This document shows positions 1-64,000 of a DNA stretch of 64,000 nt, one piece after another (position 1 is the first letter of the stretch; each line of letters begins with the position of its first letter). Below the pieces are notes generated by a model. It had not been told where the DNA came from. It was given only the letters and a program-made list of their open reading frames with translations, and searched no databases. Location of the stretch: NCBI RefSeq assembly GCF_012524075.1, contig NZ_JAAZUI010000004.1:62001-126000 (forward strand). The letters are read 5' to 3'. Origin of the DNA: Lutibacter sp. B1 (lineage in GTDB: Bacteria; Bacteroidota; Bacteroidia; Flavobacteriales; Flavobacteriaceae). Both the position numbers and the translations under genes were made by a program.

Positions 1-702
1 GGTAAGTACGAATTAAGAAGTACAAATAAATCTATTGTTGAAGCTCTAGAAAAAAGTGCCAGCAATAATATTCAGTTAACATTAGACGGTGTTTTTGATT
101 TTTTTGGAAGACATAAAGAAGAATACAATCCAACATATAAAGTATTTAACGAACAAGTTGTACTATGTTGGGCCGGAAATAAAAAAGAAGTTGATGGAAA
201 AACTTTTTACTCTCGTGTAGATATAGAACTTATTAACGAGCAGATTAGATTGTTTTATTCTGCTTTAGATGAAGTTAAAATTGAATTTAACAAACGTTCT
301 TTTATTATAACAGAATATGTGTATTTGGGAATAAAGGATAAATATGATTTTTATCCGTTTGAAAAAACTGTTATAAATTTTAAAGATAACGGCAAACACA
401 ATATTGTTAGTGAAATGCTTTTTCAACCACCTCAGTTTGATAGGTTTGTTTTGTTACATCTATTTAATAGCTGTAATGCAATTTTAGAAAAAATGAAGAA
501 GAATTTACCCTTAACTCAAAACGAATTATTTGACGCTCAAGAGTTACCTACAAATTATATGATTTGTGTTTTGAATAAAATACCTAACGCTTTTGCTAAA
601 TTAAATGAAGCAAAAATCTACTTAAAAGAATTAGAAGATAAAACTAGTTATATAAAATATAAAGAAGCTGTTAGAGTTTTAAGAAAAGTTAAGTACAGAT
701 AA
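1..702 (+). CDS. 3' part of an uncharacterised protein
   Basis: The frame is open from the first base of the window to a TAA at 700-702, so the gene starts upstream and 233 residues are visible. A TTG at 250 could be read as a start, but protein-like sequence continues upstream of it in the same frame, so I treat the gene as truncated by the window edge. I recognise no domain. There is no membrane segment; the last 70 or so residues are rich in Lys, Glu and Leu and look helical, ending RKVKYR. It runs directly into a hairpin terminator shared with the convergent aldehyde dehydrogenase gene. Function unknown. Confidence 0.7.
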   Translation, partial: GKYELRSTNKSIVEALEKSASNNIQLTLDGVFDFFGRHKEEYNPTYKVFNEQVVLCWAGNKKEVDGKTFYSRVDIELINEQIRLFYSALDEVKIEFNKRSFIITEYVYLGIKDKYDFYPFEKTVINFKDNGKHNIVSEMLFQPPQFDRFVLLHLFNSCNAILEKMKKNLPLTQNELFDAQELPTNYMICVLNKIPNAFAKLNEAKIYLKELEDKTSYIKYKEAVRVLRKVKYR

Positions 703-728
703 AAACGCTCCTAAAATGGAGCGTTTTT
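701..728. terminator. bidirectional hairpin terminator
   Basis: Arms AAAAACGCTCC (701-711) and GGAGCGTTTTT (718-728) pair perfectly over 11 bp with a 6-nt loop. The A- and T-runs let it work for both convergent genes. Confidence 0.85.
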
Positions 729-741
729 AATTGAATATTTT

Positions 742-2295
742 TTACAGATCGAATTTAATACCCTGCGCTAAAGGCAACTCTGTAGTATAATTTATGGTAT
801 TAGTTTGGCGTCTCATGTAAATTTTCCAAGCATCAGAACCCGATTCTCTTCCGCCACCTGTTTCTTTTTCACCTCCAAATGCACCTCCAATTTCAGCGCC
901 AGACGTTCCAATGTTAACATTAGCAATTCCACAATCTGATCCTGTTTGAGATAAGAATTTTTCTGCTTCACGTAAATTATTGGTCATAATAGCAGAAGAT
1001 AATCCTTGAACAACTCCATTTTGAATTTCAATGGCATTATCAACATCACCAGAGTATTTTAATAAATATAAAATAGGAGCAAATGTTTCGTGTTGCACTA
1101 TTTTATAATGATTTTCAGCTTCAACAATGGCAGGTTTAACATAGCAACCACTTTCATATCCTTTACCGCTTAAAACACCTCCTTCAACCAAAATAGTTCC
1201 TCCTTCTTCCACAACTTTAATCAAAGCATCTTCATACATTTTAACAGCATCTTTATCTATCAAAGGTCCAACATGATTTTTGGCATCAAGCGGATTTCCT
1301 ATACGTAACTGTTTGTACGCATCAACCAGAGCATTTTTAAGTTTATCATATATTGATTCGTGAATAATTAATCTTCGAGTTGAAGTACAGCGTTGACCTG
1401 CAGTACCAACGGCACCGAAAACCGCTCCAATAATTGTCATTTTAATATCAGCATCAGGTGTTACAATAATTGCATTGTTTCCTCCTAATTCTAAAAGCGA
1501 TTTTCCTAAGCGTTCTGCTACTGTTTTTGCAACAATTTTACCCATTCTAATAGAGCCTGTAGCTGAAATTAGTGGAATATTTTTATCGGCAGTCATAAAC
1601 TCTCCTACCCTATAATCACCGTTAATTATGTTAGAAATACCTTCAGGTAAATTATTTTCTTTTAGTATTTCAGCAATTATATTTTGACAAGCAATACTGC
1701 ATAGTGGTGCTTTTTCTGAAGCTTTCCAAATGCAAACATCACCAGAAATCCAAGCTAACGCAGTATTCCAACTCCACACAGCAACAGGAAAGTTAAAAGC
1801 TGAGATAATACCAACAATGCCTAATGGATGGTATTGATCGTACATTCTATGTCCCGGACGTTCAGAATGCATTGTAAAACCGTGTAATTGACGAGATAAA
1901 CCAACGGCAAAGTCGCAAATGTCAATCATTTCTTGTACTTCACCCAATCCTTCTTGCAACGATTTTCCCATTTCATATGAAACTAATTCACCTAAAGGTT
2001 GTTTAAGTTCTCTAAGTTTTTCACCAAATTGACGTACAATTTCACCTCGTTGAGGGGCAGGTTTTAATCGCCAAGTTTTAAATGCAGTTTGGGCAGTTTC
2101 TATTACTTTGGTATAATCTTCTTTAGTTGTAGTAGTTATTTTGCCTATTAATTTTCCATCAACAGGAGAATATGATTCAATAATTTCACCATTCCCAAAA
2201 AAATCATTGCCTGTAGATGTTCCTTTATTTATGTCTTTTACGCCTAATTTGTTTAAGGCATCTTGTATTGTTTTTGTAGTTGTTTCTATTTCCAT
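742..2295 (-). CDS. aldehyde dehydrogenase, ALDH7 (aminoadipate-semialdehyde) type
   Basis: This is a full-length NAD-dependent aldehyde dehydrogenase of 517 residues. The N-terminal half carries the cofactor-binding fold with SAFNFPVAVWSWN. The general-base glutamate is in LELGGNN and the catalytic cysteine in GTAGQRCTSTRR, near residue 300. This GQRCT-S/T-TRR context is characteristic of ALDH7 (antiquitin, bacterial AmaB/Pcd), which oxidises L-2-aminoadipate 6-semialdehyde/piperideine-6-carboxylate in lysine breakdown. The family assignment is strong; the substrate is inferred. No other lysine-catabolic gene is visible nearby. The gene is monocistronic, with its own -7 box upstream and a terminator on each side. 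Confidence 0.93.
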   Translation of the reverse strand: MEIETTTKTIQDALNKLGVKDINKGTSTGNDFFGNGEIIESYSPVDGKLIGKITTTTKEDYTKVIETAQTAFKTWRLKPAPQRGEIVRQFGEKLRELKQPLGELVSYEMGKSLQEGLGEVQEMIDICDFAVGLSRQLHGFTMHSERPGHRMYDQYHPLGIVGIISAFNFPVAVWSWNTALAWISGDVCIWKASEKAPLCSIACQNIIAEILKENNLPEGISNIINGDYRVGEFMTADKNIPLISATGSIRMGKIVAKTVAERLGKSLLELGGNNAIIVTPDADIKMTIIGAVFGAVGTAGQRCTSTRRLIIHESIYDKLKNALVDAYKQLRIGNPLDAKNHVGPLIDKDAVKMYEDALIKVVEEGGTILVEGGVLSGKGYESGCYVKPAIVEAENHYKIVQHETFAPILYLLKYSGDVDNAIEIQNGVVQGLSSAIMTNNLREAEKFLSQTGSDCGIANVNIGTSGAEIGGAFGGEKETGGGRESGSDAWKIYMRRQTNTINYTTELPLAQGIKFDL

Positions 2296-2322
2296 GATAT
2301 GGATTTTTATATATGATTCTTA

Positions 2323-2330
2323 CAAATTTA
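2323..2330 (-). promoter_or_regulatory. -7 promoter element of the aldehyde dehydrogenase gene
   Basis: On the minus strand this reads TAAATTTG, matching the Bacteroidota consensus TAnnTTTG, and leaves a leader of about 24 nt before the ATG. I see no convincing -33 TTTG. Confidence 0.5.
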
Positions 2331-2345
2331 CAAATAAAATGTGTT

Positions 2346-2382
2346 AAAAAAGGAAAGCCGTTTCAAATTTGAAACGGCTTTC
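2346..2382 (-). terminator. terminator of the sigma/anti-sigma operon
   Basis: Inverted repeat GAAAGCCGTTTC / GAAACGGCTTTC (2353-2382). On the minus strand it is followed by CCTTTTTT, just after the stop of the beta-barrel gene. Confidence 0.85.
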
Positions 2383-2421
2383 TTCATTCAATATTTGGTA
2401 ACCAACCAAATAATAAACCAA

Positions 2422-3630
2422 CTAAAACTTATAATTTAAACCCGTATAAACTCCTAAGTAATACGGTTGAAAACTCCCGGAGTTTTTTGAAAAGGTATTA
2501 GTCTGAACTTTAAACATAGGTGATATATTTATATAAAAGTTTTTCTTGATTGAATAATCTATATCTATTCCAATATTTCCACTAAAATTAAGATCTCTTA
2601 AATTATTTGAAGATCCTAAACTTTGACTAAAACTGTTGGTTTCAATAAAAACTTCGTCTCTATTTAAAAGTAATGTACTAAAACCTCCAACTAAATTTAC
2701 CCCTAATTTACCATCAGTTACACTGTATTTTATTTCAACAGGTATTTCAATATAGCCAAAAACCTGATTTAAACTACCAACATTATCCTCTACTAAATTA
2801 GAATTTGCGGCTTGTGAAGACTTTGCATTTTCTGTTCTGGCAACTACAGGATTAGTAGATAAATTTGAAAAACCGACAACGGCAACGCCCGGAGTTACGT
2901 AAACATTATTAGTTTTGTAACCCAAATTAATAAGGTTAACGCCTGATTGTAAACTGAATTTATTAGTAATTTGATAAGCAAATTTTACGCCGTAAGAGTA
3001 TGAAGAACTTATAGATGTAGGATTGTTTTTAAATTGTTCATCAATACCCGATCCATCTCCAAATGAGTTAAAATATATAGGAGCAAATATAGTTGCTACA
3101 GTAAATTTACTTTCTTTAACACTTTCTTTTTCTGGACTTTCAATGCTATTAATATCTTTAAGAGGTAAATTTTTTGTGTCTGCCAACAAATTATTTGTTA
3201 TGGTTTTTTTATTAAATGTAGTTTCTTTTTCAAGTTCGGTTTGTTTATTTTCTACATTAGTAAGTTTCTCTTCCTTAAAGGTTTTAATATTATCTATTTT
3301 TTGTAATTTTTTTGTAGTTGGGCTTATTTTATTTTGTGAATTTGTATCAACAGAATCTTTATCATTAATAATTTCATTAGGGTTGTCAATTTTAGACATC
3401 AAATTTTTGGTGAAATTATTTTCAGGTATAAAGTAAATTGCTCCAACGGTAAAAAGTAACATTAAAACAGCAGCAATACTAGATAACTTTACCCAAATAG
3501 GTATGCGTTTCTTTTTTGGGGTCGAACTTAATCTTTTTTCAATAGCATCCCAAGATTTATTAGGTGGGAAAACTTCAAAATCTTTTAAGTTTTCTTGAAA
3601 AATTCTATCAATATTTTTATAATCTCTCAC
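2422..3630 (-). CDS. putative dual-membrane-spanning anti-sigma factor with outer-membrane beta-barrel
   Basis: The 402-residue protein has an unusual order of parts. Residues 1-46 are soluble and basic and look cytoplasmic (FPPNKSWDAIEKRL, then KKKR). Residues about 47-68 form one hydrophobic helix. Residues about 69-180 are a Lys/Glu/Asn/Thr-rich linker of low complexity. Residues about 181-402 are alternating amphipathic strands of a PorT/OMP_b-brl-type barrel ending in a terminal Phe (GLNYKF). There is no N-terminal signal peptide, so the helix should stay in the inner membrane while the barrel sits in the outer membrane. It lies 14 bp after an ECF sigma factor gene in one operon. The layout matches the Dma (dual membrane-spanning anti-sigma) proteins described in Bacteroides. 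The role as anti-sigma factor is inferred from layout and neighbour. Confidence 0.75.
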   Translation of the reverse strand: MRDYKNIDRIFQENLKDFEVFPPNKSWDAIEKRLSSTPKKKRIPIWVKLSSIAAVLMLLFTVGAIYFIPENNFTKNLMSKIDNPNEIINDKDSVDTNSQNKISPTTKKLQKIDNIKTFKEEKLTNVENKQTELEKETTFNKKTITNNLLADTKNLPLKDINSIESPEKESVKESKFTVATIFAPIYFNSFGDGSGIDEQFKNNPTSISSSYSYGVKFAYQITNKFSLQSGVNLINLGYKTNNVYVTPGVAVVGFSNLSTNPVVARTENAKSSQAANSNLVEDNVGSLNQVFGYIEIPVEIKYSVTDGKLGVNLVGGFSTLLLNRDEVFIETNSFSQSLGSSNNLRDLNFSGNIGIDIDYSIKKNFYINISPMFKVQTNTFSKNSGSFQPYYLGVYTGLNYKF

Positions 3631-3644
3631 AACTCTCTTTTATC

Positions 3645-4181
3645 TTAAATAGATTGTCGATCTTGTTGATGCAATTCAATCTTTTGTTTTAAAATAGCTC
3701 TTGCTCTGGCCAAATTAGATTTGGATGTACCCTCGGCAATGCGCAACATTCCGGAAATCTCTTTATGAGAAAACCCATCTAAAACATAAAGGTTAAAAAC
3801 CAATCTGTACCTTTCGGGTAACTCAGTTATGAGATTTAACAAAAAATCTAAAGAAATTGCTTCATCATCAACATCAACAACCACTTCATCGGGTATCTCT
3901 TCAGTAACAATATTTAATACATTTTTTTGTCGATACTTTAACAAAATTGTATTTACCATAACACGCTTTAGCCAACCTTCAAATGATCCTTTGAATTTAA
4001 ACTGCCCAATTTTATCAAATATGGTTATAAAACCGTCTTGAAAATTATCTTGAGCCTCTTGTCTATTTCTAGAATATTTCAGGCATATCGAAAACAACTT
4101 ACCCGCAAAAAGCTGGTAAATTTCTTTTTGTGCTTTTCGATCATTATTAGCACATTGTTTTATGAGTTTATTTAAACTCAA
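3645..4181 (-). CDS. ECF-type RNA polymerase sigma factor
   Basis: This 178-residue protein has the two-domain ECF layout. Sigma region 2 spans about residues 20-90 (YSRNRQEAQDNFQDGFITIF, FKFKGSFEGWLKRVMVNT) and region 4 about 115-170 (LPERYRLVFNLYVLDGFSHK followed by an HTH). The start is TTG at 4181; no ATG precedes the conserved N-terminus, which matches family length. It is the first gene of an operon with the trans-envelope anti-sigma-like protein, which probably holds it inactive until an envelope signal arrives. The gene is divergent from the LuxE-like gene with about 90 bp between them. I could not identify its target promoters. Confidence 0.93.
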   Translation of the reverse strand: MSLNKLIKQCANNDRKAQKEIYQLFAGKLFSICLKYSRNRQEAQDNFQDGFITIFDKIGQFKFKGSFEGWLKRVMVNTILLKYRQKNVLNIVTEEIPDEVVVDVDDEAISLDFLLNLITELPERYRLVFNLYVLDGFSHKEISGMLRIAEGTSKSNLARARAILKQKIELHQQDRQSI

Positions 4182-4243
4182 ATGCTAGCGTTTTAATTGT
4201 TAATAAGATACCTAAAAAGACAATAGGTTGCGTAAATTTACAT

Positions 4244-4251
4244 TACTTTTG
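4244..4251 (+). promoter_or_regulatory. -7 promoter element of the LuxE-like gene
   Basis: TACTTTTG fits TAnnTTTG exactly, 18 nt before the ATG at 4270. A TTG at 4228-4230 is closer than the usual -33 spacing. Confidence 0.5.
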
Positions 4252-4269
4252 CAATGATTCCCAATTTTT

Positions 4270-5247
4270 ATGAAAATAAACAATATTTTTAATAATACTA
4301 TAATTGATAATTTTGAAGATGCTGCACTTGAAATATTTCGATTTCAAGCAAAAAATAATAGTGTTTATAATGAATTTTTAAATCATTTAAAAGTTGATAT
4401 AAATGAAGTAAAGCAATTAAATCAAATTCCTTTTTTACCAATACAGTTTTTTAAATCGCACCAAATTCTTTCTTCCAAAGAAAAAATTCAACAAGTTTTT
4501 TTAAGTAGTGGAACTACAGGGAGTGAGCAAAGTAAGCATTATGTTACAGATTTAAAGATTTATAAAAACAGTTTTACAAAAGGCTTTGAACTTTTTTACG
4601 GACCAATTAAAAATTACACTGTTTTAGCTTTATTGCCTTCTTATTTAGAAAGAGAAGGTTCTTCATTAATATATATGGTTGATAATTTTATTAAAAAATC
4701 AAACAACCCAAAAAGTGATTTTTATCTAAACAATTTAGACGAATTATACACAACTTTAACTGAGTTGGATACTGCAAATGAAAAAGTATTGCTTATTGGT
4801 GTTTCTTTTGCTTTGTTGGATTTGGTTGAGAGCTATAAATTCAACTTAAAAAATACAATTGTAATGGAAACGGGCGGTATGAAAGGCAGAAGAAAGGAAT
4901 TAATTCGAGAAGAATTACATAAAATTTTATGTGAAGGTTTTGGCGTTGAAAAAATTCATTCGGAATATGGAATGACAGAATTGTTGAGTCAGGCGTATTC
5001 TAAAGGAGACGGAATTTTTCAATGCCCACCTTGGATGAAAGTGATGACTAGAGATACCGAAGATGCGCTTACACTTTTACCTAACGGAAAATCAGGAGGA
5101 ATAAATGTAATTGATTTGGCAAATATAAACTCATGCTCTTTTATTGCTACGCAAGATTTAGGTAAAGTTTATGCAAACAATACTTTCGAAATTATTGGCC
5201 GTTTTGATAATTCTGATATCAGAGGCTGTAATTTAATGGTACTTTAA
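4270..5247 (+). CDS. LuxE-family acyl-protein synthetase / acyltransferase
   Basis: The 325-residue product matches the LuxE/PaaK branch of the adenylate-forming superfamily. It has the phosphate-binding loop VFLSSGTTGSEQSKH near residue 80, an acyl-site region ETGGMKGRRKEL, and the EYGMTELLSQAY motif near residue 235. LuxE proteins activate a carboxylic acid as acyl-AMP and pass the acyl group to a cysteine. No luxCDAB or phenylacetate gene is nearby, so the substrate is unknown; a role in making a lipid or modified surface compound is only a guess. It faces a convergent lipoprotein gene 2 bp away, with no terminator between them. Divergent from the sigma factor gene. Confidence 0.85.
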   Translation: MKINNIFNNTIIDNFEDAALEIFRFQAKNNSVYNEFLNHLKVDINEVKQLNQIPFLPIQFFKSHQILSSKEKIQQVFLSSGTTGSEQSKHYVTDLKIYKNSFTKGFELFYGPIKNYTVLALLPSYLEREGSSLIYMVDNFIKKSNNPKSDFYLNNLDELYTTLTELDTANEKVLLIGVSFALLDLVESYKFNLKNTIVMETGGMKGRRKELIREELHKILCEGFGVEKIHSEYGMTELLSQAYSKGDGIFQCPPWMKVMTRDTEDALTLLPNGKSGGINVIDLANINSCSFIATQDLGKVYANNTFEIIGRFDNSDIRGCNLMVL

Positions 5248-5249
5248 AA

Positions 5250-6071
5250 TTAGTCACCTATAAAATAAGAACTTAATTCTTGCGTATTTGTTATTGATTG
5301 TGAAGTTGGTATATCAAACTCAACTCCTAATGTTTCAAGTAATAAAATTGTTGTAGAATCCAATTCAAATTCAATAATTGCATTAGCTTTTATCAAACCA
5401 ATATTTTCTGCATAATAAGAATCAATAGACAATATATCTTGACTGTCAATTAAAGAGAATTCTGTTTCATTACCTTGAACTTCAATTGTTGTATGCATTG
5501 AAACATTTAAAGCAATATTTGTACCTATAACGTTTGTATATGTGTTGTTATTAACTTTTAAGGAGTTTTGATTGTCAATTTTAGTGAAAACAAGTTTATA
5601 TTCAATAGTTATTGGGAAACCCTGAAGTTCTTTTGTAAATTCTCCATCATATAATGATAAGGTTTCGTTTCTGTCTGCATTTAAATCGTATAAAACAGCA
5701 CTGTTAAAGTCTATTGAAAAATCATCAAAACCTTCAATTGGCAATTGCAATTTTCCTTTTTCGGTTAAAGTAGATTCAGTTTTATAAAGCGTACCATTAG
5801 TTAACAAAATATTCATTGTACCATTAGCTATATTGCCGCTGTTAGCTTCTAATACAAAACTTGTTGAAGAACTCGATTTAACTGCAATAAAGTCTTGAGA
5901 TTGTGTATCATCGGCATTATTATCTTTTGTTTTCACATCATAATTCCAATAATTATTTTCAGTTGACGGGTAATAATCGCCTGTAACAGATTTTTTGTCA
6001 TTATCATCATCAGAACATGCTGTTAAAAACAGTAATGCAATAATTGTTGTTAGTAGTTTAAATTTTTTCAT
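5250..6071 (-). CDS. uncharacterised lipoprotein
   Basis: This 273-residue protein starts with a lipoprotein signal (MKKFKLLTTIIALLFLTACS) whose lipobox cysteine is at residue 19. It is followed by an acidic stretch SDDDNDKK, the kind of sequence that in flavobacteria often directs lipoproteins to the cell surface. The rest (GDYYPSTENNYWNYDVKTKD, then many short beta strands) suggests a secreted beta-rich domain. I do not recognise a family with certainty. It lies 18 bp downstream of tyrS and may be co-transcribed with it. Function unknown. Confidence 0.8.
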   Translation of the reverse strand: MKKFKLLTTIIALLFLTACSDDDNDKKSVTGDYYPSTENNYWNYDVKTKDNNADDTQSQDFIAVKSSSSTSFVLEANSGNIANGTMNILLTNGTLYKTESTLTEKGKLQLPIEGFDDFSIDFNSAVLYDLNADRNETLSLYDGEFTKELQGFPITIEYKLVFTKIDNQNSLKVNNNTYTNVIGTNIALNVSMHTTIEVQGNETEFSLIDSQDILSIDSYYAENIGLIKANAIIEFELDSTTILLLETLGVEFDIPTSQSITNTQELSSYFIGD

Positions 6072-6089
6072 GACTTTATTTTTTTAAAG

Positions 6090-7376
6090 TTATACAATTT
6101 TCAATATAAAATAACTTTTTTTACCTCGCTGTAATAAAACATAATTATTTGCTATTAAATCTTTTATGGCTATAATACAGTCTTCATTTACTTTTTCTTT
6201 ATTAACAGAAATAGAGTTTTCCTTTAAAGCTCTTCTAACTTCACTGTTCGATTTTAAAAATCCGTTATCTGCAAAAGCAGGTACAATTTCTAAACCATTT
6301 TCTATAATTGAACGTTCAATTTCTGCTTGTGGTACACCTTCAAAAACATCTAAAAAAGTTTGTTCATCTAATGTTTTTAAATCTTCAGCAGTTGACTTTC
6401 CAAACAAAATACTTGAAGCTTTGATAGCATTATCAAAAGCCTCTTTACCATGAGTCATAATAGTTACTTCTTCCCCAATTTTTCGTTGTAAAATACGTAA
6501 ATGAGGCGATTCTCTGTGTTCAGCAATTAAAGTATCAATAGTTTCTTTATCCAAAAAGGTAAATATTTTAATGTACTTTTCTGAATCTTCATCAGATGAA
6601 TTTAACCAATATTGATAGAACTTATAAGGCGATGTTCTTTTTGCATCTAACCAAACATTACCGCCGGCAGTTTTACCAAATTTTGTACCATCAGCTTTTG
6701 TAATTAATTTACACGTTAATGCAAAGGCTTTTCCTTGAGCTTTTCTTCTTATTAACTCAGTTCCGGTAGTAATATTGCCCCATTGATCGGAACCACCCAT
6801 TTGAAGCATACAATTTTTTTCTTTGAATAAGTGGTAAAAATCGTAACCTTGAAATAATTGATAGGTAAATTCGGTAAAACTCATTCCGGTTTGAGAGTCG
6901 GAATCCAAACGTTTTTTTACTGAATCTTTTGCCATCATGTAGTTAACAGAAATGTGTTTTCCTACATCTCGAACAAATTCAATCAATGAAATTTCTTTCA
7001 TCCAATCGTAATTGTTAACCATTTCTGCTGCGTTTTCCGATGTATTATCAAAATCTAAAAAACGAGCTAACTGTGCTTTAACTCCAGCAACATTTTTATT
7101 TAAAGTTTCTTCGTCTAACAAATTTCGTTCTTCGGATTTTCCTGACGGATCTCCAACCATACCTGTTGCGCCTCCAACTAAAGCTATTGGTTTATGTCCG
7201 GCTTTTTGAAAATGCATTAATATAATAATTGGCACCAAGCTGCCAATGTGCAGTGAATCGGCAGTTGGGTCAAAACCTATATAACCAGTTGTTTTATTTT
7301 CTAATAAATATTCTTCAGTTTCGGGCATAATATCGTGTAACATGCCTCTCCAACGTAGTTCTTCAACAAAATTCAT
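6090..7376 (-). CDS. tyrS: tyrosyl-tRNA synthetase
   Basis: Class I aminoacyl-tRNA synthetase charging tRNA-Tyr. The HIGH signature is LHIGSLVPI in the N-terminal third and the KMSKS-type loop is TKFGKTAGG. Tyrosine-binding residues are in GYDFYHLF and MGGSDQWGN, and an S4-like RNA-binding domain ends the protein ([15 protein letters not shown]). I place the start at the ATG at 7376 ([11 protein letters not shown], 428 residues). The in-frame ATG at 7400 would add eight residues, but it overlaps the -7 box at 7398-7405 and so would not be in the transcript. Essential translation gene. Confidence 0.96.
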
Positions 7377-7397
7377 TCTAAAATTTTTAAATTTTAG

Positions 7398-7405
7398 CAA
7401 AGATA
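7398..7405 (-). promoter_or_regulatory. -7 promoter element of tyrS
   Basis: Reads TATCTTTG on the minus strand (TAnnTTTG), 21 nt before the ATG at 7376. It overlaps the longer possible reading frame and decides the start. Confidence 0.6.
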
Positions 7406-7461
7406 AAATTTTAGTTATTAGTTAATGCCTTTTAACAGGTAGTTTTTTATATTTTAGTTCC

Positions 7462-8469
7462 ATGATTTTAGTAACAGGCGGAACCGGTTTTGTTGGCTCA
7501 CACTTATTGTATCTTTTAACTTTAGAAAATGATGCCGTAAAAGCTATTTATAGAAAAAAAAGCACTTTAAATGCTGTAAAAAAAATATTTAGCTATTATT
7601 CTGATAATTTTGAATCACTTTTTAATAAAATTGAATGGATTGAAGCTGATCTAATGGATGTTTGCTCCTTAGAAAACGCTTTTAAAAATGTTACGCACGT
7701 ATATCATGCAGCCGCCTTGGTATCTTTTAACCCAAAAGATTATAAGTTAATGCGTAAAATAAACATTGAAGGAACTTCAAATATTGTGAATTTATGTGTA
7801 ACTGGTGGTGTAAAAAAACTATGTTTTGTAAGTTCCATTGCAACGATTGACAAATCGTTAAACACTAAAATTATAGATGAAAATTGCGAATGGAATACCG
7901 AAAATAACAATTACAGTTATGCAATTACAAAATATGGAGCCGAAATGGAGGTTTGGAGAGCAACTCAAGAAGGTGTTGATGTAGTAATTGTTAATCCGGG
8001 AATTATTTTAGGTGCCGGTTTTTGGAAAAGCGGCTCGGGAGAAATGTTCTCAAATATTTATAACGGTTTCAAGTTTTATGCTGATGGTGTTACCGGTTTT
8101 GTTGCAGTTAAAGATGTTGTTTTTGCCATGATACAATTAATGAAAAGTGACATTAAAAATGAACGTTATATTCTGGTTTCAGAAAATAGGAGTTTTCAAG
8201 ATGTGTTTTTTCAAATTGCCGACACTTTTGGCGTAAAAAAACCTTCAATAAAAATTACTAAATTAATAAGTTCTATTGCTTGGAGAGTAGATAAAATAAT
8301 AACTGTTTTAACCAACAAGTCTCCAATAATTACTAAGCAATCGGCAAAATCAATTCATAGCAACTATTATTATTCTTCAAAAAAAATAACAGAAGCACTA
8401 AATTTTAGATTTCAACCAATTTCTGAAACTATAAAAGACGTTTGCAGTTTGTATAAAAAAGATTTATAA
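7462..8469 (+). CDS. NAD-dependent epimerase/dehydratase-like protein
   Basis: This is an extended short-chain dehydrogenase of 335 residues. The Rossmann nucleotide loop is VTGGTGFVGSHL at residues 4-15, the serine region is CFVSSIAT, and the catalytic Tyr-Lys pair is in YSYAITKYGAEME. The family includes sugar-nucleotide epimerases, dihydroflavonol reductases and 3-beta-hydroxysteroid dehydrogenases; the sequence does not let me choose a substrate. It is the first of a two-gene unit. Its TAA overlaps the next ATG (TAATG at 8467-8471), so the downstream protein is probably made by translational coupling. Confidence 0.88.
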   Translation: MILVTGGTGFVGSHLLYLLTLENDAVKAIYRKKSTLNAVKKIFSYYSDNFESLFNKIEWIEADLMDVCSLENAFKNVTHVYHAAALVSFNPKDYKLMRKINIEGTSNIVNLCVTGGVKKLCFVSSIATIDKSLNTKIIDENCEWNTENNNYSYAITKYGAEMEVWRATQEGVDVVIVNPGIILGAGFWKSGSGEMFSNIYNGFKFYADGVTGFVAVKDVVFAMIQLMKSDIKNERYILVSENRSFQDVFFQIADTFGVKKPSIKITKLISSIAWRVDKIITVLTNKSPIITKQSAKSIHSNYYYSSKKITEALNFRFQPISETIKDVCSLYKKDL

Positions 8470-9065
8470 TGAACTTGAATTTACATCAAATTATTAAAGA
8501 ATGGACTGATAATCAATCTTTTGATGATAAAATTATCACGCTTTTTAATAAAGTTCGTGATATACCTTATGGAGATATAGGCTCCAGAAATCCGCTTGAT
8601 GTTATTAAAAATAATAAAGGAACATGTTCCGGTAAACACGAATTGCTAAAAGCTATTTATAAAGAATTGGGTTTTGAGGTTAAAGATTTTATAATTATAC
8701 ATAAGTTTAACGATTTACCTGTTAGATTTCCCGAAAATATTAGAGCAATACTTGATAAAAACCAAATAGTTGACCCACATAATTTTTTTAAAATTAAAAG
8801 AAATGATAATTGGTTTGTTGTTGATGTTACTTGGGATAGTAATTTAGAAAAATTAGGTTTTCCTGTAAATAAAAATTGGGATGGTGTATCTGATATGAAT
8901 ATTTCAGTTGCTTTGGGAGGTGAAATTTATGAAACAGTAAAACCACTTGAGTTAAAAAGAGATTTGATTGCTAAACTTCCAACAGAAGTTCAAAAAGATA
9001 GAACGTTGTTTTTAAAAGAACTCACTAAATGGTTAGATTTTGAAAGAACAAAAGCCGAAGTGTAA
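8469..9065 (+). CDS. transglutaminase-like cysteine-hydrolase-fold protein
   Basis: The 198-residue protein has the layout of a small transglutaminase-like domain. The cysteine is in NNKGTCSGKHELLKAIYKE near residue 52, at a helix start as expected for the nucleophile. A histidine is in QIVDPHNFFKI near residue 100, and an aspartate in WFVVDVTWD near residue 118. This gives a possible Cys-His-Asp triad. There is no signal peptide, so it should be cytoplasmic. It is coupled by a 1-bp overlap to the preceding epimerase-like gene. The family call comes from motif spacing only, and the activity is unknown. Confidence 0.6.
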   Translation: MNLNLHQIIKEWTDNQSFDDKIITLFNKVRDIPYGDIGSRNPLDVIKNNKGTCSGKHELLKAIYKELGFEVKDFIIIHKFNDLPVRFPENIRAILDKNQIVDPHNFFKIKRNDNWFVVDVTWDSNLEKLGFPVNKNWDGVSDMNISVALGGEIYETVKPLELKRDLIAKLPTEVQKDRTLFLKELTKWLDFERTKAEV

Positions 9066-9066
9066 A

Positions 9067-9483
9067 TTATTTTATTTTAGGCAAATCGGGCCTACTAATT
9101 TTTTTAATAGGTTTTTTAAGCCTATTTATCGAATCTTGTATTTTACGTTCATCATCATATTGCTTTTTTAAAGCCTTAAGTCGTTCTTCAACCTTTGCTA
9201 AAATTTCATCATAATCATCTATTCTCGAAGTATAGTAATAATTGCTTTCCTTAAATCTAGTGCTGTCAATATTGTATTTTTCAAAAACCAAAGGAAAATA
9301 ATTTACATTTCGTTCAAGATTTAAATTTTTGATATTTTCGGCTCCGGCAGCAATATACATATCGGTTAATAAATCAACCATTTGTTTTTTAGGAATTAAA
9401 TTATCGGGTTTTTTTATAATTGTATTACTGGTACAGCTTACAAAAAAAGCAATAAAAAGTAGTATGTATATTGGTTTATTCAT
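9067..9483 (-). CDS. DUF4296 lipoprotein
   Basis: This 138-residue protein has a lipoprotein signal (MNKPIYILLFIAFFVSCTS, Cys at residue 17). The DUF4296 core follows: IPKKQMVDLLTDMYIAAGAE, then a short helical region and YYYTSRIDDYDEILAKVEE. The tail is charged and probably coiled-coil. DUF4296 proteins are periplasmic or outer-membrane lipoproteins of Bacteroidota with no assigned role. The gene overlaps the end of the dihydroorotase gene by 8 bp, a linkage often seen in flavobacteria. It converges with the transglutaminase-like gene, 1 bp apart. Confidence 0.85.
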   Translation of the reverse strand: MNKPIYILLFIAFFVSCTSNTIIKKPDNLIPKKQMVDLLTDMYIAAGAENIKNLNLERNVNYFPLVFEKYNIDSTRFKESNYYYTSRIDDYDEILAKVEERLKALKKQYDDERKIQDSINRLKKPIKKISRPDLPKIK

Positions 9484-10825
9484 TTGTTCTATTAAACAAT
9501 AAACGTTTCCCTTTTATTGTATCATTAAATTTTCCGTTGTCATAAATTAAATTTCCATTAACAAAAGTGTGGGTAATTTTTGAATAAAATGTAGTTCCTT
9601 CAAAAGGAGACCATCCGCATTTATACAAGATATTATCTTTAGTAACAGTCCAAGGCGAAGCTATATCAATTAATACCAAATCGGCATAATATCCTTTTCT
9701 TATAAATCCTCTTTTTTCAATTTTGAATATTTTAGCAGGATTATGACACATTTTTTCAACTATTTTTTCAATTGAAATTTTTCCGTTCCTGTACACTTTT
9801 AATAATGCCGGTAATGCGTGTTGTACTAATGGTCCGCCACTTGGTGCTTTTGTGTAATTTTGTTGTTTTTCTTCTTTGGTGTGTGGAGCATGATCTGTAG
9901 CAATAACATCTATTCTGTCATCTAACAATGCTTTCCAAAGTCCTTCTTTGTCTTTTGTAGTTTTTATAGCAGGATTCCATTTTATAAAAGTTCCTTTCTC
10001 GGCATAATCACTTTCGTCAAACCAAAGATGATGCACACAAACCTCAGCGGTAATTTGTTTTTTTTCTACAGGAATTTTATTTGTAAAAAGCTCTGTTTCT
10101 TTAGCGGTTGATAAATGAAAAACATGCAAACGTGCACCTGTTTTTTTTGCTAATTTTATTGCTTTTGATGATGAGATATAACAAGCTTCTTCACTTCTTA
10201 TTTTGGGATGTAATTCTATAGGAATTTCATCACCATATTCTTGCAGGTAAGTTTCAAGATTATTTTTTATGGTTGTTTCATCTTCGCAATGTACAGCTAT
10301 CAACATTTTAGTTGATGAAAATATTTTTTCTAACACGTTTTCATCATCAACCAACATATTTCCGGTTGAAGAGCCTAAAAATAATTTAATTCCCGCTACA
10401 TTAGAAGGATTTGTTTTTAATAATTCTTCTAAATTATCGTTTGTTCCACCAAACATAAATGAATAATTGGCGTACGATGATTTTGAAGCAATATCAAACT
10501 TTTGTTCCAATAACTCTTGAGTAGTTGCCTGCGGAACAGTATTTGGCATTTCAATAAATGAAGTAATACCACCTGCAATAGCAGCTTTACTCTCCGTTTC
10601 AATTGTTGCTTTATGAGTTAAGCCGGGTTCTCTAAAATGAACCTGATCGTCAATTGCTCCCGGAATCAAATATTTTCCCTCAGCATCAATAACTTTTGTG
10701 TTAGAAGATTTTAAACTTATTGAAGTATCAATATCAACAATGTACTCTCCGTCAATCAATACATCACCTTCAATAATTTTTCCTTCATTAACTATTTGAG
10801 CATTTTTAATAAGTATTAAACTCAT
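9476..10825 (-). CDS. pyrC: dihydroorotase
   Basis: Amidohydrolase of 449 residues assigned to the third step of pyrimidine synthesis (carbamoyl-aspartate to dihydroorotate). Visible signatures are VHFREPGLTHKATIETESK near residue 62, the lysine region AGIKLFLGSSTGN, AVHCEDE, HVFHLSTAKE and the catalytic aspartate in ATDHAPHTKEEK. One oddity is that the usual metal-binding His-x-His before FREPG reads Gln-Val-His here (DDQVHF). From memory this form is common in Bacteroidota, so it is likely a clade trait, but it removes one zinc ligand. It lies between the DUF4296 gene (8-bp overlap) and the mannosyltransferase gene, which is 16 bp upstream, in one operon. Confidence 0.9.
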   Translation of the reverse strand: MSLILIKNAQIVNEGKIIEGDVLIDGEYIVDIDTSISLKSSNTKVIDAEGKYLIPGAIDDQVHFREPGLTHKATIETESKAAIAGGITSFIEMPNTVPQATTQELLEQKFDIASKSSYANYSFMFGGTNDNLEELLKTNPSNVAGIKLFLGSSTGNMLVDDENVLEKIFSSTKMLIAVHCEDETTIKNNLETYLQEYGDEIPIELHPKIRSEEACYISSSKAIKLAKKTGARLHVFHLSTAKETELFTNKIPVEKKQITAEVCVHHLWFDESDYAEKGTFIKWNPAIKTTKDKEGLWKALLDDRIDVIATDHAPHTKEEKQQNYTKAPSGGPLVQHALPALLKVYRNGKISIEKIVEKMCHNPAKIFKIEKRGFIRKGYYADLVLIDIASPWTVTKDNILYKCGWSPFEGTTFYSKITHTFVNGNLIYDNGKFNDTIKGKRLLFNRTNE

Positions 10826-10841
10826 AATGGTACATTTCTTT

Positions 10842-11561
10842 TTATTTAAGCAATTCTCGAAATCTCATTTTAATAACACCAAAAACAGCTTCAGAAATTA
10901 TTGAAGCGCTCATTTTGGATGTTCCCTTTTTTCTGTCTGTAAAAATAACTGAAACTTCTTTATGTTTGAAATTTCTTTTCCAAGATTTGAATTTCATTTC
11001 AATTTGAAAAGCATAACCTACAAATTTAATTTCATCTAATTCTATGTTTTCCAGCACTTTACGTTTATAGCATACAAATCCAGCAGTTGTGTCAAAAATA
11101 GGAATTTGTGTAATAAATTTAACGTATCGGGAGGCAAAATATGATAAAAATAACCGTTTAAAATCCCAATTAACAACATTAATTGAATTATTTAAATACC
11201 TTGAGCCAATTGAAAAATCGGCACCATCTTTGTCACAAGCATTGTAAAGTTTAATTAAATCGTTAGGGTTATGAGAAAAATCGGCATCCATTTCAATTAT
11301 ATATTCATAATTTTTATTTAAAGCCCATTTAAATCCATGTATATAAGCAGTTCCAAGTCCTGTTTTTTCATTTCTTATTTCCAAAAATAAATTAGGAAAT
11401 TCTTTCTGTAACCTTTGAACAATTTTTGAAGTTCCGTCAGGAGAATTATCGTCAACAACCAGTATGTCAAATAGCATTTCTTGAGAAAATACGGCTTTAA
11501 TTATAGCCTCAATATTTTCTTTCTCATTGTATGTAGGTATTATTACAAGCGTGTTCGACAT
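10842..11561 (-). CDS. polyprenol-monophosphomannose synthase (GT2)
   Basis: Family 2 glycosyltransferase of 239 residues, the size of single-domain dolichol-phosphate-mannose synthases. It starts with VIIPTYNEKENIEAII, has the nucleotide-binding DDNSPDGT near residue 37 and the metal-binding EMDADFSHNP near residue 93, then TTAGFVCYKR and the C-terminal FTDRKKGTSKMS. It has no C-terminal membrane segments. It should transfer mannose (or a similar sugar) from a nucleotide donor to a lipid carrier for envelope glycosylation. First gene of the operon with dihydroorotase and DUF4296. Confidence 0.88.
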   Translation of the reverse strand: MSNTLVIIPTYNEKENIEAIIKAVFSQEMLFDILVVDDNSPDGTSKIVQRLQKEFPNLFLEIRNEKTGLGTAYIHGFKWALNKNYEYIIEMDADFSHNPNDLIKLYNACDKDGADFSIGSRYLNNSINVVNWDFKRLFLSYFASRYVKFITQIPIFDTTAGFVCYKRKVLENIELDEIKFVGYAFQIEMKFKSWKRNFKHKEVSVIFTDRKKGTSKMSASIISEAVFGVIKMRFRELLK

Positions 11562-11577
11562 ATAAAAAATTTACCGC

Positions 11578-11585
11578 CAAAGATA
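11578..11585 (-). promoter_or_regulatory. -7 promoter element of the mannosyltransferase operon
   Basis: TATCTTTG on the minus strand, 16 nt upstream of the ATG at 11561. It sits back to back with the plus-strand element at 11600. Confidence 0.55.
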
Positions 11586-11599
11586 AAACAAATTATTGC

Positions 11600-11607
11600 T
11601 AATTTTG
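11600..11607 (+). promoter_or_regulatory. -7 promoter element of the DUF4271 gene
   Basis: TAATTTTG, an exact TAnnTTTG match, 22 nt before the ATG at 11630. Confidence 0.55.
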
Positions 11608-11629
11608 CTGAAATTAAAAACTTAACCTA

Positions 11630-12292
11630 ATGTTTGAATCATCTGAAATAATTTATCAAAACAAAGATTGGATGGCTCTTGTTTTTTTAATTATTTTTTT
11701 TGTTTTAACTACGCTTAAAATATTGTTTAATGAAAGATTGTTTAATACAGGAACATTATTTTTCTCTAAAAAATATCTTTCTATTTATTTTAATAAAGAA
11801 AAAAGTAATGTATTAAACCTGTTTCAAGCTTTATTTTTTTTAATACAAGTTTTAATACTGTCATTACTATTTTATTTTATTGAGGCACACTATGAGCTTT
11901 TTAGAGAGTATTCTAATTTTGAAGCGTATGTATTTATTTTTATAATTATTGCAGACTATTTTTGTTTTAGGTTTTTAATAGGTTTGTTTTTGTCTTATAT
12001 TCTAGATTTAAAACCTATTTATAATAAAATTTTATATCAAAAGATAAGCTATTTTAATAATGTAGTTTTATGGATATTACCATTTTTAATAGCCACTGCT
12101 TACACACCAATTTTAAGAGATTTCTTTTATAATATAACAATTATTTTGTTCATATTTTTATTGATTTTCAGGTATAGTTTAATGATTTACAACAATAAAA
12201 ACCTCATTTTTAACAACTTGTTTTATTTTATTTTGTACCTTTGCGCACTTGAAATTACACCTTTAGTAATTATTTTAAAATTAACTATTTAA
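11630..12292 (+). CDS. DUF4271 membrane protein
   Basis: A 220-residue inner-membrane protein with about six hydrophobic segments (near residues 15-35, 62-85, 98-122, 140-160, 168-188 and 195-215). Very rich in Phe, Leu and Ile. The length, topology and position just before hemD fit the DUF4271 family of Bacteroidota, which has no known role. It lies 16 bp upstream of the hemD ATG and is probably co-transcribed with it. A second promoter for hemD may lie inside its 3' end. Function unknown. Confidence 0.75.
   Translation: MFESSEIIYQNKDWMALVFLIIFFVLTTLKILFNERLFNTGTLFFSKKYLSIYFNKEKSNVLNLFQALFFLIQVLILSLLFYFIEAHYELFREYSNFEAYVFIFIIIADYFCFRFLIGLFLSYILDLKPIYNKILYQKISYFNNVVLWILPFLIATAYTPILRDFFYNITIILFIFLLIFRYSLMIYNNKNLIFNNLFYFILYLCALEITPLVIILKLTI
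12236..12243 (+). promoter_or_regulatory. possible internal -7 element for hemD
   Basis: TACCTTTG inside the end of the DUF4271 gene, with a TTG at 12218-12220 that is somewhat too close. It could drive hemD separately. Confidence 0.3.
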
Positions 12293-12308
12293 AACAAAAT
12301 TGAAGTTT

Positions 12309-13055
12309 ATGAAAGTGAAAACAATTTTGGTTTCTCAGCCAGCACCAAAAACTGAAAACTCACCTTATTTAGAATTAATGGAAAAACAAAAAGTTAAAAT
12401 TGACTTTAGACCATTTATTCATGTAGAAGGAGTGCCAGCAAAAGAGGTAAGGGCTCAAAAAATTGACCTGAAAAATTACACTGCAATTATTTTAACCAGT
12501 AGAAATGCGGTTGATAATTTTTTTAGAATTGCAGAAGAAATGCGTTTTAATGTTCCGGATGATATGAAATATTTTTGTGAATCTGAAGCTGTTGCGTATT
12601 ACTTACAAAAATATGTTGTTTATCGTAAACGTAAAATTTATGTTGGTGAGCGTACATTTATGGATTTGGCTAAAATTATTAAAAAATATAAAGACGAAAA
12701 GTTTTTATTACCATCATCTGACAAATTAAAAGATATTGTTCCTGAGACTTTAAATGAAATTGGCGTAAACTGGACCAGAGGTATTTTTTATAGAACTGTT
12801 GTAAGTGATTTATCAGATTTGGAGAATGTTTTTTATGATATTTTGGTTTTCTTTAGCCCTTCAGGAATAGATTCATTATTTAAAAATTTCCCTGATTTCA
12901 AACAAAACAATACACGAATAGCCGTTTTTGGAAATTCAACTGTAAAAGCAGCAACTGAAGCAGGTTTAAAGTGTAACATAGAAGCTCCAACACCAGAAAC
13001 ACCTTCTATGACAATGGCTTTAGAAAAATATATCTCTGAAGTAAATAAAAAATAA
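12309..13055 (+). CDS. hemD: uroporphyrinogen-III synthase
   Basis: The 248-residue product has the two-lobed HemD layout. N-terminal features are TILVSQPAPK and ILTSRNAVDNFF; later ones are LPSSDKLKDIVPETL, FYRTVVSDLSDL, FFSPSGIDSLF and a C-terminal VFGNSTVKAATEAGL. HemD closes hydroxymethylbilane to uroporphyrinogen III in heme synthesis. HemD sequences diverge strongly, so the call rests on these spaced motifs. I use the ATG at 12309; a TTG three codons upstream is less likely. It follows the DUF4271 gene and ends at a terminator shared with radA. Confidence 0.88.
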   Translation: MKVKTILVSQPAPKTENSPYLELMEKQKVKIDFRPFIHVEGVPAKEVRAQKIDLKNYTAIILTSRNAVDNFFRIAEEMRFNVPDDMKYFCESEAVAYYLQKYVVYRKRKIYVGERTFMDLAKIIKKYKDEKFLLPSSDKLKDIVPETLNEIGVNWTRGIFYRTVVSDLSDLENVFYDILVFFSPSGIDSLFKNFPDFKQNNTRIAVFGNSTVKAATEAGLKCNIEAPTPETPSMTMALEKYISEVNKK

Positions 13056-13072
13056 TTTTTAATAAATAAAAT

Positions 13073-13102
13073 AAAAAAACCGAGATTAATCTCGGTTTTT
13101 TT
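13073..13102. terminator. bidirectional terminator between hemD and radA
   Basis: An A-run, ACCGAGATT/AATCTCGGT inverted repeat, then a T-run. It can serve both convergent genes and touches the radA stop. Confidence 0.85.
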
Positions 13103-14459
13103 ATGTGAATAAATTAGCAAAAATATCTTCAACCTTTGTAACCTTAACAATTTTAATGGTATAATTAGGTTTACTTATTTTATTAAATTTTGATATAAAT
13201 ATTTTATGAAATCCAAGTTTTTCAGCTTCTAAAATACGTTGCTCTACTCTGTTAACAGGACGTATTTCTCCGGCAAGACCAATTTCGGCAGCAAAACAAA
13301 AATCTTGTGGAATTGCCTCATCTTCATTTGATGATAAAATAGCACTTATTACAGCCAAATCTATTGCAGGATCATCAACTTTTATACCTCCCGCAATATT
13401 TAAAAACACATCTTTTGCTCCTAATCTAAAACCTGCTCTTTTTTCTAGAACAGCTAAAAGCATGTTCAATCTTTTTAGGTCGTAACCTGTTGCTGATCGT
13501 TGAGGTGTGCCATAAACAGCAGTGCTAACCAAGGCTTGCACTTCAATCATTAAAGGTCTAACTCCTTCTAAAGTTGCTGCAATAGCGGTACCACTTAAAT
13601 CATCTTCTTTTTGAGATATTAATATTTCTGAAGGATTGTCAACTTCACGTAAACCAATGCTTTGCATTTCGTAAATTCCAAGCTCTGAAGTTGATCCAAA
13701 CCTGTTTTTATTTGCTCTTAAAATTCTATACGTATGATTTCTATCTCCTTCAAATTGCAATACAACATCAACCATATGTTCTAAAATTTTAGGTCCCGCA
13801 ATATTTCCATCTTTAGTAATATGCCCAATTAAAAGTACCGGTGTAGCAGTTTCTTTAGCAAATTTTATAAGCTCTGCTGTTGTTTCTCTAATTTGTGAAA
13901 TAGAGCCCGGAGAAGCATCAATATAATCGGTATATAAAGTTTGGATAGAATCAATTACAATAACTTCAGGAGTTACTTCTTCAATAGCTCTAAAAATATT
14001 TTGAGTATTAGTTTCAGTTAAAATTAAACAGCTAGTGTTGTTTTTTTGAATACGTTCAGCTCTCATTTTAATTTGAGACTGGCTCTCTTCTCCCGAAACA
14101 TACAGCACTTTTTTAGGCATTGTTAATGCAATTTGCAACAACAATGTTGATTTTCCAATACCGGGTTCTCCACCTAATAAAAGCATTGATCCTTTTACTA
14201 AACCGCCTCCTAATACTCTGTTTAGTTCGTTATTTTTTGTTGAAATTCGGTCTTCTTTATCTAAAGAAATTTCATTTATCGCTAAAGCTTTGTTTGCTTT
14301 TTTGATAGATGTTGTTTGTTTCCAGTTTCTTTTCTCCTCTTTTTGAATTACTTCTTCAACAATGGTATTCCATTCATAACACGATTTGCATTGTCCCATC
14401 CATTTTGCATATTGAGCACCACAATTTTGGCAAAAAAAAGATGTTTTGGTTTTAGCCAT
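13101..14459 (-). CDS. radA: DNA repair protein RadA (Sms)
   Basis: RadA is a RecA-like ATPase that drives branch migration in recombination repair. The order of parts is complete in 452 residues: a four-cysteine zinc finger (CQNCGAQYAKWMGQCKSC, residues 10-27), Walker A GGEPGIGKSTLL near residue 98, Walker B VIVIDSIQTL, the RadA-specific KNRFG motif (ANKNRFGSTSELG), and a C-terminal Lon-protease-like domain (GGIKVDDPAIDLAVISAIL). It is preceded by the flippase-like gene on the same strand, 44 bp apart. Confidence 0.97.
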   Translation of the reverse strand: MAKTKTSFFCQNCGAQYAKWMGQCKSCYEWNTIVEEVIQKEEKRNWKQTTSIKKANKALAINEISLDKEDRISTKNNELNRVLGGGLVKGSMLLLGGEPGIGKSTLLLQIALTMPKKVLYVSGEESQSQIKMRAERIQKNNTSCLILTETNTQNIFRAIEEVTPEVIVIDSIQTLYTDYIDASPGSISQIRETTAELIKFAKETATPVLLIGHITKDGNIAGPKILEHMVDVVLQFEGDRNHTYRILRANKNRFGSTSELGIYEMQSIGLREVDNPSEILISQKEDDLSGTAIAATLEGVRPLMIEVQALVSTAVYGTPQRSATGYDLKRLNMLLAVLEKRAGFRLGAKDVFLNIAGGIKVDDPAIDLAVISAILSSNEDEAIPQDFCFAAEIGLAGEIRPVNRVEQRILEAEKLGFHKIFISKFNKISKPNYTIKIVKVTKVEDIFANLFT

Positions 14460-14503
14460 TTTTAAGTTTTATTGTAAAAAGTAAATATAGAAAGAAATAC
14501 CTG

Positions 14504-15478
14504 TTATTTTTTGTATTTGTTATAGATTGGTATTAAAAAGAAAGATAAACTTCCAAAAATAATAATCATCAAAGTTTGAGCAGTCCACATTATCCAACCA
14601 AAAGCGCGTGCCGGATTGTCTTCAACACTATATAAAATAAGTGCACTTGCTACAAATATTGGATATGTTCCCAAACCTCCGTTGGTTAAAGCCATGCTTA
14701 AGCTCCCTACTACAAATCCAACAATAATTGCCGCAAAAGGTAAGTTTGTGGTTTCTGGTAAAGCAAACGTTACTACGTAAAACATAAGTACATACATCAC
14801 CCAAATAAAAATAGTATGAAAAATGTATTTCCATTTCTTTTTCATGGTTAAAATACTTTTTACTCCTGATATGAGTCCGTTTACAAATGAAATTATTTTT
14901 TTTACAAAGGTGTTTTGCGAATTTTTAAAAAACCTGTAAATAAAAAACCCGAGTATAGGAAGTACAACAAAAAAGAATATTTTAGAATAAATACTACTTT
15001 CTTTTTCGTTATTAAAAATATAGCTTCCTATTAACTCCGTTTGAAAGAAAAATGCAATTCCAATAGTAAACAACAACATAATTACATCTGTTACTCGTTC
15101 AGCAACTATAGTTCCAATTGCTTTTTCAAAAGGAATTTTTTCGTATTTTTTTATGCTTGCTGCTCTGGCAATTTCTCCTGATCGAGGAATAAATAAGTTT
15201 AGTAAATAAGCAATTAAAACAGCCATAATGCTATTGACATATTTAGGTTTATAACCCAAAGGTTCTAACAAGAACTGCCAGCGATAAGCTCTGGATAAAT
15301 GACTTAAAATACCAAAAAGTAACGAAACTGCAACCCACCAATAATTAGCGGTTTTAAACGATTCTTTTATAGATTGAATATCACTTGGTGTAAGTCTGGA
15401 AAAAGAGTACCAAATTAAAAAAACTCCCAATGCTATTGGGAGTGTAATGAAACTTATTTTTTTTAAATGCTTATTCAA
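14504..15478 (-). CDS. flippase-like membrane protein (LPG-synthase TM-domain family)
   Basis: The 324-residue membrane protein has about eight hydrophobic segments. It carries the family motifs LSHLSRAYRWQFLLEPLGYK near residue 60 and FIPRSGEIARAASIKKYE near residue 100, plus a conserved NGGLGTYPIFVASA region. It belongs to the UPF0104/lysylphosphatidylglycerol-synthetase transmembrane family, whose members are thought to move lipids or lipid-linked sugars across the inner membrane. The start is a TTG at 15478, 1 bp after the panD stop; no ATG lies before the conserved first helix. A terminator-like hairpin lies inside codons 12-21. Confidence 0.85.
   Translation of the reverse strand: MNKHLKKISFITLPIALGVFLIWYSFSRLTPSDIQSIKESFKTANYWWVAVSLLFGILSHLSRAYRWQFLLEPLGYKPKYVNSIMAVLIAYLLNLFIPRSGEIARAASIKKYEKIPFEKAIGTIVAERVTDVIMLLFTIGIAFFFQTELIGSYIFNNEKESSIYSKIFFFVVLPILGFFIYRFFKNSQNTFVKKIISFVNGLISGVKSILTMKKKWKYIFHTIFIWVMYVLMFYVVTFALPETTNLPFAAIIVGFVVGSLSMALTNGGLGTYPIFVASALILYSVEDNPARAFGWIMWTAQTLMIIIFGSLSFFLIPIYNKYKK
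15417..15443 (-). terminator. terminator-like hairpin inside the start of the flippase gene
   Basis: On the minus strand ACTCCCAAT, loop AGC, ATTGGGAGT is followed by a run of T. It lies 37 nt after the panD stop yet within coding sequence for the first membrane helix. It may end panC-panD transcripts or attenuate the flippase gene. Confidence 0.5.
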
Positions 15479-15479
15479 T

Positions 15480-15830
15480 TTATGTTAATGAATTGTCGTT
15501 TTCATTAGGGAAAATAAGCGTTGGTTTAAACGATTTTGCTTCTTCAAAATCCATAATTCCATATGAAATAATGATTACAATATCGCCTTTAGCTACTTTT
15601 CGTGCAGCAGGACCGTTTAAAGTTATTTCTCCACTTTTTCTTGGGCCTGGTATTGCATATGTTTCAAGACGCTCTCCATTGTTAATATTTACAATTTGAA
15701 CTTTTTCTCCTTGAATAATATTAGCAGCCTCCATAAGATCTTCATCAATAGTTACACTGCCGATATACTGTAAATCAGCACCGGTAACTTTAACTCTGTG
15801 AATTTTTGATTTTACTACTTCTATTTGCAT
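15480..15830 (-). CDS. panD: aspartate 1-decarboxylase
   Basis: This 116-residue pro-enzyme makes beta-alanine for pantothenate and coenzyme A. The self-cleavage site is Gly24-Ser25 in [14 protein letters not shown], which yields the pyruvoyl group; the substrate region [20 protein letters not shown] follows. The length matches the family. It sits downstream of panC (38 bp gap) and its stop almost touches the flippase start, so panC-panD are one operon supplying both halves of pantothenate condensation. Confidence 0.96.
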
Positions 15831-15868
15831 GGTGCAAAATTAATAATTTTGTGTTAATTAGTTAGTAT

Positions 15869-16708
15869 TTATAAACTTATATTATCAATAAGTCTAATTT
15901 TTCCAGCAAAAACGGCTATAAAAGCTCTATACTTTTGCGATGTTTTTTTATTTTCAATTGGTTGAAGGGTTTCTTCATTTGCAATTTCAAAATATTCCAG
16001 TTCAAGTAATGGATGTTTTTCAAATTCATTTTTAACCCATTCTGTTACTTCTAATGCATTTTTTATGCCAAACTCAATTTTTGCTTGTTTTAGTGTTTTA
16101 TAAATAAATGGGGCGGCCTTTCTTTGTTCATATGTCAGTCTACTATTTCTTGAACTCATTGCTAAGCCATCTTCTTCTCTAAATATATCACAGCCAATTA
16201 TATTTACAGGAATCTGATTTTTTTGCACCATTTTTTTAATGATTTGCAACTGCTGAAAATCTTTTTCGCCAAAATAGGAGTTATCAGGCGTTACAATTTC
16301 AAATAAACGTTTAACAATGGTGCCAACGCCGTCAAAATGTCCTTTTCTGAATTTCCCTTCCATTTGATGTTCTAAGCCGTCAAAATCAAACTGTTGAGAT
16401 TTAATATTATCGGCATAGATTTCTTTTGCTGTAGGAACAAAAACAATATTGCAACCAACAGATTTTAAAAGAGATAAATCTTTATCAATTGTTTTTGGGT
16501 AATTTATTAAGTCTTCTTCTTTATCAAACTGAGTGGGATTAACAAAAATACTAACAACTACTATGTTATTCTCAATTTTTGCTTTTTCAATAAGCGATAA
16601 ATGTCCACGATGTAATGCTCCCATAGTAGGAACAAAGCCTATCTTAGTTCCTTTATTTAAGGAATTTATTTTTTGTTGTACAGATTTTATTTTTGCGAAA
16701 ACTAACAT
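15869..16708 (-). CDS. panC: pantothenate synthetase (pantoate--beta-alanine ligase)
   Basis: This 279-residue ATP-dependent ligase joins pantoate to beta-alanine. Signatures are VPTMGALHRGHLSLI (HIGH-like ATP site, residues 26-40), SIFVNPTQFDKEEDLINYP, FGEKDFQQLQII, and the KMSKS-like loop LAMSSRNSRLT. All expected residues are present. It is the first gene of the panC-panD operon, transcribed from a promoter back to back with that of the glycogen-synthase-like gene. Confidence 0.97.
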   Translation of the reverse strand: MLVFAKIKSVQQKINSLNKGTKIGFVPTMGALHRGHLSLIEKAKIENNIVVVSIFVNPTQFDKEEDLINYPKTIDKDLSLLKSVGCNIVFVPTAKEIYADNIKSQQFDFDGLEHQMEGKFRKGHFDGVGTIVKRLFEIVTPDNSYFGEKDFQQLQIIKKMVQKNQIPVNIIGCDIFREEDGLAMSSRNSRLTYEQRKAAPFIYKTLKQAKIEFGIKNALEVTEWVKNEFEKHPLLELEYFEIANEETLQPIENKKTSQKYRAFIAVFAGKIRLIDNISL

Positions 16709-16738
16709 AACGATTTGTTAATAAACGTTAAAAGCGTG

Positions 16739-16746
16739 CAAACTTA
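16739..16746 (-). promoter_or_regulatory. -7 promoter element of panC
   Basis: TAAGTTTG on the minus strand (TAnnTTTG), 30 nt before the panC ATG. Confidence 0.55.
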
Positions 16747-16779
16747 CATTTTTAAAGCTAAATTCTGCATAAATTTTCG

Positions 16780-16787
16780 TAATTTTG
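16780..16787 (+). promoter_or_regulatory. -7 promoter element of the glycogen-synthase-like/DUF4270/glmS operon
   Basis: TAATTTTG, 27 nt before the ATG at 16815. It is divergent from the panC element 33 bp away. Confidence 0.55.
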
Positions 16788-16814
16788 CATATTCTTTATA
16801 ATAAGAGTTGATAT

Positions 16815-17621
16815 ATGAAAGATAAGAGAGTATTGATTGTTTCTTCAGAGGTTGTACCATATTTACCCGAAAATGAATTGTCAACAACTTCATTTGAAGC
16901 AGCAAAAATAATTCATAGTAAAGGGGGGCAAACAAGAATTTTTATGCCTCGTTATGGTCTAATTAATGAAAGAAGACATCAATTACACGAAGTGATTCGC
17001 TTATCGGGGATGAATTTAGTAATTAATGATATGGATATGCCATTAATTATTAAAGTAGCTTCAATTCCAAAGGAAAGAATGCAGGTTTATTTTATTGACA
17101 ATGATGAGTATTTTAAAAGAAAAGCTTTATACTCTGATGAAGATAATAATTTATTTGATGATAATGACGAAAGAGCCATATTTTTTGCTAAAGGTGTGGT
17201 AGAAACGGTTAAAAAATTAAATTGGTCTCCGGATATTATCCATGTACATGGTTGGATGGCTTCACTTTTGCCACTGTATATCAAAGAATATTATAAAGAC
17301 AATCCGCTGTTTTCTGAAAGTAAAATAGTTACTTCTTTATACGATAATGGTTTTGAAGGTTCATTAAATGCCACATTTAATGAAAAAGTTAAATTTGATA
17401 ATATAAATGAATCTAAAATTGAATCACTTACTACTCCAAATTATACAAATATTTTAATAAATGCAATTGAAAATTCTGATGCAGTTATCAAATCGAGCGA
17501 AAAGATTCCTGAAGAATTGTCGGCGTTTTTAAAAACAAGTAACAAACCTGTTTTAGAGTACTTTAAAGAAGAAGATCGTAAAGATGCCTATGCAGATTTT
17601 TACTTAAACAAAGTTTTATAG
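16815..17621 (+). CDS. glycogen/starch-synthase N-domain-like protein, probably not catalytic
   Basis: The 268 residues align in outline with the N-terminal GT5 domain of glycogen synthase: VLIVSSEVVPY at the start, IFMPRYGLINERR, and IIHVHGWMASLLPLYIKEY near residue 150. Full-length GlgA is about 470-500 residues, and here the C-terminal GT-B half is absent. The ADP-glucose loop (normally Lys-x-Gly-Gly-Leu after the first strand) reads LPENELSTT. It is therefore unlikely to make glycogen. It starts an operon with DUF4270 (30 bp) and glmS (5 bp), a linkage I know from other flavobacteria, hinting at a regulatory or structural role in the envelope. Confidence 0.8.
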   Translation: MKDKRVLIVSSEVVPYLPENELSTTSFEAAKIIHSKGGQTRIFMPRYGLINERRHQLHEVIRLSGMNLVINDMDMPLIIKVASIPKERMQVYFIDNDEYFKRKALYSDEDNNLFDDNDERAIFFAKGVVETVKKLNWSPDIIHVHGWMASLLPLYIKEYYKDNPLFSESKIVTSLYDNGFEGSLNATFNEKVKFDNINESKIESLTTPNYTNILINAIENSDAVIKSSEKIPEELSAFLKTSNKPVLEYFKEEDRKDAYADFYLNKVL

Positions 17622-17651
17622 CTTAATTATTAAAAAAATCAATAAAAATAT

Positions 17652-19184
17652 ATGACAACAAGAGTTGTAGATGCATTAAAATACTTTGGACTATTTTCTT
17701 TAGTATTTTTTACCTTAATATCTTGCGAAAAAGAAATCGAAAGTATAGGAGTAAATTTAGTAGATAGCAATAACTTTAGTACCAATAAATTTATTTCAGA
17801 AGTTATAACAACTAATATAAATATTGAAAGAGTTCCAACAAATGGTGCACAACAATATTTACTGGGAGTTTATTCTGACAAAGAATTTGGGAAATTAAAA
17901 GCATCAATTGTAACACAGTTAAGTTTACCTTTAATTACAGATGAATATACGTATGGTACAAATGCAAAAATAGATTCTGTAATTATGAGTATTCCATACC
18001 AATCTACTGCTGAAGATGATTATAGTGATGGAAAACCAAAATTTTCGATTGACTCCGTATTTGGGAATACTGATACAGAATTTCAATTAAATGTTTATGA
18101 ACTTAAAACATTTTTAAATACATTAGACCCTGAAGACCCAACAAAAAATGCTGTTTATTATTCTGATAAAGTTTTTGAAAAGGGAGAAACTCCTTTTTAT
18201 TCAGGTAATTTTAAAATAAATCCTGATGATACTGTTTCTTACATAAACAGATATTTAGCCGATGGAAATACTGTTTTTGATAAGGATACAATAAAAGAAG
18301 ATAGTAAAAAGCCGGTAATCAAATTACCGTTAGATGAAGATATGATTAAACAAATTTTTGTTGATAATGCTAATGATGCCGGATTTGATTCATATAATGA
18401 TTTTATTCATTATTTTAGAGGATTTTATATTGAAGCTAAAGAATTAACAACTGATAACTCACATTTGATATCTTTAGATATGTCAAATTCTAAAATGACT
18501 ATTTACTATTCAAATGATGAAGATGAAGCAGCTGAAGAAGATTTAAATGAAAATGGAATTAATGGAGAACAAGGTATTAGAATTAAACATGATTATGAGT
18601 TTTCTTTTGGAAGTCTTAAAACAAACGTAATTGAAAGGGATTATACAGTTTCGCATGAAAGTGGAGAAGAAAGACTATACCTTCAAGGAACTGCCGGTTC
18701 AATGGCTACAGTAGAATTGTTTAGTAATGAAGATTTAGCTGAATTACAAAATAAAAATTGGTTGATTAATGAAGCAAATTTGAGTTTTTATGTAGATAAA
18801 AACGCTTCAAGTGATATTTTGCCAGAGCAATTGTATGTGTATAATTATAGTGATAATGAACAGATTTTAGATATTCTATCAAGCGGAGGCAGTTTATCGT
18901 CAATTGGAGGGACTTTAGAAAGAGATGATGATGGTAATCCATATCGATATGTTATCAAAATAACAGATTATATTTCAGAATTATTAAAATCGGATGAACC
19001 TCTTGATTTGGTAAAATTAGGAATTAAGGTATATAATCCTGGGGACTTACCAACTGATTATACCGATATAAAAGTTCCTGAATATAGTTGGACTCCGAAA
19101 GGTGTTGTTTTATTCGATAATAATACTAATTCAGGAGATAAAAGAGTTAAACTCGAAATATTTTATACAGAATTGAATAATTAA
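17652..19184 (+). CDS. DUF4270 lipoprotein
   Basis: This 510-residue protein has a signal ending in the lipobox LISC (Cys near residue 25), then EKEIESIGVNLV, a typical opening of DUF4270. The body is beta-rich with acidic loops (for example DEDEAAEEDLNENGINGEQG) and ends KLEIFYTELNN. DUF4270 proteins are envelope lipoproteins of Bacteroidota with no firm function. It is translated between the glycogen-synthase-like gene and glmS with only 5 bp to the latter, so it is tied to amino-sugar supply by position. The N-terminal segment before the hydrophobic stretch is longer than usual for a signal peptide. Confidence 0.88.
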   Translation: MTTRVVDALKYFGLFSLVFFTLISCEKEIESIGVNLVDSNNFSTNKFISEVITTNINIERVPTNGAQQYLLGVYSDKEFGKLKASIVTQLSLPLITDEYTYGTNAKIDSVIMSIPYQSTAEDDYSDGKPKFSIDSVFGNTDTEFQLNVYELKTFLNTLDPEDPTKNAVYYSDKVFEKGETPFYSGNFKINPDDTVSYINRYLADGNTVFDKDTIKEDSKKPVIKLPLDEDMIKQIFVDNANDAGFDSYNDFIHYFRGFYIEAKELTTDNSHLISLDMSNSKMTIYYSNDEDEAAEEDLNENGINGEQGIRIKHDYEFSFGSLKTNVIERDYTVSHESGEERLYLQGTAGSMATVELFSNEDLAELQNKNWLINEANLSFYVDKNASSDILPEQLYVYNYSDNEQILDILSSGGSLSSIGGTLERDDDGNPYRYVIKITDYISELLKSDEPLDLVKLGIKVYNPGDLPTDYTDIKVPEYSWTPKGVVLFDNNTNSGDKRVKLEIFYTELNN

Positions 19185-19189
19185 ATAGT

Positions 19190-21040
19190 ATGTGCGGAAT
19201 TGTTGGTTATTTAGGTTTTAGAGAAGCATATCCAATAGTTATTAATGGATTGCAACGTTTAGAATATAGAGGTTATGACAGTGCAGGAATTGTTTTAACA
19301 TCTAATAAAAATGCGAACCTATTTAAAACAAAAGGAAAAGTATCCGACTTAAAAAAAATAGCTCAAAAAGGGAATGTTGAAGGTAATTTAGGTTTAGGAC
19401 ACACCAGATGGGCAACACATGGTATTCCAAATAAAGAAAATGCACATCCTCAAGTTTCAAATTCAGGAAATTTGGTGATAGTTCATAATGGAATTATTGA
19501 AAATTATGTTGCAATAAAAAAAGAACTTTTAAAAAGAGGGTATACCTTTAGTAGTGATACAGATACTGAAGTATTAGTTAATTTAATTGAAGAAGTAAAA
19601 AAACAGAATAATTGTAAGTTAGGTAATGCTGTTCAAATGGCACTAACAAGTGTTGTGGGGGCTTATGCAATAGCCATTTTAGATACCACCAATCCAACCG
19701 AAATAATTGTTGCTCGTTTAGGTAGTCCAATAGCTATTGGTATAGGTGAAAACAATAAAGAATTCTTTCTTGCTTCTGACGCTTCTCCTTTTATAGAATA
19801 TACAAAAGATGCTATTTATTTAGATGACGAGGAACTTGCAATAATTAAGTTAGATAGAGATATTAGGGTTAGAAAAATAAATGATGATTCTTTTGTTGAG
19901 CCAAATATTCAAGAACTCAAACTTAATTTAGAGCAAATTGAAAAAGATGGATTTGATCATTTTATGCTGAAGGAAATCCACGAACAACCAAATGCAATTT
20001 CAGATACTTTTAGAGGAAGACTTTTAGCAGATCAAGGCATTATTAGAATGGGTAGTGTTGATAATAATATTACTAAATTTTTAAATGCAAACAGAATAGT
20101 AATTGTAGCTTGCGGAACATCATGGCACGCAGGTTTAGTTGCAGAATATTTATTTGAAGATATAGCACGAATACCTGTTGAAGTCGAATATGCTTCAGAA
20201 TTTAGATATAGAAATCCAATTATAAATAAAAACGACATAGTTATTGCAATATCTCAGTCTGGAGAAACAGCAGATACTTTAGCTGCAGTTAAATTAGCAA
20301 AATCTAAAGGCGCATTTGTTTACGGAATTTGTAATGTTGTTGGTTCTTCAATCGCTAGAGAAACAGATTCGGGTTCATATACACATGCCGGACCAGAGAT
20401 TGGCGTAGCTTCAACCAAAGCTTTTACAACTCAAATCACGGTGCTTACTTTAATGGCTTTAAAACTAGGACATTTAAAAGGGGAAATATCAAACTCTAAG
20501 TTTCATAGTTGTTTGCAAGAAATGAAACTTATTCCGTCTAAAGTAGAAAAATTATTAGGTATCAATGCCGAAGTTGAAAAAATAGCCGCCATTTATAAAG
20601 ATGCCCCAAATTGTTTGTATTTAGGAAGAGGATATAATTTTCCGGTAGCATTAGAAGGAGCTTTAAAACTTAAGGAAATTTCATATATCCATGCAGAAGG
20701 TTATCCTGCCGCAGAAATGAAACACGGGCCAATTGCCTTAATTGATGAATTTATGCCTGTTGTTGTTATTGCAACTAAAAAAGGACATTATGATAAGGTA
20801 GTTAGCAATATTCAGGAAATTAAATCTCGTAATGGAAAAATTATAGCAATTGTAACTAAAGGAGATACCATTGTAAAAGATATTGCAGACCACGTAATTG
20901 AAATTCCGGAAACAGAAGAAGCTTTTACACCTTTATTAACCACAATACCTTTACAGCTTTTATCGTATCATATTGCTGTAATGAGAGGTTGTAATGTAGA
21001 TCAGCCTAGGAATCTAGCAAAATCAGTTACGGTAGAATAA
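19190..21040 (+). CDS. glmS: glutamine--fructose-6-phosphate aminotransferase
   Basis: GlmS makes glucosamine-6-phosphate for peptidoglycan and lipopolysaccharide. The 616 residues hold the N-terminal glutaminase domain with nucleophile Cys2 (MCGIVGYLG), LEYRGYDSAG and GHTRWATHG. Two SIS sugar-isomerase domains follow (ISQSGETADTLAA; ALEGALKLKEISYIHAEGY), and the protein ends with the conserved DQPRNLAKSVTVE. All key residues are present. It is the third gene of its operon and ends at a strong terminator. No glmS-type ribozyme is seen or expected upstream because the gene starts 5 bp after DUF4270. Confidence 0.97.
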   Translation: MCGIVGYLGFREAYPIVINGLQRLEYRGYDSAGIVLTSNKNANLFKTKGKVSDLKKIAQKGNVEGNLGLGHTRWATHGIPNKENAHPQVSNSGNLVIVHNGIIENYVAIKKELLKRGYTFSSDTDTEVLVNLIEEVKKQNNCKLGNAVQMALTSVVGAYAIAILDTTNPTEIIVARLGSPIAIGIGENNKEFFLASDASPFIEYTKDAIYLDDEELAIIKLDRDIRVRKINDDSFVEPNIQELKLNLEQIEKDGFDHFMLKEIHEQPNAISDTFRGRLLADQGIIRMGSVDNNITKFLNANRIVIVACGTSWHAGLVAEYLFEDIARIPVEVEYASEFRYRNPIINKNDIVIAISQSGETADTLAAVKLAKSKGAFVYGICNVVGSSIARETDSGSYTHAGPEIGVASTKAFTTQITVLTLMALKLGHLKGEISNSKFHSCLQEMKLIPSKVEKLLGINAEVEKIAAIYKDAPNCLYLGRGYNFPVALEGALKLKEISYIHAEGYPAAEMKHGPIALIDEFMPVVVIATKKGHYDKVVSNIQEIKSRNGKIIAIVTKGDTIVKDIADHVIEIPETEEAFTPLLTTIPLQLLSYHIAVMRGCNVDQPRNLAKSVTVE

Positions 21041-21060
21041 AAAGTAACATTTAAATATAA

Positions 21061-21090
21061 AAAAAGCCAGTTTTTGAAACTGGCTTTTTT
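21061..21090. terminator. bidirectional terminator after glmS
   Basis: AAAAAGCCAGTTT pairs with AAACTGGCTTTTT around a 3-nt loop. Its tail reaches the stop codon of the convergent FAD protein gene. Confidence 0.88.
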
Positions 21091-21704
21091 TATTTTATAA
21101 CATCGTGTATCATTGTATGATTTCCGTCATTCCAAAGAGTTAGAATATCTGTTCCTACCTGAGCTCCACTTCCAGCTGCAATTGCATACTGACTGCGCCA
21201 CCCTGCCAAAATTCCAGCAACATAAATTCCTTCTTCAATTAAATGATTAAAATTTTTAAGCATAATCTTATCTTTTTCAATTGGTAATTGAATATGAGAT
21301 TCAACATATTGAGTTAAGCCAACTATATCAAACATTTTAGATGGTCCAACAGCAACCACAACTATTTTTGTCTTATAGGAATCCTTGTTTGTTATAACAA
21401 GTAATGATTTATCTTCTAAACGTTTAATTTCTACAACTTTTTCTTTATGAATTTGTTCTACATGAGGAAAATCATTAGCTAATTGCTCAAGACCTTCATT
21501 TAAAATTTCATTTCCTTTTGTTCCTTTTTTAAAACCTAGCACATTATTTAACTCCGCATTATTTAAAGCAGCACTTTTTTGATGCGCAAAAATTCCAATT
21601 TTTTTATCCTTTGCAAACGGTTTATTAACTGCTGATCCTAAAATTAGAGCGCAAGATAAACCTGCTGCACTCCCTCCAATTATTAAAACATCAAATTTTT
21701 TCAT
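21090..21704 (-). CDS. minimal FAD-dependent oxidoreductase-like protein
   Basis: The 204-residue protein opens with an FAD dinucleotide loop (VLIIGGSAAGLSCAL) and closes with the second FAD-contact motif of pyridine-nucleotide oxidoreductases (EEGIYVAGILAGWRSQYAIA). Between them there is only about 140 residues, so the NADPH-binding domain of thioredoxin reductases (about 310 residues) and its CxxC pair are missing. It may take electrons from another protein or bind FAD for another purpose. It lies 15 bp downstream of marC and is probably co-transcribed with it. Confidence 0.8.
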   Translation of the reverse strand: MKKFDVLIIGGSAAGLSCALILGSAVNKPFAKDKKIGIFAHQKSAALNNAELNNVLGFKKGTKGNEILNEGLEQLANDFPHVEQIHKEKVVEIKRLEDKSLLVITNKDSYKTKIVVVAVGPSKMFDIVGLTQYVESHIQLPIEKDKIMLKNFNHLIEEGIYVAGILAGWRSQYAIAAGSGAQVGTDILTLWNDGNHTMIHDVIK

Positions 21705-21719
21705 TTTTTAAGAATTTAG

Positions 21720-22304
21720 TTAGTGAAATAATCCTTGAATATTTGAGACAAATAATTTTACAGCAATAGCTAACAATACAATTCCAAATATTTTACGAAT
21801 TACATCAATGCCTGATTTACCGATAAGTTGTTCTATTTTTTTTGATGATTTTAAAACCAAGTAAACAAAAATTGTATTTATAAAGATAGCAATAATTATA
21901 TTAATTGTTTCAAATTCAGCTTTTAAAGATAATAAAGTTGTCATTGTACCTGCACCTGCAATTAATGGAAAGGCTAAAGGTACCACACTTGCAGTTTCAG
22001 GATGTTCATCTTTAAAAAGAGTGATGCCCAAAATCATTTCAAGTGCAAGAAAAAGAATTACTATGGAACCTGCTACTGCAAATGAATGTACATCAATACC
22101 TATTAGTTTTAAAATACTTTCACCTACAAATAAAAAAGCAATCATAATTATAATAGCAACAATTGAAGCTTTTTCCGATTGAATATGTCCAACTTTGTTG
22201 CGTAACTCTATTATTATTGGAATACTGCCAATAATATCAATTACTGCAAACAATACCATTGTTGCAGTTAAAATTTCTTTAATATCAAATCCCATTGTTT
22301 TCAT
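21720..22304 (-). CDS. MarC-family integral membrane protein
   Basis: A 194-residue membrane protein with six hydrophobic helices. It has the MarC/UPF0056 pattern: MVLFAVIDIIGSIPIIIEL near the start, a middle GITLFKDEHPETASVVPLAF loop with PLIAGAGTMTTLLSL, and a C-terminal GKSGIDVIRKIFGIVLLAIAVKLFV. No transport activity is established for the family, despite its name from a multiple-antibiotic-resistance locus. An alternative start three codons downstream (MGFDIKEI) is possible. It precedes the FAD protein in a two-gene unit. Confidence 0.92.
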   Translation of the reverse strand: MKTMGFDIKEILTATMVLFAVIDIIGSIPIIIELRNKVGHIQSEKASIVAIIIMIAFLFVGESILKLIGIDVHSFAVAGSIVILFLALEMILGITLFKDEHPETASVVPLAFPLIAGAGTMTTLLSLKAEFETINIIIAIFINTIFVYLVLKSSKKIEQLIGKSGIDVIRKIFGIVLLAIAVKLFVSNIQGLFH

Positions 22305-22374
22305 TTTTTAAAATGTTGGCAAAAGTATATAAATCTAATTAAATTAACAGAAAAAATTATGTGAAAAAATAGTT

Positions 22375-22382
22375 TATTTTTG
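22375..22382 (+). promoter_or_regulatory. -7 promoter element giving a probable leaderless DUF3109 mRNA
   Basis: TATTTTTG ends 4 nt before the ATG at 22387. If the box is centred at -7 as in Bacteroidota, the first transcribed base is about the A of the start codon. Confidence 0.45.
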
Positions 22383-22386
22383 TAGC

Positions 22387-22956
22387 ATGTTTCAGTTAGG
22401 AAAAACCATAGTTTCAGAAGATATTATAGAGAAGGAATTTATCTGTAATTTAGCTGCTTGTAAAGGTAAATGTTGTATAGATGGTGAAGCAGGTGCGCCT
22501 TTAGAAGAAAATGAACTTCAAATTCTTTTAGATATTTATCCAAGAGTAAAACCTTTTTTGCGAAAAGAAGGAATTAAAGCTATTGAAGATCAAGGACTCT
22601 TTATAACTAATGAAGGGGAGTATGAAACTCCTTTGATTGATGATAAAGATTGCGCTTATGTTATTTTTGACAAGAATAATATAGCTAAATGTGGTATTGA
22701 GGAAGCTTACAACCAAGGAGTTATAAAATGGAAAAAACCTATTTCCTGTCATCTTTATCCAATTCGCATTATGGATTACAGCGAATTTTCAGCAGTTAAC
22801 TATCATAAATGGCCAATTTGTGATGATGCTTGTACTTTAGGAAAAGAATTACAAGTTCCGGTATACAAATTTGTAAAAGAAGCACTAATTAGAAAATTTG
22901 GTAAAGATTGGTATGCCGAACTTGAAAGTGTAGCCATAAAATATTGTAAAGAATGA
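22387..22956 (+). CDS. DUF3109 cysteine-cluster protein
   Basis: This 189-residue cytoplasmic protein has a cysteine pattern like that of the YkgJ-type metal-cluster proteins. It contains CNLAACKGKCC near residue 20, DCAYVIFD, a cysteine in AKCGIEEAY, SCHLYPIRI and a late CDDACTLG. At least nine cysteines in these positions suggest a bound iron-sulfur or zinc site. DUF3109 is widespread in Bacteroidota and unassigned. The gene stands alone between a divergent marC gene and a terminator. Its promoter lies so close that the transcript is probably leaderless. Confidence 0.88.
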   Translation: MFQLGKTIVSEDIIEKEFICNLAACKGKCCIDGEAGAPLEENELQILLDIYPRVKPFLRKEGIKAIEDQGLFITNEGEYETPLIDDKDCAYVIFDKNNIAKCGIEEAYNQGVIKWKKPISCHLYPIRIMDYSEFSAVNYHKWPICDDACTLGKELQVPVYKFVKEALIRKFGKDWYAELESVAIKYCKE

Positions 22957-22985
22957 AATAATTATTTAATACGAAGTATCGCCTC

Positions 22986-23018
22986 AAAAAAGAGTACATT
23001 TTTTTGTACTCTTTTTTT
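22986..23018 (+). terminator. terminator after the DUF3109 gene
   Basis: AAAAAAGAGTACA / TGTACTCTTTTTT inverted repeat with a T-rich loop and tail. Confidence 0.85.
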
Positions 23019-23262
23019 ATAATCAGTTGTTTTTAATTAATCTCAATAAAACCGGCTTACACAGCTGTTTTTTATTCATAACTACAAGTGTATCAATCAG
23101 TTGTATATATTTAATTTTATAAATTTCTCTAGTAATGTTAAAAACTTGTAAGCAAATGTGAATAAGTAAGTCTTTTTTGGTGTTTGTTTTTTTTCAATAT
23201 TTGTTTTTCCCAATTCTATTAAAAATAACTATTAACTAACAACCCAATTAAAACTCTAATTA
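23019..23262 (+). other. leader region of nrdB
   Basis: AT-rich stretch without a reading frame. I looked for NrdR-type boxes, a cobalamin riboswitch and an exact TAnnTTTG and found none that convince. AATATTTG near 23199 is one mismatch from the -7 consensus. Confidence 0.4.
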
Positions 23263-24234
23263 ATGTCGTTTATTGAGCCTATTTTAAAAGAAAATAAAGA
23301 TCGATTTGTAATTTTTCCTATTCAACACCAAGATATTTGGGAATGGTATAAAAAGCAAGAAGCCAGTATTTGGACTGCCGAAGAAATTGATTTACATCAA
23401 GATGTAATAGATTGGGAATCAAAATTAAATGATGACGAACGTTATTTTATAAAACATGTATTGGCATTTTTTGCTGCTTCAGACGGTATTGTAAATGAAA
23501 ATTTAGCCGAGAATTTTGTAAGCGAAGTACAATATACTGAAGCTAAATTCTTTTACGGTTTTCAAATAATGATGGAAAATATTCATTCTGAAGTTTATTC
23601 ATTATTAATTGACACCTATGTTAAAAATGAAGTAGAAAAAAGTCAGTTATTTAAGGCAATAGAAGTTTTTCCTGCCATAAAGGAAAAAGCAGAATGGGCT
23701 TTAAAATGGATTGACAGCCCTAATTTTTCTGAACGATTGATTGCATTTGCAGCTGTAGAAGGAATCTTTTTTTCAGGTAGTTTTTGTTCTATATTTTGGT
23801 TGAAAAAAAGAGGGCTGATGCCTGGATTAACATTTTCTAACGAACTTATTTCTCGTGATGAAGGATTGCATTGCGATTTTGCAGTGCACTTACACAATAA
23901 TCATATTGTAAACAAAGTACCTAAAGAACGTATTACTGAAATTTTAACTAATGCTTTAGACATAGAGCGTTCATTTATTACGGAATCTCTTCCTGTTAGT
24001 TTAATTGGAATGAACGCAAAATTAATGACACAGTATCTGGAATTTGTAACAGATAGATTATTGGTTGAATTTGGTTGTGAAAAGGTTTATAATTCAACAA
24101 ATCCTTTTGATTTTATGGAAATGATTTCTTTAGAAGGAAAAACAAACTTTTTTGAGAAACGTGTTTCCGATTATCAAAAAGCAGGCGTTAAAAGTGGTGG
24201 TACAGGAAATATAAGTTTCGACGCAGATTTTTAG
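23263..24234 (+). CDS. nrdB: ribonucleotide reductase class I, small (beta) subunit
   Basis: The 323-residue R2 subunit holds the di-iron centre and the tyrosyl radical that start deoxynucleotide synthesis. Metal ligands are visible in [30 protein letters not shown] (the radical Tyr is in FFYGFQ), [13 protein letters not shown] and [15 protein letters not shown]. The pattern is like that of eukaryotic R2 with an active tyrosine, so class Ia rather than the tyrosine-less Ic type. It is followed by nrdA after 133 bp that contain an 8-bp inverted repeat (ATTCAAAT/ATTTGAAT at 24258-24265 and 24287-24294). Confidence 0.96.
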
Positions 24235-24367
24235 TGTTATTTAAAAAATAATCATCAATTCAAATTATAACTTTATCATTATTGAGATTTGAATCATTCA
24301 AAAATCAATGATATACGTTATGCTTTTGATTTTAAAAGAATTACAAATAAACAAACAAGTATAATTT

Positions 24368-26749
24368 ATGTATGTATTAAAAAGAGACGGAAGAAAAGAG
24401 CCTGTGATGTTCGATAAAATCACGGCAAGAGTTAGAAAAATGTGCTATGGTTTAAATAGCCTTGTTGACCCTGTAAAAGTTGCCATGAGAGTTATTGAAG
24501 GCTTATACGACGGTGTAACAACCTCTGAGCTTGATAATTTAGCTTCTGAAATTGCAGCAACTATGACAGTCCAACACCCGGATTATGCCAAACTTGCAGC
24601 TCGTATTGCCGTATCAAATCTACATAAAAATACTAAAAAAACGTTTTCTGATGTAATGACGGATTTGTACAATTATATAAATCCACGTACAGGAAAAAAA
24701 GCACCATTATTATCTGATGAAACCTATAAGATAATTATGAATAATGCTTCAAAATTAGACTCTACAATTATTTATAACAGAGATTTTGGATACGATTACT
24801 TTGGCTTTAAAACATTAGAACGCTCGTATCTGTTAAAAATTAACGGTCAAATAGCTGAACGACCACAGCACATGTTAATGCGTGTTGCAGTAGGAATTCA
24901 TCAAAATGATATTGATGAAGCTATTGAAACATACGAATTAATGTCTAAAAAAATATTTACACACGCCACACCAACTCTTTTTAATGCAGGAACTCCAAAA
25001 CCTCAAATGTCATCGTGTTTTTTACTGCAAGTTCAAGACGATAGTATTGATGGAATTTATGACACTTTAAAACAAACGGCTAAAATATCGCAATCTGCCG
25101 GTGGTATTGGTTTATCAATTCATAATGTACGAGCAACGGGCTCTTATATTAGAGGAACTAACGGTACTTCAAATGGAATTGTACCCATGCTAAAAGTATT
25201 TAATGATACAGCTCGTTATGTTGATCAGGGTGGAGGTAAACGCAAAGGTTCTTTTGCAATTTATATGGAACCTTGGCATGCTGATGTTTTTGAATTTTTA
25301 GACTTGCGCAAAAATACCGGAGCTGAAGAAATGCGCGCACGTGATTTGTTTTACGCTATGTGGATTCCTGATTTATTTATGAAACGTGTTGAGGAAGATG
25401 GAGAGTGGACATTGATGTGTCCGAATGAATGTCCTCATTTGTTTGATACTTATGGAGATGAGTTTGAGAAATTATATACAGGTTACGAAAAAGTTGGAAA
25501 AGGACGCAAAACAATAAAAGCACGTGAACTTTGGGAAAAGATTTTAGAAGCTCAAATAGAAACGGGTAATCCTTATATGTTGTATAAAGATGCGGCTAAC
25601 CGTAAATCTAATCAAAAGAATTTAGGAACTATCCGTTCATCAAACTTGTGTACTGAAATTATGGAATATACAGCAAAAGATGAAGTTGCTGTATGTAATT
25701 TAGCTTCAATTGCAATTCCTATGTTTGTAGAGCAAAATGAGAAGGGTGTTAAATTCTTTAATCATCAAAAATTATTTGAAGTTACCAAAAAAGTTACCAG
25801 AAATTTAGATACAGTAATTGACCAAAATTATTATCCTGTGGTAGAAGCTGAAAATTCGAATTTAAGGCATAGACCAATAGGACTGGGAATTCAAGGATTA
25901 GCAGATGCATTTATATTATTACGTTTACCTTTTACAAGTGATGAGGCCAAAAAATTAAATCAAGAAATTTTTGAAACCATTTATTTTGCTGCTGTAACGT
26001 CATCAATGGAAGTTGCTAAAATAAAAGAACCTTATTCAACCTTTAAAGGTTCTCCTATTTCACAAGGAGAATTTCAATTTAACATGTGGGGAGTTTCAGA
26101 AGACGATTTAAGCGGAAGATGGGATTGGAAATCATTACGTAAAGATGTGATGACGTACGGAGTTAGAAATTCATTATTGGTAGCCCCTATGCCTACAGCT
26201 TCAACATCGCAAATTTTAGGAAATAATGAAGCTTTTGAGCCTTACACCTCAAACATATACACTAGAAGAGTATTAAGTGGTGAGTTTATTGTGGTAAATA
26301 AACATTTGTTAGAAGATTTAGTAGAGTTGGGTTTATGGAATAATGATATGAAAGAGGATATTATGCGCGCTAACGGTTCAATTCAACATATTGAAGAAAT
26401 TCCACAAAACTTAAAAGATTTATACAAAACAGTTTGGGAAATGAGTATGAAAGATATAATAGACATGTCTCGCCAAAGAGGTTATTTTATTGATCAATCC
26501 CAATCGTTAAATCTATTTATGCAAGATGCCAATTATGCTAAATTAACATCAATGCATTTTTATGCTTGGAAATCAGGTTTAAAAACAGGGATGTATTACT
26601 TACGTACTAAAAGTGCTGTAAATGCAATACAGTTTACTGTGTCTAATAAGAAAAAAGAAGAAGAAAAACCTCTTTCTCCTGAAGAATTAAAGCAAATGAT
26701 TATGCAATCAAAAGATAACCCTGATGATTGTTTAATGTGTGGTTCGTAA
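24368..26749 (+). CDS. nrdA: ribonucleotide reductase class I, large (alpha) subunit
   Basis: The 793-residue R1 subunit begins with an ATP-cone regulatory domain ([20 protein letters not shown]) that senses dATP/ATP. Substrate-site cysteines are in MSSCFLLQ and in [10 protein letters not shown], with [10 protein letters not shown] and the [19 protein letters not shown] loop. The redox pair is the C-terminal CLMC four residues from the end. Length and all catalytic motifs are normal. Together with nrdB it makes the aerobic class Ia enzyme. The unit ends in a strong terminator. Confidence 0.97.
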
Positions 26750-26775
26750 AACAATAAATAATTAACCCTATTTTT

Positions 26776-26819
26776 AAACAAGCCCTAACTTTTATAATTA
26801 AAAGTTAGGGCTTGTTTTT
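26776..26819 (+). terminator. terminator after nrdA
   Basis: AAACAAGCCCTAACTTTT / AAAAGTTAGGGCTTGTTT, an 18-bp arm hairpin with an 8-nt loop and a T-run. Confidence 0.9.
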
Positions 26820-26885
26820 AGTAAAAAGTTTAATTTTACAGTTAATTGCAATCATTAATTCTGGCTGTTAAACAATTCGCCATTG

Positions 26886-26903
26886 TTAACATTAATTTAA
26901 TAT
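26886..26903 (+). promoter_or_regulatory. candidate Pho-type direct repeat upstream of the PiT gene
   Basis: TTAACAT, four bases, TTAATAT: two 7-mers in an 11-bp register that end 19 bp before the -7 box. The spacing copies that of PhoB boxes; the sequence is not the enteric one. Confidence 0.4.
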
Positions 26904-26922
26904 ATACTACTTATAATGAAAG

Positions 26923-26930
26923 TAATTTTG
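26923..26930 (+). promoter_or_regulatory. -7 promoter element of the PiT gene
   Basis: TAATTTTG, 22 nt before the ATG at 26953. Confidence 0.55.
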
Positions 26931-26952
26931 CATAACAAATTTTAAATACAAA

Positions 26953-29217
26953 ATGGGAGATATTTACATTTTAATGCTTGTAGCTCTTACGGTACTTGCA
27001 GTAATCGATTTAGTTGTTGGAGTTAGTAATGATGCAGTAAATTTTTTAAATTCGGCAATAGGTTCCAAAGCAGTTTCAATACGTACACTTATGATAGTGG
27101 CAAGTATTGGAATTTTTTTTGGTGCAGTTTTTTCAAGTGGAATGATGGAAGTTGCCAGAAAAGGAATTTTTGTACCTAGCCAATTCTATTTTAATGAAAT
27201 CATGATCATTTTTATGGCTGTGATGATTACAGATGTTATACTGTTAGATTTGTTTAACACCCTTGGTATGCCAACATCTACTACTGTATCTATAGTATTT
27301 GAATTATTAGGTGCTGCTGTAGCAATGGCTTTAATTAAAATAGGCGGTTCTGATACAGAAACTATGGCTAATTTAGGAAAATACATTAATTCTGAAAGTG
27401 CATTGTTGATTATATCAGGGATATTATTATCTGTTGTAATAGCTTTTACAGTAGGAGCCATTGTTCAATATTTTACACGATTAATTTTTACATTTCATTA
27501 TGAAAAAAGAATGAAATATTTTGGAGCTATTTTTGGTGGTTTAGCTTTAACCGCTATAACATACTTTATATTCATGAAAGGATTAGGCGGAACACCATTT
27601 TATGATGATATCAAGCATTTATTGGTTGGAAATGAATTTATCATTATTGGAATTAGTTTCGTTTTTTGGTTGATTGTTTCTCAACTTTTTTCAATCCTGT
27701 TCAAAAAGAATATACTTGTTTTAGTTATTCTTGTTGGAACTTTTGGACTTGCATTAGCTTTTGCAGGAAATGATTTGGTAAATTTTATTGGGGTACCAAT
27801 GGCTGCCTTACATTCTTATAGAGCATGGAGTGTTTCGGGTATTGAAGCAACTGAATTATCAATGGGAGTTTTGGCTCAAAAAGTACCAACAGAGTCTTTA
27901 CTATTATTTATAGCAGGAGCAATAATGGTTGTGACATTATGGTTATCTAAAAAAGCTAGAAGTGTAACAGAAACAGAAATTGGTTTAGCAAGACAAGGTG
28001 ACGGACATGAAAAATTTCAACCCAACTTCTTTTCAAGACTTATTGTAAGAGGTTCAGTAAATATTTCACAAGCTTTTAAATTTATAATTCCTAACTCTGT
28101 TGTAGATAAAATTGATCAGCAGTTTCAAAAACCTGTAGTTACATTACCAAAAGATAAAGAGTACGAATTACCGGCTTTTGATATGATAAGAGCTTCAGTT
28201 AATTTAATGGTCGCAGGTATATTAATTTCTATAGCAACATCCTTTAAATTACCATTATCTACAACATATGTAACTTTTATGGTGGCAATGGGTACATCTT
28301 TAGCCGATAGAGCTTGGGACAGAGAAAGTGCAGTTTATAGAGTTGCCGGAGTTGTAAATGTTATTTTAGGATGGTTCTCTACTGCTATAATTGCTTTTTT
28401 AGCATCAGCTACATTTGCGTACTTAATTTATTTGGGAGGAGGTATTGTAATTGCCTTATCACTTATTTTAGTTGGATTTTTATTGGTAAGAGGTTATTTG
28501 GTTCATTCTAGAAAACTAAAAGAAAAAAATAAAAAGCGCTATATGAAAAGAGCCGAATTAATTACTATAAGTGGTGTAATTGAAGAAAGTTCAGGTCATA
28601 TTTCAGAAGTTATTAAACGTGTAAATAAGCTATATACAAGTGTTGTTGATGATTTAGCATCACATGATTTAAATAAATTAGCAAAAACCGAAAAACATGT
28701 AAAGAAACTTAATAAAGAAGTGAATGAACTAAAAGAAGATGTTTTTTACTTTATCAAATCTTTAGATGATGCTTCTGTTAAAGCCAGTAGATTTTATATT
28801 TTAGTTTTAGGGTACTTACAAGATGTAACACAATCTATAGAGTACATATCTTCTTCAAGTTTTAGGCATGTTAATAATCATCATAAAAATTTAAAGAAAA
28901 GTCAGATTAACGACTTAAAATCTATTAATGAAAAACTAAAAGAACTATTTGATCAGATAGAGATTGATTTTAGCGAAAAATCCTTCCAAGATTTATCTAG
29001 AATTCTTGAAGAAAAGCAAGAGTTACTTAATCATGTTTCTGAATCTATTGATAATCAAATTGGAAGAATTAGAACAGAAGAAACAAGTCCAAAAAATACC
29101 ACTTTGTATTTTGGAATTTTACTAGAAACTAAAGATCTAATTTCTGCTTTAATGAACTTATTGCAACTATACCATGAGTTTTATGTTCTTGAAAAGAAAA
29201 AGTTGGGGAATAACTAA
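26953..29217 (+). CDS. PiT-family inorganic phosphate transporter with PhoU-like C-terminal domain
   Basis: The 754-residue membrane protein belongs to the PiT (phosphate/cation symporter) family. The two family signature repeats are visible: VVGVSNDAVNFLNSAIGSKA near residue 25 and FAGNDLVNFIGVPMAALHS near residue 275, with partner loops LGMPTSTTVSIVFELLG and LPLSTTYVTFMVAMGTSLAD. After the last helix a soluble segment of about 200 residues (from about 540) is charged, helical and coiled-coil-like, resembling a PhoU/DUF47 domain that is usually a separate gene. It is the likely main low-affinity phosphate importer. The upstream direct repeats suggest phosphate control. Confidence 0.93.
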   Translation: MGDIYILMLVALTVLAVIDLVVGVSNDAVNFLNSAIGSKAVSIRTLMIVASIGIFFGAVFSSGMMEVARKGIFVPSQFYFNEIMIIFMAVMITDVILLDLFNTLGMPTSTTVSIVFELLGAAVAMALIKIGGSDTETMANLGKYINSESALLIISGILLSVVIAFTVGAIVQYFTRLIFTFHYEKRMKYFGAIFGGLALTAITYFIFMKGLGGTPFYDDIKHLLVGNEFIIIGISFVFWLIVSQLFSILFKKNILVLVILVGTFGLALAFAGNDLVNFIGVPMAALHSYRAWSVSGIEATELSMGVLAQKVPTESLLLFIAGAIMVVTLWLSKKARSVTETEIGLARQGDGHEKFQPNFFSRLIVRGSVNISQAFKFIIPNSVVDKIDQQFQKPVVTLPKDKEYELPAFDMIRASVNLMVAGILISIATSFKLPLSTTYVTFMVAMGTSLADRAWDRESAVYRVAGVVNVILGWFSTAIIAFLASATFAYLIYLGGGIVIALSLILVGFLLVRGYLVHSRKLKEKNKKRYMKRAELITISGVIEESSGHISEVIKRVNKLYTSVVDDLASHDLNKLAKTEKHVKKLNKEVNELKEDVFYFIKSLDDASVKASRFYILVLGYLQDVTQSIEYISSSSFRHVNNHHKNLKKSQINDLKSINEKLKELFDQIEIDFSEKSFQDLSRILEEKQELLNHVSESIDNQIGRIRTEETSPKNTTLYFGILLETKDLISALMNLLQLYHEFYVLEKKKLGNN

Positions 29218-29238
29218 AAAAACTACAACAGTATAAAT

Positions 29239-29271
29239 AAAAAAGCCTTCAAATTTTTGAAGGTTTTTTTT
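29239..29271 (+). terminator. terminator after the PiT gene
   Basis: CCTTCAAA / TTTGAAGG hairpin flanked by an A-run and a T-run. Confidence 0.85.
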
Positions 29272-29485
29272 ATTTCCTATGGTGTAAAAACTATTTTTTT
29301 ATAAGTATTAATAGCGATTCTTAACTTAAATTTTATGTTAACAAATACATATATTTTAAAAAACCAAATTTTTAAGCATTAAACAATTTTGACATAATAT
29401 ACTGTGTATCAAAACATTAAATATTATAATAAAAAATTTAATGTAAACTTAACGTTAAGAAAGGATTAAGTAAAGGTAAATTATA
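29272..29485 (+). other. intergenic region with TTAA repeat array
   Basis: No reading frame of note. It is very AT-rich, and its distal end holds the TTAA direct repeats described at 29438-29472, leading into the -7 box of the YwqK-like gene. Confidence 0.5.
29438..29472 (+). promoter_or_regulatory. candidate Pho-type direct repeats upstream of the YwqK-like gene
   Basis: TTAATGT (29438) and TTAACGT (29449) are 11 bp apart; TTAAGAA (29455) and TTAAGTA (29466) form a second pair 11 bp apart, ending 13 bp before the -7 box. Confidence 0.35.
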
Positions 29486-29493
29486 TACATTTG
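29486..29493 (+). promoter_or_regulatory. -7 promoter element of the YwqK-like gene
   Basis: TACATTTG (TAnnTTTG), 41 nt before the ATG. Confidence 0.5.
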
Positions 29494-29534
29494 TTATGTA
29501 GTTCAAAATTAGTATTAACTTAAAACCAAAAGGT

Positions 29535-29882
29535 ATGAAAGCATTAATAAACATAGTAGTATTGTTATTCTGTGTAACAGCATTTTCACAAGAGCAAAAG
29601 GTAGATTATAAAAAAATTGAAGATAATATGGTAAAAGCTACGTATTATTTTGCAGATAACAGTAATGTAATTGAACGTGAAGGGTTTTTTAATAGTGAAG
29701 GGAAGTTACATGGTACTTGGATAAGTTATGATTTACAAGGAAATAAAACAGCAATTGCAAATTATAAAAATGGAGTAAAAGATGGTGTATGGACTTACTT
29801 TAAAAAAGATAAAATTAGTTTAGTTACTTATAAAGAAAATAAGATAACAAATGTTGAAGAAAAAGCAGTTGCTTTTAACTAA
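29535..29882 (+). CDS. secreted MORN/YwqK-like repeat protein
   Basis: The 115-residue protein has a cleavable signal peptide (MKALINIVVLLFCVTAFSQ, cut after Ser-Gln or nearby). Two to three MORN/YwqK-type repeats follow: YFADNSNVIEREGFF, EGKLHGTWISYDLQGNKTAI and NGVKDGVWTYFKKDKISLVT. YwqK is named for a putative antitoxin, but short exported proteins of this form in flavobacteria are mostly of unknown role. It stands alone between two terminators, and its promoter region carries TTAA direct repeats like those of its phosphate/TonB neighbours. Confidence 0.8.
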   Translation: MKALINIVVLLFCVTAFSQEQKVDYKKIEDNMVKATYYFADNSNVIEREGFFNSEGKLHGTWISYDLQGNKTAIANYKNGVKDGVWTYFKKDKISLVTYKENKITNVEEKAVAFN

Positions 29883-29905
29883 AACAACAAAGTGTTGTGC
29901 AAAAA

Positions 29906-29936
29906 ATAAAAGAGGCTCATTTGAGCCTCTTTTATT
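29906..29936. terminator. bidirectional terminator
   Basis: ATAAAAGAGGCTCA / TGAGCCTCTTTTAT hairpin between the convergent YwqK-like and beta-helix lipoprotein genes. Confidence 0.87.
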
Positions 29937-29962
29937 ATATAAAAAACATTAAATTTAAATTG

Positions 29963-31162
29963 TTATTCAACTGTCCAACCAGCTCCCCAGCTATCATAAT
30001 CTGTTCCAGTACCATTACCATCACCTGAAATTAAATCAGCTTCAGTAAAATCAAAGCCAGTATTATTACTCATTTTTACAGTAACATTTGTAAAAGTTAC
30101 ATCAACTATTTGTAAAAGATCATCAACAACACCTTGACCGGTTGGGTTATCAGTAGCATCTCCATCTAATTTAATAGCTTCTTCATAGTTTTCAATAAGA
30201 ATATTTGTAAAAACCCCTTGAGTTCCAGCTCTTAAGTGCATAGCAGAACCTCCATTTCCAACAATAGTAACATCACTTACAGTTGGAGCAGAGAAATATA
30301 TTGGATTGGAGTTATTACCTATATCAGTATTATAACCGTCACATTCAAAAGCTTTGTCGTGATCAGCACCATGCTTTACGTAAGCGTTAGTGATAGTTCC
30401 TGAGTAACCTTCAGTCCAGTCGATAGAATCATCTCCTGCATTTACAACTGAAACATAATTTACATTAACAGTTCCTCCAAAAAATTCAACACCATCATCT
30501 AAACCTTCAAACATTTGAATGTACTCTACAGTAGTACCATTACCTACTCCATAAAAAGAAAATCCATTGTTTTCTGATTGTCCATCAGCTTTACCTCCGG
30601 AATATTGTACACGTACGTAACGGATAGTTCCTGAGTTATCAGTTGCATCAGTTCCTCCGTAAGGTAATTGTCCTATTTCAGAAGTTGCAGTACCTTCAGC
30701 AACTGAATTTATTGGAGCTTTTCCTAAAATAATTAATCCACCCCAATCACCTGCTTTTGGTGTAGTAGAGTTAGAAGTCATAATAATTGGTTTGTCTTTA
30801 GTTCCTTCAGCAATTATTTTAGCTCCTTGAGCGATAGCTATATAAACATCAGAACCAGCAGCTAAAGCTTTAATAGTAGTTCCTTCTTCAATGGTTAAAG
30901 TTGTACCTTGCTCCATAATAAAAGGACCTTTTACTGTATATTCATTTTTAGCTTCCAGTGTTAAATCACTAGTTTGTGAACCTACAAGGTCTATTTTTTC
31001 CACTGCATCTGGGTCAGTTTCGCCACCACCAGTAGTGTTATTATTAGTAGTAGAAGTTGTTGAATTGTCCGTGTTGTTGATTATGATGTCAGACGTATCG
31101 TCTTCACCACATGAAATTAATAGCATTGATGCTATAGCTAAAGTTAAAAAAGTATTCTTCAT
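29963..31162 (-). CDS. surface beta-helix lipoprotein partner of the TonB receptor
   Basis: The 399-residue protein has a lipoprotein signal (MKNTFLTLAIASMLLISCG, Cys18), an acidic start (EDDTSD) and a Thr/Asn/Gly-rich flexible tract to about residue 50. It then has a body of short repeating strands typical of a right-handed beta-helix (EQGTTLTIEEGTTIKALAAG, NGTTVEYIQMFEGLDDGVEF, NVNYVSVVNAGDDSIDW). Homologues are often mislabelled multidrug transporter; nothing here is a transporter. The gene follows the TonB-dependent receptor by 36 bp on the same strand, so the two are probably a surface capture pair in place of a SusD. Ligand unknown; phosphate-related compounds are a guess from context. 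Confidence 0.82.
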   Translation of the reverse strand: MKNTFLTLAIASMLLISCGEDDTSDIIINNTDNSTTSTTNNNTTGGGETDPDAVEKIDLVGSQTSDLTLEAKNEYTVKGPFIMEQGTTLTIEEGTTIKALAAGSDVYIAIAQGAKIIAEGTKDKPIIMTSNSTTPKAGDWGGLIILGKAPINSVAEGTATSEIGQLPYGGTDATDNSGTIRYVRVQYSGGKADGQSENNGFSFYGVGNGTTVEYIQMFEGLDDGVEFFGGTVNVNYVSVVNAGDDSIDWTEGYSGTITNAYVKHGADHDKAFECDGYNTDIGNNSNPIYFSAPTVSDVTIVGNGGSAMHLRAGTQGVFTNILIENYEEAIKLDGDATDNPTGQGVVDDLLQIVDVTFTNVTVKMSNNTGFDFTEADLISGDGNGTGTDYDSWGAGWTVE

Positions 31163-31198
31163 TGTTTTTAATTTGTTTAATTGTTTATATTTTGATTT

Positions 31199-34024
31199 TT
31201 AAAATTTATACTTGAATTGCAGTCCGAAATCAATTCCGCGTTTATACCTTTCAAGTATTATTTCCTCTTTGTTTGTAATTTCTCTTATAATATCAATTTT
31301 TGGGTCTAATATATTTTTTGCTTTTAAGTTTAATTCTATATGTTCTCCAATTTCATTTTTCCAAACAAAATCTAATGTTGTAAACCCTTTTTCAATTTTA
31401 TTTCCTAATTGTCCGGAACCTAAAGCGTAAATTCTATCAGAAAAGTAATTGGCAATTACGTTAATGGTTGGTTTAACTTTTTCACCAAAGTTTGGTGTAA
31501 AGTTTAAATCGGCATTAATTAACAAAGGAGAAGCACCTTGTAATTCTTCATTCTTTTTATTAAATGATGTACTGTAAGCACCTTGTATTGTACTGTATAA
31601 ATCCTGATCGGTATACATATAAGAAACATTGAAACCTCCTGATAAAATTGATTCCTCATCACTATTTCTTAAAATATCTTTCTTTACCTCAACTTCAACA
31701 CCATAAACTTCTGCTTTTTTACCTGTTCTAAAGAAACGTTGTGTACCTGTTGCATCATTAGCAACAACCAAGTTTACCGGGTCTTTAATTTCTTTTGCAA
31801 AACCCGCTACCGAAAATAATTCTCCTCTACTTATAAACCACTCAAATTTTAAGTCTAGATTTAAAACTTTTGAGTATGAAACATTTTTTACATTAGTATA
31901 CTCTATTCCTTCCTGGTGGCCAAGCAAATCCGGATTACCTCCTAATCTTGAAGTTACACCTTCATATACATAAGGAGCCATTTCTTTGAATTCAGGGAAT
32001 GATGCTGTATTACTGTATGAAAATCTTAAATTGATATCGTCTGATAATGCGTATTTAATATTTAATGTAGGTAATATTATTTCTTCGGTAGCTTCAACTT
32101 CACCGGGATTTTTGAGTACGTTTATAACATCGTAATTAATTTTTTGGTTAAACCATTCCGATCTTACACCCGGAACAAATAACCATTTATCTCCTAAAGT
32201 TAATTCTAAAGATGTGTAAGCAGATATTACATTTAGCTCACCTTTATACGTATTTTCTAATTTACCGGGATTGTTTGTAGGTCCTATAAAGAAAATTCCT
32301 TCTCCTTCCGGATATAAAGCTCTAAACACATCGGTTTCATAAACTCCATTAGCCCAACTTCTGTAATTAAAGATTGAATTGAATCTGTCCGGATTAATAT
32401 CAATGGTATTATCCATATTTTTATAACCGTATCTTATGTTTTCAAAATCACGTTCTTTAGTTCTTCCGTTAAAACCTAAATTAAGTTTAGTAGCGTCAGT
32501 TATATTATATTTTAAATTGAATCTGCCATTAAACTCTTCATCAATAATTTTTTCAAAATAGCGTTGGTTATCAAATGAATTATTAGTGTAAAAAGAAGCT
32601 CCGGTAGTAGGATCGTTATCTAATTCGTAGCTATATTCCACTAATGAGATACGTTTTCTGTCCGGTTCATGAGAATAAACATTGTTATAGCCTAAGCCCC
32701 AGTCAATTTCAAACATATTATCATTTATTTTGTGATTACCGGTAAGTTGGTTCACAAAAACAAGATCTTGATTAAATTGAACATTCATCTGGTAAAAACC
32801 ACCATCAACAGCATCTTTATCAGAACCAAGTCCTTTTACACCGTAATATCCAACTTCATCTTTTGAACTATTTATAAACAATGAATTATAAGATAATTTA
32901 TTGTCGCTATTAATTTTGTATAAAATGTTACCCATAGCAGTTGTATTTGTTGAGTAACTATACTTTTCTACATTTGGAAATGATCTTTTTAGAACGTTTG
33001 TATAATCATTTTCAATACCGTCAGAATAAACATAGCCATTCCCAAATGAACCGGTAATAAATAAACTTAAGCGCCCATCATCACCAACATCGAATGATTT
33101 TCCTGCCGATAAGCTTACACCTGTATTTATTGGTTCTCCTCCATTTACAGGATCTACACCATGAGAAAGCACAATTGCATACGGATTATGATTATATCTA
33201 CCATAAAAACCAAAAAAGCCAGTACCGGAACTTTTCACAAAGTCTTTATCTACAGCTTTAGAGTTGATACCAACATCAACACCGGCATCAATAAAACCAT
33301 CTCCTGTATATTCTTTTGAAGTAATATCTACATTACCTGCTGCAAAGTCTGAATAAAAATTAGAAGAATATGCTTTACTTACTGAAACGTTTTGTATAAC
33401 ATCTGAAGTAAATAAATCTAAATCAATATTCTTTTTATTGATATTGTTAGATGGCATAGATAAACCATTTAAAGTTGTATTTAAATATCTGTCGCCCAAA
33501 CCACGTACATAAACGTTGCTCGACCCTTCTTTTGAGATACCTGAAATTTTAGTTATGGCAGTAGCTGCATCACTAACACCTTTACGTGTTAATTCTTCAG
33601 CTCCAATGCTTTGTTTAATTGCAACAGCCTTTTTTTGTTCGGTTAATAATGCAGTTTCAGATTCTTTTTTTGTAGTTGCTTGAATCTCAACTTCATTTAA
33701 TGAAACACCTTCACTAGCACTTAAAGTTTGATTAATTTTGGTTGTTTCTCCTGATTTTACTACTACATTTGGCACTTCAATAGTTTTATATCCTATAAAG
33801 CTAAAAACCAAAGTGTATGTTCCGGGATCAACTTGAAAGGAATATGTTCCTTCAAATTCAGTTGTTGTACCTATTGATGTTCCTTTTATAAAAACATTTG
33901 CAAAAGGTAAAGGGGCATTTGCCGCTTCTTTATCATATACTGTCCCTGAAATAGTTCCTTTGGATTGTCCGAAAGTTAGTGTAGTAATAAGTAGTAATAG
34001 AATTACGATTATTGTTTTATTCAT
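31199..34024 (-). CDS. TonB-dependent outer-membrane receptor with CarboxypepD_reg N-domain
   Basis: This 941-residue receptor has a signal peptide (residues 1-19, ending TFG-Q) and a CarboxypepD_reg-like beta-sandwich at about 22-110 (ISGTVYDKEAANAPLPFANV). The plug follows at about 125-240 (VSDAATAITKISGISKEGSS, VYVRGLGDRYLNTTLNGL), then a 22-strand barrel ending in Phe (DFGLQFKYKF). It imports a ligand with TonB energy. It is transcribed before the beta-helix lipoprotein. No SusD-like protein is present, so this is not a standard glycan-utilisation pair. Direct repeats upstream suggest regulation with the phosphate genes. Confidence 0.93.
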   Translation of the reverse strand: MNKTIIVILLLLITTLTFGQSKGTISGTVYDKEAANAPLPFANVFIKGTSIGTTTEFEGTYSFQVDPGTYTLVFSFIGYKTIEVPNVVVKSGETTKINQTLSASEGVSLNEVEIQATTKKESETALLTEQKKAVAIKQSIGAEELTRKGVSDAATAITKISGISKEGSSNVYVRGLGDRYLNTTLNGLSMPSNNINKKNIDLDLFTSDVIQNVSVSKAYSSNFYSDFAAGNVDITSKEYTGDGFIDAGVDVGINSKAVDKDFVKSSGTGFFGFYGRYNHNPYAIVLSHGVDPVNGGEPINTGVSLSAGKSFDVGDDGRLSLFITGSFGNGYVYSDGIENDYTNVLKRSFPNVEKYSYSTNTTAMGNILYKINSDNKLSYNSLFINSSKDEVGYYGVKGLGSDKDAVDGGFYQMNVQFNQDLVFVNQLTGNHKINDNMFEIDWGLGYNNVYSHEPDRKRISLVEYSYELDNDPTTGASFYTNNSFDNQRYFEKIIDEEFNGRFNLKYNITDATKLNLGFNGRTKERDFENIRYGYKNMDNTIDINPDRFNSIFNYRSWANGVYETDVFRALYPEGEGIFFIGPTNNPGKLENTYKGELNVISAYTSLELTLGDKWLFVPGVRSEWFNQKINYDVINVLKNPGEVEATEEIILPTLNIKYALSDDINLRFSYSNTASFPEFKEMAPYVYEGVTSRLGGNPDLLGHQEGIEYTNVKNVSYSKVLNLDLKFEWFISRGELFSVAGFAKEIKDPVNLVVANDATGTQRFFRTGKKAEVYGVEVEVKKDILRNSDEESILSGGFNVSYMYTDQDLYSTIQGAYSTSFNKKNEELQGASPLLINADLNFTPNFGEKVKPTINVIANYFSDRIYALGSGQLGNKIEKGFTTLDFVWKNEIGEHIELNLKAKNILDPKIDIIREITNKEEIILERYKRGIDFGLQFKYKF

Positions 34025-34072
34025 TTTAGGTTTTATTTCTTACGGCAAAGAAATTGTAACAAAGTAAATGAA

Positions 34073-34123
34073 AGGTTAATCGGTTGTTATATAATGTTAA
34101 CAATAATGTTAAGTTAATGTTAA
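34073..34123 (-). promoter_or_regulatory. array of TTAACAT direct repeats upstream of the TonB receptor
   Basis: On the minus strand, 7-mers TTAACAT (34123), TTAACAT (34112), TTAACAT (34100), ATAACAA (34090) and TTAACCT (34079) follow each other at 11, 12, 10 and 11 bp. The last ends 19 bp before TTTCTTTG (34053-34046), a -7-like box. This resembles a multi-site PhoB-type operator. Confidence 0.5.
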
Positions 34124-34182
34124 TCTGTAAAATCAAAAAAGTATGTCTAATACTTGTATTTAATGAAAAAAATTAATTTAAT

Positions 34183-34572
34183 TTATTTCTCAAAAAAATT
34201 GTTTGAAGAAATATCAGAATTCATCTCTAAAGCAATTAGCTTTTGATTAAATTTTAAAGGTTGGTTTGAAGTAACAATTACGTTAGAAACTTCAGTAGTT
34301 TTATAACCAATAAAACTTATAATTAAAGTGTATTTGCCCGGTTTTAAATTTAAAGAAAATGTCCCGTCAATTTCGGAAGTTGTTGATATAGATGTATCTT
34401 TTACTGAAATGTCAGCAAAAGCTAAAGGGTTTTCTTCATTTTCACTGTCAAGTATTACACCTTCAATTTTACCATTTCTATTTGAATCAGAAAAAAAGGA
34501 ATCAACCTTAAAAGATTGCCCAAAAAATTGTGTGCTTGTAAATAATAAAATGGTAAAAAGTATTACTCTCAT
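34183..34572 (-). CDS. orphan CarboxypepD_reg domain protein
   Basis: The 129-residue protein has a signal peptide (MRVILFTILLFTSTQFFGQS) and one CarboxypepD_reg domain (residues about 35-120). The domain is clearly related to that of the adjacent TonB receptor: both share YTLxxSFIGYKTxEVxNVxV and the preceding G-T-(Y/F)-S pattern. Plug and barrel are missing; the protein ends SSNNFFEK. I start it at the ATG at 34572 because a -7 box (34595-34602) lies inside the longer possible frame. It is either a degenerate receptor or a free accessory domain. Confidence 0.75.
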   Translation of the reverse strand: MRVILFTILLFTSTQFFGQSFKVDSFFSDSNRNGKIEGVILDSENEENPLAFADISVKDTSISTTSEIDGTFSLNLKPGKYTLIISFIGYKTTEVSNVIVTSNQPLKFNQKLIALEMNSDISSNNFFEK

Positions 34573-34594
34573 TAAATGGTAAATTAAATGTTTA

Positions 34595-34602
34595 CAAAAA
34601 TA
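34595..34602 (-). promoter_or_regulatory. -7 promoter element of the orphan domain gene
   Basis: TATTTTTG on the minus strand, 22 nt before the ATG at 34572. A weak TTAACAA / TTTACAC pair in 11-bp register lies just upstream (34629-34612). Confidence 0.45.
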
Positions 34603-34729
34603 AGTGCATGTGTGTAAAATTATTGTTAAGACTACTTTATAAATTTGTAATAACAATGTTAAATTTGCTTTAAAAGAGATAGCTTTAGAAATCTAAATTA
34701 TTAAGTATATTGCACCAAAATAGTAAACA

Positions 34730-36067
34730 ATGAAAATGAATTGGAGTCAATTACTATCATTAAAAAGATATAATGATAAACAAAAACGATTACGTAAAAA
34801 TCAAGATGAAACCCGATTGGGTTTTGAAGTAGATTACGATAGGATTATTTTCTCAGATTCATTTAGAAGTTTACAAGATAAAACACAGGTTGTACCTTTA
34901 TCTAAAACCGATTTTGTTCATACTCGTTTAACACATAGTTTAGAAGTTAGTGTTGTAGCACGTTCATTAGGTAGAATAGTAGGTGAAAAAGTGCTCAAAA
35001 AACACTACGGTTTAGTTGAAGAAGGTTATAAAATGAACGATTTTGGAGCTATTGTTGCAACAGCCGCTTTAGCACACGATATTGGGAATCCTCCATTTGG
35101 CCATAGTGGCGAAAAAGCCATAGGTGAATATTTTAAAAACAGAAACGGACAAAAATATAAAAGCTCATTGTCTGAAAAACAATGGCAAGATTTAATTGAT
35201 TTTGAGGGGAATGCAAACGGATTCAGAATTTTAACTGAAAGTAAAGAAGGAGTTGAAGGAGGTTTGCGTTTATCTTATGCTACATTGGGAGCTTTTATGA
35301 AATACCCAAAAGAATCTTTACCTAAAAAACCTACACCTCATATTTCCGATAAAAAATTTGGGATATTTCAATCTGAAATAACTTTTTTTGAAGAAGTAGC
35401 TAAGGAATTAGGACTTATTTCAACAGGTAAAAACGGAAATGTAGCTTATAAAAGGCATCCTTTAGCATATTTAGTTGAAGCTGCTGATGATATTTGTTAT
35501 ACGATAATTGATTTTGAAGATGGCATTAATTTAGGATTAATTGAAGAGGAATTTGCATTGGAGTATTTAATTAAATTGGTAAAAGACACCATTAACAGTG
35601 AAAAATACTATCAGCTTAAAACAAAAAAAGATCGTTTAAGTTATTTAAGAGCACTAGCTATAGGAACTTTAATAAATGAAGCGGCAACAGTATTTTTAGA
35701 TAATGAAGATGCTATTTTAAAAGGTGAATACCCACATTCCTTATTAGATAAATGCAAATATGAAGCACAAATTAATGATATAATAAAAATAAGTGTTGAA
35801 AAAATTTATCAGAGTAGAGAAGTGATAGAAAAAGAATTGGTTGGTTATAATATTATTGATAAATTATTAGATATTTTTTTAACTGCAATTAATAGTAAGT
35901 TTGAAGGAACTTTAACTAATTACGACAAATTAGTAATTAATTTATTGCCCGAAAGCGTTCAACAACCTAAAGAAACTCTATACTTAAGAATTTTAACTGT
36001 TTGTGGCTTTGTGGCAAGTTTAACCGATGGTTTTGCTTTGCAGTTATATAAAAAATTAAATGGATAA
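34730..36067 (+). CDS. dgt: deoxyguanosinetriphosphate triphosphohydrolase-like protein
   Basis: HD-domain nucleotidase of 445 residues that splits dGTP (and often other dNTPs) to the nucleoside and triphosphate. The N-terminal DRIIFSDSFRSLQDKTQV, the first metal histidine in HTRLTHSLEVS near residue 64, the HD pair in AHDIGNPPFGHSGE near residue 118, and the later metal aspartate in EAADDICYTIIDFEDG are all present. It may balance the dNTP pools made by nrdAB elsewhere in the window. It is divergent from the orphan domain gene and ends 14 bp from the convergent DUF3078 gene without a clear hairpin. Confidence 0.94.
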   Translation: MKMNWSQLLSLKRYNDKQKRLRKNQDETRLGFEVDYDRIIFSDSFRSLQDKTQVVPLSKTDFVHTRLTHSLEVSVVARSLGRIVGEKVLKKHYGLVEEGYKMNDFGAIVATAALAHDIGNPPFGHSGEKAIGEYFKNRNGQKYKSSLSEKQWQDLIDFEGNANGFRILTESKEGVEGGLRLSYATLGAFMKYPKESLPKKPTPHISDKKFGIFQSEITFFEEVAKELGLISTGKNGNVAYKRHPLAYLVEAADDICYTIIDFEDGINLGLIEEEFALEYLIKLVKDTINSEKYYQLKTKKDRLSYLRALAIGTLINEAATVFLDNEDAILKGEYPHSLLDKCKYEAQINDIIKISVEKIYQSREVIEKELVGYNIIDKLLDIFLTAINSKFEGTLTNYDKLVINLLPESVQQPKETLYLRILTVCGFVASLTDGFALQLYKKLNG

Positions 36068-36081
36068 AATATTTTTTTTAA

Positions 36082-37038
36082 TTAAAAAGAATAAGCAAAT
36101 CCAACGCCTAAAAGTTGTTTAAGTTGAATTTTTGGACCTAAAATATCTAATTCACCATCATTATCAATATCTTCTTTGTAAAGATCATCATCATCAAATA
36201 ACATTTGGGCTCCAACATTTGCTTTAACGTATTTATTAATTGTTAAATCAAAATTTACTTCCCAGTTTACATCCACATTTCCATAATCATGTAAATAATC
36301 GGAATACAAACTGAGTTTGTTAGCCATTGTTATATTTTTCATAACATCTGTTTGCCATTCTCCTGCTATAAGCGTACCGAACTCTATTTTGGTATTTTCG
36401 CCTTCTTCCAGTAAATTCTCGTTTTCATCATAAACAGCCGGATCAACACCAAAAGCACCTTCATTTGCCAATGTTTGATCGTACACAAAAGTTGTTTTAT
36501 TGGTTATAGGTGAAAGATAGATTTTTAAATTATTTTGTTTTGAAGAATACTCTGATCCAACACCTAAAAACAAATAAGCGGGAGAAAAGAATTTAGAGAT
36601 TGGTTTATCTGTATTTGGGTACTTATATCCGTTTGTGAATTGTGTTTTAAAGTTAAATTTTGCAGAATAATACCAATTAGAAGTAGTATTATCTCTATAG
36701 CCAAAAGTGGAGTTTATTTCAACTAAATCTTCAGTTTTTCTAAGCTCTCTTTTCTCTTCTTTATTTAAACCGTAGTTACTTTTTATTTCATTTGTCCAAG
36801 ATAAATGACTGTTTTTATAATTTCTTACAAAACGCACTTTTAATATTCCTGATACAGAGTTATTACCTCCGGCACTCCAATTAACAAATGAGTTCTGAGT
36901 AAAAATTAAATGTATGTCGTTTTTATTTGTCCAATTACTTTTAGAGTCTTGATCTGTTGCTATAGAATCTTTTAAAATTGTTGCTTTTAGCGGTAAGGTA
37001 ATTAATGCTGTAAAAATAACGAATATTCTAAATTTCAT
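36082..37038 (-). CDS. DUF3078 protein
   Basis: The 318-residue exported protein has a signal peptide (MKFRIFVIFTALITLPLKA). The opening of DUF3078 follows (WTNKNDIHLIFTQNSFVNWS AGG region), and then beta-barrel-like alternating strands with aromatic girdles to the end (GVGFAYSF, terminal Phe). It is therefore a probable outer-membrane barrel or periplasmic beta-protein. An acidic, calcium-loop-like segment DDDDLYKEDIDNDGELD lies near residue 285. DUF3078 is Bacteroidota-specific and unassigned. Upstream of dxs on no shared transcript; dxs lies further downstream in sequence but ends before this start. Confidence 0.85.
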   Translation of the reverse strand: MKFRIFVIFTALITLPLKATILKDSIATDQDSKSNWTNKNDIHLIFTQNSFVNWSAGGNNSVSGILKVRFVRNYKNSHLSWTNEIKSNYGLNKEEKRELRKTEDLVEINSTFGYRDNTTSNWYYSAKFNFKTQFTNGYKYPNTDKPISKFFSPAYLFLGVGSEYSSKQNNLKIYLSPITNKTTFVYDQTLANEGAFGVDPAVYDENENLLEEGENTKIEFGTLIAGEWQTDVMKNITMANKLSLYSDYLHDYGNVDVNWEVNFDLTINKYVKANVGAQMLFDDDDLYKEDIDNDGELDILGPKIQLKQLLGVGFAYSF

Positions 37039-37102
37039 TTTAATAATTGTTTGTAGAAAACAAGAAACAACAAAGTAACGTAAAATATTATTTTTAATAA
37101 AA

Positions 37103-38872
37103 TTAAAGTTTTGTTAAAAAGTCAATTAAAAATTCTTTAGACAGTTTAATACTTTTATACAATTCATAAACTTTTCCATGCTCAATAAAGTTGTCAGGAA
37201 TGCCTAAAACTTTTAAATTAATACTTTTATAGTTATTTTTAAATGCAAATTCTGAAACAGCACTTCCAAAACCACCTATTATAGTACCATCTTCAACAGT
37301 AACAATGGTTTTAAATTTTTTAAATATTGTGTGAAGCAATTCTTCATCTAAAGGTTTTATAAACCTCATGTTATAGTGAGCAACTTTATTTTTCGGCAGT
37401 TCCGATTGTATGTTAATTAAAGTATTTCCTATAGAGCCAACACTTAAAACTGCAATTTCATTTCCTGCTATAATACATTCGCCTTTACCGATTTCTATTT
37501 TGGTAAATGGTTGTTTCCAATCAATAATTGTTCCTTTGCCTCTAGGGTAACGTATTGCTAAAGGAAAATCGATACCTAGTTGAGCTGTAAACATAATGTT
37601 GCGCAATTCTATTTCGTTTAAAGGCGCAAAAATTACCATATTTGGAATACATCTTAAGTAAGCAATATCAAAAACACCATGATGTGTAGCTCCATCTTCA
37701 CCAACAATTCCGGCTCTATCTATACAAAAAATTACGGGGAGGTTTTGCAATGCTACATCATGAATTATTTGGTCGTAAGCTCTTTGTAAAAAAGTTGAAT
37801 AAATGGTGCAAAAAGGAATAAGGTTTTGCGTTGCCATTCCTGCAGCTAATGTTACGGCATGTTGTTCTGCAATTCCAACATCAAAAGCTCTTTCCGGAAT
37901 TTCATTCAGCATTATTTTTAGTGAACTTCCGGTAGGCATCGCAGGTGTAATTCCTACTATTTTTTTGTTACTTTTTGCCAATTCAACAATAGTTTCTCCA
38001 AAAACATCTTGATATTTTGGAGGCTGTATATTTTCATTTTTTAATAATATTTCACCTGTAACTTTATCAAATTTACCTGGAGCATGATATGTTACCTGGT
38101 CTTGCTCTGCCTGATATAAACCTTTCCCTTTAGTGGTAATTATATGTAAAAATTTTGGACCTTTGATTTGCTTTAACCTCTCTAATTCTGTAATAACAGC
38201 GTTTATATCATGCCCATCTATTGGTCCAAAATAATTAAAATTTAGAGTTTCAATAATATTGTTTTTTCTAACTTTTTTACCGGCTTTAACATCGGTAAAG
38301 TAGTTTTTTAATGCACCAACACTTGGGTCAATTCCCATAGTGTTATCGTTCAAAATTATTAACAAATTAGCATCGGTAACTCCTGCATGATTTAAACCTT
38401 CAAAAGCCATACCGCTAGCAATAGAAGCATCTCCAATTACAGCAATGTGTTGTTTTTCAAAATCACCATTTATTTTTGAGGCAATTGCCATTCCTAAAGC
38501 AGCAGAAATGGAAGTAGAAGAATGTCCTGTTCCAAAAGCATCATATACACTTTCGCTTCTTTTTGGAAAACCTGAAATTCCGTTTAATTGTCTGTTTGTA
38601 TTAAATATATTTTTGCGTTCGGTTAATATTTTATGTCCGTATGCCTGATGGCCAACATCCCAAACCAATAAATCTTTAGGTGTATTAAAAACATAATGTA
38701 GTGCAATTGTTAATTCAACCACACCCAAACTGGCTCCTAAATGTCCTTCTTTAGTGGCAACAATATCAATAATAAATTCGCGCAACTCCTTTGCAACTTG
38801 TTCAAGTTGACTTTTAGAAAGCTTTCGCAAATCTTTAGGGGAATTTATATGTTCTAGTAAATTTATTTTCAC
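37103..38872 (-). CDS. dxs: 1-deoxy-D-xylulose-5-phosphate synthase
   Basis: Thiamine-diphosphate enzyme that condenses pyruvate and glyceraldehyde-3-phosphate, the first step of the non-mevalonate isoprenoid path. The 589 residues show the N-terminal LGVVELTIALHYVF and DVGHQAYGHKILT. The ThDP site is GDASIASGMAFEGLNHAG (with ILNDNTMGI). The transketolase pyrimidine domain FDVGIAEQHAVTLAAGMA and a C-terminal domain with TVEDGTIIGGFGSAV follow. The start codon is GTG at 38872, only 5 nt after a -7 box, so the mRNA may be leaderless. It is divergent from tadA. Confidence 0.96.
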   Translation of the reverse strand: MKINLLEHINSPKDLRKLSKSQLEQVAKELREFIIDIVATKEGHLGASLGVVELTIALHYVFNTPKDLLVWDVGHQAYGHKILTERKNIFNTNRQLNGISGFPKRSESVYDAFGTGHSSTSISAALGMAIASKINGDFEKQHIAVIGDASIASGMAFEGLNHAGVTDANLLIILNDNTMGIDPSVGALKNYFTDVKAGKKVRKNNIIETLNFNYFGPIDGHDINAVITELERLKQIKGPKFLHIITTKGKGLYQAEQDQVTYHAPGKFDKVTGEILLKNENIQPPKYQDVFGETIVELAKSNKKIVGITPAMPTGSSLKIMLNEIPERAFDVGIAEQHAVTLAAGMATQNLIPFCTIYSTFLQRAYDQIIHDVALQNLPVIFCIDRAGIVGEDGATHHGVFDIAYLRCIPNMVIFAPLNEIELRNIMFTAQLGIDFPLAIRYPRGKGTIIDWKQPFTKIEIGKGECIIAGNEIAVLSVGSIGNTLINIQSELPKNKVAHYNMRFIKPLDEELLHTIFKKFKTIVTVEDGTIIGGFGSAVSEFAFKNNYKSINLKVLGIPDNFIEHGKVYELYKSIKLSKEFLIDFLTKL

Positions 38873-38877
38873 AAATG

Positions 38878-38885
38878 CAAAACTA
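38878..38885 (-). promoter_or_regulatory. -7 promoter element of dxs
   Basis: TAGTTTTG on the minus strand, followed by 5 nt and the GTG start at 38872. Confidence 0.45.
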
Positions 38886-38919
38886 CAATTTTTAAATTGT
38901 TAGTTGAATTAAAATAATT

Positions 38920-38927
38920 TACTTTTG
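38920..38927 (+). promoter_or_regulatory. -7 promoter element of tadA
   Basis: TACTTTTG ends 4 nt before the ATG at 38932, so the tadA transcript is probably leaderless. Confidence 0.45.
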
Positions 38928-38931
38928 GTTT

Positions 38932-39381
38932 ATGATGAATCCGTTTGACGATATCTATTTTATGAAAAAAGCCTTACATGAGGCCGAATTAGCTTATGCA
39001 AAAAACGAAGTTCCAATTGGAGCTGTAATTGTTATGAACAATCAAATTATTGCAAGAGCACATAATTTAACCGAAACGTTGAACGATGTTACTGCTCATG
39101 CCGAAATGCAGGCTTTTACTGCTGCTGCAGATTTTTTAGGCGGAAAATATTTAAATGATTGTACATTGTATGTTACTTTAGAACCTTGCCAAATGTGTGC
39201 AGGTGCCAGTTATTGGGCGCAATTAGGTAAAATTGTGTATGGTGCTTCTGAAGAAAAAAGAGGTTTTTTAGCAATGAATACTACCTTACATCCTAAAACA
39301 AAAGTTGTTGGTGGTATTTTGGAAAACGAATGCAGTAAATTATTGAAACGATTTTTTATAGAAAAGCGTAATTTGAATTAA
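38932..39381 (+). CDS. tadA: tRNA(adenine34) deaminase
   Basis: Zinc deaminase of 149 residues that converts A34 to inosine in tRNA-Arg. The catalytic HAEMQAF motif is near residue 60 and the zinc-binding PCQMCAGASYWAQLGKIVYG near residue 86; the N-terminal MKKALHEAELAYAKNEVPIG matches TadA rather than cytidine deaminase. A second ATG one codon in is equally possible as start. The 3' end overlaps the convergent membrane protein gene by 4 bp. Confidence 0.93.
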   Translation: MMNPFDDIYFMKKALHEAELAYAKNEVPIGAVIVMNNQIIARAHNLTETLNDVTAHAEMQAFTAAADFLGGKYLNDCTLYVTLEPCQMCAGASYWAQLGKIVYGASEEKRGFLAMNTTLHPKTKVVGGILENECSKLLKRFFIEKRNLN

Positions 39382-39626
39382 TCCTTGTCAGATTTCCCTT
39401 CTTCATGTTCTTTTATTCGTTCTCTAAAATTTTTAATTTCGAAACTACTCAAATCTTTATTTTTATATCTATGAAAAATAAACAAAGGCATTAATATAAA
39501 AGCAATAATTAAAACTGCAACACCTATAATAATTTCACCATTTGTATCTCCAGAGTTTTTTAAATAAAAACCTACACCTATCATCCCAACAACTAAAATC
39601 AATATAGTACTTAACACAAATTTCAT
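39378..39626 (-). CDS. small membrane protein
   Basis: The 82-residue protein has two hydrophobic segments (about residues 2-22 and 31-52, IIIGVAVLIIAFILMPLFIF) and a charged, basic-acidic tail ending EEGKSDKD. No family is recognised. Such short two-helix proteins are common in flavobacteria and mostly uncharacterised. The gene stands alone, convergent with tadA and divergent from glpQ. Confidence 0.65.
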   Translation of the reverse strand: MKFVLSTILILVVGMIGVGFYLKNSGDTNGEIIIGVAVLIIAFILMPLFIFHRYKNKDLSSFEIKNFRERIKEHEEGKSDKD

Positions 39627-39698
39627 AGTAAAACAATTATTTATTGTGTTGTAAAATTACAAAAAGTAATATATTTAATTCTATTTTAAATTTTAAAT

Positions 39699-40694
39699 AT
39701 GTTTCGGTTTTTAGTAATACCTTTAATTATATGTTTAGTGAGTTGTAATAACCAAAACGCTACTACAAACAAAGTGGAAAACAAAAATGAAAAAATAGTT
39801 ATTGCTCATAGAGGAGCTTCGGGCTATTTACCTGAACATACTATGGAAGCAAAAGCTATGGCTTATGCTATGGATGTTGATTTTATTGAACAAGATTTAG
39901 TGTTGAGTAACGACAATGTTCCAATAGTAATACACGATATACACTTAGAAACAGTAACCGATGTTGCTATTAAGTTTCCTGAAAGAAAAAGAACAGATGG
40001 CAAATATTATGTTATTGATTTTACTTTTGATGAGCTAAAGCAATTAAATGTTACTGAAAGATTTGATGTAACTACCAATAAAGCTGTTTACCCTAACAGA
40101 TTTCCAATAAACAAATCATCATTTAAACTTCACTCTTTACAAGAAGAAATTGAATTAATTCAAGGATTAAACAAAAGTACAGGGAAAAATATTGGGATAT
40201 ATCCTGAACTTAAAGACCCGGCATTTCATTTAGAAGAAGGAAAAGATATTTCAGTAATTGTATTAAATATTTTGAATGAATATGGTTATACAACTAAAAA
40301 GGATAACTGTATTTTACAATGTTTTGATGCAAACGAACTAAAAAGAATTAGAAAAAACCTTAAAAGCGAATTGTTTTTAGTTCAATTGATAGAATTTAAA
40401 GAAGATGAACAAAAGTTAGAGGAATTTTCAAAATATGCCGATGGAATTGGTCCTTGGTACAAACAAATTATAACAGGAAAAGACAATGATGGAAATTGGC
40501 AAATTTCTAACCTTGTTTCTGAAGCACATAAGTTTAATTTAAAAGTACATGCGTATACTTTTAGAGCAGATCAATTAGATGATTTTAAAACTTTTGATGA
40601 ATTATTAAACGTAGCTCTATACCAAGCAAATATAGATGGTGTTTTTACTGATTTTCCAGATAAAGTTGTAAGCTTTGTTAAAAAAACTAATTAG
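39699..40694 (+). CDS. glpQ: glycerophosphodiester phosphodiesterase (lipoprotein)
   Basis: The 331-residue enzyme splits glycerophosphodiesters to glycerol-3-phosphate and an alcohol. The lipoprotein signal is MFRFLVIPLIICLVSC (Cys16), so it sits in the envelope. The GDPD signature is complete: AHRGASGYLPEHTMEA near residue 36, EQDLVLSNDNVPIVIHDIHL near 62, and the later YPELKDPAFH and DGVFTDFPDK. It looks like the periplasmic GlpQ type with the long internal insertion. It scavenges phosphate and glycerol from lipids. Its end overlaps the convergent channel gene by 8 bp. Confidence 0.93.
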   Translation: MFRFLVIPLIICLVSCNNQNATTNKVENKNEKIVIAHRGASGYLPEHTMEAKAMAYAMDVDFIEQDLVLSNDNVPIVIHDIHLETVTDVAIKFPERKRTDGKYYVIDFTFDELKQLNVTERFDVTTNKAVYPNRFPINKSSFKLHSLQEEIELIQGLNKSTGKNIGIYPELKDPAFHLEEGKDISVIVLNILNEYGYTTKKDNCILQCFDANELKRIRKNLKSELFLVQLIEFKEDEQKLEEFSKYADGIGPWYKQIITGKDNDGNWQISNLVSEAHKFNLKVHAYTFRADQLDDFKTFDELLNVALYQANIDGVFTDFPDKVVSFVKKTN

Positions 40695-42477
40695 TTACAT
40701 CAATTAATTTTCTGCGATAGGCTGTTAGTAATCTCGATTTTGATATAAATCCGAAATATTTACCATCTTTAATAACAGGTAAATTCCATGCTACGGTGGT
40801 TATAAATTTATTCATTATAACCTCCATGGTATCTTTATCATAATCAATAACTTCAGGCACACTTTGCATTAAGCCTGATACACAAACTTTATCGTATAAT
40901 TTTGTTTCAAACATAATGCTTCTAATATCATCAAGAGTAAGAATTCCTATAAACTCATTATCTTCATTTACAACAGGGAAATGATTTCTAGACGATTTTG
41001 AAACAGCGTTTTTAACAACTTCTCCTAATTTCATTTCAGGAGTAAGAATAATAAAATTGGTTTCAATTACTTTATCAACATCCATTAACATTAAAACATT
41101 CTTGTCTTTATTATGTGTTATCAGTTGTCCTTTTTTAGCAAGTTCTGCTGCGTAAATATTATGAGGAATATATTTTTTAGTTACAATAAATGAAATGGAA
41201 GCTACAATCATAATAGGTACAAAAAGCTCATAACCTCCTGTTATTTCTGCAATTAAAAATATTGCGGTTAATGGTGCTTGTAAAATACCCGCCATTAAAC
41301 CGGCCATACCTACCATGGCAAAATTGGTTAAAGATAATTGGTGGCTAAATAAATTACTATGGTTCATTATCATTGCAAAAACATAACCTGTTACACTACC
41401 GGTAAAAAGTGTAGGAGCAAAAATACCACCTATACCTCCGGCTCCAAAAGTTAATGACGTTGCAATTATTTTAAATAGAATTAAACCAACCAGTAATGAA
41501 ATTATAACAACATAATTATCTGTTGTTGTATGAAAAATATTATTAGTTACAACCTTTAAAACGTTACCTCTTAAAACGTTGTTTATAGTTTCGTAGCCTT
41601 CACCAAAAAGTGGTGGTATAAAAAATACGATTATACCCAATAAAAGTCCGCCAATTACTAGTTTTTGATAAGGATTCTTTATTTTTTTGAAAAATCCGCT
41701 AATAGCAAAATAAACTTTACTAAAATATATAGATGCCGCCGCCGACACAACTCCTAAAAGGACGAAAAAAAGTACATCGTTTAGTTCAAATTTATCTTGA
41801 AGTTTAAAATGTAGTAAAACATCATCACCAAAAAAGAAATAAGATGTTAAAATTGCTGTAATTGATGCCAATAATAACGGAATCATTGAAACTAAAGTAA
41901 GCTCTAAACTAAATATTTCTACAGCAAAAACTATAGCAGCAATAGGTGCTTTAAAAATAGAAGACATTGCTCCTGCCGCCGCCGCACCAATTAATAAGGT
42001 TCTGGTTGTTTGATTTAAATGAAAAAATCGTGCAAAGTTAGATCCTAAAGCAGCTCCGGTTGCAACTGTAGGTCCTTCTAACCCAACAGAACCTCCAAAA
42101 CCAACAGTTAGCGGAGCAGTAATTAATGAAGCCCACATTTGATGCCTTGGCATAATTCCTTTTAGCTTAGAAATAGCATATAAAGTTGAAGGGATACCAT
42201 GACCTACTTTTTTCTTCACAATATGTCTTATGGTAAGTAGAACCAAGAAAAAACCAATAATTGGAAAAATAAAATAAAAAGCTTGATGTATTTCTTTTAT
42301 AAGTTCACCTTCAAGTAATTGCTGAATAAGATGCGTTAGGTTTTTTAAAGTAACAGCCCCTAAACCTGCCATTAAGCCAATTATTGCACTTGAAATATAT
42401 ATAAACTGGCGCTCAGAAATGTGCTTATATTTCCAAATTAAGAATTTTCGTAATAAATCTTTTAAACTGTTCGGCAT
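40687..42477 (-). CDS. ClC-family chloride channel/antiporter with CBS domains
   Basis: The 596-residue protein has about ten membrane helices up to residue 430, then two CBS domains (about 450-580) that usually bind adenine nucleotides. Filter motifs are VGHGIPSTL (GxGIP), GSVGLEGPTVATGAALGS with the gating glutamate, and GGIGGIFAPTLFTGSVTGY. A glutamate in FAVEIFSLE sits where proton-coupled antiporters have their inner proton glutamate, so Cl-/H+ exchange is likely but not certain. It converges with glpQ. Confidence 0.92.
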   Translation of the reverse strand: MPNSLKDLLRKFLIWKYKHISERQFIYISSAIIGLMAGLGAVTLKNLTHLIQQLLEGELIKEIHQAFYFIFPIIGFFLVLLTIRHIVKKKVGHGIPSTLYAISKLKGIMPRHQMWASLITAPLTVGFGGSVGLEGPTVATGAALGSNFARFFHLNQTTRTLLIGAAAAGAMSSIFKAPIAAIVFAVEIFSLELTLVSMIPLLLASITAILTSYFFFGDDVLLHFKLQDKFELNDVLFFVLLGVVSAAASIYFSKVYFAISGFFKKIKNPYQKLVIGGLLLGIIVFFIPPLFGEGYETINNVLRGNVLKVVTNNIFHTTTDNYVVIISLLVGLILFKIIATSLTFGAGGIGGIFAPTLFTGSVTGYVFAMIMNHSNLFSHQLSLTNFAMVGMAGLMAGILQAPLTAIFLIAEITGGYELFVPIMIVASISFIVTKKYIPHNIYAAELAKKGQLITHNKDKNVLMLMDVDKVIETNFIILTPEMKLGEVVKNAVSKSSRNHFPVVNEDNEFIGILTLDDIRSIMFETKLYDKVCVSGLMQSVPEVIDYDKDTMEVIMNKFITTVAWNLPVIKDGKYFGFISKSRLLTAYRRKLIDVTN

Positions 42478-42524
42478 GTAAGTTTAAATAAAAAAGTCGA
42501 TGCAAAAGTACCAAAATATAGACA

Positions 42525-42683
42525 CTAAGCGACTAATTTTGGGCAATTTTTACATTGTTTTTTTCCTTTCTTTTTAAATTTTTTGCAACACTTTTCTTTT
42601 GTGCTGCAATTTGAAGTACAAATACCTTTAGTATAGCATTCAAATTCGTAATTAAAAATATTTAAAGTCTTTGGGTTTGCCAC
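42525..42683 (-). CDS. cysteine-rich mini-protein
   Basis: I start this at GTG 42683, giving 52 residues (MANPKTLNIFNYEFECYTKG, then Cys-rich). A longer frame reaches back to 42737, but a -7 box at 42708-42715 lies inside it and a terminator abuts it, so the shorter form is what the transcript can encode. Eight cysteines fall in the pattern C-x5-C-x3-C-x4-CC-x9-C-x2-C, with nine or so lysines between. This suggests a small zinc or iron-sulfur binding protein. Not recognised as a named family. Confidence 0.65.
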   Translation of the reverse strand: MANPKTLNIFNYEFECYTKGICTSNCSTKEKCCKKFKKKGKKQCKNCPKLVA

Positions 42684-42707
42684 TTTCTTATTTAGAATAA
42701 TTTTAAA

Positions 42708-42715
42708 CAAAGGTA
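42708..42715 (-). promoter_or_regulatory. -7 promoter element of the cysteine-rich gene
   Basis: TACCTTTG on the minus strand (TAnnTTTG), 24 nt before the GTG at 42683. It decides between the two possible starts. Confidence 0.5.
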
Positions 42716-42737
42716 CAAATACTTTGAAAATCAGCAT

Positions 42738-42764
42738 AAAAAAACCTCAATAATTTTATTGAGG
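42738..42764 (-). terminator. terminator after the APC permease gene
   Basis: On the minus strand CCTCAATA / TATTGAGG is followed by seven T. Confidence 0.82.
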
Positions 42765-42803
42765 GTATAAGTTTTAAATGAAAATGAGTTAATTAAATAG
42801 TAA

Positions 42804-44570
42804 TTATATTATTAATCTAACGCCACCTAATTCTTCAATTTTATAAGGAAATTTTTCACTGGGAGATCCAATAAACATAAAGTTGATAGGTATTTTCCAC
42901 TTATTGGAAAGTTCTCTAATAAGTTGTGGACTAAATTTTCCATCAATCACATTGAAATCAATTTTAATTTCGGGATATTCTTTCCCTAAAAATTCAATTT
43001 CATTTGGTAAGTTTGCCGGAACTTTATCACCTTTATCAAGTGCTAATACAATTTTAATTCTTTTTGTATGCTCATTTTTTATAATGTACATCATAACCTT
43101 GTTTAAAGTAGCTATATTATCTCCTTTTGTAAAAAACACAAATTCTTGAGCATTAATTTTGTTAATTGTACTAATTATTCTTTTGTCTGTTTTTAAAACA
43201 AAACTTCTAACAGGATCAAAAACAGAGTGTATTACATTAAGTAAAAATTTAAGTAAAAGAGTTCTATTAAGCATAATAACTATAAATATTACTGAAGGAA
43301 TAAAATAATCTAAAAATATTGCTAGGTTACTTGGTAAATCACCTTTAGGTTCCATTAAAATATTTCCTATTAAAGCAATTACTACAGCACTAATAGCAAT
43401 AAAAAGGCCTAACCATGAAGCTCTTTCGGGCCTAGGTAATTTACTTCTTCGTACTTTAAGTAAAATATTACCAATACCAAATAAAGCCATTACCGATAAG
43501 AAAGAAATGGTGTAAACTCCTGCAAGTAATTTTACGTTACCATTGGTTATGAGTAGTACAGAAACAGAAAGAAACAAGAACATAATAATAATTCTGTATG
43601 AACTTCCTCTTTTATTTTTCTTTAGAAAAAATTGAGGCATAATTCGGTCAAGAGTCATTCGTTCCAATAAACCTGAAACACCTACAAAACTTGTTAAAAC
43701 AGCACCACTTAAAACTAAAAAGGCATCAACAGCAACTAAAGTTGCAACCCAATTACCACCAACATGATTTGTCATTTCTATCAATAATGTATTTTGATAA
43801 GCATCGCTTTGTAAAACAGGAATTGTAAATAATGCCAAAGCCAAAATTGCCATTAACGGATTTATTATACTTACAATAGCCCACATATTTCTTAGCGTTT
43901 TTGGAAAAACACCATGTTTTTGTTCTTCAACAAAGTTAGCTGAACTTTCAAAACCTGAAACTCCTAACATAGAAGCCGCAAAACCAAAAAATATTGCGTT
44001 GGTAATACTGCCTCCTTTTATTGAAAAATGCCAATTCTCAAAAAACAAATCAACACCATTATAGGTTAAATAGTAAAAAATAAACCCGGCTAAAATAGCA
44101 AGTGATGTTAAATGAAATAGAAAAATTCCAATAGCTACTTTTGCTGATTCTGTTATACCTCCAATAGTAAGTAATGCAAAAACCAGCAGTAAACAAATTG
44201 TTGCTATAATAATTGGCATTGAAGGGATTAAATGATGTAAATAATGTATTGCTTCGTTGGCAGAAATTACTGCAGTAGCCATGTACGACAATAATGTTAA
44301 GGTTGCAGCAAATGAAGCCATCGATTTACTTGTAGTATTAAGTAATGCATTATAGGCTCCTCCGTTTAAAGGTAGCGCACCAACAACCTCTCCGTAAATT
44401 TTTCTAAAAAGAAATAATACGAAAGAGACAATAAGTAATGTTATCCATGCATATTGGCCGGCAAAGGCAATGGCAAGAGCTGATACGTATAAAACGGAAG
44501 AACTAATGTCGTTACCACAAATTGCTGTTGCTGCCAGCTCGTTTAACTTTTTGTGGACTTTAGTTTCCAT
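42804..44570 (-). CDS. APC-superfamily amino-acid permease with C-terminal stress-protein-like domain
   Basis: The 588-residue transporter has about twelve membrane helices up to residue 450. APC marks are GNDISSSVLYVSALAIAFAG near residue 20, GEVVGALPLNGGAYNALLN near 62, and GVSGFESSANFVEEQ near 208. The last 120 or so residues are soluble and fold-like a universal-stress domain (VFFTKGDNIATLNKVMMYII), perhaps regulatory. The substrate is probably an amino acid but cannot be named. It follows aspS by 9 bp and so is likely co-transcribed with it. Confidence 0.88.
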   Translation of the reverse strand: METKVHKKLNELAATAICGNDISSSVLYVSALAIAFAGQYAWITLLIVSFVLFLFRKIYGEVVGALPLNGGAYNALLNTTSKSMASFAATLTLLSYMATAVISANEAIHYLHHLIPSMPIIIATICLLLVFALLTIGGITESAKVAIGIFLFHLTSLAILAGFIFYYLTYNGVDLFFENWHFSIKGGSITNAIFFGFAASMLGVSGFESSANFVEEQKHGVFPKTLRNMWAIVSIINPLMAILALALFTIPVLQSDAYQNTLLIEMTNHVGGNWVATLVAVDAFLVLSGAVLTSFVGVSGLLERMTLDRIMPQFFLKKNKRGSSYRIIIMFLFLSVSVLLITNGNVKLLAGVYTISFLSVMALFGIGNILLKVRRSKLPRPERASWLGLFIAISAVVIALIGNILMEPKGDLPSNLAIFLDYFIPSVIFIVIMLNRTLLLKFLLNVIHSVFDPVRSFVLKTDKRIISTINKINAQEFVFFTKGDNIATLNKVMMYIIKNEHTKRIKIVLALDKGDKVPANLPNEIEFLGKEYPEIKIDFNVIDGKFSPQLIRELSNKWKIPINFMFIGSPSEKFPYKIEELGGVRLII

Positions 44571-44579
44571 GTTTAAAAT

Positions 44580-46328
44580 TTATAAGTCTATTTTTAAATT
44601 CAATTCTTTTAATTGTTCATCATCAATAGCAGAAGGAGCGTCAATCATTACATCTCTACCACTATTGTTTTTAGGAAATGCTATAAAATCTCTAATGGTT
44701 TCTTGTCCGCCTAAAATTGCTACCAATCTATCTAAACCAAAAGCTATACCGCCGTGAGGAGGAGCTCCAAACTCAAAAGCATTCATTAAAAAGCCAAATT
44801 GTTCCTTGGCTTTTTCAGGAGTAAAACCTAAATGATTAAACATTAAGGCTTGTGTAGCTTTATCGTGAATTCTAATTGAACCACCACCTATTTCATTTCC
44901 GTTTAAAACCAAATCATAAGCATTTGCTCTTACTTTTCCGGGATCGGTATCTAACAATGCAATATCTTGTGGTTTAGGTGATGTAAAAGGATGGTGCATA
45001 GCGTGGTAACGTTTAGTTTCTTCATCCCATTCCAATAAAGGAAAATCAACCACCCAAAGTGGTGCAAAAACATTTGATTTACGCAAACCTAAACGCGTAG
45101 CCATTTCCATACGTAAAGCACTTAGTTGAGCTCTAACTTTATCTGTTTCACCTGAAAGGAGACAAATTAAATCACCCGGTTTAGCACCTGTAATTGTAGC
45201 CCAGTTTGCTAAATCATTTTGATCATAAAACTTATCAACAGATGATTTGTAAGTTCCATCTTCATTACAACGAACATATACCATTCCTAAAGCACCAACT
45301 TGCGGACGTTTTACCCAATCAATCAGTTTATCAATTTCTTTTCTTGTATAACTATTTGCTTCAGGAACAGCAATTCCAACAACCAATTCGGCATTATTAA
45401 AAACACCAAAATCTTTATGTTTTGCTACTTCGTTTAATTCACCAAATTCCATTCCAAATCTAATATCAGGCTTGTCGTTTCCGTAGCGTCTCATAGCTTC
45501 ATCAAACGACATTCTTGGAAATTTATCAACCTCAACACCATTTACTTCTTTTAATAAGTGTCGTGTTAAACCTTCAAAAGTGTTTAAAATATCTTCTTGC
45601 TCAACAAAAGCCATTTCACAGTCAATTTGCGTAAATTCCGGCTGTCTGTCGGCACGTAAATCTTCATCTCTAAAACATTTTACAATCTGAAAGTATTTAT
45701 CCATTCCGCCAACCATTAGCAACTGCTTAAAAGTTTGTGGAGATTGAGGTAATGCATAAAACTGACCTTCATTCATTCGGCTTGGTACCACAAAATCACG
45801 CGCACCTTCAGGAGTAGATTTTATCAAATAAGGAGTTTCAACTTCAATAAAACCTTCATCAGAAAGGTACTTTCTGGTTTCCATAGCCACCTTATGGCGA
45901 AACATTAAGTTGTTTTTTACCGGATTTCTTCTAATATCCAAATAACGATATTTCATTCTAAGCTCATCACCACCATCAGTTTGGTCTTCAATAGTAAAAG
46001 GCGGAACAATAGATTTGTTTAAAATAGTAAGTTCTTTAACTAAAATTTCAACATCACCTGTAGGCATATTGCTGTTTTTAGATACACGCTCTATAACTTC
46101 GCCTTTAACCTGAATTACAAATTCTCTTCCTAGAGTTTTTGCGCGGTTTACCATTTCTTTAGGTGTACGCTCTTCATCAAAAATAAGCTGCGTAATTCCG
46201 TATCTATCGCGCAAATCAACCCAAATCATAAAACCTTTATCACGAGATTTTTGTACCCATCCGGCCAAAGTCACCGTTTGCCCTACATTTTCTATTCGTA
46301 ATTCTCCGTTAGAATGTGTCCTGTACAT
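44580..46328 (-). CDS. aspS: aspartyl-tRNA synthetase
   Basis: Class II synthetase charging tRNA-Asp, 582 residues from the ATG at 46328 ([11 protein letters not shown]). The N-terminal OB domain binds the anticodon ([20 protein letters not shown]). Motif 2 is [18 protein letters not shown]. The bacterial insertion domain contains [10 protein letters not shown], and motif 3 is [16 protein letters not shown] longer frame from 46355 overlaps the -7 box and is rejected. First gene of a unit with the APC permease. Confidence 0.96.
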
Positions 46329-46352
46329 TGTATTTTTTTTAAAAAGAATGTG

Positions 46353-46360
46353 CAAATTTA
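46353..46360 (-). promoter_or_regulatory. -7 promoter element of aspS
   Basis: TAAATTTG on the minus strand, 24 nt before the ATG at 46328. Confidence 0.55.
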
Positions 46361-46401
46361 ATCAATTCCAATATAGTATAAGCAGTAATTAATTATTTTT
46401 T

Positions 46402-46495
46402 GGGCGTTCCATTTGCAAAAGCAAATGTCAGGCTCTCGGCACTCGCTTTTTAGCTGTTGCTAAAAGAGCTCATACAAAGCCTCCATCCTTAACGC
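46402..46495 (+). repeat. structured intergenic element, candidate flavobacterial repeat or RNA
   Basis: About 94 nt, richer in GC than its surroundings, between aspS and the acyl-CoA ligase gene. Nested pairings are visible: closing helix GCGTT (46404-46408) with AACGC (46491-46495); hairpin ATTTGC-AAAA-GCAAAT (46411-46426); inner helix AGGCT (46430-46434) with AGCCT (46478-46482); hairpin TTTTAGC-TGTT-GCTAAAA (46448-46465). It has no useful reading frame. From memory, similar GGGCGTT...TTAACGC elements are dispersed in flavobacterial genomes and may correspond to a Rfam family such as Flavo-1, which I cannot check. Confidence 0.6.
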
Positions 46496-46565
46496 AAAAC
46501 GGTTAAAACGCAAATTTTATGAAAACATTAAAGCTATTATTATAATTAGGTAATATAAACATCAT

Positions 46566-46573
46566 TATATTTG
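46566..46573 (+). promoter_or_regulatory. -7 promoter element of the acyl-CoA ligase gene
   Basis: TATATTTG, 41 nt before the ATG at 46615. Confidence 0.5.
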
Positions 46574-46614
46574 CATTCGCTTTAGTTTAAAGCACAACAA
46601 TTTAATTTAAAAGT

Positions 46615-48411
46615 ATGGGTTACAAGCATATTGGAGGATTCATTAAAGAAAGAGCAGCAAAGTACCAACAAAAAAATGCCCTTTATTACAAAGGTAAAAC
46701 AACTAAAGATTGGATAGGAATTTCTTGGATAGCATTAGAAGAAAAAATGCAAAAAACATCCAAAGCTTTAGTTCACTTCGGAATACAAGAACATCAAAAT
46801 ATAGCTATTTTTTCTCAAAATAAACCGGAATGGATTATTGCAGATTTAGCCATAATGGCGATAAGAGGCGTTACTGTACCGCTCTACGCTACAAATTCAA
46901 AAGCTGAAGTTGAATACATAGTAAATGATGCTGAAATTAGTGTATTGTTTGTTGGTGAGCAAGAACAGTTTGATAAAGCAATTGAACTTTCAAAAACGAA
47001 TAAATATTTAAAACTAATAGTTGCTTTTGATACTAAAATCGATCTAAAAAATGCTGCAAACGCTGTATATTTTAACGATTTTATTGAACAACCGTTTACC
47101 AAATCTGTAGAAACAGAACTTCAAAAAAGATATTACGAAAGTGAATTGGACGATTTGGCAAGTATTATTTACACATCCGGTACTACAGGAGAGCCAAAAG
47201 GTGTTATGCTAAATCACCATAATTTTTCTGAAGTTTTAGAAGCACATGATTATGATTTAAACGTTACTGATGAAGATACTTCATTAGGATTTTTACCTTT
47301 AAGCCACGTGTATGAACGTACTTGGGTGTTGTTTTGTTTGTATAAAGGAGTTTCAATTTATATCAATCAAAATCCAAAATTAATAGCCAAAGTAATACAA
47401 GAAGTTAAGCCAACTTTAATGTGTACAGTACCACGTATTTTTGAAAAAATTTACGCAGCTATTGACGATAAAAGTAAGGAAGCTTCCCCTATAAAAAAGA
47501 AATTTATGGTTTGGGGATTAAAAGTGGGTAATAATTACTACAACTGGCATAAAAGAATTGACAAACCGGTTCCTTTCATTTTAAAATTAAAATACAAAAT
47601 AGCACATAAGTTGGTGTTAAGTACATTGCAAGGTGTATTTGGTGGAAGAATCAAATTTATGCCATGCGGAGGTGCTCCTTTATCAAAAGAATTGGTTAAG
47701 TTTTTTCACTCCTTCGGTTTAAATATCAAATGTGGTTATGGTTTAACTGAAACTACAGCAACGGTAAGTTTATTTAGCGATACAAATTTCGAATTTAACT
47801 CAGCCGGAAAACCTTTAAAAGGCACACAAGTTAAAATTGGAGAAAACAACGAAATTTTAGTAAAAGGTCCCGGTGTAATGCAAGGCTATTACAAAAAGCC
47901 TGAAGAAACAGCTAAAGTTTTTAAAAACGGATGGTTTTGTACAGGCGATGCAGGTAAAATTGATGAAAAAGGTAATTTAATTATTACCGACAGAATTAAA
48001 GATTTAATGAAAACTTCCGGAGGAAAATACATTGCTCCTCAAAAACTGGAAACTGCCCTAATCAACGATTCTTTTATTGAGCAAATTGCCGTAATTGGTG
48101 ATCAACAAAAATATGTAACCGCTTTAGCAGTTCCAAGTTTTGAAAATTTAAAAGAATATGCTTTAAAACACAAAATAAACTTTAACACTATTGAAGAGTT
48201 AATTGCTCACAATCAAATTAAAGATATGTTTGAAAAACGTTTTGAAGAATTACAAAGAGAATTTTCTGTTTTTGAAAAAATTAAAAAATTTACTTTATTA
48301 CCAAAAGAGTTTAGTATTGAAGCCGGTGAAATAACTGCAACACTTAAGTTAAAGCGTAAAGTTATTGAACAAAGATATCATGAGCTCATCAAAAAAATGT
48401 ATGCAGAATAA
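46615..48411 (+). CDS. long-chain fatty-acid--CoA ligase
   Basis: AMP-forming acyl-CoA synthetase of 598 residues. The AMP loop is IIYTSGTTGEPKGVML near residue 185, followed by FLPLSHVYERTWVLFCLYKG, the GYGLTETTATVSLFS motif near 380, the hinge GWFCTGDAGKIDEKGNLIITD and the late lysine region KTSGGKYIAPQKLE. It is of the long-chain type found in Bacteroidota and activates fatty acids for breakdown or lipid synthesis. A small ACAAC/GTTGT hairpin follows (48411-48425), weak as a terminator, before rsmI. Confidence 0.93.
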   Translation: MGYKHIGGFIKERAAKYQQKNALYYKGKTTKDWIGISWIALEEKMQKTSKALVHFGIQEHQNIAIFSQNKPEWIIADLAIMAIRGVTVPLYATNSKAEVEYIVNDAEISVLFVGEQEQFDKAIELSKTNKYLKLIVAFDTKIDLKNAANAVYFNDFIEQPFTKSVETELQKRYYESELDDLASIIYTSGTTGEPKGVMLNHHNFSEVLEAHDYDLNVTDEDTSLGFLPLSHVYERTWVLFCLYKGVSIYINQNPKLIAKVIQEVKPTLMCTVPRIFEKIYAAIDDKSKEASPIKKKFMVWGLKVGNNYYNWHKRIDKPVPFILKLKYKIAHKLVLSTLQGVFGGRIKFMPCGGAPLSKELVKFFHSFGLNIKCGYGLTETTATVSLFSDTNFEFNSAGKPLKGTQVKIGENNEILVKGPGVMQGYYKKPEETAKVFKNGWFCTGDAGKIDEKGNLIITDRIKDLMKTSGGKYIAPQKLETALINDSFIEQIAVIGDQQKYVTALAVPSFENLKEYALKHKINFNTIEELIAHNQIKDMFEKRFEELQREFSVFEKIKKFTLLPKEFSIEAGEITATLKLKRKVIEQRYHELIKKMYAE

Positions 48412-48450
48412 CAACTTTATGTTGTATTTTTAATTCAAAACTTTCAGATT

Positions 48451-49125
48451 TTGGACTCAAAATTATATTTAGTACCTACACCTATCGGTAATTTAGAAGA
48501 TATGACTTTTAGAGCTGTAAAAGTTTTAAAAGAAGTTGATGTTATTTTAGCAGAAGATACGCGTACAAGCGGTAAGTTATTAAAACATTTAGAAATTACA
48601 ACACCTATGCAAAGTCACCATATGCATAATGAGCATAAAATGGTTGACAGAATTGTACAACGTATTAAAAATGGTGAAACAATAGCGTTAATTTCTGATG
48701 CCGGTACACCCGCAATTTCAGATCCCGGTTTTTTACTAAGTAGAGCTTGTATTGAAGCAGGTATAGAAATTGAATGTTTGCCCGGTGCCACAGCTTTTGT
48801 TCCTGCATTGGTAAACAGTGGTTTGCCAAATGATAAATTTGTTTTTGAAGGTTTTTTACCGGTAAAAAAAGGAAGACAAACGCGTTTAACTTTTTTAGCT
48901 GAAGAAACCAGAACAATGATTTTTTATGAATCTCCACATAAATTAGTAAAAACGCTAACCAATTTTGCCGAATATTTTGGTGAAGAGCGTCCAATTTCCG
49001 TTTCGCGTGAATTAACTAAATTGTACGAAGAAACAGTTCGGGGAACTGTTGCCGAAGCAATTGTACATTTTACCAATAAACCGCCAAAAGGTGAATTTGT
49101 TATTGTAGTTGGTGGAAAAAAATAA
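48451..49125 (+). CDS. rsmI: 16S rRNA (cytidine1402-2'-O)-methyltransferase
   Basis: SAM-dependent methyltransferase of 224 residues acting on the decoding site of 16S rRNA. It opens with KLYLVPTPIGNLEDMTFRAV, followed by LAEDTRTSGKLLKH, ALISDAGTPAISDPGFLLSR and LPGATAFVPALVNSGLP, all diagnostic of the RsmI (tetrapyrrole-methylase fold) family. The start is TTG at 48451; there is no ATG before the conserved first strand. It is downstream of the acyl-CoA ligase gene by 39 bp and converges with the XRE regulator gene, 1 bp apart. Confidence 0.95.
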   Translation: MDSKLYLVPTPIGNLEDMTFRAVKVLKEVDVILAEDTRTSGKLLKHLEITTPMQSHHMHNEHKMVDRIVQRIKNGETIALISDAGTPAISDPGFLLSRACIEAGIEIECLPGATAFVPALVNSGLPNDKFVFEGFLPVKKGRQTRLTFLAEETRTMIFYESPHKLVKTLTNFAEYFGEERPISVSRELTKLYEETVRGTVAEAIVHFTNKPPKGEFVIVVGGKK

Positions 49126-49126
49126 T

Positions 49127-49321
49127 TTATTCTTCTATATCAAATAAATATTCAACCGTAACATTAAAAAACCGAGCCATTTTTATAGCTAAAGTAACAG
49201 ATGGGTTAAATTTATTCTTTTCAATTGCGTGTATAGTTTGCCTCGATACATTTAACTTTTCAGCCAAATCAGCTTGAGTTAAATCATGTCTTGCACGTTC
49301 TACTTTTACTAGATTCTTCAT
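49127..49321 (-). CDS. XRE-family helix-turn-helix regulator
   Basis: A 64-residue single-domain regulator of the YozG/YgzD size. The HTH is QADLAEKLNVSRQTIHAIEK (residues about 17-36), followed by PSVTLAIKMARFFNVTVEYL typical of this small group. It is transcribed after the membrane protein gene, overlapping its stop by 1 bp. In such pairs the small repressor usually controls its own operon; a perfect inverted repeat over the operon promoter fits this. Confidence 0.92.
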   Translation of the reverse strand: MKNLVKVERARHDLTQADLAEKLNVSRQTIHAIEKNKFNPSVTLAIKMARFFNVTVEYLFDIEE

Positions 49322-49764
49322 TAATCCATTCTTTTTTTAATTGAAAAAATGGTAAAATAAAATATTAGATAAATCATTATAAAATAATCTAAAGTTAATT
49401 TTAAATCTTTTGAAAAAGAATATAACAAAATAGAAAGTATCAATCCAATAATTGCTGAAAGTTGATAAGATTCTAATCGTAATTTGTCAATATAATCATC
49501 TTCTATTTTCTCTTTTGAAATCATATAAATCAGTATGCCAATAATTCCTAATATTTCAAAGAAATGAGTTAAGTTTTCTCCAAAATAGGATGAAAATGTA
49601 AATACGTTTTCATTTATTGGGAGTATGTGATTTCTACTACTGGCTACATTGTATCCTGAATTAAATCCATCAATAAAATCATCCCCAACACCCAAAAAGG
49701 AGAATACAAGAAATACAACTAATCCTAATTTTTTACACCAATTTGGTAATATTTGTAATTTCAT
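49321..49764 (-). CDS. membrane protein paired with the XRE regulator
   Basis: The 147-residue protein has four hydrophobic segments (about residues 12-28, 62-82, 96-115 and 122-140). It has a periplasmic loop FIDGFNSGYNVASSRNHILP between the first two and ends in a basic tail (SIKKRMD). I recognise no named family, although small membrane proteins (for example DUF2975/DUF2178-like) often pair with YozG-type regulators. First gene of the two-gene unit under the 49783-49806 operator. Confidence 0.72.
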   Translation of the reverse strand: MKLQILPNWCKKLGLVVFLVFSFLGVGDDFIDGFNSGYNVASSRNHILPINENVFTFSSYFGENLTHFFEILGIIGILIYMISKEKIEDDYIDKLRLESYQLSAIIGLILSILLYSFSKDLKLTLDYFIMIYLIFYFTIFSIKKRMD

Positions 49765-49781
49765 AATCTATTATTTTTATA

Positions 49782-49806
49782 CAAATGTAAATAAAACTTT
49801 ACATTT
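49782..49806 (-). promoter_or_regulatory. operator over the -7 box of the XRE/membrane-protein operon
   Basis: AAATGTAAA (49783-49791), six bases, TTTACATTT (49798-49806): perfect 9-bp arms. The minus-strand -7 box TACATTTG (49789-49782) lies in one arm, so a bound repressor would block the promoter. The ATG is 17 nt further on. Confidence 0.7.
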
Positions 49807-49898
49807 AGTTATAAAAAATAGAAAATAATTATAAAATTTATTAAGGATGATTTGAATAAAAAGCATCAAAAAGAGTATAGAATCAGCTCTATTTCCCT

Positions 49899-50465
49899 TT
49901 AAAAAGTTGTTGAATTTAATTTATTTTTAAGTGATTTAACATCAATTGATTCAAGTAACTCTAATACATTTGGATATAATAGTTTATGATAACCAAAACG
50001 TTTATCAGTAAATTCTGCGATAGCTTTATCTTTTGGCCAGTTTTCAAATACCATTCTGTAAGCAGCTACAATTACACCTGTTCTATCAGAGCCATACCAA
50101 CAGTGTATAAGAATTGGTTTTTCTGCTTCTTTAATAATTTTTAATGACTCAAAAATATCGTTATTGCTAAATTTAGAAGTTTTTATAGGAAAATGCATTA
50201 ATTTTAATTGAGTATTTTTTGATTTTTTTAAATCTTTATTCTTCTTTCTCAAATTAAGAACAGTTTTAATATCCGCATTTTCAATTTCTTGCATACCTTT
50301 TTTTGAAGGTTGCTCAGATCTATATAAAAAATCATTTAATTTATAGAGATTATCAAAATTAGCTGATTCTATTTTTTCAATTACAGGAATAGGATTACTA
50401 CCAAAATTTATAGTAAAACTAAAAGAAAATACTGATAGTAAAACTATATATTTTAATTTTTGCAT
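49899..50465 (-). CDS. exported tyrosine/dual-specificity-type phosphatase
   Basis: The 188-residue protein has a probable signal peptide (MQKLKYIVLLSVFSFSFTIN). A cysteine-phosphatase domain follows, with LYRSEQPSKKGMQEIENADI, VLNLRKKNK and the P-loop ILIHCWYGSDRTGVIVAAYR near residue 120. The catalytic Cys and Arg and the general-acid region are in place. The HCxxGxDRTG form resembles bacterial DSP/PTP-like enzymes that act on phosphotyrosine, phosphoinositides or inositol phosphates. Export suggests an extracytoplasmic substrate. It stands alone with no obvious partner. Confidence 0.85.
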   Translation of the reverse strand: MQKLKYIVLLSVFSFSFTINFGSNPIPVIEKIESANFDNLYKLNDFLYRSEQPSKKGMQEIENADIKTVLNLRKKNKDLKKSKNTQLKLMHFPIKTSKFSNNDIFESLKIIKEAEKPILIHCWYGSDRTGVIVAAYRMVFENWPKDKAIAEFTDKRFGYHKLLYPNVLELLESIDVKSLKNKLNSTTF

Positions 50466-50634
50466 TGTTGTTGTATTTTTAGTTAACGATTTATAAGCAA
50501 TAAGTTTAAAAATTATGAATACTGTAATTTTATCAATCGTGTGACATAGTGTTTTGTTGGTTTAATTATCAAAAATTAGACCATAAAATTTATGCTTGTA
50601 AAACAATAGCTTGTAATTTAATTGAAACATTATT

Positions 50635-51795
50635 TTAATAACTCATTCCTACAATTTTTTCAACATCAGCAGGAGTTAATTTTTGGTATTCACCTAGTCC
50701 AAGCCAACCTCGTTCTGTAAAACGTTTTGAAATTATTTCAGCAGTTCCTTCATATTCATCAGTATATTCAGAAAGCTTCGTTTTAATATCTAAAGACTGG
50801 AAAAAATCTCTTGTTTTTTCAATTCCGGCTTTTGCTTTTTCTTCAGTAGTTCCTTCAGTAACATTCCAAACACGCTCTGCATATTGTGCCAATTTTTCCT
50901 TTTTACTTTCAAAATTATAGGTGTAATGGTTTGGTGCAATAATTGCTAAGGTTCTTGCATGATCTATGCCAAATAAAGCAGTTAGTTCGTGTCCCATTGC
51001 ATGTACAGCCCAATCATTAGGCACTCCTTTTTGAATGAGTCCATTTAATGCCATAGTACAACTCCACATAAAATTTGCCGCAGCTTTATAGTCAGAAGGG
51101 TCTTTTATAATTGCAGGAGCCACTTCAATTAATGTTTGTAAAATGCTTTCAGCAAATCTGTCTTGTAATAAAGCGCCTATAGGATATGTCATGTATTGTT
51201 CTAAAACATGCGTATAAGCATCTGTAACGCCGTTTGCCAATTGTCGTTTTGGAATTGAATGTACTACTTGTGGGTCCAAAATTGAAAATACAGGAAATAA
51301 ACCGGGACCTCCCATAGCTAATTTTTCTTTGGTTTCTTCACGGGTAATCACTGAGCCTGAATTCATTTCCGATCCGGTAGCAGGTAAAGTTAAAACTGTT
51401 CCAAATGGCATACCTTTTAAGGTGCGTACATTGTTAGCTAATATATCCCAAGGAGAATCGCCTTTATATAAAGCTGCAGCCGACAAAAACTTGGTTCCAT
51501 CAATTACAGAACCTCCTCCAACAGCTAATAAAAAAGTAATGTTTTCACTTTTAATCACTTTTAAAGCATCCAATAAAATTTCATATTCCGGATTTGCAGG
51601 AATTCCTCCAAATTCAACAACTTCAAAGTTCGAAAGGGCTTTTTTTACTTGGTTGTAAATGCCATTCTTTTTAATACTTCCACCTCCGTAAAGCATTAAT
51701 ATTTTAGCATTTTCGGGTATTTCTTTTGTAAGATTTTCTATTTGACCTTTGCCAAAAAGTATTTTGGTAGGGTTTATTAATTCAAAATTATTCAT
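50635..51795 (-). CDS. iron-dependent alcohol dehydrogenase, YqhD-like
   Basis: The 386-residue enzyme belongs to the group III iron-type alcohol dehydrogenases and is close in length and motifs to YqhD (387 residues). It has the nucleotide loop LLAVGGGSVIDGTKFLSAA near residue 95 and VLTLPATGSEMNSGSVI near 138. The metal ligands are in DAYTHVLEQYMTYP and in AMGHELTALFGIDHARTLA. YqhD reduces many short aldehydes with NADPH. It is the last gene of the TetR-led operon, 26 bp after the flavin oxidoreductase gene, and fits an aldehyde-clearing role. Confidence 0.92.
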   Translation of the reverse strand: MNNFELINPTKILFGKGQIENLTKEIPENAKILMLYGGGSIKKNGIYNQVKKALSNFEVVEFGGIPANPEYEILLDALKVIKSENITFLLAVGGGSVIDGTKFLSAAALYKGDSPWDILANNVRTLKGMPFGTVLTLPATGSEMNSGSVITREETKEKLAMGGPGLFPVFSILDPQVVHSIPKRQLANGVTDAYTHVLEQYMTYPIGALLQDRFAESILQTLIEVAPAIIKDPSDYKAAANFMWSCTMALNGLIQKGVPNDWAVHAMGHELTALFGIDHARTLAIIAPNHYTYNFESKKEKLAQYAERVWNVTEGTTEEKAKAGIEKTRDFFQSLDIKTKLSEYTDEYEGTAEIISKRFTERGWLGLGEYQKLTPADVEKIVGMSY

Positions 51796-51821
51796 AATAA
51801 GGAATTTATATTTTTATAGTA

Positions 51822-52949
51822 TTATTTTAAAGTAATCCATCCTGTTCTTGTAAGTAAACTATCCCACATTGGAATAGGTATTACTAAGCCTTTTTGATTA
51901 TTTACATCTAATCCTGTTTCAATTAGTTCAGGAGTTTCATTTTTTACTTTATCTAACCAATTAGGTTCAATTAAAAGTTCACGACCTAAAGCAAATAAAG
52001 GAATCCCTGTTTTTAAAATTTTTTCAGCATCTCCAGGAGTACTAATACCTCCAACTGCAATAACAGGAATGGAACCGTTTAATTTTTCATAAATTAATAG
52101 TGTTCTAGAAGCAGTATCATTTTTATCACGTAGAGAGCCACTCCAAAAATTCATGGTAGAAACATGTAAATAATCTAATTGTTTTTTAGATATAGCTTCT
52201 ACTAATTCAAGAGTGTCTTCAATAGTAATTCCCGGATTTTCTATTTCTTCAGGAGAAATACGATAGCCTATTAAAAATGGTGTTTTCGCGTTTTCTTTTA
52301 CGGCTTGTTTTACGGCATTAATTACAGCTAAAGGGAATGTCATTCGTTTTTCTAAACTTCCGCCCCATTTATCTGTTCTTCTATTTGAATGAGGCGAGAA
52401 AAATTGTTGTATTAAATAAGTGTTTGCTCCATGAATTTCTACGCCATCAAAACCAGCTTCAATTGCTCTTCTAGTTGCATCTCCATAAGCTTGTATAGTT
52501 TTAATAATTTCATCTTCAGTCATTTTTCTAGGAACTTGAGTATCTTCTCTTTCAGCAGCTACAGCACTGGCACTTATAGATTGTTTGTCTAAAAGTTCAT
52601 CCGGTGGACACATTCTTCCTCCATGATAAATTTGAATTACTGCTTTTCCACCATTTTCTTTTAACGTATCAGCAATACGCTTTAAACTTGGAATCATTTC
52701 ATCTGTATGTGCACCTATTTGCCCGTGAAATCCTTTTCCTTCTCTTGTAACATAAGCACACGCTGTAATTAATAATTCGGCACCTTTGTTGCGTTTTCGG
52801 TAATAGACTATTTCGCTATCAGAAACAGTTCCGTCTTCATTACCGGAAAAAGTTGTCATTGGAGCCATTACAACTCTACTATCCAATTTAATTCCTGACA
52901 CAGGAAAAGTGAAAGGAGAAAGTATATTTTTAAAATTTGAATTAGACAT
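51822..52949 (-). CDS. old-yellow-enzyme-type flavin oxidoreductase
   Basis: FMN-binding TIM barrel of 375 residues. Visible marks are VVMAPMTTFSGNEDGTVSD near residue 25, AVIQIYHGGR near 104, EIHGANTYLIQQFFSPHSNR near 170 (substrate His-x-x-Asn) and the phosphate loop VGGISTPGDAEKIL near 300. The family reduces electrophilic alkenes, nitro compounds and quinones with NAD(P)H. It is the fourth gene of the TetR operon, between the nitroreductase (16 bp) and the YqhD-like gene, which matches an electrophile-response function like that of E. coli nemA. Confidence 0.92.
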   Translation of the reverse strand: MSNSNFKNILSPFTFPVSGIKLDSRVVMAPMTTFSGNEDGTVSDSEIVYYRKRNKGAELLITACAYVTREGKGFHGQIGAHTDEMIPSLKRIADTLKENGGKAVIQIYHGGRMCPPDELLDKQSISASAVAAEREDTQVPRKMTEDEIIKTIQAYGDATRRAIEAGFDGVEIHGANTYLIQQFFSPHSNRRTDKWGGSLEKRMTFPLAVINAVKQAVKENAKTPFLIGYRISPEEIENPGITIEDTLELVEAISKKQLDYLHVSTMNFWSGSLRDKNDTASRTLLIYEKLNGSIPVIAVGGISTPGDAEKILKTGIPLFALGRELLIEPNWLDKVKNETPELIETGLDVNNQKGLVIPIPMWDSLLTRTGWITLK

Positions 52950-52965
52950 AATAAATCTCTTTTAA

Positions 52966-53601
52966 TTACTCAATAATTGTAACTAAATCTTCAGTACTTT
53001 TTCTCACTTTAGGCAAGTTCACGAGCCAATCTTTTTCAGCATCTCTATAACCCAAAGGAAGAAGTAGGCAGCTTCTTAATCCTTTTTCTTTCAATCCTAA
53101 AATTTTGTCGGCAGCAGGCGGATCGAAACCTTCAATAGGAGTACAATCTACACCTTCAAATGCAGCAGCAACCATTGCTATACCAAATGCAATATATGCT
53201 TGTTTAGAGGCGTGTATAAAATTTTCTTCCGGATCTCTTTGCGGATATAAATTCAATAAACGTTGTCTGTAAGCATCTGCAGCTTCTTTGTTTGAAAAAT
53301 TTCTAACTTCATCCGATAGGTCATACATTTTATGAATACGTTCAGGAGTGTAAGTGTCCCAAGCAGCAAAAACCAATAAATGAGAACAGTCTGATACTAC
53401 CGGCTGATTCCAAGCAATTGCTTTAATTTCTTCTTTTACTTTTTGATTGGTAACCACAATTATTTCAAAAGGTTGTAAACCGCTTGATGTAGGCGCAAGT
53501 CTTGCCGCTTCTATAATTCTATCAATTTTATCTTGAGAAACTGTTTTACCATTCATTGCTTTTGTAGCATATCTCCAGTTTAATTTATCTAATAATTCCA
53601 T
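52966..53601 (-). CDS. nitroreductase-family NAD(P)H oxidoreductase
   Basis: The 211-residue flavoenzyme has the FMN-binding N-terminus RYATKAMNGKTVSQDKIDRI, the AARLAPTSSGLQPFEIIVV segment near residue 38, and the C-terminal LGLKEKGLRSCLLLPLGYRD of the NfsB-like group. Homologues reduce nitroaromatics, quinones and dihydropteridines. It is the third gene of the TetR operon, followed after 16 bp by the old-yellow-enzyme gene. The native substrate is unknown. Confidence 0.92.
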   Translation of the reverse strand: MELLDKLNWRYATKAMNGKTVSQDKIDRIIEAARLAPTSSGLQPFEIIVVTNQKVKEEIKAIAWNQPVVSDCSHLLVFAAWDTYTPERIHKMYDLSDEVRNFSNKEAADAYRQRLLNLYPQRDPEENFIHASKQAYIAFGIAMVAAAFEGVDCTPIEGFDPPAADKILGLKEKGLRSCLLLPLGYRDAEKDWLVNLPKVRKSTEDLVTIIE

Positions 53602-53622
53602 TTTTTTAGTATTTAGTTATTT

Positions 53623-54288
53623 TTAATTATTTGTTGCTATTTCTTGAATTTTATCTGATGTAATAATTTGTGTTATATCGTATGTTGAGTTTGCTAAATT
53701 TAGCATAGCCTCAGCAATATTTTCTGCTTTAATCATTCTATATCTTTTTAGTTTCCCTACTAATAGTGGGTCTATTAATTTAAAAAACAGGAATCCTATT
53801 TTTTCCATAGGTCTGTTTTCATTTCTTACACCTGTTATTAATGAAGGTCTTAATATATAGGTGTTTGCTATTTTTTCTTTTAATACATCTTGCTCCATTC
53901 TACCTTTAGTTCTATTATAAAAAATAGTGCTTTTAGGATTAGCTCCCATTGCAGAAACTACCATAAATGTTTTAATATGATTTTCTTTTGCGAGTTTGGC
54001 AGCAGCAACAGGTATTCCATAATCTATTTTTTTATAGAGTTCTTTATCAGGTGTTTTTTTAGCGGTTGTACCTATACAGCAATAAACCTCATCTGCAATA
54101 AAATCATCTTTAAAACTTTCTAACGCCAAAAGATTTCCTGTTTTTTGTGTAACTTTTGGGTGTAAACCTTCCATTTTTTTACGAGAAAATACTTTAACAA
54201 TTGTATATCTATCGTCTTCAGTTAGTTTGTTTAAAAGATGTTTTCCTGTTAAACCGGTAGCTCCTAAAATTATTGCTGTTTTCCCCAT
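53623..54288 (-). CDS. NAD(P)-binding oxidoreductase, HTATIP2/NmrA-like
   Basis: Atypical short-chain dehydrogenase of 221 residues. The nucleotide loop is ILGATGLTGKHLLNKL at residues 6-21, followed by VYCCIGTTAKKTPDKELY, the serine region MVVSAMGANPKS and YNRTKGRMEQDVL, which carries a Tyr-x-x-x-Lys pattern. This matches the TIP30/HTATIP2-like group of NADPH-binding proteins. It is the second gene of the TetR operon. Either a reductase or a redox sensor; the substrate is not known. Confidence 0.87.
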   Translation of the reverse strand: MGKTAIILGATGLTGKHLLNKLTEDDRYTIVKVFSRKKMEGLHPKVTQKTGNLLALESFKDDFIADEVYCCIGTTAKKTPDKELYKKIDYGIPVAAAKLAKENHIKTFMVVSAMGANPKSTIFYNRTKGRMEQDVLKEKIANTYILRPSLITGVRNENRPMEKIGFLFFKLIDPLLVGKLKRYRMIKAENIAEAMLNLANSTYDITQIITSDKIQEIATNN

Positions 54289-54298
54289 TTTTTATGAA

Positions 54299-54877
54299 TT
54301 AAATTCTGATACTGTCCCAAGCTGCCTGAAATGCATTTTCTAAACAATTTTCATCTAATTGGTTTTTATCTTTTTTCTGCATATTCATTAAAAAAGCTAA
54401 AGGATAAATGGTATAAGCGTAGAGGAGGTAAGAAGAAATCGGCTTAATAATTTTCTCTGTTTTCCCTCGTTCCCATAAATCTATAAGAGGTTGCAAATGT
54501 TTTAATCCTTCTTCTTTGCTGGTCTCATCAATCATAGGAGTATTATCACATTGAGATAAAAAAACAGCTTCTTCAATATTTTTAAATTTATAATGCGCAA
54601 TGTTTTTCCAAATAATTTCGAATCCTTTTTTTATCGGTAAACTTTCATCATATTCATTAAAAGCACATTCACAAAAAGAAGCTTTAACTTCAACGTACAA
54701 TTGATTTATTAAATCTTGCTTACTGTCAAAATACAAATAAATAGTGGCAGGAGATACACCGGTTAATTTTGCTATTTTAGACATAGGAGCATCGTGAAAG
54801 CCATTATTATTAACCAAACTTAGTGTAGCTTTTAACAAAGCTGTACGTTTTTCATTATTTTTTTCTCGTTTTACCAT
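54299..54877 (-). CDS. TetR/AcrR-family transcriptional regulator
   Basis: The 192-residue regulator has the N-terminal DNA-binding domain (residues about 8-55) with the recognition HTH MSKIAKLTGVSPATIYLYFD, and a divergent C-terminal ligand domain containing few cysteines (CECAFNEY, SQCDN, ENCLENAF). It is the first gene of a five-gene redox operon with gaps of 10-26 bp. A perfect 22-bp palindrome lies 33 bp upstream of its ATG, so it very likely represses its own operon. The inducer may be an aldehyde, quinone or other electrophile (inference). Confidence 0.93.
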   Translation of the reverse strand: MVKREKNNEKRTALLKATLSLVNNNGFHDAPMSKIAKLTGVSPATIYLYFDSKQDLINQLYVEVKASFCECAFNEYDESLPIKKGFEIIWKNIAHYKFKNIEEAVFLSQCDNTPMIDETSKEEGLKHLQPLIDLWERGKTEKIIKPISSYLLYAYTIYPLAFLMNMQKKDKNQLDENCLENAFQAAWDSIRI

Positions 54878-54909
54878 ATTACGGACTATAACATTTCGTA
54901 AATGTACTA

Positions 54910-54931
54910 AAAGAATGAACGTTCATTCTTT
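54910..54931. promoter_or_regulatory. TetR operator palindrome
   Basis: AAAGAATGAACG and its mirror form a perfect 22-bp palindrome (AAAGAATGAAC|GTTCATTCTTT). The AATGAACGTTCATT core is typical of TetR/AcrR sites. On the minus strand TACATTTA (54906-54899) is the likely -7 box of tetR, so the operator overlies its -33 region. It also lies upstream of rlmF. Confidence 0.8.
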
Positions 54932-54966
54932 AAATTTTGTTAAAAAAATGGTAAACTTAAAAATGG

Positions 54967-54974
54967 TACTTTTG
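54967..54974 (+). promoter_or_regulatory. -7 promoter element of rlmF
   Basis: TACTTTTG, 16 nt before the ATG at 54991. Confidence 0.5.
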
Positions 54975-54990
54975 GAGTGTAAATACAGTT

Positions 54991-55914
54991 ATGGGAACTA
55001 AAATTAAATTAAACGAAAACTTACATCCAACTAATAAGCATAAATCTGGTTATAATTTTCAAGAATTATGTGAAGGATATCCGCCTTTAAAAGAATTTGT
55101 TTTTGTAAATAAGTACCAAACCGAAACAATAGATTTTGCCAATTCAAAAGCTGTAAAGGCTATAAATACGGCATTATTATTTAAGTATTATAACATTATG
55201 TTTTGGGATTTTCCCGATAAAAATTTATGTCCGCCAATTCCGGGTAGAGTTGATTATATTCATTATTTATCCGATTTATTAACAGAAAGCGGTATTACCG
55301 AAAATATTACTGTAATGGATATTGGTACTGGAGCAAGTTGCATTTATCCGTTACTGGGAAATGCTGAATATGGTTGGGAGTTCGTTGGAACGGATATTAA
55401 CGAAAAATCATTGAATTGTGCTCAGCAAATTTTAAAAAAGAATCATATTGATAGTTTAATAAAATTAAAATACCAACCAGATTCTACTCAAATATTTAAA
55501 GGTGTTTTAACTGAAAACGATCGGTTTTCAGCTACAATGTGCAATCCTCCTTTTTATAAATCTCAAGAAGAAACAATGCAAGCCAATGCTCGTAAATTAA
55601 AAGGATTAGGAAATGCTAGTGATTTTAAGAGTAGAAATTTTAGTGGAAAGCAACAAGAACTTTGGTATAAAGGAGGAGAAAAAGCATTTGTTCATACGTA
55701 TTTGTATGAAAGTTCTTTTTTTAAAACGCAATGTTTTTGGTATAGCACCTTAGTTTCTAAAAAGGAAAATTTAAAAAGTATGTATGCTTCTTTAAAGAAA
55801 TTAAATGCTACAGAAATTAAAATCATTCAAATGCTTCAAGGTAATAAAATAACACGTATTGTAGCTTGGACTTTTCTTACAAAAGAAGAACAGAAAAAGT
55901 GGATTTCTTCTTAA
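54991..55914 (+). CDS. rlmF: 23S rRNA (adenine1618-N6)-methyltransferase
   Basis: The 307-residue SAM-dependent methyltransferase modifies A1618 of 23S rRNA. The family-typical start is HPTNKHKSGYNFQELCEGYP and PLKEFVFVNKY. The SAM site is VMDIGTGASCIYPLLG near residue 110, and the catalytic motif TMCNPPFYKSQEE (Asn-Pro-Pro-Phe) lies near 188. A late SFFKTQCFWYSTLVSKKENL is also RlmF-specific. It is divergent from tetR but is a housekeeping gene, probably not part of the redox operon. Confidence 0.93.
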   Translation: MGTKIKLNENLHPTNKHKSGYNFQELCEGYPPLKEFVFVNKYQTETIDFANSKAVKAINTALLFKYYNIMFWDFPDKNLCPPIPGRVDYIHYLSDLLTESGITENITVMDIGTGASCIYPLLGNAEYGWEFVGTDINEKSLNCAQQILKKNHIDSLIKLKYQPDSTQIFKGVLTENDRFSATMCNPPFYKSQEETMQANARKLKGLGNASDFKSRNFSGKQQELWYKGGEKAFVHTYLYESSFFKTQCFWYSTLVSKKENLKSMYASLKKLNATEIKIIQMLQGNKITRIVAWTFLTKEEQKKWISS

Positions 55915-55916
55915 AA

Positions 55917-56040
55917 AAAAGCTGATTAAAAATCCTGAAAAATGTTATTCTTAATCTCAAAATTATAGTGATATAGCGTATCAAATTTGATGAGAAACTG
56001 AACTTGTTTCAGTTTGACGATTTTTTAATCAGCTCTTTTT
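55917..56040. repeat. long imperfect hairpin element between rlmF and the GH3 gene
   Basis: Outer arms AGCTGATTAAAAATC (55920-55934) and GATTTTTTAATCAGCT (56019-56034) pair with one bulged T. They enclose a palindrome ATCAAATTTGAT (55980-55991) and an inner hairpin AAACTGAA / TTCAGTTT (55995-56002, 56008-56015). A-run and T-run ends let it act as a two-way terminator for the convergent genes. The AACTTGTTTCAG core resembles, from memory, a repeat dispersed in flavobacterial intergenic regions. Confidence 0.6.
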
Positions 56041-56049
56041 GAAAATTTA

Positions 56050-58206
56050 TTATTCTACATAAGTTAATGTTGCTTCTACTAAAATTTTATCAGAAGCATT
56101 TCCAACCAATATTTTGAAATCTCCAGGCTCTGCTTTCCAGCTTTTACTATCAACATCATAAAATGAAAGGTCTTTTTTAGTAAGTTCCATTTCAATTAGA
56201 GCAGTTTCACCTTTTGCAAGAAAAACTTTTTTAAATCCTTTTAATTCTTTCACAGGTCTAATTACTGAAGCCTCTACATCTTGTATGTATAATTGAGCAA
56301 CCTCAGCACCATCAATTTCACTTGTATTAGTAATTGTTAAAGTAACTGTTACAGGTTCTTCGTCTTTTATTATTGCTGAAGAAAGTTGTAAATCATTAAA
56401 CTCAAAAGTAGCATACGATAATCCGTGCCCAAAAGCATAAAGCGGTTGTATCTTTTTGGTTTCGTACCATCTATAACCAACTAATACACCTTCTTTGTAT
56501 TCTACATCTATTTGAGGATATTGCATATTCATATCTTCTGCCCAGCCGGCATAGAGTTCTGCTCCTTCCGGTAAATAATTTGCACCGGGTGAATCAGAAA
56601 ATTGTTTTTCAATTGAAATAGGTAATTTTCCGGAAGGATTTGTTTTCCCTGATACAATTTCAGCCAAAGCAATATTTCCGTTTTGTCCAACATACCAAGA
56701 GTAAAGTATTCCGGCAACATCGTTAGCCCAAGGAGTCATTTCTACACCACCACCTGCATTTACAATTACCAAAGTATTTCCATTTAATGTGGAAATATTC
56801 TTGATTTTTTCATTAGTTTCTTCAGGGAGTTCAAAAGGTTTGTCCCAACCTTCATTATCAAGAGTTCCAATACTCACTATAACAACATCTGCCTCTGTAA
56901 AATCTTCATTTGTTGGATTTTCAATGTACGTTAAATTATCTCCAAATTCGGCTTTAAAAGCATCGAGCATAGTTACAATATCATAACCTTCGACTTCTGC
57001 TGAACCTCCTCCACGAGCTAATTCTTCAACAAAATCTCCTGTTAAAAGTATTTTTTTATCTTTTGAAACGGGTAAAACACATTCATTTCTCAATAATACG
57101 ATGCCTTCTCGGGCAGTATTTAAGGCTACTTTTTCGTGTTCAGTGAATTTATTTAGAAAACTTTCATCTTTAACTTCTCGTTCAGTTAATCCCATAGCAA
57201 TGGAAAGTTTAAGAACGTTTTTGGCCATTCTATCAATATCGTTTTCAGTTATTTTGCCTTCATCTAATAATCTTTTCGCATTAGAACGTACATACACATC
57301 TCCCATAATTTCTAATCCGGGAATATCCATATTTCCTTCGCCGGGCATTTCTAAATCAAGACCCGAAGTAATGGTTTTAACAGGATCCCAAACCGACCAC
57401 CAATCGCTCATAACCAATCCTTTAAATCCTAACTGTCCTTTTAATAAATTGGTAATTACAGTTTTGCTTTGTCCTGCCCATTCACCATTAACCATATTGT
57501 AGGAGGTCATAACTGCCATAGCTCCGGCGTCAATTCCTGCTTTAAAGGCAGGTGTATATATTTCGTGAATGGTTCTTTCATCAACAATGGCATTAGTCAT
57601 TCTACGGTGAAATTCATGATTATTAGCCAAGAAATGTTTCATAGTAGCAACAGTACCGGTATTTTGTACACCTACTACATAATTTTCAACCATACGACCA
57701 GCTAAATAAGGATCTTCACCAAAATATTCAAAATTACGTCCGTTTTGCGAAACACGATAAATATTCATTCCCGGACCCAGTAAAACAGCAATATCGCCGG
57801 CTCTACATTGTTCTCCAATTGAAGTAGCGTATTGTTTTGAAAGATCTGGATTCCAAGTGGAAGCCAATAAAATAGGACAAGGAAATGCGGTAGATTTTTC
57901 TAATTGTCCACTTAAATCTTTTCTGATATGTACACCTTGAGTAGCATCAGAAAGGTACAATTGCGGTATGTTAAACTTTTCAACTCCTTTTACAAAAAAC
58001 CAATTATGCCCGCCAATAAGTTCAATTTTTTCTTCAACACTAAGTTGAGTAAGAAATTCATCTGCTTTTTTTGAAGATTCTTCATAACTTACAGGAGGCG
58101 AAAAAGGTTTTACAGGCTCTTCTTTAAAAGTTTTCATGTCAGGTTTTTTATCTGCACATCCAAAAAACAGAAGTGTGCACATAATACAGGTAAGTAAATA
58201 TTTCAT
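56050..58206 (-). CDS. glycoside hydrolase family 3 lipoprotein (beta-glucosidase-like)
   Basis: The 718-residue enzyme starts at ATG 58206, giving a lipoprotein signal (MKYLLTCIMCTLLFFGCADK, Cys17). The GH3 barrel has ATMKHFLANNHEFHRR near residue 180 and the catalytic nucleophile Asp in GFKGLVMSDWWSVWD near 245. A GH3 C-terminal alpha/beta domain (TLVIVNAGGGVEMTPW) and a fibronectin-like end domain (VAQLYIQDVEASVIRPVKEL) follow. It hydrolyses beta-linked glucosides or related glycans, probably at the outer membrane. No SusC/SusD or other glycoside hydrolase is adjacent. A longer frame upstream spoils the signal peptide and is rejected. Confidence 0.93.
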   Translation of the reverse strand: MKYLLTCIMCTLLFFGCADKKPDMKTFKEEPVKPFSPPVSYEESSKKADEFLTQLSVEEKIELIGGHNWFFVKGVEKFNIPQLYLSDATQGVHIRKDLSGQLEKSTAFPCPILLASTWNPDLSKQYATSIGEQCRAGDIAVLLGPGMNIYRVSQNGRNFEYFGEDPYLAGRMVENYVVGVQNTGTVATMKHFLANNHEFHRRMTNAIVDERTIHEIYTPAFKAGIDAGAMAVMTSYNMVNGEWAGQSKTVITNLLKGQLGFKGLVMSDWWSVWDPVKTITSGLDLEMPGEGNMDIPGLEIMGDVYVRSNAKRLLDEGKITENDIDRMAKNVLKLSIAMGLTEREVKDESFLNKFTEHEKVALNTAREGIVLLRNECVLPVSKDKKILLTGDFVEELARGGGSAEVEGYDIVTMLDAFKAEFGDNLTYIENPTNEDFTEADVVIVSIGTLDNEGWDKPFELPEETNEKIKNISTLNGNTLVIVNAGGGVEMTPWANDVAGILYSWYVGQNGNIALAEIVSGKTNPSGKLPISIEKQFSDSPGANYLPEGAELYAGWAEDMNMQYPQIDVEYKEGVLVGYRWYETKKIQPLYAFGHGLSYATFEFNDLQLSSAIIKDEEPVTVTLTITNTSEIDGAEVAQLYIQDVEASVIRPVKELKGFKKVFLAKGETALIEMELTKKDLSFYDVDSKSWKAEPGDFKILVGNASDKILVEATLTYVE

Positions 58207-58558
58207 TTTAATATATTTTACATTAAAGATGTATAAATATACTACTAATAAAATAGTTTTTAAGTATTTAAAACTCAATAAATAATCAATAGAAATGAAG
58301 AAATATTACTTTGTTTATTTAGTGTTATTGTAAACGTAGTAAAGCAATCTTTTTTATTGAGTGAGATTACTTGGTCGGTTAATTCCTAGCAATGACGGAT
58401 TTTAACTTTAGTGCAAACCTATTGATTGTTATTAAGGAAAGTTAAAGAAAAGTATTTTTAATACCAGCGTTTTTTATTTTTTTTAAAAGCAGCAGATTTT
58501 CTACCTTTTTTTGGCTTATTATCTTTTTGATTATACAATTTAGGGTTGGCTTTTGAAT
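58207..58558 (-). other. intergenic stretch with a short basic reading frame
   Basis: Most of it is AT-rich with no feature. At 58458-58558 on the minus strand an open frame without ATG reads NSKANPKLYNQKDNKP then KKGRKSAAFKKNKKRWY and a TAA. The run of basic residues looks like a ribosome- or RNA-associated protein tail. With only a TTG (58538) as possible start it is either a 26-residue peptide or the remnant of a lost gene. Confidence 0.3.
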
Positions 58559-59011
58559 TTATTTGATAATTTTTTCAAAGCACACACTATTTTCAGCATT
58601 TTCATAAAAACCAAAATTAGGTGTTATTGTATATCCGCACTTTTTGTAAAGTTCGATAGCTTCTGGTTGTTGTATACCGGTTTCAAGTATACATTTTGTG
58701 AAATTTAATTCTTTAGCCCAATTTTCTAATTCATTTAAAACTTTTGTGGCAACTCCTTTTCTACGGCCTAATAATGAAACGTACATTCTTTTAATTTCTA
58801 TTGTAGAGTTTTGGTATATTTTAAAAGCACCACAACCAATAGGACTTTCATTTTCATAAGCAACTACTACATTTTTTATGTTGTCCAATTTATTAAACTG
58901 ATCATAAAAATCGTGATTATCACCATCTCGTATTTTTAATTCAGCATCGAGATGTGTTATAAGTTCTAAAAAATCTTTATTCTTGGAGTTGGTTCTCAAT
59001 AATTTGATCAT
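58559..59011 (-). CDS. GNAT-family N-acetyltransferase
   Basis: The 150-residue protein starts at ATG 59011 (MIKLLRTNSKNKDFLELI), the usual opening of this group. The acetyl-CoA loop is VSLLGRRKGVATKVLNELEN (Arg/Gln-x-x-Gly-x-Ala pattern) near residue 90, followed by KCILETGIQQPEAIELYKKC and GYTITPNFGFYENAENSVCF. The substrate is unknown: small molecule or protein amine. The in-frame ATG at 59050 adds 13 unlikely residues. The gene stands alone. Confidence 0.88.
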   Translation of the reverse strand: MIKLLRTNSKNKDFLELITHLDAELKIRDGDNHDFYDQFNKLDNIKNVVVAYENESPIGCGAFKIYQNSTIEIKRMYVSLLGRRKGVATKVLNELENWAKELNFTKCILETGIQQPEAIELYKKCGYTITPNFGFYENAENSVCFEKIIK

Positions 59012-59230
59012 TTTTAAGGTTTTAGTGTAGAAATTTTTAGAAAGATTCACATATTTGTTAAGGCAGATAGTTTATACTAAAATAGTACTTAATTTGATTA
59101 TTATTATTATTTTCTAATATCATTTTCATTATCAAAAATTATGATTTACGACCAAATTTTGGATAATTAAAGAAGGTTTTGAGGCTTTGCGTTTGTAATT
59201 TGTTGTCTTCCTACAATACAATCTAAGATA
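59012..59230. other. intergenic region without recognised feature
   Basis: AT-rich, no open frame of note. It marks the edge between lower-GC sequence and the GC-richer redox cluster that starts at 59231. Confidence 0.4.
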
Positions 59231-60004
59231 CTATAGATTAGTTCCTCCTGTAACTTCAATTATTTGACCTGTAATCCATCCGGCATCTTTAGAGAGGAGC
59301 AGAGCTACAGCATTAGCAATATCTTCCGGTTGTCCAACTTTACCAAAAGCGACACCTGCAATAAGGGTTTTCATAATTTCAGGATCAACTAAGAGCTTTT
59401 TAGTAAAATCGGTTTCTATAAAACCCGGCATAATAGCATTGACCGAAATTTTTCTTTTACCAAGCATCTGAGCCATTGAGAGTGTAAACGAATTAACGGC
59501 TGCTTTTGAGGCAGCATAAGCTGAATAAAGAGGTTTGGCACCACGCGCGGTTAATGATGAAATATTGATAATGTGTGCATTGTCATTTAATAGTGGAAGT
59601 GCTGTTTGTGTTACAAAAAAGAGACCTTTTATATTGGTGTTAAACACATTGTCGAAATCTTCTTCTGTTACGGTTTCAAACGAAACAGAAGAAGAACTTA
59701 CACCTGCATTATTAATAAGGATATCTAAATGGTTGGAGCCACTATGTGATTTAAACTCTTGGCTGAGCTTTTGAAACAGAATTTTAATTTCGGCAACAGA
59801 GCGGATATCAGCTTTTATTGAAAAAGCATCACCACCTGCTTGCTTAATTTCATCTACCACTTGTTTTGCGGACTCTGCACTTTTACTGTAATGTACAGCT
59901 GTTAAGGCTCCTTCGGAAGCAATTCGTTTTGCGATAGCCCGTCCAATTCCTTTTCCGGCTCCTGTAACAATAGCATTCTTTCCTTTTAAAGATGAATAAT
60001 TCAT
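59231..60004 (-). CDS. SDR-family oxidoreductase (3-ketoacyl-ACP-reductase-like)
   Basis: Classical short-chain dehydrogenase of 257 residues: VTGAGKGIGRAIAKRIAS at residues 13-30, INNAGVSS near 95, the catalytic serine in HIINISSLTARG, the Tyr-x-x-x-Lys pair in YSAYAASKAAVNSF, and the C-terminal DAGWITGQIIEVTGGTNL. NADPH use is suggested by the basic residue pattern but not certain. It is the last gene of the AraC-led cluster, 45 bp after the alcohol dehydrogenase. The substrate is unknown. Confidence 0.92.
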   Translation of the reverse strand: MNYSSLKGKNAIVTGAGKGIGRAIAKRIASEGALTAVHYSKSAESAKQVVDEIKQAGGDAFSIKADIRSVAEIKILFQKLSQEFKSHSGSNHLDILINNAGVSSSSVSFETVTEEDFDNVFNTNIKGLFFVTQTALPLLNDNAHIINISSLTARGAKPLYSAYAASKAAVNSFTLSMAQMLGKRKISVNAIMPGFIETDFTKKLLVDPEIMKTLIAGVAFGKVGQPEDIANAVALLLSKDAGWITGQIIEVTGGTNL

Positions 60005-60049
60005 AAAGCGTTCAAGATTTAATTATAGAAAAGTATGAGTTGGTATAAA

Positions 60050-61093
60050 CTATAAAGTTGCCATATCAATTACAAATCGGTACTTGACATCACTTTTCAG
60101 CATACGTCTGTAGGCATCATTAATATAATTCATAGGAATTACTTCAACTTCAGAAACAATATTATGTTCGGCGCAATAATCCAGCATTTCTTGTGTTTCA
60201 GCAATTCCCCCAATAATGGAACCAACAATGCTTCTTCTGTTTCGTAGCAAATTGAAACCTAAAATTTCAGTAGGTGCCGGCGGAACTCCCACGCAGATCA
60301 TGATACCATCAGTATCAAGCATATTTAAATATTGATTATAATCATGTGGTGCTGAAACCGTATCAAAAATAAAATCAAAATTGTTTTGAAGTGCTTTTAC
60401 TTGTTCCGGATCTTTACTTAAAGCAAAATGATGAGCACCCAATTTTTTGGCATCTTTTTCTTTTTCCGGAGAAGTACTGATCATGGTTACTTCAGCCCCA
60501 AAAGAAGCTGCAAATTTCACAGCCATATGTCCTAATCCTCCTAAACCAACAATAGCTATACGATGTCCTTTTCCAACTTTCCAATGGCGTAAAGGCGAAT
60601 AGGTTGTAATGCCTGCACAAAGTAATGGAGCCACTGCCTGTAATGGCAATTTTTCGGAAACATGAAGCACAAATTTTTCATCAACCACAATTTGGTTTGA
60701 ATAACCTCCATAAGTGAACCCTCCAGTATGTTTGTTATATGAATTATAAGTTGCTATAAGTTCATTTCGGCAAAATTGTTCCAGTCCTTTTTCACAATTA
60801 TCACATTCCTGACATGAATCTACTAAACAGCCTACGGCTGCTAAATCACCGATTTTAAATTTAGTAACATGGGTTCCAACTTGAAGAACTTTTCCCACAA
60901 TTTCATGACCGGGTACAAGTGGATAATTTGCATTGCCCCAGTCGTTTTGTACATAATGGAGGTCGCTATGGCAAACCCCACAGTATAAAATTTCAAAATA
61001 TACATCATGTGGTCCAACATCTCTGCGTTCAAAATTGAACGGATGAAGCGGATCGGTTGCATTGTCGGCTGCGTACCCTTTTGTTGCAATCAT
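60050..61093 (-). CDS. zinc-dependent NAD(P) alcohol dehydrogenase, YahK/CAD type
   Basis: Medium-chain dehydrogenase of 347 residues. The catalytic zinc site is in CGVCHSDLHYVQNDWG and PLVPGHEIVGKV. The structural zinc cysteines are in CQECDNCEKGLEQFC (residues about 93-107), and the nucleotide loop is IAIVGLGGLGHMAVKFA. The pattern is that of the cinnamyl-alcohol-dehydrogenase/YahK group, which reduces a wide range of aldehydes with NADPH. It is followed by an SDR gene and preceded after 10 bp by the dienelactone hydrolase gene. Confidence 0.94.
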   Translation of the reverse strand: MIATKGYAADNATDPLHPFNFERRDVGPHDVYFEILYCGVCHSDLHYVQNDWGNANYPLVPGHEIVGKVLQVGTHVTKFKIGDLAAVGCLVDSCQECDNCEKGLEQFCRNELIATYNSYNKHTGGFTYGGYSNQIVVDEKFVLHVSEKLPLQAVAPLLCAGITTYSPLRHWKVGKGHRIAIVGLGGLGHMAVKFAASFGAEVTMISTSPEKEKDAKKLGAHHFALSKDPEQVKALQNNFDFIFDTVSAPHDYNQYLNMLDTDGIMICVGVPPAPTEILGFNLLRNRRSIVGSIIGGIAETQEMLDYCAEHNIVSEVEVIPMNYINDAYRRMLKSDVKYRFVIDMATL

Positions 61094-61103
61094 ATTTTTT
61101 TAT

Positions 61104-61814
61104 TTAATTTTTTAGTCTTGATTCAAAAAAAGTTAATGTATGAGCCCAAGCTTCTTTAGCAGCAAGAGGATGATAACTGCTTCGTTCGTCACAATGAAAT
61201 CCGTGATCGGCAGATGAAAAAACAACATTAGTGTATTCTTTACCAGCTTTTTTTACCGCATTAATAATTGTTTCTACTACTTCAGCAGTAATATGTTGGT
61301 CTTTTCCTCCCCAAAAGAAAAGATGATCTGCGTAAAGGTTTTCTGCTTCATCTGTCCATTGATCAAGTCCTCCACCATAATAGGAAACTCCCGCAGCTAA
61401 TGGCAATCTGGCATTCGCCAAAAATGAAGCTCTTCCTCCTAAACAAAATCCTATGCTTCCAATTTTGTCTTTGTTTATAATATCTTGTTGCTGAAACCAA
61501 TCATATACGGCTTGAAAATCAAAAGAAAGTCCTTCCTTTGTTATGGCCTGATAATGTGGAATAGCTTCAGAAAAATTGGTATAAGGAACCACCAATCGAT
61601 TAATGGTACGATGAAAAAGGTCTGGAGCAACTACCGCATAGCCTTCAGTACAAAGTCTTTCAGCAATACTTTCAATATGATGATTTACTCCAAATGCTTC
61701 CTGTAACAGGATAATTCCAGGAACTTTTCCATCACTTCCAGGTATCGCAATATAGGCATCAAGCTCCGTACCATCTGCAACGGATATGCTGTTAAATTCG
61801 TGGTTTTTAATCAT
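61104..61814 (-). CDS. dienelactone-hydrolase family protein
   Basis: Alpha/beta hydrolase of 236 residues with the DLH layout: a glutamate in ILLQEAFGVNHHIESIAERL, the nucleophile cysteine in GSIGFCLGGRAS near residue 123, an aspartate in FFWGGKDQHI and the histidine in SSADHGFHCDERS. These give the Cys-Asp-His triad of dienelactone hydrolases, which open lactones or other esters. Here it is embedded among aldehyde/ketone reductases, so it may process a product of them (inference). It lies 55 bp after the upstream SDR gene. Confidence 0.92.
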   Translation of the reverse strand: MIKNHEFNSISVADGTELDAYIAIPGSDGKVPGIILLQEAFGVNHHIESIAERLCTEGYAVVAPDLFHRTINRLVVPYTNFSEAIPHYQAITKEGLSFDFQAVYDWFQQQDIINKDKIGSIGFCLGGRASFLANARLPLAAGVSYYGGGLDQWTDEAENLYADHLFFWGGKDQHITAEVVETIINAVKKAGKEYTNVVFSSADHGFHCDERSSYHPLAAKEAWAHTLTFFESRLKN

Positions 61815-61869
61815 TATTTTTTAGATTTAATTGTTACTTCTGCCTTAAATTTTCAATTAATTTATAAGT

Positions 61870-62688
61870 CTATCCTTGTGCTTCATTCGATACATCTTGC
61901 CATTCTTTCCAAGTCTCCAATCGTTTTTGGTAAATGGGTTCAATTACTTGCCAAGGGAATGAACCTAAAAATAAACGCAAAGGTGGTTCAGGAGCATCTA
62001 CAATTTTTAGTATGGCATTTCGGGTTGCTTTCGGATTACCTTTTGGTGCATTTGCCGAAAAAGCTTGCCGTTCTTTTCTAAGATCTTCATAAGCTGATAT
62101 CGGTTTGCTGTGTTTAGCTGATGAAGTTCCCCAGTCTGTACTATAACCTCCCGGTTCAATAAGCGTTACTTTGATGCCAAATTGGGCCACTTCTTGTGAA
62201 AGCGTATCACATAAACCTTCCATAGCCCATTTTGAGGCGTGGTAAATACCGTAAATAGGAAATGTGGCAACGCCACCAATACTTGTTACTTGAATAATAT
62301 GTCCGCTTTTTTGTTTTCGCATAAAGGGCAATGCTGCCTGAATAACCCATAATGAACCAAAGAAATTCGTTTCCATTTGTTCACGAGTTTCAGCCTCGGT
62401 AAGTTCTTCTATAAAGCCAAAATGACCATATCCTGCATTACTGACCAATACATCAATCCGACCGAATTGTGAAACTGTTTTTTCGACAGCAGAAAAACAG
62501 GCTTCTCTATTATTTACATCGAGTTGAACTTGTAAAACTGACTCACCGTATTTATCTTGTAATTCTTTTATACTATTAAGGTTTCTTGCTGTTGCAGCAA
62601 CTTTATCTCCACGTTCTAATGCGGCTTCTGCCCATTCTCTTCCAAATCCTTTAGAGGTTCCTGTAATTAACCAAACTTTTGATTCCAT
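61870..62688 (-). CDS. SDR-family oxidoreductase (retinol-dehydrogenase-like)
   Basis: Short-chain dehydrogenase of 272 residues with ITGTSKGFGREWAEAALERG at residues 8-27, DVLVSNAGYGHFG near 80, the serine in IIQVTSIGGVATF, and the Tyr-x-x-x-Lys pair in YGIYHASKWAMEGL. The C-terminal part (GNPKATRNAILKIVDAPEPP) matches the group often seen beside AraC regulators in Bacteroidota. It is the first enzyme gene after the AraC regulator, 86 bp downstream. The substrate is unknown. Confidence 0.92.
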   Translation of the reverse strand: MESKVWLITGTSKGFGREWAEAALERGDKVAATARNLNSIKELQDKYGESVLQVQLDVNNREACFSAVEKTVSQFGRIDVLVSNAGYGHFGFIEELTEAETREQMETNFFGSLWVIQAALPFMRKQKSGHIIQVTSIGGVATFPIYGIYHASKWAMEGLCDTLSQEVAQFGIKVTLIEPGGYSTDWGTSSAKHSKPISAYEDLRKERQAFSANAPKGNPKATRNAILKIVDAPEPPLRLFLGSFPWQVIEPIYQKRLETWKEWQDVSNEAQG

Positions 62689-62774
62689 TTTTCTTATAAT
62701 TTTAGATGGACTAAATTACGGGTTTATTGTTTGTGAGAGTTGTATATTTGAATCAAATCACTTGTCAAAAAATA

Positions 62775-63611
62775 TCAAGCAACCAATGAAGTTACTTTTG
62801 ATGGGTTCTTTCCAAAATGCTTTTTAAATGAGCGACTAAAATGCGCCAAATCTTCAAAGCCTAATTCAATATAAATATCCGAAGGTTTTCGGTTGGTAAG
62901 CGTTAATAGTTCTTTTGCTTTTAATAAACGTCGTTCTTTAATCCATTGGTGTGGAGAAGTATTAAAGGTGCGTTTAAATTCGCGATGAAAGGTAGCAATA
63001 CTTCTTCCAGACAATTTGGCTAACTCATTAAGAGGTATTTTTTGAGTGTAATAATGCTCCATAAATAGCCGTAGTTCTGCTTTTGAAGGTTGAGAAAAAT
63101 CGCTGAGAAAGGTAAGAATATTTTTATTTTCACGAGCTATGCCAATAAGTGATTCCAATGTTTTTAATTCAACAATATCTGGAGCCATATTTTGTTTTTC
63201 CTTTAGGTAAATTTCTAATGAACTCATTAATCCCAACAATATGCTGTTTGGGCTTACAGGAAGAAAAGGTTTGTTTATAACGTGGTCCTTATTTTGTATA
63301 AGTGGTAATTTTGCTGAAACTTTCCGGATAAATTCGTCATTCAACATAAAAGCTATCATTTTAAAACCATCTTCATTTTCGCCCCAGGTTTTAAAACAAG
63401 TGAGTGATGTGTACTTTTTAATCAGGCAAAAAGCACCTTTTTCAATGGTAAACAATTGGTTTTTGTTCCTGAAATTAAATTGTCCCTGCTGGACGTATAT
63501 CAAAAGATGATCCGGATAATATACATTGTGTTCAGAACTGTTAGATGTTTCAACAGATGTGGCAATTACCAGTGAATTGCATTTGATATATTGTAAAGTT
63601 GTTTCGTTCAC
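62775..63611 (-). CDS. AraC-family transcriptional regulator
   Basis: The regulator has an N-terminal cupin-like ligand domain (residues about 1-170: HLLIYVQQGQFNFRNKNQLF) and two HTH motifs at the C-terminus (LNELAKLSGRSIATFHREFK; PSDIYIELGFEDLAHFSRSF). I start it at GTG 63611 (278 residues) because a -7-like TACTTTTA (63623-63616) overlaps the alternative TTG at 63626; the transcript would be nearly leaderless. It leads the SDR/hydrolase/alcohol-dehydrogenase cluster and faces the aldo/keto reductase gene, an arrangement like E. coli YqhC and its aldehyde reductases. Confidence 0.9.
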   Translation of the reverse strand: MNETTLQYIKCNSLVIATSVETSNSSEHNVYYPDHLLIYVQQGQFNFRNKNQLFTIEKGAFCLIKKYTSLTCFKTWGENEDGFKMIAFMLNDEFIRKVSAKLPLIQNKDHVINKPFLPVSPNSILLGLMSSLEIYLKEKQNMAPDIVELKTLESLIGIARENKNILTFLSDFSQPSKAELRLFMEHYYTQKIPLNELAKLSGRSIATFHREFKRTFNTSPHQWIKERRLLKAKELLTLTNRKPSDIYIELGFEDLAHFSRSFKKHFGKNPSKVTSLVA

Positions 63612-63754
63612 TATGTAAAAGTACAATTAAATTGTCAACTTACTTTATGCAAAAGGCAGGTTTAAATAAGAGAACTAAAAAGTGCAAATGTGAAAGACTT
63701 TGCAGATCTGTATAAAGATTATTTGAAATGTTTAACATTTTTACTACATAAATT

Positions 63755-63782
63755 TGGATGATGGATTGTTGTTAATCATCCA
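63755..63782. promoter_or_regulatory. inverted repeat upstream of the aldo/keto reductase gene
   Basis: TGGATGAT (63755-63762) and ATCATCCA (63775-63782) around 12 bases, in the divergent AraC/aldo-keto reductase region. It could be a regulator site; no T-run follows, so it is not a terminator. Confidence 0.35.
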
Positions 63783-63897
63783 TGATAAATAACCAAACAG
63801 TTTTTTGTTGTATTGCTTGATTTTTAAAATTGTTTTCTATTATTTATTTTGAATTTACTTTCTTTTTAAAGTAACTTTATCCTTTTAAAATAATAGT

Positions 63898-64000
63898 ATG
63901 AATTATAGAGATTTAGGGAAAACAGGTTTAAGAGTATCTGAAATCAGTTTAGGAACTTGGCAAGTTGGCGGAAAATGGGGAAGCGAATTTAATGAAAAAA
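63898..64000 (+). CDS. aldo/keto reductase, 5' part
   Basis: Thirty-four residues are visible before the window ends. [20 protein letters not shown] followed by [14 protein letters not shown] is the standard first strand and loop of aldo/keto reductases. These NADPH enzymes reduce aldehydes and ketones. It is divergent from the AraC regulator with about 285 bp between them, which makes it a likely member of the same regulon. TAACTTTA near 63872 is one base from the -7 consensus. Confidence 0.88.

Follow-up and report, generated by a model that had tools for sequence, protein, structure and literature searches.

A candidate Dma- or Reo-type ECF sigma/anti-sigma switch across the cell envelope of Lutibacter, with a predicted promoter and predicted targets in related genera

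Two adjoining genes on the minus strand of the window (the whole 64,000-nucleotide stretch of Lutibacter sp. B1 DNA that was analysed) probably make up a switch that spans the cell envelope, in which an ECF sigma factor is held by an anti-sigma protein built like Dma (or Reo). As set out in the available part of PMC13088901, that design combines an N-terminal sigma-binding domain, one helix, a long disordered tether and a C-terminal barrel. An earlier note on this DNA had taken the pair for a flavobacterial member of the design, and as far as sequence allows us to judge this is the case: the layout is present, and the barrel protein is paired with an ECF sigma factor in all loci read. Judged by its predicted architecture, the pair does belong to a young family whose design is already published; the novelty seems to lie in the promoter seen in flavobacteria, the lipoprotein and micro-ORF targets predicted from it, a lipoprotein gene that accompanies the pair, and a sigma start codon that is conserved as non-AUG.

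The sigma factor gene and the four-part barrel protein

On re-reading the window, we found the coordinates and reading frames of the earlier note (2422-4181, minus strand) to be correct. The upstream gene (3645..4181, minus strand) encodes an ECF sigma factor of 178 aa from a TTG start codon; the protein matches the Pfam domains Sigma70_r2 (2.2e-11) and Sigma70_r4_2 (5.5e-15), and among the 25 NCBIfam matches listed the ECF superfamily alone exceeds its cut-off. A gap of 14 nt separates its stop codon from the start of the second gene, a candidate Dma-type anti-sigma gene (2422..3630, minus strand; 402 aa, GTG start codon). An intrinsic-terminator-like hairpin (2353..2382, minus strand), with 13 pairs followed by CTTTTTT, lies 3' of this two-gene operon; it is the one such hairpin found between 2250 and 4350, where shuffled sequence averages 0.6. 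The window's own genome also holds a second sigma/anti-sigma pair of Dma-type design (paralogue L057).

The earlier note had read the second product as a chain of cytoplasmic domain, membrane helix, linker and Phe-ending barrel, and these four parts are borne out by Pfam, hydropathy and AlphaFold2. The AlphaFold2 model, built from a 20-sequence alignment, is of moderate overall confidence (mean pLDDT 62.6, pTM 0.48), and its residue n corresponds to protein residue n+1. Residues 1-44 (3499..3630, minus strand) make up a predicted cytoplasmic two-helix domain, with helices at model residues 4-15 and 23-33 and the conserved alignment motif KNIDRxFQExxKDFExxPxxxxWxxIExxL, and presumably bind the sigma factor. 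The predicted inner-membrane helix that follows (residues 45-67; 3430..3498, minus strand; model residues 44-66) is the one outstanding hydrophobic segment of the protein, with a Kyte-Doolittle value of 2.22 over 19 residues against 1.04 for the next best. A single hydrophobic segment preceded by basic residues is present in 20 of the 20 aligned sequences, the window's included, and these basic residues point to an N-inside orientation. The helix is unlike a cleavable signal because about 44 conserved hydrophilic residues come first; the earlier note had seen no signal peptide, and none is apparent from hydropathy and the position of the segment.

The next part, a predicted disordered periplasmic tether (residues 68-172; 3115..3429, minus strand), is about 106 residues long, and 71% of it is K, E, N, Q, S, T or D. 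The model falls below pLDDT 50 at model residues 66-171, with a low-confidence helix at 112-131, and again at 248-277. The remainder (residues 173-402; 2425..3114, minus strand), which ends in GLNYKF, is predicted by Pfam, AlphaFold2 and fold alignment to be an 8-strand outer-membrane beta-barrel: OMP_b-brl_2 matches residues ~204-368 (1.9e-8), the model has eight long strands beyond model residue 175, most strand blocks having a pLDDT of 76-93, and alignment of residues 172-401 with VIA-align gives Z scores of 16-18 to the structures of OmpA, OmpW, NspA and OprF. Both termini of such 8-strand barrels face the periplasm, as the tether requires. All 96 complete frames, among which some genomes are counted twice, end in Phe.

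Conservation of the pair and of the non-ATG sigma start

Of 36 further genomes of the genus, 34 have the barrel protein, and in a search in which every candidate was scored so do 38 of 45 genera of the family (one genome per genus, cut-off 1e-8), with best matches all below 1e-19. G001 is one of the two same-genus misses, and in it the operon promoter lies near a contig end. The earlier note had proposed looking for conserved pairing with ECF sigma genes among homologues, and we found a sigma gene immediately 5' of the barrel gene in every one of the loci L001-L052, where several genomes occur twice, and in 30 of 30 loci L060-L089.

The N-terminal domain reaches further. A profile of it (1e-4) finds at least 46 genomes of the same family in an order-wide sample, with at least four misses; 14 of those 46 listed matches are weak (1e-7 to 1e-9) and probably stem from other architectures. 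Thirteen of the 14 weak genomes belong to one group, g21, in which at least 9 of 25 genomes match strongly. Class-wide, at least 241 of 395 genomes have matches, in open frames that run from about 100 residues (some ended by contig edges) to more than 800, which indicates that the domain is probably fused to other C-termini too. These counts are lower bounds, as up to 19 candidates per genome were scored in the order-wide scan and up to 14 in the class-wide one, and the profile alignment includes the window's protein and its paralogue L057, whose matches arise by construction.

The TTG start codon that the earlier note assigned to the sigma gene was confirmed, and it is kept in 30 of 31 Lutibacter sigma genes. 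Across 89 distinct genes the start position reads TTG in 67, GTG in 11, ATC in five and ATG in six (83 of 89 non-ATG), and in 77 of the 89 ATG is absent between codons -30 and +15; other ORFs lack an ATG in their first 45 codons in 17 of 239 cases, a span not identical to that used for the sigma genes. The ATC starts are found in Tenacibaculum (L048, L049), in genus group g22 (L068, L081) and in another family (L080). We rejected the TTG start as a hallmark unique to this pair, since 7 of the 11 non-primary sigma genes of the window's own genome likewise seem, by eye, to start without ATG. In the Lutibacter loci read, GTG is the start codon of the barrel gene, except at the divergent L045, which uses ATG. 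For the sigma gene, the TTG start may lower the level of the protein.

The predicted promoter and the genes behind it

Between the sigma gene and a divergent LuxE-like gene, the aligned Lutibacter loci share a near-invariant block of ~62 bp (4191..4252, no strand assigned) that contains the palindrome GTAAATTTAC (4232-4241) and a candidate autoregulatory ECF promoter. The promoter (4206..4233, minus strand) consists of a -35 element ACGCAACC (4226-4233), a 15-nt spacer and a -10 element TATCT (4206-4210), and the pattern ACGCAACC-N15-(C/T)ATCT has a single exact match in the window, at 4233-4206. A reading of the block as a mere operator was dropped in favour of the promoter after comparison with relatives. 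Of 89 distinct sigma genes, 82 have the form NCGCAACC-N14..16-(C/T)(A/G)TC in the 1 kb upstream of them, namely 29 of 30 in Lutibacter, where the motif ends 25-27 nt ahead of the sigma start codon, and 53 of 59 elsewhere; in other genera ACGCAACC, about 15 nt and (C/T)ATCT are found mostly upstream of an operon lipoprotein gene that precedes the sigma gene. The seven sigma genes without the motif in this 1 kb are those of L007 (which has a variant), four Tenacibaculum-type loci, L066 and L079. The loci L048, L049, L068 and L081, with their ATC starts, are also without a promoter in 1 kb.

Searching 45 genomes, one per genus, with ACGCAACC-N14..16-CATC returned 142 sites; the reversed pattern returned 20. 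Site and barrel protein co-occur over these 45 genera: 37 have both, six have neither, one has the protein only and one the site only (Fisher 6e-6). The protein-only genome has the promoter site with one mismatch, and in the site-only genome the site falls within an ORF. The spacer, for which 14-16 nt were permitted, is exactly 15 in 112 of the 116 sites that are not ORF-internal and in 14 of the 26 that are; likewise a T, which the pattern does not require, follows CATC in 114 of the 116 and 11 of the 26. This uniformity of spacer and T indicates that most of the 116 sites behave as a single promoter class, and the 26 ORF-internal sites are probably chance. We weighed the F. psychrophilum motif SM6 as a possible match to this promoter and set it aside: in the available part of PMC9723704 it has a different -10 element (a CGT box), and its targets include type IX secretion genes, as well as one ECF/anti-sigma pair. 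Among open-access titles and abstract openings, we found no earlier report of the flavobacterial promoter or its targets.

About 70 of the 142 sites lie ahead of lipoprotein genes. The 142 sort into 69 with a lipoprotein gene by rule, 26 ORF-internal, 15 with micro-ORFs, seven with other genes, of which four are lipoproteins by eye, and 25 without a near ORF of at least 60 residues. Removing L237, L274 and L388 from the 69 and adding L300, L315, L354 and L372 by eye gives the 70 lipoproteins that we accept; at six of the 70, the site overlaps a long open frame on some strand. The lipobox rule was strict in its initial form and was loosened twice, and figures exist under both forms: in an 83-site subset, 35 of 43 near ORFs pass the rule, compared with 16 of the 156 remaining ORFs in these loci (p 4e-19), and under the stricter rule the figures are 22 of 43 against 7 of 156. 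The commonest residues at the lipoprotein start are C-S-x-D-D-D (n=70), and 54 of the 70 have at least two acidic residues in the six positions past the lipid Cys, both being counts without a control set. These starts resemble SDDDD and SDDFE, the signals for surface export that the available part of PMC5080379 gives for B. fragilis and F. johnsoniae, and the lipoprotein targets of the relatives would by this likeness be surface-exposed. Single-linkage clustering puts 52 of the 70 in one cluster, which says little about their relatedness since signal peptides were included. A scan of ten target proteins gave LVIVD, receptor-L and DUF6970 domains, in single proteins.

Two kinds of micro-ORF recur behind the promoter. 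One, of about 30 residues and of the ..NCKADGG type, is found in ten genera, in eight of which the operon's own site is also listed, some 1.1-1.2 kb off. The other encodes a 28-residue single-helix peptide, ..FSVNK(K/R)TDP, in five genera, with a longer variant, recognised by eye, in about seven more. Four of the micro-ORF peptides were scanned and gave zero NCBIfam matches.

The operon lipoprotein gene precedes the sigma gene in 24 of the 29 loci L061-L089, lies 3' of the barrel gene in one more and is missing from four. It also occurs at L045 (the divergent Lutibacter sp. NORP37), L047 and L050, and a search of 27 other same-genus genomes gave six matches, strong in three (G009, G020, G025); the gene is thus missing from most Lutibacter. 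Pfam finds nothing above cut-off in the operon lipoproteins of L045, L047 and L050. A model based on three sequences folds as a beta-sandwich (mean pLDDT 74), and its alignment with the C-terminal domain of NigD (3qwn; Z 5.7, rmsd 3.5, 98 residues) is weak and tied with unrelated folds; at this Z score, we do not claim a NigD fold.

The operon lipoprotein, sought in 45 genomes, is absent from the window's own (G000). That genome, searched for exact matches to the strict pattern, has two clear promoters outside ORFs with genes behind them, that of the present operon and one ahead of a gene for a 137-residue protein, and neither precedes a lipoprotein gene. With just two such promoters here, the predicted lipoprotein output is a trait of the relatives. 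The 137-residue protein gene is flanked by cinA-like and FAH-type hydrolase-like genes (by eye) and carries the promoter in 5 of 5 Lutibacter genomes searched; among these five, lipoprotein genes behind the motif are found only in G036, which has two. A looser pattern returned 25 sites in the five genomes against 23 for the reversed control, and a wider regulon in the window's own genome was rejected. By these promoter counts, Lutibacter seems to run a reduced version of the switch.

Proposed mechanism, alternatives and known systems

In the trans-envelope switch that we propose, the barrel would sit in the outer membrane, the tether would cross the periplasm and the helix would insert in the inner membrane, so placed that the two-helix N-terminus could bind the sigma factor and keep it inactive at the membrane. 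A disturbance of the barrel or of the outer membrane (failed barrel assembly, damage or a ligand) would break this hold, perhaps because the inner part is cleaved or lost, and the freed sigma factor would transcribe from ACGCAACC-N15-(C/T)ATCT promoters. Its predicted targets would be its own operon and, across the family, mostly surface-like lipoprotein genes, plus the two micro-ORFs. Positive autoregulation may be offset by a weak non-AUG sigma start, which would keep the sigma factor below the anti-sigma protein. The proposals made for EcfO-Reo in the available parts of PMC9308784 and PMC13114119, taken by analogy, suggest together with the predicted lipoprotein targets of the relatives that the sensor may report how the outer membrane fares.

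The cue could instead be a nutrient or glycan that binds to the outer loops of the barrel, rather than outer-membrane damage. Glycan sensing is what PMC13088901, in its available part, proposes for Dma2, and three sites lie ahead of genes that have a leader of ~130 nt and encode SusC-like receptors (recognised by eye at L247 and L273 and by Pfam at L280). The commonest predicted targets, however, are small lipoproteins, and no SusC/SusD-like gene is evident by eye among the listed neighbours of five loci; moreover, antibacterial toxins induce EcfO-Reo, for which outer-membrane stress is the cue that its authors propose (PMC9308784, PMC13114119, available parts). We regard a nutrient or glycan cue as unlikely, if still a serious contender.

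The chain might also be split shortly after it inserts, leaving an ordinary one-helix anti-sigma protein and a small barrel to act apart, with the length of the chain reflecting its export route and not a wire. The tether is lysine-rich and predicted to be disordered, and hence accessible to proteases. It evolves fast and is the least conserved part of the protein: in 15 Lutibacter sequences its mean identity is 30%, where the other parts reach 69-78%. Despite this divergence, 29 distinct Lutibacter sequences, including that of the window, all have tethers of 105-112 residues; outside Lutibacter the range is 102-253 (n=50). The earlier note had thought the linker long enough to span the periplasm, and on paper it is, having at least 105 residues in 78 of 79 distinct sequences and 102 in the other; a minimum of about 100 residues would fit a span requirement. 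Barrel and N-terminus also share one frame in the loci read, except in one MAG (L016/L046), where a stop codon breaks the barrel gene. An early cut is in our estimate rather improbable.

We give little credence to the idea that ACGCAACC-N15-CATCT belongs to another regulator and that the sigma gene merely sits behind the motif. The window's own genome does contain 12 Sigma70_r2 genes; against this, the motif stands ahead of the sigma gene at so large a share of the loci, its presence tracks that of the anti-sigma gene over the 45 genera, and autoregulation is usual among ECF factors. Hardly credible is a barrel, its outer-membrane insertion being only predicted, that in fact stays in the periplasm as a lookalike anchored to the inner membrane, given the Z scores to outer-membrane barrels, the terminal Phe of every complete frame and the treatment of the same design as an outer-membrane barrel in the available parts of PMC9308784 and PMC13088901.

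Extended to the whole family, the trans-envelope switch would be a one-protein counterpart of the sigma-E response of enterobacteria, a possibility that we put forward tentatively and think on balance doubtful. The envelope-spanning tether would set the threshold, an initiation-factor-sensitive start (TTG, GTG, even ATC) would cap the sigma factor, and the output would be a coat of surface lipoproteins and two new microproteins (30-residue ..NSNCKADGG; 28-36-residue single-helix) that feed back on the envelope.

In the RpoE-RseA-DegS system of E. coli, the condition of the outer membrane is relayed to an ECF sigma factor by several proteins and a proteolytic relay, whereas the flavobacterial design is predicted to reach both membranes with one chain. 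FecIRA-type surface signalling likewise leads from an outer-membrane barrel to an ECF sigma factor, but divides the work between two proteins, a barrel and an anti-sigma, that touch each other. The four-part layout, with an N-terminus presumed to bind sigma, and the adjoining ECF sigma gene are shared with Dma1/Das1 and Dma2/Das2 of Bacteroides thetaiotaomicron, compared by their description in the available part of PMC13088901, where Dma1 and Dma2 affect vesicles, more of which form on loss of a Dma protein, and where the sigma factor belongs to family ECF21; what is described on the flavobacterial side, by contrast, is the promoter, the operon lipoprotein and the micro-ORFs. The chain design is likewise that of EcfO-Reo from Phocaeicola vulgatus and Bacteroides fragilis, where P. 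vulgatus Reo is described as an anti-sigma spanning from cytoplasm to surface and EcfO activates NigD surface lipoproteins (PMC9308784, PMC13114119, available parts). The surface lipoproteins of the EcfO regulon would have their parallel in the predicted lipoprotein targets of the relatives, although these are mostly other lipoproteins than NigD.

Of 47 outer-membrane lipoproteins in F. johnsoniae, 31 rise when TamL is depleted, as do 13 of the 16 that are surface-exposed, and large vesicles are seen; the authors of that work suggest a stress response (PMC12045153, available part). We do not count this as support, because 13 of the 25 sampled genomes of g21 (possibly Flavobacterium, its largest genomes included) match weakly, among the matches listed; the TamL-linked rise in lipoproteins could relate to the switch if F. 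johnsoniae or pair-bearing relatives use it.

Dma and Reo are known from gut Bacteroidales, where their cue and targets are only partly understood. The sharpness of the flavobacterial promoter makes candidate targets readable from sequence in 37 of the 38 protein-bearing genera, and the question of what a trans-envelope anti-sigma controls, and why lipoproteins, becomes testable outside the gut, with the two conserved micro-ORFs and the conserved non-AUG sigma start as further traits to examine.

Gene neighbourhood of the pair

The ECF sigma gene and the gene of its Dma-type anti-sigma candidate, a predicted barrel protein, are followed downstream by an aldehyde dehydrogenase gene (window 742-2295, minus strand), and a divergent LuxE-like gene lies upstream of them (window 4270-5247, plus strand). 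By eye, these two genes are also found near the pair in the relatives' loci L045, L047, L048 and L049, so the gene neighbourhood of the pair looks old; at a further locus, L050, recA lies upstream of the pair instead. The barrel-protein gene of one Lutibacter MAG (L016 / L046) carries one in-frame stop.

Start codons of the sigma genes

The aligned start codon is ATC in five sigma genes (L048:5453, L049:5447, L068, L080 and L081), four of which hold no ATG at all between -30 and +15 codons, the exception being L080, with an ATG at -12. ATC starts are rare except in infC. Among the sigma genes of the window's own genome, G000 (L090-L101), 7 of the 11 non-primary ones were judged by eye to lack an ATG start, and for several of these a non-ATG start is also seen in the orthologues of the genomes G012 or G013.

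Reading frames behind the predicted sigma promoter

Two conserved micro-ORFs lie downstream of the predicted sigma promoter (spacer N15, then (C/T)ATCT). The first, of ~30 residues and of the type MKFFKxTIxxxxLGVSVxxxxNSNCKADGG, occurs in ten genera in total (L269, L276, L285, L264, L296, L290, L256, L249, L365 and L394). In eight of these the promoter site of the operon was listed as well, and there some 1.1-1.2 kb separate it from the micro-ORF; L388 holds a variant. The second is a single-helix frame of 28-36 residues, ..NLILLxFSVNK(K/R)TDP (L258, L266, L298, L302 and L313), with longer variants recognized by eye at L244, L344, L347, L349, L367, L375 and L379. The strict promoter also precedes the gene of a 137-aa protein in all five Lutibacter genomes searched (in G000, L202:1561-1974 on contig C77, promoter at 24220); a Pfam scan of this protein gave nothing above cut-off.

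A second pair and the N-terminal head

On contig C73 of G000 (~64981-66928; L057 / L101), another sigma gene is followed by a barrel-type protein of the same design in a 468-aa frame. Its sequence runs MEDNFDKIL..PYNPEHWEMLI..KKKKDKKR with a single helix and a barrel by Pfam, and G013 holds an orthologue (L131). In profile searches of relatives' genomes, the N-terminal KNIDRLFQE..W..I domain matches proteins of widely differing size (about 240-290, 320-400 and 750-860 residues, and more), and these great differences in length suggest that the presumed sigma-binding head is common to several kinds of sensor.
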